A DNA stretch of 35,341 nt, taken from positions 1-35,341 of the forward strand of contig CAJTEM010000044.1 of assembly GCA_910575255.1 (NCBI GenBank). The letters run 5' to 3'. The position numbers and the translations under genes were made by a program. Source of the DNA: Lachnospiraceae bacterium (GTDB lineage: Bacteria > Bacillota > Clostridia > Lachnospirales > Lachnospiraceae). Shown one piece after another: positions 1 to 35,341 of this stretch. A model generated the notes under the pieces. The model searched no databases, was not told the origin of the DNA, and saw only the letters and a program-made list of their open reading frames with translations. The first letter of the stretch is position 1. Every line of letters begins with the position of its first letter.

Positions 1-90
1 CTTGATCTCGAAACCGGAAAAATCCGCAGACCCTTTTCGATGGCTGCTCTCCCCGTTTCCCTGGCGTACCTTTTGGAACAGCTTAACTAA
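1..90 (+). CDS. C-terminal end of an unidentified protein (5' end outside window)
   Basis: Frame 1 is open from the left edge to a TAA at 88-90, giving a 29-residue tail that begins LDLETGKIRRPF and ends LAYLLEQLN. Codon use is like that of the host genes, and the frame ends just before a hairpin shared with the convergent uvrA gene, as expected of a real gene end. The tail is too short to assign a family. An acyl-CoA thioesterase-like C-terminus is possible but is only a guess. Confidence 0.5.
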   Translation, partial: LDLETGKIRRPFSMAALPVSLAYLLEQLN

Positions 91-103
91 CTGACATTGA
101 CCC

Positions 104-128
104 GTGAAAAGCAACGCTTTTTCGTCAC
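104..128. terminator. Hairpin between convergent gene ends
   Basis: GTGAAAAGC and GCTTTTTCGTCAC form an imperfect stem around AAC, with a small bulge. It lies between the stop of the plus-strand gene (90) and the stop of uvrA (125), and T-rich sequence follows on the plus strand. It could terminate transcription from either side. The stem is weak, so confidence is moderate. Confidence 0.4.
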
Positions 129-2968
129 TTTTGTTCCTGAAACTGCTCCAGTACTTTCTTGACATAAATCCCGGTATAGGATGCCGGATCCTCCGCCACC
201 TCTTCCGGGGTACCTCTGGCAATCACTGTGCCGCCGTGGTCACCGCCTTCGGGGCCGATATCGATAATATAGTCAGCGGCTTTGATTACGTCCAGATTAT
301 GCTCGATTACGATTACGGTGTTCCCGCCTTCGGAAAGACGCCGCAGAATGTCTACCAGCTTGTGGACATCGGCAAAATGCAGTCCGGTCGTGGGCTCGTC
401 CAGGATATAGATGGTTTTTCCTGTGCTTCTTCTGCTCAGCTCAGTGGCCAGCTTGATCCGCTGGGCCTCGCCGCCGGAAAGCTCGGTGGAGGGCTGACCA
501 AGCCGGATGTAGGAAAGGCCGACATCATTCAATGTCGCGATCTTGCGGTGAACCGACGGAATATTCTCGAAAAACTTTGTTGCCTCCTCCACGGTCATAT
601 TCAACACGTCATAAATGCTCTTCCCTTTATATTTCACTTCCAGCGTTTCCCGGTTATATCGCTTGCCGCCGCAGACTTCACAGGGCACATACACATCCGG
701 CAGGAAATGCATCTCGATCTTGATAATGCCGTCGCCGCTGCAGGCCTCGCAGCGCCCGCCTTTTACATTAAAGCTGAAACGTCCCTTGCTGTACCCCCGT
801 GCCTTGGCATCGGTTGTTGAGGCAAACAGATCACGGATCATATCAAACACGCCGGTGTAGGTCGCAGGATTGGAACGGGGAGTCCGGCCGATCGGAGACT
901 GGTCAATGGCAATCACCTTGTCAAGCAGCTCCACACCCTCGAGCTTTTTGAATCTTCCCGGTATTGTCCGCGCCCGGTTCAGTTTCCTCGCCAGAGCCTT
1001 GTAGAGAATCTCATTGACCAGAGAACTTTTTCCGGATCCGGAGACTCCGGTGACGCAGGTCATCACTCCCAGAGGGAATGATACGTCGATGTTCTTCAGA
1101 TTGTTCTCCGCGGCCCCCCTCACGGTCAGATATCCGCCGGCCTTTCTCCGCTCCTTTGGCACCGGGATCCGGATTCTCCCGCTCAGATAAGCTCCGGTAA
1201 CCGACCGCTCACAGCGGATGATATCTTCCACACTTCCTGCTGCCACCACCTCTCCGCCGTGCTCCCCGGCTCCTGGGCCGATGTCTACAATATAATCTGC
1301 GACACGCATGGTATCCTCGTCATGCTCCACGACCAACACGGAATTCCCCAGATCCCGCAGACGAAGCAGGGTTGCCAGCAGCTTGTCATTATCCCTCTGG
1401 TGCAGGCCAATGCTGGGTTCATCCAATATATAGGCCACGCCTACCAGGCCGGAACCGATCTGGGTCGCCAGGCGGATCCGCTGCGCCTCACCTCCGGACA
1501 GCGTTCCGGTAGCCCGGGAAAGGGACAGATATTCCAGCCCCACATTCAGCAGGAAGTCCAGTCTTGCCTTGATCTCCTTCAATATCTGGGCGCCGATCGA
1601 CTCCTGCATCGGCGTCAGACGCAGCTCCTCCAGAAAACCACGGCAGACGGTAATGGAAAGCTCTGTCACCTCATAGATATTCTTCTCTCCCACGGTCACG
1701 GCCAGAGAACTTTTCTTCAGCCTCTGCCCCTTGCACCCTTTACAGGGGGTAATCCGCATGAAAGTCTCATATTCTGCCTTGGACGCCTCCGAAAAGGTCT
1801 CTCGGTAACGCCGCTCCACATTGCGCAGCAATCCCTCAAAAGCCACATCATAGACACCTTCCCCCCGCTGTCCTTTATAGTGAACCTTCACCTCGCGCCC
1901 CTCTGTGCCATAAATCAGCACATCGTGGATCTTCGCAGGATATTCCTCAAAGGGAGTATCCAGGCTGAACTCATACTCCTCAGCCAGAGCTTTCAGAATC
2001 GCATGAGTAAAGCTTCCCTTGTCTGTGCAGGACTGCCACCCCATCACGGCAATCGCTCCCTGAGAAATACTTAAAGACTTGTCCGGAATCATCAGATCCT
2101 CGTCGAATTCCATCTTATATCCCAGGCCAAAGCAATCCGGACAAGCTCCGAACGGATTATTAAAAGAAAAGCTTCTCGGCTCCACTTCCTCAATGCTGAT
2201 CCCGCAATCCGGACAAGCAAAGCTCATGCTGAAATTCAAAGGCTCCCCGTCAATCACATCGACAATCATCAATCCGTCGGACAATTTCATCACCGTCTCG
2301 ATCGAATCCGTCAGACGCTTCTCGATTCCCTCCTTGACCACCAGGCGATCCACCACAATCTCGATATTGTGCTTGATATTCTTTTCCAGCTTAATCTCTT
2401 CAGACAATTCGTACAGATTCCCGTCAATCCGGGCCCGCACATATCCGCCGCGGCGAGCCTGCTCCAAGAGCTTGACATGCTCCCCTTTTCTCCCCCGCAC
2501 CACCGGGGCCAACAGCTGAATCCGGGTCCTCTCTGGCATGGCCAGAATCTGATCCACCATCTGGTCCACGGTCTGCCTGCGGATCTCCCTGCCACATTTC
2601 GGACAATGAGGAATCCCGATCCGGGCATACAAAAGGCGCAGATAGTCATAGATCTCCGTCACGGTCCCTACCGTGGAACGGGGATTGCGGTTCGTGGACT
2701 TCTGATCAATGGATATGGCCGGAGAAAGCCCTTCGATGCTCTCCACCTCCGGCTTCTCCATCTGTCCCAGAAACTGCCGCGCATAGGAGGACAAAGACTC
2801 CATGTAGCGTCTCTGTCCTTCCGCATAAATCGTATCAAACGCCAGAGAAGACTTCCCGGAGCCGCTCAGCCCGGTCAGCACTACCAGCTCATTCCGCGGA
2901 ATATCCAGGGTAATATTCTTCAGATTATGTTCATTCGCACCACGTATCTTAATATACTGCTTCGCCAT
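125..2968 (-). CDS. uvrA: Excinuclease ABC subunit A (UvrA)
   Basis: UvrA is the damage-recognition ATPase of nucleotide excision repair; it loads UvrB at bulky DNA lesions. The product is 947 residues, the normal family length. It has two ABC ATPase modules: an N-terminal Walker [10 protein letters not shown] near residue 35, signature [12 protein letters not shown] followed by [10 protein letters not shown], then a second Walker [10 protein letters not shown] and signature [12 protein letters not shown] followed by [10 protein letters not shown]. Cysteine pairs of the zinc modules are visible (CPKCG, CPDCG, ACPDC, CEAC...CEVC). The frame stays open 85 codons further upstream, but the ATG at 2968 has AGGAAAGG about eight bases before it and starts the canonical [11 protein letters not shown], so it was chosen. 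A promoter with a LexA-like box lies about 150 bp upstream. uvrB is not in the window. Confidence 0.97.
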
Positions 2969-3122
2969 GTTCTCAGCCTTTCCTGTAATCTTTTCCTCCG
3001 GATGGCCCTTCACCCGCTGCGATTCGGCAGACATACCCTCCGCAAAGGGATACGCACCCTTATCCACGGAGGGTATCATGAAACCCGGCATCTTCTCAGC
3101 TTCTTCATCCGGAAACAGCTCT

Positions 3123-3151
3123 ATTCTATCACACCTCCCATGATTTTGCAA
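3123..3151 (-). promoter_or_regulatory. Predicted uvrA promoter
   Basis: On the minus strand TTGCAA (3146-3151) and TAGAAT (3123-3128) are separated by 17 bp. Transcription would start near 3116 and leave a leader of about 150 nt before the uvrA ATG. It lies just past the stop of the upstream aldolase gene, so uvrA need not depend on the sugar operon. Confidence 0.6.
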
Positions 3152-3161
3152 ACATTTGTTC
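3150..3161 (-). promoter_or_regulatory. LexA/DinR-like SOS box
   Basis: The minus strand reads GAACAAATGTTT, one mismatch from the Gram-positive LexA operator GAAC-N4-GTTC. It abuts and overlaps the -35 hexamer of the uvrA promoter, where a bound repressor would block RNA polymerase. uvrA is a known LexA target in Bacillus. The single mismatch is the main reason for caution. Confidence 0.55.
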
Positions 3162-3179
3162 TGTCTTTTCCAGACAATC

Positions 3180-4097
3180 TTACTCCGCCCCATCCAGCAG
3201 CGCCCTGTCCACGCTCCTTCCAAACCGGTATTGCCGTTTGAAATGTTCCGCCTTCCCCGAGGAGCCCGTCAGCCGTATCAAATGGCGGCAGAACTCCTTA
3301 CAGTGCTGCTCCGTCTCCACACAGAGCTGCAGATATTCGATCTCCGGCTCCTCCTCCATGCGCCTCTTCATAAAATCCCGGCAGGCGCAGAAGATTTCTG
3401 TCGCCACATTGACCTTGTTGATGCCGGCCCCCACGGCTTTGCGGATATTGTCATCCCCTGCCCCCGAGGTTCCGTGCAATGCCAGAGGTACCTCCGTCAT
3501 GGAGCGCACCTTCCGTATCAGTTCAAAATTCAGCGTGGGCACAAAGCCATCGGGATATTTCCCGTGGGCCGTCCCGCAGGCGATGGCCAGGGAATCCACG
3601 CCGGTGGCTTCCAGAAATTCCCTCACCTCCTCCGGTCTGGTGTACATGCTCTCGTCACAGCCATCCAGAGTGGCCGCCGCGCCCACATGACCCAGCTCGC
3701 CCTCTACCGGTACGCCCTGGGCATGGCAGAGCTCCACCACCTTTTTCGTCCGGGCGATATTCTCCTCCATAGGATAGGCGGAGGCGTCCACCATCATAGA
3801 AGAAAAACCCGCCCGGAAGGTCTGGGTGATCATGTCCCAGTCACGGCCATGATCCAGCAGCACAGCCACCGGCACGTTGGTCTCCTCCGCCAGCTCTCGT
3901 ATCATGGGTGCAATGATCTCCGTATGGGCATGACGCCGGATCATATTCTGGCCCAGCAGTATGAGGACGGGAGCTTGCTCTGCATCCGCCGCCCCGATGA
4001 GTCCACGTATCGTCTCCATATTAAACGCGCCTCCCGCCAGCACCGCGTAATGATGCTTCACCGCGTCGTCCAAAATAGTCTTCATATCCGTATACAT
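3180..4097 (-). CDS. Class II (zinc) ketose-bisphosphate aldolase, second copy
   Basis: 305-residue TIM-barrel aldolase of the FbaA/GatY/KbaY family, which cleaves a ketose (bis)phosphate to dihydroxyacetone phosphate and an aldehyde. Family motifs appear in order: LLDHGRDWD (zinc histidine), [32 protein letters not shown] (second zinc histidine), LALHGTSG (third) and INKVNVATE. It departs from the family norm in VDAS where FDGS or IDGS is usual, and HGTSG where HGGSG is usual, so its substrate may differ from that of its neighbour. It is the last gene of the PTS operon, 31 bp after the other aldolase, with good SD sequence (AGGAGG) before the ATG. The exact sugar cannot be read from the sequence. 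Confidence 0.88.
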
Positions 4098-4128
4098 TGT
4101 CCGTTCTCCTCCTTTTTATGCGGGGCTG

Positions 4129-5010
4129 TCAGCCGACAGCCCCATTCCCATAATATCCTGCCTTGCCGACACTCCCAAACACCGCCAGCTTTGTATGTAC
4201 CACTCTTTTTACCTCTTCCACGCCCCCCGACAGCACCTTCGTAGGACTTACCACAGCCGGATTTTCCTCAATGAATCTCCTCACACGCCTGTAGTAAGCA
4301 CACTTAAATTCACTGGAAATATTGACCTTGCTGATACCGTTTTTGCAAGCCTCGGCCACCTGCTCCTCCGGCGTGCCGGATCCTCCGTGCAAAACCAGGG
4401 GAACCTCTGTCCGGAAAGCGATCTCCTTCAGCAACTCCTGCTGCAGGCAAGGCACAAAGCCCTTTGGCAGCAGCCCGTGCACGGTTCCGACGGATACCGC
4501 CAGGGCGTCGATCCCGGTATCCCGCACAAAGCGGCAGGCCTCCTCAGGCGTGCTGTAGACCATATCTTCTATAATCCCCCGCTCAAAATCCGCCGTCTCC
4601 CCCACGCTTCCGATTTCCCCTTCCACGCTGACCCCGGCGGCATGTGCCATTTCCGCTACCTTCCGGGTCAGCCGAACATTTTCCTCATAGGGCAGATGAG
4701 ATCCGTCGAACATGACGGACGTAAAACCTGCCTGCACGGCTCTTACACAGCCCTCAAAGGTCTTTCCGTGATCATAATGCAGCACAAAGGGATTTTCGCT
4801 GCGCCGCAGCCGGGCGGTAAAATAAAGATACTGCTCCCGTTCCGCAAACTGAAATTCATTGGGCGACACCTGCACGATCATAGGCGCTTTATCTGCCTCC
4901 GCCTGCTCTGCCACAGCCTTGAACATGGTGCTTTCCGTCACATTAAAACCGCCCACCGCAAAGCCATGCTCCCGGGCAGGTCCCAGGATCTGTTCCAGAT
5001 TCAACAGCAT
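4129..5010 (-). CDS. Class II (zinc) ketose-bisphosphate aldolase, first copy
   Basis: 293-residue class II aldolase. Motifs in order: HYDHGKTFEG (zinc histidine), MFDGSHLPYEEN, VEGEIGSVG, SVGTVHGLLPKG (zinc histidine), LVLHGGSGTP (zinc histidine, phosphate loop) and ISKVNISSE. The start at 5010 (MLLNLEQIL) matches the family N-terminus and has a purine-rich GGGGAAG before it. An in-frame ATG 16 codons upstream lies in the 85-bp repeat and is less likely. With the PTS genes it probably cleaves the phosphorylated sugar they import. The two aldolases share a fold but differ at active-site motifs, so they are not a recent duplication. Confidence 0.9.
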   Translation of the reverse strand: MLLNLEQILGPAREHGFAVGGFNVTESTMFKAVAEQAEADKAPMIVQVSPNEFQFAEREQYLYFTARLRRSENPFVLHYDHGKTFEGCVRAVQAGFTSVMFDGSHLPYEENVRLTRKVAEMAHAAGVSVEGEIGSVGETADFERGIIEDMVYSTPEEACRFVRDTGIDALAVSVGTVHGLLPKGFVPCLQQELLKEIAFRTEVPLVLHGGSGTPEEQVAEACKNGISKVNISSEFKCAYYRRVRRFIEENPAVVSPTKVLSGGVEEVKRVVHTKLAVFGSVGKAGYYGNGAVG

Positions 5011-5035
5011 GATTACTTCCCCCCTCTTCCTCCTC

Positions 5036-5205
5036 GTCATAGTGTATCGCCCCCTCACATACGTTCGGCGGCATATCGTCGGAAGGCATTTTGAAAATGC
5101 TTCGCATTTGCCTTCCTCCTGTCATAATGTTCCGCCCCCTCACATACGTTCGGCGGCATATCGTCGGAAGGCATTTTGAAAATGCTTCGCATTTGCCTTC
5201 CTCCT
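5036..5205 (-). repeat. 85-bp tandem duplication between PTS IIC and aldolase genes
   Basis: Units 5036-5120 and 5121-5205 are identical over their last 73 bp and differ at three of the other 12 positions. On the minus strand each unit begins AGGAGGAAGGCAAATG, a complete ribosome binding site and start codon. Each contains overlapping hairpins: GCATTTT/AAAATGC, AAATGC/GCATTT and an outer GGAAGGCA/TGCCTTCC. A 45-codon frame (5192 down to 5055) starts in the upstream unit and stops in the next; it may be a leader peptide or a by-product. The first unit begins right at the IIC stop codon (5204-5206). Confidence 0.85.
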
Positions 5206-6283
5206 ACAAATGCTCGATCTCGATGTCTATATCTGCTGCGCCCTCGATATCCAGCCCAGCCTCCCCGCCGTCCTCATTCACCGGCTTCTTCCAGACCGCC
5301 AGTATCACGCCCATGATGACGCCTCCCATAAGCACCATGGCCGCCATCAGCAGGGGTTTATTGGACAGGGGGATGATGAACCACCCGCCCGCCGTAACAT
5401 AATTCTCAATGCCCAGCACATAGGTCACGCCGCCGGTAATGGTGGTAGCGATCACAGAAGCCCCGATCACCCGCAGCGGATCGTTCATGGCCAGCGGGAT
5501 ACAGCCCTCGGTGATCATGCAGATGCCCATGACAAAGGCGGATTTGATGGAATCACGCTCCACGCGGGTGTATTTTTTCCTGGCCAGAAGGGCGGAGACC
5601 GCCAGTCCCACGGACGGTATCATGCAGCAGACCAGCTTAACCGCCTCCGGCCCCGCCACGCCGTCCACCAGAAGGCCGTTGGCAAAGGTGGAAGCCGTCT
5701 TACTCATGGGGCCGCCGAAATCGACGCCGCAGAGTGCTCCCAGGATAGCCCCCAGCAGAAAACGGGATCCTCTCTGCATATTGGTCAGTGCGCTGACGAT
5801 CCAGGCAATCAGGGCCGCAATGGGCCTGCCCAGCACCGTAAAGAACAGAAATCCACATACCAGCGTGGTCAGAAGCGGGAGGATGAGCACCGGCATCAGT
5901 CCCTGCATGGTCTTTGGCACTTTCAGGTTCTTCTTTAAGAACAGGATGAAATACCCCACGAAAAACGCCGCCAGGATGCCTCCGATAAAGCCCGCGTTGA
6001 TATAGGTGCAGACAAAGCCCAGTATGAGCCCCGGCGCGATGGCAGGACGATCCGCGATGGAATAAGCGATGGCCGCGCAGATCACAGGCACCACTAAGGA
6101 CATGCCCAGATTTCCCAGCTTCCACACATACCAGATCAGCGTTTCGCCCTCCATCTGTGAAATGCCCGTGCCGCAGATGGCGACACCGATGGCCTGCAGG
6201 ATACCTCCCGCCACTACCACCGGGATCATAAACGAGATGCCTGTCATAACGTGATTTTTGATGTTCCGCAATGTTTTCTCCAT
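5204..6283 (-). CDS. PTS system, fructose-family membrane component IIC
   Basis: 359-residue permease subunit with about eight to ten hydrophobic segments. It begins MEKTLRNIKNHVMTG followed by FMIPVVVAGGILQAIG, the typical start of a fructose-family IIC domain. GFIGGILAAFFVGY and CGVDFGGPMSKTA match the conserved cytoplasmic loops of this family. It would carry the sugar across the membrane while IIB phosphorylates it. It follows the IIB gene by 21 bp and has no fused IIA or IIB domain. The C-terminal 25 residues are acidic and probably unstructured. Confidence 0.9.
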   Translation of the reverse strand: MEKTLRNIKNHVMTGISFMIPVVVAGGILQAIGVAICGTGISQMEGETLIWYVWKLGNLGMSLVVPVICAAIAYSIADRPAIAPGLILGFVCTYINAGFIGGILAAFFVGYFILFLKKNLKVPKTMQGLMPVLILPLLTTLVCGFLFFTVLGRPIAALIAWIVSALTNMQRGSRFLLGAILGALCGVDFGGPMSKTASTFANGLLVDGVAGPEAVKLVCCMIPSVGLAVSALLARKKYTRVERDSIKSAFVMGICMITEGCIPLAMNDPLRVIGASVIATTITGGVTYVLGIENYVTAGGWFIIPLSNKPLLMAAMVLMGGVIMGVILAVWKKPVNEDGGEAGLDIEGAADIDIEIEHL

Positions 6284-6304
6284 ATGTAACCGCTCCTTTT
6301 CCCT

Positions 6305-6616
6305 TTACTTTTCTAACGCCTTCTCCATACTTTTTATCAGCCCCACTGGATTTTTGGTGGCTACCTCCGTGGATACCTTGACGGTAGGCTTTCCCTTAAA
6401 CCGATCCGCCCCGCTGACTTTGATGTCCACCGCCAGGAGGACGATATCCGCCGCGGCGATCTCCTCCGGCGTCAGCTGATTTTCCACGCCGATGCTGCCC
6501 TGGGTCTCGATCTTGCAGCTATGCCCCATTGCTTTTGCGGTTTTCTCCAGTTTTTCCTGCACAATATACGTATGTGCGATGCCTGCGCTGCAGGCGGAAA
6601 CTCCTACAATGTTCAT
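6305..6616 (-). CDS. PTS system, fructose-family component IIB
   Basis: 103-residue cytoplasmic phosphocarrier. The phosphorylation loop VSACSAGIAHT (Cys9) corresponds to the CPTGIAHT motif of fructose IIB; Ser-Ala replaces the usual Pro-Thr after the cysteine. ETQGSIGVEN and ADIVLLAVD are also typical. It takes phosphate from IIA and passes it to the sugar bound by IIC. SD sequence GAAAGGAGAG precedes the ATG. It sits between the IIA and IIC genes in one operon. Confidence 0.92.
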   Translation of the reverse strand: MNIVGVSACSAGIAHTYIVQEKLEKTAKAMGHSCKIETQGSIGVENQLTPEEIAAADIVLLAVDIKVSGADRFKGKPTVKVSTEVATKNPVGLIKSMEKALEK

Positions 6617-6645
6617 ATGCTCTCTCCTTTCACCTTTCCGACAGG

Positions 6646-7107
6646 TCAGGCAGCTCCCAGGGCCTGGATCAGCTCCTGGGGCGTGGCTGCGGCGGCCAGC
6701 CTCAGGCAGACCTCCTCATTTGCCAGCTTTCTCGCCACCTGCGCCATCATGCTCAAAAATTTGTTGTTTTTATCCGCAAGGCTCACCGCAAACAGGATGA
6801 CGATCTGCACCGGCTCGTCATCAAAGCTCTCCCATTGGATCGGCTGCTCCAGCTTCACAATAGAAATACAGGTGTTTTTTACCGCAAGTGATTTCCCATG
6901 GGGGATGGCAATGCCTCCGCCGATACCTGTAGGGCCCTGGGACTCCCTTTCATACAGATCCTTCTTAAAATGTTCCGAGGACGTCAGCACGCCGATCTGT
7001 TCCAGGCGGCGCGCCACATGCTCAAACACCGTTTCCTTGTCGCAGGCCGCCACGCCAACCTCCACGGCCTGTTCATTGATAATGGAAAGATAATTTTCCT
7101 CCTGCAT
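6646..7107 (-). CDS. PTS system, fructose/mannitol-family component IIA
   Basis: 153-residue EIIA type 2 domain. The active-site histidine is His70 in GGIAIPHGKS, preceded by ERESQGPTGIG, both diagnostic of the family. It accepts phosphate from HPr and passes it to IIB. It is 15 bp downstream of the regulator gene, whose own C-terminal EIIA domain resembles it; the regulator and the transporter probably exchange phosphate to report sugar availability. Confidence 0.92.
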   Translation of the reverse strand: MQEENYLSIINEQAVEVGVAACDKETVFEHVARRLEQIGVLTSSEHFKKDLYERESQGPTGIGGGIAIPHGKSLAVKNTCISIVKLEQPIQWESFDDEPVQIVILFAVSLADKNNKFLSMMAQVARKLANEEVCLRLAAAATPQELIQALGAA

Positions 7108-7122
7108 ATATGCTCTTCCTCC

Positions 7123-9069
7123 CTATCGATATTCCCGGATCAGTTCATTCAGCTTGTCCACAATGAGCTTTTTAACCTTTAAGGCCCGCAGCCCCTCGAT
7201 CCACCGGGGTTCGTCCACCATGTCTATGAGATTCCTGTAAAACAGGATCACGCTCTCCTTCACTCCCCCGGCACTTTTGAAGTTCAGTGCCAGCAAAAAC
7301 ACCGCCTGCACCTTTTCATCCGTATTCCAGGTCAGGGGAGTGTCAAGCAGGGCCGCCGCAATGCGGGAAGACCGCACATATTCCGGCAGGCTGTGCGGAA
7401 TGGCAATCCCTCCCAGAAGAAAGGTGTTGGAGCTTTTTTCCCGCACCAGTACATTTTCTTCAAAGCCTTCTCTGACGTATCCCTTCATTTTCAGAAGCAT
7501 GCAGAGTTCATGTATCAACGCCTGCTTCTCCTGTTTCCCGGAGGGAAGGAGGAGAAGTTCTTCCTCAAAAAGCGGATAGCCCTTCTGCAGCGCCAGGCCG
7601 TTCTTTTTCATCAGAATTTTGCTGATATTCTCAATATCCCTCCTCTGGAGGCTGTTTCCGATACGCACCACGGATTCTTCCGGAAACCCCGGCAGCTCCA
7701 CGGTGGTGGCCAGCAGGTCATAGGATCCTGCCGGGATATGCAGCCGTATGAGGTCACGAGGCGTCAGCTCCCCCAGCACCTGCACATTGGGGAAGGCTCG
7801 CTTCATCTGCTCGCACAAGAAACGCGATACGCCTACCCCGCAATTGCAGATGATATAAACGCTGCCATCAATATTGTTCCGCTCCACCGCTCCCGCGAAA
7901 TGGGAGGCCAGAACCGCGATCTCATATTCCGTCACATGGATCCCGAGATACTCTTCCAGCAGGTGGTTGGCGCTCTGGCAGGCCACCGTGATATCCTTGT
8001 GGAAATCCGGCTGCATGGCGCTTCCGTATACGCAGGTATCGCTCCCGAAGCAAAGAGCCGCCGTCAGCGCCCCAAGGTAATGGAGGAGTCCGTTTTCCAG
8101 CACCTTGTCACCCGTCAGATCCCGCTGCAGGATTGCCCCGACCATACGTATCAGCATGCGCACCAGCAGCAAAAGCTCCTTCTTTTCCTCCGCATTGCGC
8201 CTCAGGGCCGTGTCTGTACGGAAATCCATGATCTCGCTGGAGGCAATGGCATAGCAGATATATACCCTCTCCTCCTCCGGGAAGGAGACCTGATACCATT
8301 TGCGCATATCCTGCAGCGCCATATCTGCCGCCTCCCACTCCCAGCTCCCGGCCCGGCCCATTTTTTCCGGAAAATGACAGACCCGCTTTTTCCTGTAGTC
8401 AAATATCATCAGGAACAGCAGAAAGGAAAACCGTTCGTAGCCATCATAGCTGAAGCGGAAATTATATGTTTCCTCAATCCGCTCCGTGGCCTGCCGTATC
8501 CCCTCCAGCCGGATACCGGGCAGCAGGCTCTGCATCAGCTTCTCCGACGGCAGACGGCAGAAACGTCTGACCTCACAGTAAAATGCCAGGAATGCCAACC
8601 GCAGCTTATAGCCCTCCCCTTCCACACTGAGGCCCTTTCCCCGTCTGCGTTGCAGCAGGAGACCCTGACGGTCCAGCCATTCCTCTGTTTCATTTACATA
8701 CTGGGAAACATTTTTATAATTGGCAAAGCATTTCTGCTCCAGAGCTGCCGTTTTCACTGTGTCATGCAGAAAAAGCTGCTCCAGCACCGCATAGTATCCT
8801 TCCAGGCAGACAGCATCCCCCTTCTGTTCCCTCTCATGCTCCCGCAGGAAACGAGTCCAGCCATCCGGCTCCGTCTCCAAATGATATCCTCTGTTTCCCT
8901 TCGCCTGTATGGAGCCATAAAACCCGATTTCCAAAAATTCCTTTAGCTCCGATATATCCCCCCTTACCGTCCTCTCGGAGCAGCCCAGCTCCCCGGCCAG
9001 CTCCCTTGCAGTGATATAACCCGCTTCCTCATATAAAAGCCGGAGTAGTTGTAGCTGTCTCTCTTTCAT
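7123..9069 (-). CDS. PRD-containing transcriptional activator (LicR/ManR/MtlR type)
   Basis: 648 residues, the size of LicR/ManR-type activators. Domains in order: N-terminal DNA-binding helix-turn-helix (RQLQLLRLLYEEAGYITARE, then ERTVRGDI), a second winged-helix region, two PRD domains, an EIIB-like domain (NCGVGVS, Cys410) and an EIIA domain (GGIAIPH, His559). PRD2 keeps both regulatory histidines, in LLHYLGAL and LASHFAGA. PRD1 (near FSFLLFLMIFDYRKK) has no histidine at the matching place, so control by HPr probably acts through PRD2. It is the first gene of the PTS-aldolase operon and most likely activates it when its PTS substrate is present. SD GGAGGAGG lies directly before the ATG. 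Confidence 0.9.
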   Translation of the reverse strand: MKERQLQLLRLLYEEAGYITARELAGELGCSERTVRGDISELKEFLEIGFYGSIQAKGNRGYHLETEPDGWTRFLREHEREQKGDAVCLEGYYAVLEQLFLHDTVKTAALEQKCFANYKNVSQYVNETEEWLDRQGLLLQRRRGKGLSVEGEGYKLRLAFLAFYCEVRRFCRLPSEKLMQSLLPGIRLEGIRQATERIEETYNFRFSYDGYERFSFLLFLMIFDYRKKRVCHFPEKMGRAGSWEWEAADMALQDMRKWYQVSFPEEERVYICYAIASSEIMDFRTDTALRRNAEEKKELLLLVRMLIRMVGAILQRDLTGDKVLENGLLHYLGALTAALCFGSDTCVYGSAMQPDFHKDITVACQSANHLLEEYLGIHVTEYEIAVLASHFAGAVERNNIDGSVYIICNCGVGVSRFLCEQMKRAFPNVQVLGELTPRDLIRLHIPAGSYDLLATTVELPGFPEESVVRIGNSLQRRDIENISKILMKKNGLALQKGYPLFEEELLLLPSGKQEKQALIHELCMLLKMKGYVREGFEENVLVREKSSNTFLLGGIAIPHSLPEYVRSSRIAAALLDTPLTWNTDEKVQAVFLLALNFKSAGGVKESVILFYRNLIDMVDEPRWIEGLRALKVKKLIVDKLNELIREYR

Positions 9070-9414
9070 ATATCCTCCTCCAGTCCATTTCTGCAGATCA
9101 GCGGCCTTTTTGTTTCTGTTATCATGGTTTTATTATATCCATAAATATCCGGGAGGATGTGGAATATTTTTGCAGGTTTTCCACGTTCTAATGCTGTTTC
9201 TTTTTCCTGATTGCATATTCTTTCTAGTATTTCAGGCTATATTTTATGCATAATGCACAATAATTATCGCTAAGCTTATCGCGCACAACCGAATAAAGAG
9301 TCCGGCTTGCCGGACTCTCTCCAAAGCGCAGCTACGGCAGCAGCCACCTTCCTTAGCGCGTAGTGCGCATCCTACGAAGGTTTTCGTATCATAAGACACA
9401 CTTTTCTATGATAC
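9070..9414. other. Intergenic region upstream of the sugar operon
   Basis: There is no convincing gene here. It holds an ATTATA (9132-9137; a minus-strand TATAAT without a good -35 partner), arms GTGGAA (9159-9164) and TTCCAC (9179-9184) that could be an operator, the palindrome TTATGCATAA (9244-9253), a 10-bp stem with a TT loop (9297-9318, AGAGTCCGGC/GCCGGACTCT), a short hairpin CGTAG/CTACG (9359-9376) like the tips of the palindromes at 18188 and 28588, and inverted repeat GTATCATA/TATGATAC (9386-9393, 9407-9414). The sugar-operon promoter must lie here but I cannot place it with confidence. Confidence 0.5.
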
Positions 9415-9448
9415 AAAAAACCGCTGCAGGCACAACGCCCACAACGGT
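9415..9448 (-). terminator. Rho-independent terminator of ftsH
   Basis: On the minus strand, ACCGTTGTGGGC and GCCTGCAGCGGT pair over about 11 bp with G-U wobbles and are followed at once by TTTTTTG. It lies about 75 bp beyond the ftsH stop codon, in the right orientation. Confidence 0.65.
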
Positions 9449-9522
9449 CTTCCCTTTCTTATGCCAACTCGCAGCCATCAGCCATAGAACAGGCCGGGCA
9501 GCAGCACTCTGGCAAAATCTAT

Positions 9523-11358
9523 TCAACTGTTCAATATCTCCATAAATTCCTCTCCGCTGATCGTCTCTCTCTCCAGCAAATACCCGGAAATCTCATTCAG
9601 CTTCCCCGCATGCTCTTTCAGAATCCCCATGGCCTTGTCATACTGCTCCTTCACGATCCGGATCACTTCCTCATCCACCATCCTGGCCGTCTCCGGAGAG
9701 CAGACCATGGACGTGTCTCCGCCCAGATATTGGTTGTTCACTGTCTCCAGCGCCACCATGCCGAATTCTTTGCTCATACCGTAACGGGTCACCATTGCCC
9801 TGGCCAGCTTGGTGGCCTGCTCAATGTCATTGGCCGCCCCGGTGGTAACGGAACCGAACATGAACTCCTCCGCCGCCCGGCCGCCGGTAAAAGTGGCAAT
9901 CTTATTCAGCGCCTCCTCCTTACTCATCAGGAAACGCTCCCCTTCCTCCACCTGCATGGTATAGCCCAATGCACCGGAAGTACGCGGAATAATGGTAATC
10001 TTATGAACCGGCGCACTGTGGCTCTGACATGCGGCCACCAGGGCATGTCCCACCTCATGGTAGGCCACAATCCGCTTCTCCTTCTCGGACACTGCCGCGT
10101 CCTTGCGCTGATATCCGGCAATGACCACCTCCACGCTTTCCTCCAGATCCCCCTGAGAAACCACGGCGCGCCCCTGGCGCACTGCCCGCAGGGCCGCTTC
10201 ATTGACGATATTGGCAAGCTCCGCGCCACTGGCTCCGGAGGTCGCACGTCCGATGGCATCAAAGTCCACACCGTCTCCCAGCTTCACGTTCCTCCCGTGA
10301 ACCTTCAGAATCGCCACCCGGCCCTTCAGATCCGGCAGCTCCACCGGAACCCGCCGGTCAAAACGCCCCGGGCGCAGCAACGCCTTATCCAGAGAATCCG
10401 GACGGTTGGTCGCCGCCAGAATCACCACGCCCTTTTTCCCGTCAAAGCCGTCCATCTCTGTCAGCAGCTGGTTCAGCGTCTGTTCCCGCTCGTCATTCCC
10501 CCCGATACCGCCGCCGTCACGCTTCTTGCCGATGGTATCAATCTCATCGATAAACACAATGCAGGGCGCCTTCTCATTCGCCTGCTTGAACAGATCCCGC
10601 ACCTTTGCCGCACCCATGCCCACGAACATCTCCACAAACTCCGAGCCGGAGATCGAAAAGAAGGGTACATGCGCTTCCCCTGCCACTGCCTTGGCCAGCA
10701 AGGTCTTCCCCGTTCCCGGAGGCCCCACCAGCAGGGCGCCCTTCGGAAGAGTTGCCCCGATGTCCGCGTATTTCTGCGGATTATGCAGAAAATCCACGAT
10801 CTCCTTTAACGCTTCCTTGGCCTCCTCCTCACCTGCCACATCCGCGAAGGTCTTCCCGGTCTCGGTCTCCGCATAAATCTTGGCATTGGATTTGCCGAAG
10901 GTCATCGCATTGCCCATGCCGCCCATCCGCTTCATCATCATCCGGCTCAGCAGCTGCCCGATCACCACGAACATCAGGATCGGCATGATCCAGGTGGTAA
11001 AAAATGTCAGCACGGGAGAGGCCTGCGTCGGAATCTCCTTGGCAAACACCACCCCTGCGTCGCGCAGGCGCTGTATCAGCTCCTCATCCGGCCACAGCCC
11101 CGTCTTATAGGCTCCCATCTCTCCCTTCTCATCCGTTCCCAGAAAGCTGATCTGGTTATCCTGCATGGCCACCTGCTCCACCCTGCCCTGCTCTACCATA
11201 TTCAGAAACTGATCATAGGAAACCTCATGAATCTTCCGCTCCAGCACGGAAGGAAAGACCAGCGCATTCAAAAGCATCGTCACAACCAGTACAATAAAGT
11301 AATAATAGAGCCAGCTCTTTGGCGAAGGCTTCTTTGGTTCTTCATTCTTCACACCCAT
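9523..11358 (-). CDS. ftsH: ATP-dependent zinc metalloprotease FtsH
   Basis: Membrane-bound AAA+ protease that degrades misfolded membrane proteins and regulatory proteins. 611 residues from the chosen start. There are two membrane segments (about 16-36 and 115-137) flanking a short extracellular domain. Walker A is GPPGTGKT (212-219), Walker [10 protein letters not shown] (266-274), the second region of homology is [18 protein letters not shown], and the zinc site is HEVGH (434-438; HEAGH is commoner). The ATG at 11358 (MGVKNEE) has GAAGGAGAA eight bases before it; an ATG seven codons upstream would place that SD inside the gene. It appears monocistronic, between a terminator (9415) and the serpin terminator (11399). 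Confidence 0.96.
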
Positions 11359-11398
11359 TCCATATTCTCCTTCAATCAATGTTCTTATCAGTATACAA

Positions 11399-11425
11399 CA
11401 AAAGCGAAGTTTTTTAAACCTCGCT
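11399..11425 (-). terminator. Terminator downstream of the serpin gene
   Basis: The minus strand reads AGCGAGGT, an A-rich loop, ACTTCGCT and then TTTTGTTG: an 8-bp stem with one wobble and a T-run. It lies 35 bp after the serpin stop. A possible ftsH -10 (TATACT) follows within 15 bp. Confidence 0.5.
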
Positions 11426-11459
11426 CTTCTAAAAATATTCTAAATACTTTCTAAAAAGG

Positions 11460-12878
11460 TTAAGGGTTTTCTTGATCCGGCTGCCGGTATATCCCTAAAA
11501 AGAGCCAGATTCCGCTGTCCGTGCGGATTCCATAGAGAAACGGACGATCCAGGATCATATCCACATGCGCAGGCTTCTCCCTTTCGATAGCCGCGGCTTC
11601 CGTTTCCATCACCGTATAAGCTGCCCCCTCCACCCCGCTTTCGTCCATGCTGATAAAGGTTTCCTGCCTCATATCCGAAATCCACAGAGGGTCTTTCGAG
11701 ATGCCGCCAAATTCCGCGGCTTCCCCAAACATCCTCTCTGTCCCCAGGGCCTGCAAAAAACCAACCAGATTGATGGAACTTTTGACAGAAAATCTGGGGA
11801 TCCTCCAGGTGATTTCCCCTTCCTTCCATTCTCCCGCGTCCGGATTCATGGCAATTTCCAAAAGCTCTGGCGAACCCAGAAAATCCTCCGGCCTTCTCCC
11901 CTCATGAGGAAGAAGGAAAATAACCTGGCTGTCCGCCGTTTTCAGATAAGACACCCGGAATCCGTCCCCCTCCCGAAATCTCCCGGATTCCATGGTCTGG
12001 TTCAGGAAAAGACAGGGCAAGCGTTCACCGTCTGACAATGTAAAAATGTCTTCTTTGGTATTATCTTTAGCAAAGCGGCTCCGCCAGCCCCCATAAAAAT
12101 ACAAGGTATTCAGGATGCTGATCCGGTTATCCGGATCCGGATTCACCGGCGCAGGAAGAGTTTGGTTTGTCTTTTGTGCAATCCATTCTCCCATAGCCGC
12201 CCCAACCTCCGGACTTTTAAAATCCACGGTCAGGCAGGGGGCAAAGAATTGGCAGGACGCCAGCTTTTGATATTCCTTCTCTATGGCCGCCGAATCCGAT
12301 ACCCAGACAGAATTGCCTATGGTTATGGCATCTCCTTCATCCGATCCCGACCCGCCATAACGTTCGCTTCTCTTTTTCGCCCACTGCTCCGAATAATAGA
12401 GCCACTGATAGAGCTTCTGGCACTGTATCGCCAGCTCCTCCCGGCTGTCCATATGTAACCGCGCCAGAATCTCTGCCTCTGTTTCCCCACAAGCCCCACA
12501 CCCGGCCAATGCCAGGGCATAAGAGGCGCTCAAGGGGCTGTAATTGACATTTCCCCCTTCCTGCCTCAGCACAAGGCTTGCACTCTCAAAAGCAAAGCTC
12601 TCCAGCCCTTCCCGGAATTCCTCCGAAATCCGGTTTTCGTACAAAAGCTCCTGCCATTTTTCTATATCCCGGGCCTCCAGGGAGACCTCGCGGGGCATTT
12701 TCTCTTTTGCCAGAACCCTGTCAGTCTCTGTCTTCCCGTTCCTGAAGACGAAGAATACGCATATCCCTGCCAACAACACAAGAAGAAGGCAAAAAGAAAT
12801 GCAACATTTCTGTCTTTGTATTCCTGGCCTTGCTTTTTTATGGCGGGATCTTCCCCGAACCCTTTCCCCTCCCATCAT
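11460..12878 (-). CDS. Membrane-anchored serpin (serine protease inhibitor)
   Basis: Serpins trap proteases through a reactive-centre loop that inserts into a beta sheet after cleavage. 472 residues from the chosen start. A basic N-terminus is followed by one hydrophobic segment (CLLLVLLAGICVFFVF), so the domain is probably outside the cell and anchored; AGIC is not a good lipobox. Serpin motifs are NVNYSPLSASYALALAGCGA (SPLSI-type helix), GNSVWVSD, ILNTLYFYGGW (usual NAIYFKGxW), a hinge ESGVEGAAYT, and the signature RPFLYGIR (about 445). Counting from the hinge glycine puts P1-P1' near Ala429-Ala430, suggesting an elastase-like target; Val at P14 and Tyr at P9 are unusual for inhibitory serpins. 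ATG 12878 has AAAGGA before it; ATG 12923 and TTG 12938 are alternatives. It follows abgB on the same strand. Confidence 0.85.
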   Translation of the reverse strand: MMGGERVRGRSRHKKARPGIQRQKCCISFCLLLVLLAGICVFFVFRNGKTETDRVLAKEKMPREVSLEARDIEKWQELLYENRISEEFREGLESFAFESASLVLRQEGGNVNYSPLSASYALALAGCGACGETEAEILARLHMDSREELAIQCQKLYQWLYYSEQWAKKRSERYGGSGSDEGDAITIGNSVWVSDSAAIEKEYQKLASCQFFAPCLTVDFKSPEVGAAMGEWIAQKTNQTLPAPVNPDPDNRISILNTLYFYGGWRSRFAKDNTKEDIFTLSDGERLPCLFLNQTMESGRFREGDGFRVSYLKTADSQVIFLLPHEGRRPEDFLGSPELLEIAMNPDAGEWKEGEITWRIPRFSVKSSINLVGFLQALGTERMFGEAAEFGGISKDPLWISDMRQETFISMDESGVEGAAYTVMETEAAAIEREKPAHVDMILDRPFLYGIRTDSGIWLFLGIYRQPDQENP

Positions 12879-12922
12879 CGATATTCCTTTCTTTTTCCTT
12901 CCTGCACCCTTCCGTCCGGGCA

Positions 12923-12984
12923 TTCTTCTTTCCCGCAACTCTTCAGTCCGGCACTCTTCTTTCCCGCACTCTTCAGTCCGGCAC
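12923..12984. repeat. Two-copy tandem repeat of about 30 bp at the abgB/serpin junction
   Basis: A TTCTTTCCCGCA(A)CTCTTCAGTCCGGC segment occurs twice, offset by 30-31 bp with a single-base indel. It spans the abgB stop codon and the sequence upstream of the serpin start, so it may have arisen by slippage. It makes the serpin N-terminus uncertain because two of the possible starts lie beside it. Confidence 0.7.
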
Positions 12985-14415
12985 TACCGGCACCGCATCC
13001 GCCGGAATCGGACAGACATACCCGCTGGCGGTACGCCTCTCAAACTCCTCCCTTGCAGCCTCCAGAAGACCTGGCTTTTCCAGCAGATCCACTACGGTTG
13101 CCGCCAGGACCTTGCCCGCATGGATCGCTGCCTTGTGTCCGATCTCCGTCCGGTCACACGATACGTTCTGCCAGCTGTGCCCCGGACAGCCGTTCGGCCA
13201 GGCAGCCACATGAATCTGTGCCGTCGGGGTCAGCCAGCTCACGTCTCCCACATCCGTGGAACCTGGATGAAATGCTTCCCCCTTATACAGGGGCGCCAGA
13301 AATGCATTCATGGCATGGCCAGTCTGTGCCTGCATCGCCCTCACCTGCTCCTTTGCCCTCTCCTCATAACGAGCCGCGATTCCCGGAACGGCATCACTTC
13401 CCGGGTATGTCACGGCCAGCGCATCTGCGAATTCATATTCCTCCCTGGTATATTCCGGCACGCCCAGCTCCTGATAATTATCATACAATGCCTGCTCCAG
13501 CACATGGTTGCTCACCGTATCCGCCAGTCCGTCGATAAACTGCCGCTCAAAGGTCGTGTCTGTCATCAGCGCCGCGCCCTGAGCGATCCGATCCACCCGC
13601 TCCTGCAGTTCCACTGCCTCCGCGACATGATTCGAGCGCACCATATAGAGCACACTGGCCCGCGGCTGAACCACATTCGGGCTGCAGCCGCCCGCATCCG
13701 TAATCGCATAATGAATCCGCGCTTTATCGCTCATATGCTCTCTGAGAAACTGTACCCCGATATTCATCAGCTCCACGGCATCCAGCGCACTGCGCCCCCG
13801 CTCGGGAGCCCCCGCCGCATGAGAGGCTGTTCCGGTAAATTTATACTGTACCTGAATACAGGAATTCGAAGATCCGGTCCGCACCTCGTTGACGTCCTCG
13901 GGATGCCAGGTCAGCGCCGCGTCCAAATCCTTCCATACGCCGTCCCGGGCCATAAATGCTTTCGCCGCACCTCCCTCCTCCCCGGGACAGCCATAGAGAA
14001 TCACCGTACCCGAGCCGCCTGCAGCTTCCAGATATGCCTTTACTCCCAGCGCTGCCGCAAAAGCTCCCGCCCCCAGCAGGTTGTGGCCGCAGCCATGTCC
14101 GGTTCCTCCTGCCTTCAGTTCCTCCCGCACCAGGCTCCCTGCCTTCTGGGAAAGCCCTGACAGTGCGTCATATTCCGCCAGCAGGCCAATCACTGGCCTG
14201 CCGCTCCCAAAGCTTGCCGAAAAAGCAGTCTCAATCTTACAGATTCCCCGTTCAACCGTAAAACCCTCCTTTTCCAGCAGCTCACAGTAAAGCCGTGCAG
14301 ATCTTTGCTCCATCAGCGAAAGCTCCGCAAACTCCCAGATACGATCTGCCGCATCCGTAATCATCTCCCGCTTTGCCTCAATCGCAGCCAGTGCCGCCTG
14401 TTTTTCCTTCTGCAT
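12973..14415 (-). CDS. abgB: M20 family amidohydrolase, aminobenzoyl-glutamate utilization protein B-like
   Basis: 480-residue M20 metallopeptidase-like amidohydrolase. Metal-binding motifs are GTGHGCGHNLLGA and PGEEGGAAKAFM, with WHPEDVNEV and DVGDVSWLTP near the C-terminus; the overall order matches AbgB, which with AbgA hydrolyses p-aminobenzoyl-glutamate in E. coli. AbgA and the AbgT transporter are not in the window, so the true substrate may be another N-acyl amino acid or dipeptide. It lies downstream of an amino acid ABC transporter on the same strand, from which it is separated by 253 bp of repeat-like DNA. SD AGGAGAAC is close to the ATG. Confidence 0.85.
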   Translation of the reverse strand: MQKEKQAALAAIEAKREMITDAADRIWEFAELSLMEQRSARLYCELLEKEGFTVERGICKIETAFSASFGSGRPVIGLLAEYDALSGLSQKAGSLVREELKAGGTGHGCGHNLLGAGAFAAALGVKAYLEAAGGSGTVILYGCPGEEGGAAKAFMARDGVWKDLDAALTWHPEDVNEVRTGSSNSCIQVQYKFTGTASHAAGAPERGRSALDAVELMNIGVQFLREHMSDKARIHYAITDAGGCSPNVVQPRASVLYMVRSNHVAEAVELQERVDRIAQGAALMTDTTFERQFIDGLADTVSNHVLEQALYDNYQELGVPEYTREEYEFADALAVTYPGSDAVPGIAARYEERAKEQVRAMQAQTGHAMNAFLAPLYKGEAFHPGSTDVGDVSWLTPTAQIHVAAWPNGCPGHSWQNVSCDRTEIGHKAAIHAGKVLAATVVDLLEKPGLLEAAREEFERRTASGYVCPIPADAVPVVPD

Positions 14416-14668
14416 GTTTGTTCTCCTTTCCTGCCCGGGGACTCTCTCTTGAATCCGCCCCAGGCTGCAAGTCCTTTCCGGACAATCTTCTTTTCCTGTA
14501 TGCGGTCTGCGCTCCGCTTCGGTCGATGCTGGTCATGCGCCACTGGCGCATAGCACCCCTCGCAGCATTCGCCAAACGCTCGTGCAAGCACTGCACTTGG
14601 CTCATTGCCCGCAAGAATCAGCGACAGGCCAGCCGCATACGGCTGGCCTGTCATAAGCTTCCCATCAT
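14416..14668. repeat. Intergenic region rich in palindromes
   Basis: There is no convincing gene. It has a perfect 13-bp stem with a CATA loop (14623-14652, GACAGGCCAGCCG/CGGCTGGCCTGTC) and the palindrome TGCGCCA-C-TGGCGCA near 14535-14550. Neither is followed by a T-run on the minus strand, so a simple terminator is doubtful. The density of clean palindromes suggests a repetitive extragenic element; no second copy is present in this window. Confidence 0.5.
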
Positions 14669-15445
14669 TTATAATACCTTTGCCAGAAAATCCTGAAGTC
14701 GGGGGCTCTGCGGATTCTCGAAAATATCCTTCGGCGTTCCCTGTTCCAGAAGCATACCGTCTGCCATAAACAGCACCCGGTTGCCGACCTCTCTGGCAAA
14801 GCCCATCTCATGAGTAACCACCACCATGGTCATGCCCTCTTTTGCCAGCTCCTTCATAACATCCAGAACCTCACCCACCATCTCCGGATCCAATGCGGAG
14901 GTCGGCTCATCAAACAACATCACCTCCGGCTCCATGGCCAGAGCCCGCACGATTGCCACCCTCTGCTTCTGCCCTCCGGACAGCTGAATGGGATACGCAT
15001 CCGCACGGTCCTTCAGTCCGACCCGGTCCAGCAGCTGCAGGGCTTTCTCCCGCGCGGCCTCCTGACTCATTCCCTTCACCTTGATCGGCGCCAGTGTCAT
15101 ATTCTCCAGAATCGTCTTATGCGGAAACAGGTTAAAATGCTGGAATACCATCCCCATCTTCTGGCGCAGCCGGTCGATATCCAGCTTCACGGTTTTCCCG
15201 GACGCATCCTTATACTTTTTCTTCGTGATATCCGCCCCGTCAAATACAATGGCTCCGCCCGTCGGCTCCTCCAAAAGATTCAGGCTCCGCAAAAAAGTGG
15301 ATTTTCCGGATCCGGAGGGTCCGATTACCACCATCACATCTCCCCGGTTAATATCAACCGTCACCCCGTCCAGGGCTTTGATCGCACCCATGTGGTAATG
15401 CTTCCTCAAATCTGTCACCTGGATCAGGCTATCGTTTGTCGCCAT
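14669..15445 (-). CDS. Polar amino acid ABC transporter ATP-binding protein (GlnQ family)
   Basis: 258-residue ATPase that powers amino acid import. Walker [11 protein letters not shown]-loop QHFNLFP, signature [15 protein letters not shown], Walker [14 protein letters not shown] and switch His in VVTHEMGFA are all intact. An insert at [15 protein letters not shown] lengthens the region between Walker A and the Q-loop, as in some family members. It overlaps the permease gene by 17 bp and has SD AAAGGAGAA, so the two are co-translated. Confidence 0.95.
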
Positions 15446-16214
15446 GGCTCATTCTCCTTTCAAAGTAGGCAATGATCTTGGAGGTGGGGAAGCACAGACA
15501 GAAATAAACTGCCGTTGCCACCAGAAGCGGCTCCACAATCACAAATGTCGCACCCTTGACTGCATTGACCGCTGACATGATATCCTGGACGCCGATCGTA
15601 TAGGTGATCGCAGATTCCTTGATAATAACCACAAACTCGTTGGCAATCGCCGGCAGAATATTCTTCAGTGCCTGCGGCAGAATGATATAACGCAGATTCT
15701 GGGTCTGCGATAATCCCAGGGAACGGGCCGCCTCTGTCTGGCCGCCGTCGATGGACTGGATTCCGGCCCGGATAATTTCACACAGATAAGCGCCGGAATT
15801 CATCCCCAATGCCACTACGCCGGGGAAGAAACGGTCGAATTTGATAAAGCCGAACATCTGAAAGGACGGAAGCTTAATCAGGCTGAACACCCCGTAATAG
15901 ATAATAAAAATCTGCACCAGCACCGGGGTGGAACGCAGAACCTCCACATAAGCCGTGGCAAGAAAACTCAGCGGATTAAACCGGCTGACCAGCGACAAAA
16001 AGCCGCCTTCCCGCAAATGGCCGTTCTCATCCAGCCCCAGACTGCGGAACGGACGAACGTTGGACATCCGCATCAGCGCCAGAACCAGCGCGATGCAAAA
16101 GCCGATCACTACTGTAAACAGGGATAACAGGACCGTGACCAGCATTCCCTGCTTAAACAGCTGTGCATACGGCGCGATTTTTGAAAAATTATCTAACTGT
16201 ATAAACTGACCCAT
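15429..16214 (-). CDS. Polar amino acid ABC transporter permease
   Basis: 261-residue membrane subunit of the HisM/GlnP family. The EAA loop that contacts the ATPase is [22 protein letters not shown]. Hydrophobic segments are [43 protein letters not shown] and others near the C-terminus. An insert between the first two segments ([21 protein letters not shown]) is longer than in typical GlnP. No second permease is present, so it probably works as a homodimer. Confidence 0.93.
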
Positions 16215-16241
16215 GGGGTGCTCCTTTCCTTAAAACAGGGA

Positions 16242-16267
16242 TTCCTCCCCTGAATATCGGGGAGGAA
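16242..16267 (-). promoter_or_regulatory. Intercistronic hairpin after the solute-binding protein gene
   Basis: TTCCTCCCC and GGGGAGGAA make a perfect 9-bp stem with an 8-nt loop between the binding-protein stop (16293) and the permease start (16214). On the minus strand it is followed only by TCCCTGTTTT, so it may be a leaky terminator or an RNA-stabilising structure that gives more binding protein than membrane parts, as is common in ABC operons. Confidence 0.55.
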
Positions 16268-16292
16268 CCGATTCCTGACGGATCATATTTCC

Positions 16293-17249
16293 TTATTCCT
16301 GAACCTGTCCGTTCTCGTTCAGCAGGCCCTCATACTTCTCACCGGATGCCTGCTCATTGGCTTCTGCTATGAATCTCTCCATCGAGCCATCCTCAATCGC
16401 CTTGGCAATGGAAGCATTAACTGCTGCCAGCAGGCCTTCATTCCCCTTGCAGACTCCGATAGCGGATCCCTCCTGGTCGTAAGGAACCTCCATCACGATC
16501 TCCAGCTCCGGATAGTTCTTCTGATAGCTCTTTGCCACATCTGTCTCAATATAAGCAGCATCCATCTTTCCGGACAAAAGCTCAGTGATGATATCTGTCA
16601 CCTTCGGGAGCGGTACGATATCCGCGTCCGGGCTGTTTGTCGTAGCCAGATCCATCTGGATGGAACCGATCTGGGCGCCCACGGAAACCTCCGGCTTATT
16701 GATTGCTTCAAAAGAATTGTAAGTCTCTGCATTGTCCTTTACCGTCACTAAGGACTGTCCGCCTATGTAATACAGATCAGAGAAATCCATGATTCCTTCC
16801 CTCTTGGGATCCGGAGAAAGTCCTGCCATGCCCAGATCCACGGATTTGGTCTGCAGCTCGCTCAAAACGCCGTCAAAATCCACGGTAACCACTTCCAGCT
16901 CCAGTCCCAGATCATCGGCAATATACTGGGCCAGAGCCATGTCAAAGCCCGCCAGCGCCGGGGTTCCGTCCTCTCCGATCGCGTAAAACTCATACGGCGC
17001 AAAATCCGGGCTGGTAGCTACCGTCAGCTTTCCCTCTGCAACCGTCTCCACCTCGGCAGCCGCTGCTGCTTCTGTTGCCTCCGTCTCCTCAGCCTCTCCC
17101 TCTGTGCTCCCGGCTTCGCTTCCCGCTGCTGTCGTCTCTGCCGCAGTGGTAGCTGCCTCCGTTGTCTGGGAAGAAGAGCTGCCGCCGCATGCTGCCAGAG
17201 AAGCAGCCATGCATACTGCCGTTCCTAATGCTAAAATCTTCTTTTTCAT
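16293..17249 (-). CDS. Amino acid ABC transporter substrate-binding lipoprotein
   Basis: 318 residues. A lipoprotein signal peptide ends at the lipobox LAAC (Cys21), so it is tethered to the outer face of the membrane. A linker of about 50 residues rich in Ser, Thr, Glu and Ala follows. The bacterial SBP type 3 domain starts at KLTVATSPDFAPYEF and contains GFDMALAQYIADDLG, GLSPDPKREGIMDFSD and AAYIETDVA. The ligand is a polar amino acid; which one is not readable. It is the first gene of the transporter operon and has its own promoter. Confidence 0.94.
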   Translation of the reverse strand: MKKKILALGTAVCMAASLAACGGSSSSQTTEAATTAAETTAAGSEAGSTEGEAEETEATEAAAAAEVETVAEGKLTVATSPDFAPYEFYAIGEDGTPALAGFDMALAQYIADDLGLELEVVTVDFDGVLSELQTKSVDLGMAGLSPDPKREGIMDFSDLYYIGGQSLVTVKDNAETYNSFEAINKPEVSVGAQIGSIQMDLATTNSPDADIVPLPKVTDIITELLSGKMDAAYIETDVAKSYQKNYPELEIVMEVPYDQEGSAIGVCKGNEGLLAAVNASIAKAIEDGSMERFIAEANEQASGEKYEGLLNENGQVQE

Positions 17250-17339
17250 AATAGAATCTCCTCCTCAATGTGCCGGTATTCTGCGGTTCGGATACCGTGC
17301 ATAAATATAATCGAGTGCAAAAACGCTCCGACTTTATTC

Positions 17340-17367
17340 ATTATACATATTTTCCGGAATTTATCAA
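17340..17367 (-). promoter_or_regulatory. Promoter of the amino acid ABC transporter operon
   Basis: On the minus strand TTGATA (17362-17367) and a perfect TATAAT (17340-17345) are spaced by 16 bp. Transcription would start near 17333, leaving about 84 nt of leader before the binding-protein ATG. Confidence 0.75.
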
Positions 17368-17398
17368 GTGGAAATGTATAAAAATACAAAGGAGGCTC

Positions 17399-18061
17399 TC
17401 AAATTCCGTTTAATATCCTGGTGAGAAGCTCTGACGGATGCCTGATAATATCATAGGGATGGAATGCCTCCAGCTCCGTTCTGTCCCGGAAGCCCCAGGT
17501 CACGCCAATGGTAACCAGGCCTGCCCCCAGGCCCGTTTTCATATCCGTATTCGTATCCCCCAGATACAGGCATTCCTCCGGTTTTACCGCAAATGCTTCC
17601 AGGATTTTCATCACCCCGGCCGGATCCGGCTTTTTGGGAATCCCGGGCTGTTCTCCGGCAATATAGTCAAAATATTCCTTTCCGAAAACGCTTTCGATAT
17701 TCTCCACCGTCCGTGCATGCGGTTTATTGGACAGCACCGCTATCTTGATTCCCCGCTCCTTCAGTCCGGCCAGAAGTTCGGGAATTCCTTCATAGGGCTG
17801 CACCTGATACAGACAATTCTCTGCAAACAGACGGGTATAAAGGAGGAAGCTTTCCTCCAGATGTTTCTCGTCTTCATCCCCACAGGAATGCAGCGCCCGT
17901 CTCAGCTGCATCTGGTAGCCGTCCCCGACAAAGTGCTTCATCTGTTCTTCCGTAACCGGCCCCAGCCCGAAATGCTTCAGCACCAGATTCGTGGTATAAG
18001 CAAGTGCCTTCAAAGTGTTCAGCAGTGTTCCATCCAAATCAAATATACAACATTTTATCAT
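17399..18061 (-). CDS. gph: HAD-family hydrolase, phosphoglycolate phosphatase-like
   Basis: 220-residue HAD phosphatase. Motif I is DLDGTLLNT (nucleophile Asp8), motif II LSNKPH, motif III KKPDPAG and motif IV YLGDTNTDMKTG. The helical cap between motifs I and II marks subclass IA, as in Gph and PGMB-type enzymes. Phosphoglycolate is the usual assignment for this architecture, but substrate specificity in the family is loose. SD GGAGGAG precedes the ATG. It is transcribed away from nfo. Confidence 0.8.
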   Translation of the reverse strand: MIKCCIFDLDGTLLNTLKALAYTTNLVLKHFGLGPVTEEQMKHFVGDGYQMQLRRALHSCGDEDEKHLEESFLLYTRLFAENCLYQVQPYEGIPELLAGLKERGIKIAVLSNKPHARTVENIESVFGKEYFDYIAGEQPGIPKKPDPAGVMKILEAFAVKPEECLYLGDTNTDMKTGLGAGLVTIGVTWGFRDRTELEAFHPYDIIRHPSELLTRILNGI

Positions 18062-18102
18062 CTGGCTCCTCCGTTCCCTATCCTGTTTTTTCTGACCTTC
18101 TG

Positions 18103-18131
18103 ATTATAACTCCTTGGCGCTTGTCCGGCAA
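18103..18131 (-). promoter_or_regulatory. Promoter of the HAD hydrolase gene
   Basis: On the minus strand TTGCCG (18126-18131) and TATAAT (18103-18108) are spaced by 17 bp. Transcription would start near 18096, about 35 nt before the ATG. Confidence 0.7.
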
Positions 18132-18187
18132 GAACCATTCAGAAAAACATTTACTTTTCCCGGTAATTACGATATATTTATAGAAGA

Positions 18188-18354
18188 CTAGTACAGCATT
18201 GCTTAAATTTCGGTGAATCAATTGCTTGATATCGGTGTCATCTGTGCGTCTGCGAAGCGACGGCGTAGTGGCACCTACGTCTAGCTTCGCAGGCGTGCAG
18301 AGGGCGCTGATAGCAGGTGATTGATTCACCGGAATTTAGGCAAGGCTGTACTAG
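18188..18354. repeat. Long imperfect palindrome, A type (copy 1)
   Basis: 167 bp bounded by CTAGTACAGC and GCTGTACTAG. The arms pair along most of their length with mismatches, including GGTGAATCAAT against ATTGATTCACC, up to GCGAAGC/GCTTCGC (18252-18258, 18284-18290). The tip is GGCGTAGTGGCACCTACGT (18262-18280), a CGTAG/CTACG stem around a TGG-containing loop. The left end AGTACAGCATTGCTT recurs at 28590. Its right CTAG is also the left CTAG of the next palindrome. It lies between the divergent HAD and nfo genes. Confidence 0.9.
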
Positions 18355-18516
18355 TATAACCCGTTTTAAATAACCTTCCGTTTCGCCAGTCTGCTTTCCC
18401 GATAGCACAGAGGGAAAATGCTCAACGCAGCCCCACTACGCCTCCGCTTTTCCCTCTGCACTCTCGGAAAAGTATCCTTGCCGAAACAGAAAGGTATTTA
18501 AAACGGGTTATACTAG
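18351..18516. repeat. Long imperfect palindrome, B type (copy 1)
   Basis: 166 bp bounded by CTAGTATAACCCGTTTTAAA and TTTAAAACGGGTTATACTAG, so the terminal 20 bp are perfect inverted repeats. Further in, AGAGGGAAAA pairs with TTTTCCCTCT around the tip, which on the minus strand reads GGCGTAGTGGGGCTGCGT (18425-18442). Its reverse complement matches 28742-28907 at all but two positions. Such terminal repeats resemble a miniature inverted-repeat transposable element, but no transposase is present. Confidence 0.92.
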
Positions 18517-18557
18517 GAGCAAAAGCTCTGAAACACATTAACCGGAAAGGATTTTTT

Positions 18558-19400
18558 ATGCTTACAATCGGATGTCATTTATCCTCCTCAAAAGGCTATC
18601 TGGCCATGGGAAAAGAGGCCGTAAATATCAATGCCAATACCTTCCAGTTTTTTACCCGCAACCCCCGGGGAGGCAACGCCAAAGAACTGAACCCCGCAGA
18701 TATCAATGCCTTCCTGACTTATGCAGAGGAACATAATATCTGCAAAATACTGGCTCATGCGCCCTACACCCTCAATGCCTGTGCCGCCGACGCACATCTT
18801 CGGGATTTTGCCCGCCGAACCATGGAGGATGATCTGCGCCGGATGGAATTCACGCCCGGCAACTGTTATAATTTTCATCCCGGAAGCCACGTAAAGCAGG
18901 GAGCGGAGACAGGAATTGCCTACATTGCCGATATGCTGAATCAGATTCTGAAACCAGAGCAGCATACCACCGTTTTGCTGGAAACCATGTCCGGGAAAGG
19001 AAGCGAGGTCGGACGCAGCTTTGAAGAGCTACGGGAAATCCTTGACCGGGTCAGCCTGTCAGAGCATATGGGAGTTTGCCTGGACACCTGCCATGTCTGG
19101 GACGGCGGCTATGACATTGTAAGTCACTTAGATGAGGTTCTCCATGAGTTTGACCAGGTGATTGGCCTGCAACGTCTAAAGGCAGTCCATCTCAATGACA
19201 GCCTCAACCCGCTGGGTTCCCACAAGGATCGCCATGCAAAGATCGGGGAAGGACAGATCGGCAAAGAGGCGTTGATCCGAATTATCAATCATCCGGCGCT
19301 GCGGGATCTCCCTTTTTATCTGGAGACTCCCAATGACCTGGACGGCTACGCCGCAGAAATCTCCCTGCTTCGGGAAAATTATCAGAAAGAACGCCTGTAA
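18558..19400 (+). CDS. nfo: Deoxyribonuclease IV (AP endonuclease, Nfo family)
   Basis: 280-residue TIM-barrel endonuclease that cuts DNA at abasic sites in base excision repair. Trinuclear zinc ligands are visible in order: LAHAPY (His67), [41 protein letters not shown] and a final LETP. Length is normal. SD AAAGGA precedes the ATG. It is the first plus-strand gene after the palindrome pair; any promoter would have to lie in or beside that pair. Confidence 0.96.
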
Positions 19401-19447
19401 AACAAAGCTTCTGTTAAAAAGGTGTGCGTCCGTTTCGACGAGCTGCA

Positions 19448-19470
19448 GGTAACGCGCAGCAGCGCGTACC
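19448..19470 (+). promoter_or_regulatory. Hairpin upstream of the LUD-domain gene
   Basis: GGTAACGCGC and GCGCGTACC pair over nine base pairs with one unpaired A and an AGCA loop, about 30 bp before the LUD-domain start. There is no T-run, so it is more likely a leader or processing structure than a terminator. Confidence 0.35.
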
Positions 19471-19500
19471 AATATATTGTTACAGGAGGGAAATAAAGAT

Positions 19501-20145
19501 ATGAAAGAACGTACCAATCCATTGGAAAAACGCTTTGATAAGCTGGGTCCCCGGGTAGCAGAGGCCCTGAAACGACGTCATTTTGACGCTTATTACTGTC
19601 CCACAAAAGAAGAGGCCCTGGAAAAGATATTGTCCCTGATTCCCGCCACAGATACGGTCGCCTGGGGCGGCTCTTTGACCTTGGCACAGTTAGGAATCCT
19701 CGAGCGGGTAAAGCAGACCAATCCTGTCATTGACCGTGCCACTGCCTCCACACCGGAAGAAGGCCGCGAGCTGATGCGCCAGGCCCTTCTCTGCGACACC
19801 TATCTGATGAGCAGTAATGCCATCAGCGAAGACGGACAGCTCTACAATATCGACGGCAACGGCAATCGGGCAGCCGCCCTGATCTTTGGCCCCAAAAGCG
19901 TCATTGTCGCCGCCGGCATGAACAAGGTCACCAAAACCATCGAAGACGCCGAAGTCCGCGCCCGCACAGTCGCTGCCCCCATCAATGCCCAGCGTTTCCC
20001 GAATGAGACTCCGTGTAACATTACCGGAACCTGCGCAGACTGTCTGAGCGAAACCAGCATCTGCGCCTCCATGGTCCGCACCCGGCTCTGCCGGCCCGCC
20101 GGAAAGATCAAGGTGGTTTTAGTGGGCGAGGAATTGGGCTTCTGA
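19501..20145 (+). CDS. LutC/YkgG-family (LUD domain) lactate utilization protein
   Basis: 214 residues, one LUD domain. Conserved stretches are VAWGGSLTLAQLGI, TYLMSSNAISEDGQLYNIDGNGNR and GPKSVIVAAGMNKV. The C-terminal cysteines (PCNITGTCADCLSETSIC) are typical of the stand-alone Clostridia version. LutA and LutB partners are not adjacent, so a role in lactate oxidation is unproven. The ATG at 19501 has GGAGGG ten bases upstream; an earlier in-frame start at 19477 has none. It follows nfo by 100 bp and may be co-transcribed. Confidence 0.85.
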   Translation: MKERTNPLEKRFDKLGPRVAEALKRRHFDAYYCPTKEEALEKILSLIPATDTVAWGGSLTLAQLGILERVKQTNPVIDRATASTPEEGRELMRQALLCDTYLMSSNAISEDGQLYNIDGNGNRAAALIFGPKSVIVAAGMNKVTKTIEDAEVRARTVAAPINAQRFPNETPCNITGTCADCLSETSICASMVRTRLCRPAGKIKVVLVGEELGF

Positions 20146-20171
20146 TACCGGCATTCCTTTCACACTTGCTG

Positions 20172-20221
20172 AAAAATCCAGATATCAAAACATTCTTCAT
20201 GCATATGATATCTGGATTTTT
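20172..20221. terminator. Bidirectional terminator between convergent genes
   Basis: AAAAATCCAGATATCA and TGATATCTGGATTTTT form a perfect 16-bp stem with an 18-nt loop. The A-run and T-run at its ends allow it to work on both strands, ending the LUD-domain gene (plus) and the cytidylate-kinase-like gene (minus). Confidence 0.92.
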
Positions 20222-20230
20222 ATGTTCTGC

Positions 20231-20842
20231 CTATTTCCCTTCCTGCATTTCCTCCACATTCAGGCATGCCAGTATCATCTCCACGCTGCGCCCGATTCCC
20301 AGCTTGCTGCTGTTGATGCTCAGATGGTAATTCCTGGGATTGCCCCATTCGTTGCCGCTGTAATACTGGTAATAATCCCGCCGCCTCTGATCAATCTCCC
20401 GGATACGTGCCTCCAGCTTTCTGGCGCTCTCTTCCTTCAGACTCTGCATACGCTCCACCCGCTTTTTCATACTTCCGCAGATAAATACATGAAAACCATC
20501 CTCCACGATAAAGTCCGAGCATCTGCCGATAATCACACAGGGACCTGCCTGCTCTAACCGGCGGATAATCTGAGACTGCGCCATGAACAGCTGATCCTGC
20601 ACCGGAATCTCATAAAGTACAGAAAAAGGATCCACGGACTGATACTCATGATCCACCCTTTCCTGTTGGTGAATCACCTCATCATGAGCATGAAACACCT
20701 CCTCTGCAATGTTGCTGTCTTCTGCTGCCATGGAAATGATCTCCTTGTCGTAGAAAGGAATCCTGAGCTTTTCCGCCAGACGGAATCCGATCTCGCGTCC
20801 GCCGCTCCCAAATTCACGGCTGATAGTAATCACTTTTTTCAT
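20231..20842 (-). CDS. Cytidylate kinase-like family protein
   Basis: 203 residues from the ATG at 20842, which has AGGAGGAGGAAGG before it; the longer frame has no comparable start. The N-terminus VITISREFGSGGREIG is the P-loop form typical of the cytidylate-kinase-like family, which is distinct from canonical Cmk. CVIIGRCSDFI and RDYYQYYSGNEWGNP are also shared by the family. It is likely a small cytoplasmic nucleotide-binding kinase, but its substrate has not been established for most members. Confidence 0.88.
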   Translation of the reverse strand: MKKVITISREFGSGGREIGFRLAEKLRIPFYDKEIISMAAEDSNIAEEVFHAHDEVIHQQERVDHEYQSVDPFSVLYEIPVQDQLFMAQSQIIRRLEQAGPCVIIGRCSDFIVEDGFHVFICGSMKKRVERMQSLKEESARKLEARIREIDQRRRDYYQYYSGNEWGNPRNYHLSINSSKLGIGRSVEMILACLNVEEMQEGK

Positions 20843-20968
20843 AATCCTTCCTCCTCCTGTAATAGATAGCAGCACATGCCGCCACGCTTCACTTGCCAGC
20901 TCCAGGAATGCCTGTCTGTTGCAGCACTTTGTTTTGTAAGCATTTCACAAAGCAGTGATGCCTTTTTT

Positions 20969-20997
20969 ATTTTACAACATAAGAACATATTTTGCAA
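20969..20997 (-). promoter_or_regulatory. Promoter of the cytidylate-kinase-like gene
   Basis: On the minus strand TTGCAA (20992-20997) and TAAAAT (20969-20974) are spaced by 17 bp. The leader of about 120 nt contains CTTTGT/ACAAAG arms (near 20922-20953). The rest of 20876-21154 shows no gene. Confidence 0.6.
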
Positions 20998-21154
20998 AGA
21001 TTTTGTAGAGATAACCAGAGATAACCTTTTCCAGATACATTTCACAAGGCGGAGTTCCGAAAGATATGCCCTGGAAAAAGGCTTCCCCTGATTGCAGGTT
21101 TCGGATGCAAAAACTCTAAAGCCGCATTTACCGTGGCATTACCCACGGATCCTC

Positions 21155-21183
21155 TTGCATTTTCCCCTCTCTTCCCTTATAAT
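21155..21183 (+). promoter_or_regulatory. Promoter of the nhaC-GNAT operon
   Basis: TTGCAT (21155-21160) and a perfect TATAAT (21178-21183) are spaced by 17 bp. Transcription would start near 21190 and give a leader of about 60 nt before the nhaC ATG. Confidence 0.75.
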
Positions 21184-21249
21184 GGAGTTTGTCTTTTGAG
21201 ATTTAAAGCGTTGAACCATTAAATCATTACGTTTGGGAGGATTTCTGTT

Positions 21250-22662
21250 ATGGAATCAAAGACAGCCACGACAAAAGCACTGAATCTGCTTCAGTCCTTT
21301 ATCCTGCTTCTGCTGATCGTGCTTTCGGTGGCAGTATGTATCCGGCTGAAAACCGGCGGGCCTATGATCGGCCTGTTTGCCAGCTGGGTCATCATCTATC
21401 TGTTCTGCAAAATCCTGCGGATTGATTTTGAGCCCGTAATCGGGGGCGCTTATGATTCTATCCGTGTGGTGGTGCCGACCCTGTGCCTGCTGATGGCTAT
21501 CGGCGTCATGATCGGCACCTGGCTACAGAGCGGAACCATTGCCACCATTATTGTCGGAGGCCTGCAGATGATCCATCCGACCTGGCTGCTTCCCCTGACT
21601 CTGATATTCTGTGCTGTCCTGAGTCTGGTGACCGGAACCTCTTACGGCTCTGTGGGAAGCGCCGGTGTAGCCATGATGGCCATCGGGAATGCCATGGGAA
21701 TCCATCCGGGAATGGTAGCCGGCGCCGTTATCTGCGGAGCAATGTTCGGAGACAAGCTGAGCCCGCTCTCTGATACCACCAATCTCGCCCCGGCAGCTGC
21801 CGGAGCCAATCTGGGGGATCATATCCGCTCCATGCTCTGGACTACCGTCCCCACCTTTCTCGTCACCCTGGTGCTTTTTACTGTTTTAGGAATCTGGCAG
21901 ACCAGCGGCGAATACTCTCTGGGAGACCTGAACACCTATATCGCAGCATTAAACAGTGAGTTCAGGCTGGGACTGATCACCCTGATTCCGGCCGTTTTCA
22001 TCATTATCCTGCTGTTGTGCAAGGTCAATGCCGTCATTTCTCTGGGACTTTCCGGCTTTGCCGCTGGCGCTGTCTCCCTTTTTTATCAGGGCATTCCTCT
22101 GCAGCAGATCATCCGGGTGGCTTATAACGGGTATTCGACTGCTATCGAGGAGCCGATCCTCACTACCATTTTAAACCGGGGCGGTATGAATAGTATGATG
22201 CAGTATGTAGCCATTATCAGTTTTGCGGTCGGCATGGGCGGCATGCTGGACAAGCTGGGAGTGCTGGACAACATCCTGAATGCCATTGTGGGACATATAA
22301 AGAGTGATGCTTCCCTGATCTTCTTCACTCTCCTGACCGGCTATGTGACCAGCCTGATCAGCTGCTCTCAGCCCATGGCACACGTACTGACCGGAAGACT
22401 GATGGCTCCGATTTTCCGGCAGAGAAATATCGCGCCGGAGATTCTTTCCCGCAGCCTGGAGGACTCCGGAACCCTTGCCGGCCCCATGATTCCCTGGCAT
22501 GGCTACTGTGTCTATATGTCAGGAACCTTAGGGGTTGCCTGGGCCACGTTCTTCCCCTTCCTGTTCCTCCTCTACCTGACGCCGTTTGTCAGCATTTTCT
22601 ACGGTTTTACCGGGATTTCCATCAAACGGCTGTCTGACGATTATTCTGACAAAGAAAGGTAA
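21250..22662 (+). CDS. nhaC: Na+/H+ antiporter, NhaC family
   Basis: 470-residue membrane antiporter with about 11-12 hydrophobic segments, expected to exchange internal Na+ for H+ (some relatives exchange malate or lactate). Family motifs are TGTSYGSVGSAGVAMMAIG, GAVICGAMFGDKLSPLSDTTNLAPA and, near the end, MIPWHGYCVYMSGTLGV. SD TGGGAGGAT precedes the ATG. A GNAT gene follows 7 bp after the stop. Confidence 0.92.
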   Translation: MESKTATTKALNLLQSFILLLLIVLSVAVCIRLKTGGPMIGLFASWVIIYLFCKILRIDFEPVIGGAYDSIRVVVPTLCLLMAIGVMIGTWLQSGTIATIIVGGLQMIHPTWLLPLTLIFCAVLSLVTGTSYGSVGSAGVAMMAIGNAMGIHPGMVAGAVICGAMFGDKLSPLSDTTNLAPAAAGANLGDHIRSMLWTTVPTFLVTLVLFTVLGIWQTSGEYSLGDLNTYIAALNSEFRLGLITLIPAVFIIILLLCKVNAVISLGLSGFAAGAVSLFYQGIPLQQIIRVAYNGYSTAIEEPILTTILNRGGMNSMMQYVAIISFAVGMGGMLDKLGVLDNILNAIVGHIKSDASLIFFTLLTGYVTSLISCSQPMAHVLTGRLMAPIFRQRNIAPEILSRSLEDSGTLAGPMIPWHGYCVYMSGTLGVAWATFFPFLFLLYLTPFVSIFYGFTGISIKRLSDDYSDKER

Positions 22663-22669
22663 GATTGCC

Positions 22670-23167
22670 ATGATCATCAGAAAAGCAACTATGTCCGACT
22701 TAGACACCGTATTCGATCTTTACGCCCAGGCCCGCCGGTTCATGAAGGAAAACGGCAATCCGGATCAATGGGGCGACAATTATCCTCCCCGCGGGCAGAT
22801 TATTGAGGATATCCAAAAAAACTGCTGCCATCTCTGCTGCGAGGAGGACGAAATTCTGGGTGTTTTCTATTTTGCCGTGGAAAATGACCCGGATTATGCC
22901 CAGATCTATGAAGGCACCTGGCTCAATGACCAGCCTTACGGGGTAATGCACCGCGTGGCATCTCCCAGCGGGCGCAGGGGTGTCGCATCCTTCTGCGTCC
23001 GCTGGTGCCTTGAGCAAAGCGGAGGCAATGTCCGAATCGACACGCACCGGAACAATATTCCCATGCAGAAAATGCTGGAAAAGAACGGTTTCCGGCCGTG
23101 CGGAATCATTTACGTCCGAAACGGCGGTGAACGGATTGCCTATCAAAAGGCCGGGACAGCAAGCTGA
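22670..23167 (+). CDS. GNAT family N-acetyltransferase
   Basis: 165 residues from the ATG at 22670. The GNAT fold is indicated by the N-terminal IIRKATMSDLDTVFDLY, the acetyl-CoA-loop region RVASPSGRRGVASF and the C-terminal VRIDTHRNNIPMQKMLEKNGF. It acetylates an amine on an unknown small molecule or peptide. It is translationally close to nhaC (7-bp gap, AAAGG before the start). Its stop codon lies within the loop of the terminator that follows. Confidence 0.9.
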   Translation: MIIRKATMSDLDTVFDLYAQARRFMKENGNPDQWGDNYPPRGQIIEDIQKNCCHLCCEEDEILGVFYFAVENDPDYAQIYEGTWLNDQPYGVMHRVASPSGRRGVASFCVRWCLEQSGGNVRIDTHRNNIPMQKMLEKNGFRPCGIIYVRNGGERIAYQKAGTAS

Positions 23168-23190
23168 CGCTGTCCCGGCCTTTTCTTTTT
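23149..23190. terminator. Terminator overlapping the end of the GNAT gene
   Basis: GGCCGGGACAGC and GCTGTCCCGGCC form a perfect 12-bp stem with an 8-nt loop, followed by TTTTCTTTTT on the plus strand. On the minus strand TTTTG follows, so it may also stop transcription of the flavodoxin-like gene that ends at 23205. The last codons of the GNAT gene form the left arm. Confidence 0.92.
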
Positions 23191-23204
23191 CCACAATCCA
23201 TGCT

Positions 23205-23831
23205 TTAACGGATAAAGTTCGTCCGCACCTTTGTCTCTGGCTGCGGATAATCGATACCGGCCGCCTTGCCGGCTGCAATACATCTGACCATCCACGCCAT
23301 ATTCCGGCCGATTCCCCGCATGATCTGCATTCCTTCCAGATCCTGTTTTACATCCTCCGGCTTTTCTCCATGAACCATATTCCAGTAGTTAGAGGAAACC
23401 ACCGGCATCTGTGCAATGGTAAAATACTTGTTCAGCACATCCATGGAAGCGGTGGTTCCCGCCCGTCTGGCAGAAGCCACCGCTGCTCCCGGCTTATAGG
23501 CAAACACATTGCTTGCCGAACAGAATACCCGATCCAAAAAAGAAAGGATCTGGCCTCTGGGATGTGCATAATACACCGGCGTCCCAAACACAAAGCCATC
23601 CGCTTCTCTTGCCAGCTCAATAAACTCATTCACCTTATCATCCTGAAACACGCAGCGTCCCAGCTTCCGGCAACCGTGACACCCGATACAATCCCGGATC
23701 CCTTCTTTGCCCAGCTGGAAAATCTCAGCCTCAAGGCCCTCTGCCTTGAGTGCCGACGCCACCTCACATAAGGCTGTATAGGTACAGCCATTCTCCGTCG
23801 GACTTCCGTTCACCAGCAGAATCTTTGCCAT
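23205..23831 (-). CDS. Flavodoxin-family NAD(P)H-dependent FMN reductase-like protein
   Basis: 208 residues from the ATG at 23831, which has GGGAGGA seven bases before it. The FMN-binding loop is GSPTENGCTYTAL and the second loop GTPVYYAHPRGQ. A cysteine cluster CIGCHGCRKLGRC follows beta strand 2, as in iron-sulfur flavoprotein relatives; it might bind a metal cluster or be redox active. It lies 21 bp after folD and may share its transcript. The electron partner is unknown. Confidence 0.85.
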   Translation of the reverse strand: MAKILLVNGSPTENGCTYTALCEVASALKAEGLEAEIFQLGKEGIRDCIGCHGCRKLGRCVFQDDKVNEFIELAREADGFVFGTPVYYAHPRGQILSFLDRVFCSASNVFAYKPGAAVASARRAGTTASMDVLNKYFTIAQMPVVSSNYWNMVHGEKPEDVKQDLEGMQIMRGIGRNMAWMVRCIAAGKAAGIDYPQPETKVRTNFIR

Positions 23832-23852
23832 CTTCATTCCTCCCTTTCGCTT

Positions 23853-24701
23853 TTAGAGTACTTTTTTATCCTTAAAAAACGCCTGCACGAGATGCCTTGC
23901 CAGCACTGCCGTCGTTACCGCGCCCACGCCTCCCGGCACAGGTGTTGCCATGGCTGCCTTTTCCTCAATGCTCTCAAAATCCACATCTCCGCAAAGCTTC
24001 CCATCTGCATCCACATTGATACCCACATCCACGACAATGGCATTGTCCCCCACGTACTCTGCGTTCAGCATCCGCGCCCTCCCGGCTGCTGCCACCAGAA
24101 TCTCCGCTCCCCGGCATGTTCCCTTCAGGTCCTGTGTGCGTGTATGGCAGACTGTAATGGTTGCATTCTCCTTAAGCATCAACATGGACAAAGGTTTCCC
24201 CACCACCATGCTCCTGCCTACAATCACCACCCGTTTTCCGGAAATCGCAATCCCCTTTTGCTTTAGGACCTCCACCACTGCCTCCGCCGTACAGGGCGCG
24301 AATCCCGATTCGTCCCCGGCGAACACCTTCGCGATATTGACCGGAGAAATCCCGTCCAGATCCTTGTCCGGGTCTATCATCTGTTCGATATCCTTCCCGC
24401 ATATCTGCCCGGGAAGCGGACGTAACAGCAGAATCCCTGTCACATCGTCATCCGCATTGATTGCCTGAAAGGCCTTCTTAAATTCCCCATCGCTGATATC
24501 CAAAGGATATGCATAGGACTGCACACGAAGCCCAAAGCTTTCCAGCTTTTTCTTCGCACCTCGCTCATAGGACAGATCATCCGGATTCTCCCCCACCCGG
24601 ACAATCGCCAGCTTTGGCGCCGGCCCCTCGAATCCGGCAAGCATTTGCTGCACCTGTTCCCTGATTCCGGCAGAGACCTCTGCCCCCTTTAATACAATCA
24701 T
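23853..24701 (-). CDS. folD: Methylenetetrahydrofolate dehydrogenase (FolD family)
   Basis: 282 residues from ATG 24701, which has AAGGAGGAA upstream. FolD interconverts methylene-, methenyl- and formyl-tetrahydrofolate. The Rossmann dinucleotide site is VVIVGRSMVVGKPLS, with KDLDGISPVN before it and PVPGGVGAVTT at the C-terminus (usual PVPGGVGPMT). The active-site motif Tyr-x-x-x-Lys is changed: Tyr45 is followed by Glu-Arg-Gly-Ala, with lysines only from residue 50. The usual VQLPLP is LLRPLP, so the catalytic Gln appears to be Leu93. Both residues are tied to cyclohydrolase activity in human MTHFD1, so this protein may be mainly a dehydrogenase. The adjacent fchA supplies a separate cyclohydrolase. 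Confidence 0.93.
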   Translation of the reverse strand: MIVLKGAEVSAGIREQVQQMLAGFEGPAPKLAIVRVGENPDDLSYERGAKKKLESFGLRVQSYAYPLDISDGEFKKAFQAINADDDVTGILLLRPLPGQICGKDIEQMIDPDKDLDGISPVNIAKVFAGDESGFAPCTAEAVVEVLKQKGIAISGKRVVIVGRSMVVGKPLSMLMLKENATITVCHTRTQDLKGTCRGAEILVAAAGRARMLNAEYVGDNAIVVDVGINVDADGKLCGDVDFESIEEKAAMATPVPGGVGAVTTAVLARHLVQAFFKDKKVL

Positions 24702-24805
24702 GCATTTCCTCCTTACAATCCGTATTTTGAAACATCTCCGGTTGACGCTTCCTGCGATACCGTATTTGCCGTCTGGCCGACAGTCCTCCCTCCCGGCCGC
24801 TTCGC

Positions 24806-25444
24806 TCAACGTTCCTGCCCGATCAGGCGTTCCTGCACCCGCTGATAGACCTCATCCGCTTTCTTCACTCCCTCCGCAATCAGCTGTCTGGCTTTCTCAT
24901 TCAGTTCCCTGGCCTTTTCCCGGTTGTTCATGGATTTTGTGTTGATATAGACATTCATGACTGCCCCCAGCAAGGCGGCCCGGGCAAACTGTACTGCCAC
25001 TCCCACATCGGATACTGCCATCCGGCTCCCCTTCCTTTCCAGCTCTTCCAGAATATTCAGCACATCCGAGGCCTTCTCCATCATCTGCATCGGCACCAGG
25101 CTGGCCGCAAGCAGCCTTTCCTCCATCACTCTGGTTTTTTCGGTCTTCTGCTCCGGGCTCTCTGTCGGCATTCCATATGCCTTTGCCAGCGGCGCAAACA
25201 CCTCGGCATCCTGATCGGCCAGAGCCAGAAGCTCCTCCTGAAGCGTTCTTAAATGAATCAGGCTTTGCTGCATGGTCTCTTCCACATCCGCATACCGCTT
25301 TTTGCCCACGGTCAGATTGGCAACCATCTGCCCCAACGCTGCCCCCAAAGCGCCGCCCAGAGCGGAAGCGCCGCCCCCGCCCGGCACCGGTTCTTTTGAC
25401 GCCAGCTCCTCTGTCCATTTCCCTATCGTTTTTTCTGCAATCAT
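24806..25444 (-). CDS. fchA: Cyclodeaminase/cyclohydrolase family protein (FchA-like methenyl-THF cyclohydrolase)
   Basis: 212-residue all-helical protein of the family comprising the C-terminal half of formiminotransferase-cyclodeaminase. The start TIGKWTEELASKEPVPGGGGASALGGALGAALG carries the glycine-rich folate loop, and SDVGVAVQFARAALLGAVMNVYIN is the second conserved region. Stand-alone members are methenyl-THF cyclohydrolases (FchA) or formimino-THF cyclodeaminases. Its place directly upstream of folD, with 104 bp between, favours the cyclohydrolase role. No histidine-degradation genes are nearby. SD AGGGAG precedes the ATG. Confidence 0.88.
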   Translation of the reverse strand: MIAEKTIGKWTEELASKEPVPGGGGASALGGALGAALGQMVANLTVGKKRYADVEETMQQSLIHLRTLQEELLALADQDAEVFAPLAKAYGMPTESPEQKTEKTRVMEERLLAASLVPMQMMEKASDVLNILEELERKGSRMAVSDVGVAVQFARAALLGAVMNVYINTKSMNNREKARELNEKARQLIAEGVKKADEVYQRVQERLIGQER

Positions 25445-25616
25445 CGCAATCTCCCTCTATCCATTCTCTCCTGACAGGTTTTGACAGGTTTTCCTTCTGT
25501 CGATTTTTTCTCAGCCGATTATCTTTCTGCTGCTTCCTTTTTTGACGGTCTCCTCCCTGATGCTGCTGCGCCAGAGCGTGTTTGACTTACGCAATCAGGA
25601 AAACTGAGTCCTTCCT

Positions 25617-26546
25617 TCAGACGCCTTCTTCCGGAATCTCATCCAGAATATAATTTGTCGTCTGGTAGACGTAATAATTAAGCCAGTTGGCATAGAGCGT
25701 ATTGCATACATTACGCCAGCTCAGAACCGGTCTTCCGAATGGATCATTGTCCTCATAATAATTACAGGGAACCTCCGGCGACAGCCCCTTTTCCAGATCC
25801 CGGTGGTATTCATTATTCAGAGTCATCCGGTCATACTCCGGATGCCCCTGCACAAAAACCTGGCTTCCATCCTCCTTGATGATCAGCAGTACTCCAGCCT
25901 CCTCGGACTCCGCCAGAATGTTCAGATCCGGATGTCTCTCGATATCCCGCCGGCGAACCTCCGTATACCGGGAATGCGGGGCCATCACATAATCGTCCAT
26001 CCCGCGGATCAGCGGCACTTTATGATGCAAAACTTTATGGCAGTAGATGCCTGACAGCTTCTTCTCCCTTTTATATTTGGGAATCCCGTAATGGTAATAG
26101 AGTCCTGCCTGCGCTCCCCAGCAGATATGCAGAGTTGAGTGCACATGAACCTTTGACCATTCCATAATCGTCTCTAATTCCTCCCAATAGTTAACCTCTT
26201 CGTATTCCAGGTTCTCTACCGGAGCGCCAGTGATAATCATTCCGTCAAACTTCCGCCTGCAGATATCTTGGAAGAATACATAAAACTTGTTTAAGTGGCT
26301 CGCGGAAGTATTCTTTGAGGTATGAGTGGACATCATCAGAAAGCTGCAGTCCACCTGCAGCGGCGTATTGGACAAAGCCCGCAAAAGCTGCGTTTCTGTC
26401 TCCTCCTTGATCGGCATCAGATTCAGAATCAGGATCTGCAGCGGACGGATATCCTGACTCAGAGCCCGCTTTTCGTCCATCACAAATATATTCTCTGACT
26501 CTAAAACCGCCCTGGCCGGCAGATCATTCTGTACTTTAATCGGCAT
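25617..26546 (-). CDS. metA: Homoserine O-acetyltransferase (MetA/HTS family)
   Basis: 309 residues; first step of methionine synthesis from homoserine. The catalytic cysteine is Cys142 (HICWGAQAG), with His and Glu in VQGHPEYD. Residue 111 is Glu (GAPVENLEYEEV). In Bacillus cereus MetA Glu111 selects acetyl-CoA, while E. coli has Gly and uses succinyl-CoA, so acetyl transfer is predicted. The gene overlaps the end of ligA by 11 bp and has SD GGGAGGGA inside ligA; the pair is co-transcribed, an odd functional pairing. No SAM riboswitch is seen upstream. Confidence 0.94.
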   Translation of the reverse strand: MPIKVQNDLPARAVLESENIFVMDEKRALSQDIRPLQILILNLMPIKEETETQLLRALSNTPLQVDCSFLMMSTHTSKNTSASHLNKFYVFFQDICRRKFDGMIITGAPVENLEYEEVNYWEELETIMEWSKVHVHSTLHICWGAQAGLYYHYGIPKYKREKKLSGIYCHKVLHHKVPLIRGMDDYVMAPHSRYTEVRRRDIERHPDLNILAESEEAGVLLIIKEDGSQVFVQGHPEYDRMTLNNEYHRDLEKGLSPEVPCNYYEDNDPFGRPVLSWRNVCNTLYANWLNYYVYQTTNYILDEIPEEGV

Positions 26547-28521
26547 GTTCGTTCCCTCCCAGCATATCCAGGAAATCCAGCTCGGAAATAATCGGAATTC
26601 CCAGCTCCTTTGCTTTTTTATTCTTTGAAGAATTGGATGTGGTATCGTTATTGATCAGATAGCTTGTCTTTGTTGTCACGGAGCCGGTTGCCTTACCGCC
26701 CCGCTTCTCAATCTCCGCCTGCAGCTCCTTCCGGTTGGCAAAATGCTCCACGGAGCCGGTAATCACAAAGACCTTTCCTGCAAATATCGCTTCCTCCTGG
26801 CTTTCCGGCTCCTGCTCGATCGTCAGCTCTGCCAGCAAACCATCTACCTGGCGGTTATTCTCCTCTGATGCAAAATACCCGATCCAGGCATCTGCCAGCA
26901 CTTCACCGATCCCGTCCACCTCTGTCAATTCCTCTTTCTCTGCGCTTCTCATGGCTGAAAAGTCTGAGTGAAAGGTACGGCACAGCATTTTGGCATTGGC
27001 CAGACCGATTCCTGCAATCCCCAGTCCGTAGATCATCCGCGGCAGTGTTGTCTGAGAAGCTGTGCGGATCGCTGCCATCAGATTGTCAAAGGATCTCTGT
27101 CCAAAGCCCTCCATCTCCACAATCGCCTCCTGATGGCAGTCCAGATGGAAGATATCCGCATATTCATGAATAAATCCGGCAGCAATAAACTTCTCCAGAG
27201 TCGCCTCGGATAAACCGTCAATATTCAGGGCATCCCGGCTCACCAGCAGGGTAAAGCTCTTGATCTTCTTTGCCTGGCATCCTGGATTGGTACAATACAG
27301 AGAACGGACATCATTGACCTGACGAATCTCTGTCTGTCCGCCGCAGACCGGGCAGATCTCCGGGATTCGGATCGTCCCACTGCGTGTCAGATTCTCTGCG
27401 ATCTGCGGGATAATCATATTGGCCTTATAGACCGTAATGGTATCTCCCTCTCCCAGCTCAAGCCCTTCCATAATACTGATGTTGTGGACACTGGCCCGGC
27501 TCACGGTAGTCCCTTCCAGCTCTACTGGTTCAAAAATCGCCACCGGGTTGATCAGGCCGGTCCGGGATGCGCTCCATTCTATCTCAGTCAGCCGTGTTTC
27601 ACGAATCTCATCCGCCCACTTAAAGGCAATCGAATTGCGCGGGAACTTGGCTGTCCGTCCCAGAGACTCTCCATACGCAATATCATCCATCAGTAATACC
27701 AAACCGTCTGAGGGCAGGTCACTGGAAGAAACCTCCCTGGAAAATGCCTCCACTGCCGAGGGAAGCGTCTCCCTCGTCACCTCCCGGTAATCCACCACAT
27801 CAAATCCCTGCCGGCGCAGCCATTCCCACTGTTCTTTCCGGGAATTATGAAAGTCAACCCCTTTGGCCTTCACCAGCATGAAGGCCTCAAAGTTCACATT
27901 CCGCCTGGCTGTAATCTCATTATTCAGCTGGCGCACAGAACCACTGCACAGATTCCGCGGATTCTTGTAACGCATATCCACATCCTCGATCTCTTCATTG
28001 ATGCGCTCAAAATCCGAATACTTAATCACTGCCTCTCCCCGAAGGATTAATTGTCCTTCATAGGCGATCCGCAGAGGCACATTGACAAATACCCTGGCAT
28101 TATTGGTAATCACCTCTCCGATCTCCCCGTTTCCCCGGGTAACCGCCTTTACCAGCTCTCCCCCTTCATAGGTCAGTACAATCGTCAGCCCATCCAGCTT
28201 CCAGGACAGCACTCCCGGCTGATCTCCCAGCCAGTCCTGCAGGGAAGCCACTTCTTTTGTCTTATCCAGAGACAGCATCGAAGACTCATGCGCCTCCTTG
28301 GGAAGCTCGCTTAAGACCTCATAACCCACTCTCTGGGTCGGGCTTCCTGCCAGGATCACTCCAGTCTCCTTTTCCAGCTCCAATAATTCATCATAGAGCC
28401 GGTCATACTCCAGATTGCTTATAATCTCCCGGCTTTCCTGATAATAGGCCCGTGCTGCCGGCAAAAGCTCTGCCAGCAGCGCCTTCATCCTCCATATCCT
28501 GTCATCCTTGTTTTTGGTCAT
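26536..28521 (-). CDS. ligA: NAD-dependent DNA ligase LigA
   Basis: 661 residues from ATG 28521, which has AGGAG eight bases upstream. It seals nicks using NAD+. Domain order: Ia-adenylation (SWKLDGLTI, nucleophile Lys108), OB fold, four-cysteine zinc finger (CPVCGG...CTNPGC), helix-hairpin-helix repeats (GLGIAGIGLANAK, EVDGIGEVLADAW) and C-terminal BRCT (GKVFVITGSVEHFANRKELQ). KLDGLTI and TRGNGEIGE differ from the usual KxDGxA and TRGDGxxGE, as in divergent paralogues, so another LigA may exist elsewhere in the genome. It lies 66 bp downstream of the palindrome pair. Confidence 0.93.
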   Translation of the reverse strand: MTKNKDDRIWRMKALLAELLPAARAYYQESREIISNLEYDRLYDELLELEKETGVILAGSPTQRVGYEVLSELPKEAHESSMLSLDKTKEVASLQDWLGDQPGVLSWKLDGLTIVLTYEGGELVKAVTRGNGEIGEVITNNARVFVNVPLRIAYEGQLILRGEAVIKYSDFERINEEIEDVDMRYKNPRNLCSGSVRQLNNEITARRNVNFEAFMLVKAKGVDFHNSRKEQWEWLRRQGFDVVDYREVTRETLPSAVEAFSREVSSSDLPSDGLVLLMDDIAYGESLGRTAKFPRNSIAFKWADEIRETRLTEIEWSASRTGLINPVAIFEPVELEGTTVSRASVHNISIMEGLELGEGDTITVYKANMIIPQIAENLTRSGTIRIPEICPVCGGQTEIRQVNDVRSLYCTNPGCQAKKIKSFTLLVSRDALNIDGLSEATLEKFIAAGFIHEYADIFHLDCHQEAIVEMEGFGQRSFDNLMAAIRTASQTTLPRMIYGLGIAGIGLANAKMLCRTFHSDFSAMRSAEKEELTEVDGIGEVLADAWIGYFASEENNRQVDGLLAELTIEQEPESQEEAIFAGKVFVITGSVEHFANRKELQAEIEKRGGKATGSVTTKTSYLINNDTTSNSSKNKKAKELGIPIISELDFLDMLGGNEHAD

Positions 28522-28587
28522 TTTCCACACTCCTGCATCCATTATCGATTCTTCCGGTTCCCCGCGTTCTTCCTCTGTGCCTTCTTA

Positions 28588-28745
28588 CCAGTACAGCATT
28601 GCTTTCCGTCAGATGTGCGTCACACTTTGCAGGAGATTTGGTTCGAATGAGGAAGGCGTAATGGGCTACGTTGACCGAATGAGAACCAAATCTCCTGCAA
28701 AGTGGGGCGTGCTTTGATGGGAATGAATTTTCAAACGCGCTCTAG
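28588..28745. repeat. Long imperfect palindrome, A type (copy 2)
   Basis: 158 bp starting CCAGTACAGCATTGCTT, 15 bp of it (AGTACAGCATTGCTT) identical to copy 1. The stem is unlike copy 1 apart from short patches; a perfect 22-bp core pairs 28623-28644 with 28683-28704. The tip is GGCGTAATGGGCTACGT (28655-28671), the same motif as in the other three. The right end (CGCGCTCTAG) has lost pairing with the left, but shares CTAG 28742-28745 with the adjoining B palindrome. Confidence 0.85.
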
Positions 28746-28907
28746 TATAACCCGTTTTAAATACCTTTCTGTTTCGGCAAGGATACTTTTCCGAGAGTAC
28801 AGAGGGAAAAGCGGAGGCGTAGTGGGGCTACGTTGAGCATTTTCCCTCTGTGCTATCGGGAAAGCAGACTGGCGAAACGGAAGGTTATTTAAAACGGGTT
28901 ATACTAG
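28742..28907. repeat. Long imperfect palindrome, B type (copy 2)
   Basis: 166 bp with the same perfect 20-bp terminal arms as copy 1 (18351-18516) and in opposite orientation. It differs from copy 1 at two positions only: A/G in the arm and A/G at the tip, which here reads GGCGTAGTGGGGCTACGT (28816-28833). The right end CTAGTATAA, read on the minus strand, provides the last two sense codons and the stop of the pseudouridine synthase gene. Confidence 0.93.
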
Positions 28908-29621
28908 TTCCCTCACAAGCTCCTCCCACTCTGAGGGTGTCACCCTGCGGAAATCCCCTGCCTTCAGCCTGCCCAGACGGATATTCATGATTCGAACCCG
29001 CTTCAGACCCACCACACGAAAGCCCAGTGTCTCGCACATCCGGCGAATCTGACGGTTCAGGCCCTGTGTCAGCACAATCCGAAATGTGCACTTTCCCTCC
29101 GCCTTCACCCGGCAGGGGCGTGTCGTCTCTCCCAGTTCCTTCAGCTCCACACCTTCCTGCATTCTTTTAAGAAATTCCTCAGAATACGGCGCGTCCACAG
29201 TTACCAGATATTCCTTCTCATGAAGATACCCGGCATGCATGATGCGGTTGGCCAACTCTCCCTGATTCGTCATCAGAAGCAACCCTTCCGAATCCTTATC
29301 CAGTCTCCCGATCGGATATATCCGTTCCGGATACCCCACCATCTCCACTACGTTCGTAGCCCGATCCTTGTCCGAGGTCGTACAGACCACGCCTCTGGGC
29401 TTATTCACTGCCAGCAGCACAGGCCCTGCCTTTCTTCCTCCGACACCACTGCCCACTGCTTTCCCGCCGCATACAATCCTCTCCCGGCCGCTTACCTTCT
29501 CCCCCATGACTGCCGTCCTGCCGTCAATTGTCACTGCTCCGGCTTTAATCAGACGATCCGCCTCCCTGCGGGAGCAAATGCCCTGTTCGCTTAAAAATTT
29601 GTTCAAACGGATCGGTTCCAT
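28899..29621 (-). CDS. rRNA pseudouridine synthase, RsuA/RluF family
   Basis: 240 residues from ATG 29621 (MEPIRLNKFL), which has AAAGGA seven bases upstream. It converts a specific uridine of rRNA to pseudouridine. An N-terminal S4 RNA-binding domain (RLNKFLSEQGICSRREADRLI) is followed by the catalytic domain with GRLDKDSEGLLLMTN (Asp nucleophile) and QGLNRQIRRMCE. Order and length suggest RluF, but RluB or RsuA cannot be excluded. The last codons CTA GTA TAA lie inside the B palindrome. If the palindrome pair were removed at CTAG, the frame would run on 28 codons to a TGA at 28502-28504, overlapping the ligA start. Confidence 0.9.
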   Translation of the reverse strand: MEPIRLNKFLSEQGICSRREADRLIKAGAVTIDGRTAVMGEKVSGRERIVCGGKAVGSGVGGRKAGPVLLAVNKPRGVVCTTSDKDRATNVVEMVGYPERIYPIGRLDKDSEGLLLMTNQGELANRIMHAGYLHEKEYLVTVDAPYSEEFLKRMQEGVELKELGETTRPCRVKAEGKCTFRIVLTQGLNRQIRRMCETLGFRVVGLKRVRIMNIRLGRLKAGDFRRVTPSEWEELVRELV

Positions 29622-29671
29622 CCCGGTTCCTTTCTGTGCCATTCACAATAGCAGAATTTTTTCTTCCTGCC

Positions 29672-29700
29672 ATTATATCAGTTTTTACCTTTATCCTCAA
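29672..29700 (-). promoter_or_regulatory. Promoter of the pseudouridine synthase gene
   Basis: On the minus strand TTGAGG (29695-29700) and TATAAT (29672-29677) are spaced by 17 bp. A start near 29665 leaves 44 nt before the ATG at 29621. The palindrome pair and ligA are downstream, so this promoter may also transcribe ligA-metA. Confidence 0.7.
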
Positions 29701-29793
29701 TAAAATTTTTTGCCATACCCCACTTCCTGCTCACGAATGGTTACTGTTCATGGGCAATGTCAGTAACTCCCTTACAAATGTGCGATTTTAAGG

Positions 29794-30819
29794 CTAATAT
29801 AGGAACATAGCATCCCCAAAGCTGAAAAACCGATATTTCTCACGGATCGCCTCTTCATATGCGTGCAGCACGTTTTCTCTCCCTGCCAGGGCTGATACCA
29901 GCATCACCAGGGTAGACTCCGGCAGATGGAAATTCGTAATCAGACAATCCAGAATCTTGAACCGATATCCTGGATAAATAAAGATCTCTGTCCACCCGCT
30001 CCCTGCCCGCAGGATTCCATCCTCTCCGGCTGCTGATTCCAGAGTCCGGCAACTGGTGGTGCCCACACAGATCACCCGGCCTCCGGATGCCTTCGTCTGA
30101 TTGATCTTCTCTGCTTCTGCTTCTCCTATCTCATAAAACTCCGAATGCATATGATGTTCCAGAACATTTTCCGCCTTCACCGGACGGAAAGTTCCCAGCC
30201 CTACATGTAAAGTTACACGTGCGATCTTCACCCCCATATCCTGAATCTTCTCCAACAGCTCCTCGGTAAAATGCAGTCCTGCCGTAGGCGCTGCCGCAGA
30301 TCCCTCATGACAGGCATAGACGGTCTGATACCGGTTCTTATCCTTCAGCTCATGAGTGATATACGGAGGCAGAGGCATCTGCCCCAGCTGATCCAGAACC
30401 TCCTCGAAAATCCCTTCATACCGAAACCGGAACAACCGGTTTCCCTCATCCACCACATCAAGAACCGTTCCTCTCAGCAATCCCTCTCCGAATACCACTT
30501 CCGTGCCGGGACGGCATTTTCTTCCCGGCTTTACCAGAGTCTCCCAGATATCCTTCTCGCGCCGTTTCAGCAGCAGGACTTCAATCTTCGCCCCGGTTTC
30601 CTCCCTGACTCCCAATAATCTTGCCGGAATCACTTTGGTGTCATTAATCACCAGACAATCTCCCGGATGCAGATACTCTGTGATATCCCGAAATGTCCGG
30701 TGCTCCAGCTCACCATTCTCCAGATGCAGCACCAGCAGGCGGGATGATGCCCGATCCTCCAGCGGATCCTGTGCAATCAGTTCCTGCGGCAGATCAAAAT
30801 AAAAATCCTTTACATTCAT
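29794..30819 (-). CDS. queA: S-adenosylmethionine:tRNA ribosyltransferase-isomerase (QueA)
   Basis: 341 residues, normal for QueA, which transfers and rearranges the ribose of SAM onto preQ1 in tRNA to make epoxyqueuosine. Motifs are [64 protein letters not shown] and [15 protein letters not shown]. Start choice is uncertain: ATG 30819 gives the family N-terminus MNVKDF, with AGAGGA 12 bases away; ATG 30831 (MKKSM) lies right beside that SD. No tgt gene follows in this window. Confidence 0.95.
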
Positions 30820-30874
30820 ACTTTTCTTCATTCCTCTCCAGAATTCAATTCCTTTTCTCACGCACCTGCGCTTT

Positions 30875-31822
30875 TTATGGTGCCTCCGTTCCCTGCACCT
30901 GCACTTCAGCCTCTGATGTTTCCGGCTCCGGCATTGATTCCGGGTCTGTGCTGCCGATCACAACCTCCGGCTCCGACTCTTCCGTCCCTTCCCAGATCGG
31001 AGAACCTTCTCTTAGAACACCATAAACCCGGTTCAGATTCTCATCCGAACTCAAAGCCTCTCTCAGCCTGTGATTGACATCTGCCGCCAGCTTCCTCACC
31101 TCGTCGGAATGATTCGCTTCATTAATAAACTGCTGCTCTGCCGGGGAAAAATCCTGATTGTTCTTAATCACATAATTCCCCTCGCCATCCTTTGTCACAT
31201 AGCACCACAGGATCATCGGTGCCCTGGTCTTTGATGAATAAAAATTAATATCCGCCACTGCATATACCAGCCAGGAATTCGTATCCGGACCTTCTTTTAC
31301 ATAAGTAACTATATTCTCGAATTTCTGTACATATTTGGAATTATTCCGCATACGGGCACTCTGTGCTTCCAGTTCCTGATCCGTAAGGCCACTGATGCCA
31401 TACAATTGATTCATCGCTGATGCATCTGCCAGCTCTCTGGCCTGAAAATACCTCTCCATCAATGCCAGCAGCTCCGGTACGCCGTCTTTCTGAAAACTCT
31501 CTGTGGCAAACTCATCGAGTTCCTCTGGTTCCGTCTCAGTCTCCGGCTCCTCTGATTCCATCGTCTCCGGCTCCACTCCAGGCTCCTCCGGAAGGCGCTC
31601 ATCCTCCCAGTCCGGCTGCCCTCCGGTAATTGTTATCCCTGTCTCCATCATTGCCACTGTCGGCGGCTCTACGGATTCCTCCGATTCCTCCTTTGGGCGC
31701 TCCATGATTCTTATAACCACAATCAATATCACCACAACCGCCGGAAGCGCCATCATCTGCAGAAATGTTTTCTGCTCCTGATTCAGCCTTCTCCCCGACG
31801 AATTTCCGGATTTCTTTTTCAT
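30875..31822 (-). CDS. Hypothetical membrane-anchored protein with acidic linker
   Basis: 315 residues of unknown function. A basic N-terminus is followed by one membrane segment ([18 protein letters not shown], about 23-40) and then an acidic Glu/Pro-rich linker to about residue 105. A folded domain of about 170 residues ([17 protein letters not shown] to [10 protein letters not shown]) has the look of an NTF2-like or SnoaL-type fold, with [14 protein letters not shown] as an internal strand. A second acidic tail ends the protein. The topology puts the domain outside the cell. SD GGGAGGAG precedes the ATG, and queA follows by 55 bp. Confidence 0.75.
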
Positions 31823-31898
31823 TCAGCACTCCTCCCGAAATGATCTCCTGCCATACAGAACTTATGATACTCCTGTAAACAATAACAGCTTTCGTCCT

Positions 31899-31927
31899 AT
31901 CATAGCAAAATAAGCAGCGAAAATCAA
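31899..31927 (-). promoter_or_regulatory. Promoter of the hypothetical protein-queA operon
   Basis: On the minus strand TTGATT (31922-31927) and TATGAT (31899-31904) are spaced by 17 bp. It is back to back with the tRNA promoter. Confidence 0.65.
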
Positions 31928-31936
31928 TAAATCCTC

Positions 31937-31964
31937 TTGCAATTCTAAAAAAATCGTGTATAAT
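31937..31964 (+). promoter_or_regulatory. Promoter of tRNA-Arg
   Basis: TTGCAA (31937-31942) and TATAAT (31959-31964) are spaced by 16 bp, nine bases before the mature tRNA 5' end. Confidence 0.75.
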
Positions 31965-31973
31965 AAAGGAGAT

Positions 31974-32045
31974 GCGTCTGTAGCTCAGTGGATAGAGCAA
32001 TGGCCTCCGGAGCCATGTGCGGAGGTTCGATTCCTCTCAGACGCA
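31974..32045 (+). tRNA. tRNA-Arg (anticodon CCG)
   Basis: 72 nt. The acceptor stem GCGTCTG/CAGACGC is perfect, with discriminator A. The D arm is GCTCAGTGGATAGAGC. The anticodon stem TGGC/GCCA closes loop CTCCGGA, with anticodon CCG read at the third to fifth loop bases. The T arm is GGAGG-TTCGATT-CCTCT. CCA is not encoded. A run of seven T follows directly, acting as terminator. It decodes CGG. Mobile-looking DNA begins right after it. Confidence 0.96.
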
Positions 32046-32573
32046 TTTTTTTATTGCCCTGACAAAAAATCATGGAAATCCTTGATTTTACGGTGATAAG
32101 AAAGTATTTACAACAACTTATCATCAACGCTGACAAACAGGTGCATATAGGTAGGTATGACAGATTACGTTGTACCTACTTATTTTTGTTGCAGTTTTTA
32201 TTTATTTCAGCTAAAATCAATACACAAGATTGTTAGTGAAAGACAGAAACCTCTTTTTGGATTAGTAGAAACTTGTTTTGACGGAATGGGCTATAAAGAC
32301 CTTAAAGATTCTGTTGTATTAGAAATGAAACGAATATCAAATATATTATCGCAATGGCTCGAAATACAATCTTTAAGTATAAAGCCACTTTAGTGCCAGT
32401 TACGCAATAAGACGCTGTTTTTGAGGACAGACTTATAAAACCCCTTGCCTCGTCATTTCAACGCTCGCAAAGCCGCATAAATTAAGGACAAAATAACCCC
32501 TACTGCGTAACAATCCCCATAATAAATTGAGGGCGAAAGCAGTCTACTGATTTCGTCCTCTTGACTGCCCATT
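32046..32573. other. AT-rich region after the tRNA with short inverted repeats
   Basis: Apart from the possible coding remnant at 32157-32393, no gene is seen. Short inverted repeats follow the tRNA closely: AATCA/TTGATT (near 32068-32087), GATAAG/CTTATC (32095-32122) and AGGTAGGT/ACCTACTT (near 32150-32182). Their spacing resembles recombinase arm sites at an integration end, but no integrase gene or repeated tRNA end is within the window. Confidence 0.35.
32157..32393 (+). CDS. Possible remnant coding sequence, function unknown
   Basis: 78 codons. The last 60 residues (from FQLKSIHKIVSERQK to LEIQSLSIKPL) read like real protein: amphipathic, mixed charge, and AT-rich third positions unlike the host genes. 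The first 18 residues look random and no SD is present, so this is probably the 3' end of a gene that lost its start. I do not recognise the family. Confidence 0.3.
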   Translation: MTDYVVPTYFCCSFYLFQLKSIHKIVSERQKPLFGLVETCFDGMGYKDLKDSVVLEMKRISNILSQWLEIQSLSIKPL

Positions 32574-32645
32574 AGCAAAGGCGTGAAAAGCTGTCAAGGG
32601 CGCGTAGCGCGAAGTTTACCCTTGACAGCTTTTCACGTCTTTGCT
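32574..32645 (-). terminator. 27-bp near-perfect hairpin
   Basis: Arms 32574-32600 and 32619-32645 pair over 27 bp with one mismatch that becomes G-U in RNA, around an 18-nt loop (CGCGTAGCGCGAAGTTTA). It lies nine bases after the stop of the conjugative-element helix-turn-helix gene on the minus strand. No T-run follows, so it may be an RNA-stabilising or processing structure rather than a simple terminator. Confidence 0.55.
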
Positions 32646-32653
32646 ACTTCCTA

Positions 32654-32851
32654 TCAGACGAAGCGGAATTTCAATATGGCTTCAACCAGTTTTGCCTTTA
32701 ATCTGTCCTGCGTGTCGTCATTGATATGCCCCTTGTACATAGACAGGTACTTGATGTGTGCGGTATAGTGCCTCAATACTGCGTCTACCGCTTCCGGCTC
32801 TCCGGCAACAGCTTTTTCGATGTCCCTTTTCATAAGGTTGAAAAATGGGTA
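32654..32851 (-). pseudogene. Tn916-type conjugative element helix-turn-helix protein, split by an IS110 insertion
   Basis: The minus-strand frame reads PFFNLMKRDIEKAVAGEPE, then AVDAVLRHYTAHIKYLSMYK and ILKFRF to a TGA at 32654. This matches the small HTH_16-type proteins (Tn916 ORF8-like) of Firmicutes conjugative transposons, which end with the same ILKFR pattern. Upstream the frame hits a stop inside the IS. Joining it to 34376-34390, on the far side of the IS, restores ATG and MVSIPYPFFNLMKRD in frame, a 70-residue protein. The internal ATG at 32833 has no SD, so the protein is probably no longer made. It marks this region as part of a decayed conjugative element. Confidence 0.75.
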
Positions 32852-32902
32852 TTACAATTAGACCGCCAGAATATGCCGGTCTGAAAGAGTGCTGTGTGAT
32901 GG

Positions 32903-34123
32903 TTAGTTTGACGTGGGAAGAGCGGCGAGATATTCTTTCACTCTCCCATAGTAAATGCGCAGAAACTTGTTGGCTCCCGCTGTCATGTAGACGTAATAAG
33001 GTTTGCCTTGTGCCCTTTTCTTGTCCATGAACAGATATACCGCGTCATCCGGTTTGGTCTTGATCAGTACATCCATGATCTGGAACAGGGTTTTGCGTAA
33101 CGCTGGCGAACCGTGCTTGGAGGCATGTACACTTTTCTGGGAATAATCTCCAGAATCATTCACGCCTGGATCTACTCCGGCAAATGCCGTGATTGCTCCT
33201 TTGTGAGTGAAACGTGTCACATCTCCGATTTCAGCCATGAGCTGAGGGCCCAGAGACGGCCCTACGCCTTTCATCGCCATAACAGCCGGATATTCTGGGA
33301 GCTTAGAGGCAGTTTCATTCATAAGCGAGCGCAGCTGTTCAACAGTCTGTGACGCGGCGTTCAACTGCCCTACGGCCTGCTTGATGATGCGCTTGGTAAA
33401 GCTGTCCTTTGGAAGTACGGGGATGAGCTCCTTGGCCTTTCCGTAGATTTCTTCAGCTTTCGACTTGCTGAAGTTGTACTTCTTACGGCTGCACCACTTC
33501 TGATAGTGGTCAATAAAAGCAGTCAGGGACAATTTACGAACACAATCGACATGCCGGTAAGTGTCAATGAAGTCCACCCATTTCTGGCTGCCGTCCTCGC
33601 GGGCAGGGCTGTCGAAATAGGCATGGGCGCCTGGATAGGTCTGATCGATGAGACCGATCAGATTGTTTTTCATGGCGGTTTTGTGTTTCATGTAGAAATC
33701 AAACTGGCGGTTCATGGTTTTAAGTTGGGAACGTAATTCATCCATAAGACTATACTGTTTCAGATTTGCCCAGCTGTCAAGAGTATAGCGGGCGATTTTT
33801 ACGGAATCTGCCTTATCGGTCTTGACTTTGCGGAGAGGATTGTCCTGTCCCTGGAAGTTACGGATGATCTGGGAATTCACAGCGCTTACAAAAAAGCCCG
33901 CCTGGGAAAGTTCACGTGCCACCGGTTCATAGTAGCGGCCAGTACATTCCATGACAATGCGAGTTTCACCATCAAGCTCCCGGATCCGCTTTATCAGAGA
34001 TTGGAAATCTGCGGACAGATGAGGAACATCAAAGGGCTTTCCAACAGCCTTCCCACCAGGACGGAGGATTGCTACCGTGCTTTTTCGTTTGGAAACATCA
34101 ATACCTACTGCGTTCATGTTCAT
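32903..34123 (-). CDS. IS110-family transposase (DEDD/serine recombinase)
   Basis: 406 residues from ATG 34123, which has TTAGGAG ten bases upstream. The N-terminal RuvC-like domain has all four acidic residues: Asp9 (GIDVSKRKS), Glu59 (VMECTGRYY), Asp103 and Asp106 (KTDKADSVKIA). The C-terminal Transposase_20 domain has MKGVGPSLGPQLMAEIGD and the catalytic serine near residue 324 (VNDSGDYS). The gene is intact with no frameshift, so the element may be active. IS110 enzymes such as IS621 are guided by a bridge RNA that pairs with both donor and target. Confidence 0.95.
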   Translation of the reverse strand: MNMNAVGIDVSKRKSTVAILRPGGKAVGKPFDVPHLSADFQSLIKRIRELDGETRIVMECTGRYYEPVARELSQAGFFVSAVNSQIIRNFQGQDNPLRKVKTDKADSVKIARYTLDSWANLKQYSLMDELRSQLKTMNRQFDFYMKHKTAMKNNLIGLIDQTYPGAHAYFDSPAREDGSQKWVDFIDTYRHVDCVRKLSLTAFIDHYQKWCSRKKYNFSKSKAEEIYGKAKELIPVLPKDSFTKRIIKQAVGQLNAASQTVEQLRSLMNETASKLPEYPAVMAMKGVGPSLGPQLMAEIGDVTRFTHKGAITAFAGVDPGVNDSGDYSQKSVHASKHGSPALRKTLFQIMDVLIKTKPDDAVYLFMDKKRAQGKPYYVYMTAGANKFLRIYYGRVKEYLAALPTSN

Positions 34124-34375
34124 AAAAATGTCACTCCTAAATAAAGATTGCAATTGGTCAGTGCCAGTTTTACTCATTGCCCATTCAATCTACTGTGGTG
34201 TGACGCGAACGCACCGAGAGGGCGGCTCAACCTGCATAAAACGAACGCTGCGAATGAGGAGCTGGTTATCAGACTTTCGTACGGACGCGAAGTCCAAGGA
34301 GGTTTCCGATATACCGATTGCCCTTATCATTCTAACAGCTTAAGCAACAAGATGGATAATTCCTTACTGGCTGTA
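34124..34375 (-). ncRNA. Candidate bridge RNA region of the IS110 element
   Basis: This is the 252-bp non-coding 5' end of the IS, upstream of the transposase, where IS110-group elements encode their bridge RNA. On the minus strand it has several hairpins, such as GGAC-TTCGC-GTCC and a GGTG/CACC stem around CGTTCGCGT. It also contains TAAGGG and AATGGG, complementary to CCCTTA and CCCATT in the reconstructed target, but 6-nt matches can be chance. The exact RNA ends and guide loops cannot be set without aligning related copies. Confidence 0.55.
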
Positions 34376-34712
34376 AGGGATACTAACCATAAATCTATTG
34401 TAGAAGCCTGCTAAATATGTTGTAACGAGCTTATATGATGGGGATATAGCAGCAGGCGGTAAGGTATACCCCCGGTAGGTTTATATTTTGTTTTTAATGC
34501 TTTAATTCGTGAAAGTATGTATCTGATCTTCCCACATATCATCTTTAATTTTCAGCCTACCGGACTACCCAAGGGGGATAGGTTTACACATAAAAATTTT
34601 CAGTACCTGCTTAATCAATATCTTCCTGTCTTTTGGTATGCATCATAACCGTACCAAAAAGTTTCATTTTGCGGTTAAATTTCAGCAGTTAAATTTCAGA
34701 TTAAAAAGCATA
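34376..34712. other. Region upstream of the split gene, likely conjugative-element DNA
   Basis: 34376-34390 encodes the first five codons of the split helix-turn-helix gene. Beyond it lie the arms GCCTGCT/AGCAGGC (near 34407-34457) and the 8-bp inverted repeat CCGGTAGG/CCTACCGG (34472-34479, 34556-34563). A 43-codon minus-strand frame (34411-34542) that begins MICGKIRYILSR could be a small gene but has no SD and is not recognised. No other gene is seen. Confidence 0.35.
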
Positions 34713-34741
34713 TTGAAAAAAGTTTTTGCATATGCTATAAT
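34713..34741 (+). promoter_or_regulatory. Promoter of the antisense (antitoxin) RNA
   Basis: TTGAAA (34713-34718) and a perfect TATAAT (34736-34741) are spaced by 17 bp. It points at the terminator hairpin 45 bp downstream, so it can only make a short RNA. Confidence 0.8.
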
Positions 34742-34747
34742 GCCAAT

Positions 34748-34830
34748 AGGCAAAAAGAAATCACAAGTCCATGCGGACAAGAAACAAATCCCCAAACCGT
34801 GTTGCAGCACAGTTTGGGGATTCTTCTTTT
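34748..34830 (+). ncRNA. Predicted antitoxin RNA (RNA II-like)
   Basis: An RNA of about 80 nt would run from near 34748 to the T-rich end of the hairpin. It converges on the toxin mRNA. Its terminator arm is complementary to the 3' end of that mRNA, and its 5' half (34752-34779) is a near-copy of the strand opposite the toxin start (34936-34964), so it can pair with the toxin SD/start region at a distance. This is the layout of RNA II of the pAD1 par locus. Confidence 0.7.
34787..34822. terminator. Shared bidirectional terminator of toxin and antitoxin RNAs
   Basis: AATCCCCAAAC and GTTTGGGGATT pair over 11 bp, then GTG/CAC beyond one mismatch, around a TTGCAG loop. The plus strand continues CTTCTTTTCTTTT and the minus strand TGTTTCTTG. 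It lies at the meeting point of the two convergent transcripts. Confidence 0.9.
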
Positions 34831-34858
34831 CTTTTATAGTGGCCAAGCACCCACTAGG

Positions 34859-34957
34859 TTAGTTGTTGCTCTTATCGTCACTGTCTAACCATTTGATGAT
34901 GTAGTGGCAAACTACACCAGCCAAAACAGCAACTAAAAAAGAAATCACAACTTCCAT
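34859..34957 (-). CDS. Fst-like type I toxin, small hydrophobic peptide
   Basis: 32 residues beginning MEVVISFLVAVLAGVV and ending KWLDSDDKSNN. A single hydrophobic helix, Trp-Leu-Asp at the membrane edge and an acidic-polar tail are the pattern of Fst/TxpA-class toxins, which insert in the cell membrane. A strong SD (AGGAGGTG, 34963-34970) stands five bases before the ATG. The predicted mRNA runs from about 34996 to 34787, near 210 nt, the same size as RNA I of pAD1. A convergent antisense RNA would repress it. Toxicity is inferred from architecture, not shown. Confidence 0.8.
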   Translation of the reverse strand: MEVVISFLVAVLAGVVCHYIIKWLDSDDKSNN

Positions 34958-35002
34958 GCAGACACCTCCTCCCTGTTGCGGGTATCGGTGAGCAACATAT
35001 AA

Positions 35003-35011
35003 AGTATAACA
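35003..35011 (-). promoter_or_regulatory. Extended -10 promoter of the toxin mRNA
   Basis: The minus strand reads TGTTATACT, an extended -10 (TGnTATAcT). No good -35 stands 17 bp upstream, which is usual for extended -10 promoters. Transcription would begin near 34996. Confidence 0.55.
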
Positions 35012-35254
35012 TATTATTCGATATTTTTATACTTTTATTTCGAGACTTGCTCTTAAGACTGTGACTATAACTATCCGATGCTCTCTATATCCTGCGGGCA
35101 CTGACATCTTGTCAATTTTCTTAGTCAGTATCTAATTTTACATCCGAAAAGGATATTTATATAACTCAAACTTCGCACATAGATTTTAGCTATGCACCTT
35201 GAAAATTCAATATCTGGCAATGATTCAATTATCAAAGAACAGTCTTTTATACCG
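35012..35254. other. AT-rich intergenic region
   Basis: There is no gene here. It contains an imperfect hairpin with CATAG/CTATG (35178-35194) and lies between the toxin promoter and the end of the next minus-strand gene. Confidence 0.3.
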
Positions 35255-35341
35255 CTATGCCGCAACTAATTGCGATTGTAGAAGAGATGGCAAAGTGCTG
35301 ATGAATGCTTCAACCAGTTCATCTATCTTTTCATCAACGAG
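35255..35341 (-). CDS. C-terminal end of an unidentified protein (5' end outside window)
   Basis: The frame is open from the right edge to a TAG at 35255-35257: 28 residues, beginning LVDEKIDELVEAFISTL and ending QSQLVAA. Charged helix followed by a short hydrophobic stretch suggests a real C-terminus. No family can be assigned. It is on the same strand as the toxin and the helix-turn-helix gene, so it may belong to the same mobile element. Confidence 0.45.
   Translation of the reverse strand, partial: LVDEKIDELVEAFISTLPSLLQSQLVAA

Follow-up and report, generated by a model that had tools for sequence, protein, structure and literature searches.

Probable MITE-like palindromes with a conserved hairpin tip at CTAG sites in Lachnospiraceae genomes

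Related repeats and the two palindrome pairs

MITEPsy1 of Pseudomonas syringae is, like the elements described here, small, gene-less, likely of IS5 origin and targeted to CTAG or YTAA, and it was seen to transpose in vivo; it differs from them in its length of 100 nt, its 18-nt terminal repeats and its 4-nt duplication (excerpts of PMC3189936). No whole-length hairpin and no core common to elements with different ends is mentioned in those excerpts. The ERIC, RU-1 and RU-2 repeats of enterobacteria resemble our elements in being 127–168 bp long, intergenic and MITE-like (PMC2759123). They belong to another lineage than the elements studied here. ERIC and RU repeats are imperfect palindromes with a TA duplication, as is likely here, but they form one sequence family, whereas here many end types sit on one core. 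REP sequences and REPINs are likewise palindromic, dispersed, mostly 3' of genes and hairpin-forming; they are built from units of 20–40 bp with GTAG or CGTC tags, and RAYT tyrosine transposases are hypothesised as their movers (passages of PMC3733652). Assignment to REP/REPIN was considered and rejected, the present element being one palindrome of ~160 bp with varied ends and CTAG flanks. A search of open-licence PMC full text with a few terms retrieved no description of this hairpin family, and the MITE review PMC10969869 contains none of the terms CTAG, Clostrid, Lachnospir or hairpin.

The window analysed here, a 35,341-nt stretch of DNA from a Lachnospiraceae bacterium, lies within a host genome of 5.14 Mb in 106 contigs. 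A preliminary description reported two loci at which two palindromes share one CTAG, and both turned out to be joined palindromes of ~160 bp with a single CTAG in common. Element A (18188–18354, tip-sense strand +; 167 bp with both CTAG) is a palindrome whose 72-nt arms show 81% complementarity plus G.U pairs; its tip (GGCGTAGTGGCACCTACG, 18262–18279, +) matches the tip pattern. The CTAG at 18351–18354, the target inside which one of A and B inserted, connects it to the first copy of element B (18351–18516, tip-sense strand −; 166 bp with both CTAG), whose tip was read from the sequence at 18426–18442 (−). At the second locus, element A2 (28588–28745, +) is a 158-bp hybrid with an A-type left end (CCAGTACAGC) and a GAGCGTGTTTGAAAA-type body and right end; its tip (GGCGTAATGGGCTACG, 28655–28670, +) was likewise read from the sequence. 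The CTAG at 28742–28745 belongs both to A2 and to the second B copy, again a palindrome (28742–28907, tip-sense strand +), with its tip (GGCGTAGTGGGGCTACG) read at 28816–28832 (+). An open reading frame at 29642–28899 (−) has its stop codon inside the end of this B copy (28899–28907), and a neighbouring frame stops exactly in the CTAG at several other loci. Elsewhere in the window, two tandem copies of the GA-cis RNA (RF02987), 96% alike and both above the gathering score, lie at 5036–5208 (−).

The two B copies are indeed nearly identical (99%), and further copies exist at ~99% identity for B and at 97–98% for A; the near-identity of the B copies suggests recent movement. The tip stem CGTAG/CTACG, initially described for all four palindromes, is exact in two of them; B at 18351 has CGTAG/CTGCG, that is one G.U pair, and A2 has CGTAA/CTACG, one mismatch. 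The A copies were also said to share a left end while differing in their stems. This is what is seen, although the common end appears to be a recombinant one: the outer ~10 nt of A2 consist of A-type sequence (CCAGTACAGC, with the join at ATTGCTTT), whereas A2 is otherwise related to CTAGAGYGTGTTTGAAAA palindromes, and A and A2 thus agree in the left end but not in the stems because A2 is a hybrid. Another element (L280) has an A2-type left end and a TACATCG-type right end, and mosaics between types occur at L023, L042 and L072. Together with the hybrid at 28588, these cases indicate that element types probably exchange ends by recombination in their common inner parts.

A search for further copies by covariance model, proposed in the preliminary description for the genome and its relatives, found many. 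The model, built from 22 diverse elements, gave 121 matches in the host genome (its own source sequences included; best E = 2e-31), which reduce to 87 places after merging of both-strand duplicates, a lower bound since 150 of 1149 first-look candidates were scored. Among these places 71 are 158–168 nt long and four are ~216 nt. The tip pattern GGMGTARTGGNNNCTACG occurs 11 times in the host genome, compared to 0 when read backwards. In a sample of 299 Lachnospiraceae genomes, about one per genus, 61 (host genome included) match the structural model, again a lower bound given the strict filters and nine candidates scored for each. A stricter exact pattern is found in at least 119 stretches of genome contigs, with both Blautia wexlerae and Eisenbergiella tayi among the carriers. 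The 80 matches listed include genera and species of the Lachnospiraceae (Blautia, Coprococcus catus, E. tayi, Roseburia, Eubacterium ramulus, [Clostridium] asparagiforme and others), as well as broader labels such as Clostridia, Clostridiaceae or Eubacteriales, 'uncultured bacterium' and one Oscillospiraceae MAG. The exact tip pattern was absent from viral contigs (0 matches); searches of phages returned nothing for element B and one unannotated record for A2, and a search of plasmids with A2 returned none. Of the 55 copies in genome G149, 7 lie inside some open reading frame of ≥90 aa as called by a crude ORF caller, and in a multi-species set, with matches <700 nt from the end of a stretch dropped, 0 of 57 lie inside frames of ≥110 aa. 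Contigs C29, C38, C45 and C60 of G000 break at or within B copies, so that the repeat limits the host assembly.

Target site, joined pairs and the candidate mover

From the collected loci 246 elements were taken, each with a tip that could be recognised and with end bases matching at 11 or more of 16 positions. All are 163–167 bp long, 156 of them 166 bp, within a searched range of 160–173; with the range widened to 143–189, 217 of 245 elements measure 164–167 and the remainder are nearly all register slips. The ~216-nt variants were left out of both counts. In the five families measured, the tip starts 73–74 nt from the left end and 92–93 nt from the right end. The ends themselves are of several dissimilar kinds (AGYGTGTYTGAAAA, TA[CT]..., TGTACTGACC), and 33 kinds of starting octamer were found among the 80 pattern matches listed. 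The elements are short, multicopy, bounded by terminal inverted repeats and non-coding as judged by ORF listing, in keeping with MITEs.

Several variants deserve mention in their own right. Two elements of 216–217 nt (L053, 578–793; L091, 1288–1504) carry an extra hairpin of ~50 nt next to the tip, and the orientation of this hairpin is reversed between the two copies. Long hairpins of a second family, ~175–250 nt and without CTAG ends, have GAGATTTAGAAGTCCTTAAAT-like blocks in common (L032, 150–402; L063, 667–842; L069, 179–418). At L029 (~401–475) and L031 (~383–458), both read as the reverse complement, the left half of an A2-type element stops directly upstream of a reading frame, and the element's GGGAGGAG is positioned there like a Shine-Dalgarno sequence.

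CTAG had been noted at every boundary. It flanks both sides in 206 of the 246 elements; the rest have other flanks. In the window, the left end of A2 has CCAG in place of CTAG. The variants among the 246 comprise 12 CTAG/CTAA, 5 TTAG/CTAG, 2 CTAG/CTAC, 1 GTAG/CTAG and 1 TTAG/CTAA, and in 19 elements the TA or the end is changed. This count demanded the inner G and C and was blind to TTAG/TTAG and CTAA/CTAA, whereas a second count (n = 245) dropped that demand and needed TA on both sides. It gave 197 CTAG/CTAG, 19 variants in the outer base only and 29 others, by eye nearly all register slips, with no TTAG/TTAG or CTAA/CTAA pair among the 245. Most copies cannot separate a 2-bp from a 4-bp duplication because CTAG is palindromic; the absence of these pairs, expected under a 4-bp duplication, led us to reject the latter as the general rule, and a TA duplication therefore fits better. 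The flanks thus point to a 2-bp TA duplication on insertion, in which case the element proper would be ~162 bp, running from G to C. Point mutations of CTAG after insertion could mimic some of the variants. Three of the 246 elements (L038, L067, L205) read CCAG on one side and CTGG on the other, so that CTAG is altered symmetrically. Neither duplication accounts for these pairs in a simple way; our guess is that they perhaps stem from very-short-patch repair.

Specificity of insertion for CTAG, which had been proposed earlier, holds both in the flanks and at three empty sites, where an uninterrupted counterpart equals the occupied site with the element and one target copy removed. Once joined, the flanks of the 246 elements gave 88 alignments that span the junction, and in many of these the counterpart is another element. 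At the first site an element has entered a CTAG internal to a second element (L199 compared with L176; 96% over 166 bp, gapless). The second compares the G149 copy at 460968 with an uninterrupted paralogue at 2983431–2983566 (90% over 136 bp, gapless), and the third compares L073, where a repeat holds a B-like copy, with L198, L200 and L048, where the repeat lacks it (87–90%, few small gaps). Target duplication with matching empty sites, as known for MITEs, is thus seen in three comparisons and in the flank variants.

The paired A–B layout, presented initially as an arrangement without a named counterpart, does not stand as an element in itself. Among the 87 places 13 junctions were counted, and a joint composite element was rejected on this count. 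In 12 of the 13, the covariance-model matches overlap by exactly 4 nt; the A2–B junction of the window falls outside the 13, the A2 match there being shortened. Joined pairs arise because every element presents a CTAG target at its ends: one element is inserted in the terminal CTAG of another, and pairs are the ordinary result of CTAG-targeted insertion.

An IS5-group enzyme acting in trans had been suggested as the mover. This is likely for the A2 type, which has an autonomous element with common ends and CTAG; for the A and B ends no such partner was found. In genome G149 the A2 end GAGCGTGTTTGAAAA occurs in inverted pairs at two spacings: 160 bp, which are the palindromes, and 879 bp. The latter are insertion sequences that measure 885 bp from CTAG to CTAG. 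Their two overlapping reading frames match NF033580 (IS5_3) and PF13340/PF01609, which places them in the IS5 family; there are five matches in G149 and five in genome G225, one of the latter partial. An IS5 copy adjoins a palindrome via one CTAG at L125, L144 and L282. In six of the eight genomes searched, the host among them, the A2-type IS5 transposase had no match at E 1e-8. A longer transposase-like gene of 427–432 aa was noted within IS5-type element copies of G149 (L129, L130). Autonomous partners were also sought for the B-type (TATAACCC) and A-type (TACAGCATTGC) ends; the transposase families searched in the host genome gave none, nor did the fetched loci. A lone end at L212, considered as the end of such an element, proved to be another palindrome. 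Movement of A2-type palindromes in trans by an IS5-family transposase is likely from the shared ends and target.

Host contig C23 holds one IS701-family element (NF033540) with CTAG flanks that adjoins a palindrome via one CTAG. It starts with TACTACAGCGAAC, which loosely resembles A-type ends, and its long open frame begins only past an in-frame stop. We did not accept it as the palindrome mover, given its different ends and the in-frame stop. IS701 duplicates 4 bp of target (passage of PMC2266710), and derivation of the palindromes from IS701 as MITEs was set aside, no TTAG/TTAG or CTAA/CTAA pair being present among the 245 elements. A search of plasmids for relatives of this IS701 element gave best places that were all at <60% identity.

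Fold, favoured strand and replication

Both elements of the first locus fold better on the tip strand, which contains GGCGTAGYGG..CTACG. For element A the RNA minimum free energy is −120.2 kcal/mol on the tip strand compared to −78.3 on the complement, and for B −103 kcal/mol compared to −82. Conservation of pairing despite changing stem sequence, as first described, is upheld in an alignment of 22 elements: 42 of 50 pairs are altered two-sidedly, and 0 of 500 shuffles reached as high a number. Paired cells amount to 91.7% compared to 64.6% in shuffled and 37–44% in slid alignments, and the covariation score is 0.722 compared to 0.233 in shuffled ones. In the same alignment the internal loop and tip are conserved, and the tip pairs at columns 77/92 and 81/88 are invariant. 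Neither in the window nor in six loci of relatives does an Rfam family cover the elements at the gathering score, and a lax search of 18150–18560 gave nothing beyond a chance-level match (E = 1).

The preference for one strand also appears without an energy model. When bases opposed on the tip strand were counted in 26 clusters defined at 75% identity, G.T exceeded A.C in 23, was lower in one and tied in two (175 and 71 in total); RNA and DNA energies each favour the tip strand in 25 of the 26. Pairing that tolerates G.U on one strand, together with covariation, is what a structured RNA would display, and single-stranded DNA would fit as well. Of the earlier proposal of a structured RNA or a protein-recognised cruciform, the kept tip and the covariation stand, the folded molecule being either RNA or single-stranded DNA.

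The orientation of the elements is tied to replication. In G149, 20 samples place the turn of the GC skew at 1.55–1.72 Mb, one of the first nine being close to zero. Of the 55 copies counted there (58 matches minus three opposite-strand duplicates), 44 have the tip strand on the lagging-coded side and 11 on the other. The bias is 21 to 7 between leading-strand genes, 19 to 4 where the neighbouring genes converge or diverge (for one of these 19 a single neighbour lies in the stretch) and 4 to 0 between lagging-strand genes. Its persistence in all groups makes gene direction alone insufficient, although the ORFs were called crudely and the groups are small. By local skew, 76 of 118 loci are lagging-coded compared to 42 (p = 0.002, loci of the same genome being non-independent), and the host genome alone gives 35 of 55 compared to 20, which is not significant (p = 0.058). 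Among 56 copies with two neighbouring genes, the tip strand is sense to both in 16 and antisense to both in 26. This link to replication speaks rather for DNA than for RNA as the folded molecule. To our knowledge, it has no precedent in palindromic mini-elements. Precedents for such a bias are to be found among transposons, since Tn7, IS200/IS605 and several IS families show replication-linked orientation (passages of PMC5371812).

Explanations and comparison with known systems

The reading that we regard as well favoured is that the palindromes are non-autonomous MITE-like elements of ~162 bp, inserted in CTAG (more broadly YTAR) with duplication of TA and moved in trans by an IS5-type DDE transposase. 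Such an enzyme would cut the ends and insert the element, the A and B types presumably being moved likewise by other enzymes; later copies would land in the CTAG at either end of an earlier copy and so give the joined pairs. The inner hairpin, comprising the tip and a mid-stem motif, is kept across differing ends that would be swapped by recombination between copies, as the hybrids indicate. Selection would act on how one strand folds, and this strand mostly lies on the lagging-coded side. Our best guess is that the well-folding strand may form a hairpin at replication forks, aiding transposition or making a long palindrome less harmful. We know of no ordinary MITEs that keep an inner structure across different ends, and the MITE reading leaves the tip unexplained for this reason. 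A bolder and doubtful proposal is that a portable, strand-specific hairpin core, made up of the tip and the mid-stem loop at a set length of ~162 bp, parasitises several transposition systems, a shared host or transposase factor reading it at the fork while swappable ends choose the enzyme. If so, this would be a bacterial transposon class defined by structure, not ends.

Three other explanations bear on the same evidence. That the hairpin is a functional RNA, be it regulatory, stabilising or a transposition cofactor, with mobility secondary, would account for the strong covariation, the conserved internal loop and tip and the predominance of G.U over A.C on a single strand (23 of 26 clusters); we consider it unlikely, because the tip strand has no sense preference with respect to its neighbours (16 compared to 26 of 56) and no Rfam family covers the elements at the gathering score, be it in the window or in six loci of relatives. 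Equally improbable seems a fold without function, in which arm-to-arm correction during replication makes the paired changes and unstable orientations are lost: the paired changes would follow directly, and the orientation bias fits the loss of versions with the good fold on the lagging-strand template, yet the kept tip, the fixed distances (tip start 73–74 nt from the end in five families) and the surplus of GT compared with AC that clusters show on the tip strand are left unexplained.

Movement as single-stranded DNA, with an HUH/Y1-type enzyme (IS200/IS605, REPIN-like) binding the tip and joining the CTAG ends at forks, appears the least probable to us. It would suit a tip conserved independently of the ends and a single strand favoured by both energy models in 25 of 26 clusters, but the A2 type ends in IS5 terminal repeats. 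IS200/IS605 elements would moreover not be expected to duplicate their target, which also counts against this explanation. The link of orientation to replication cuts both ways: fork-linked orientation is known for IS608 and ISDra2, but the good-folding strand is here on the leading-strand template and IS608 prefers the lagging-strand template (passages of PMC5371812). On the preferred reading of MITE-like elements moved in trans, these data identify a widespread repeat of common gut bacteria, from a family found in gut and rumen, that also breaks genome assemblies, and they give a likely mover for one type, A2. Why a gene-less transposon keeps its fold, tip, length and replication-following strand would bear on how small transposons use forks or avoid the cost of long palindromes.

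Among known elements, the IS5 copies of G149 and G225 (NF033580) come closest: they share CTAG flanks and terminal repeats of 15–16 bp with the A2 palindromes, but, unlike these, are 885 bp long, encode a transposase and are without a palindromic body. The IS701-family element of contig C23 has CTAG flanks like the palindromes, and its ends are identical to no palindrome seen. Compared with MITE-like elements in general, it is unusual that elements with diverged ends keep one tip, one geometry and one favoured strand.
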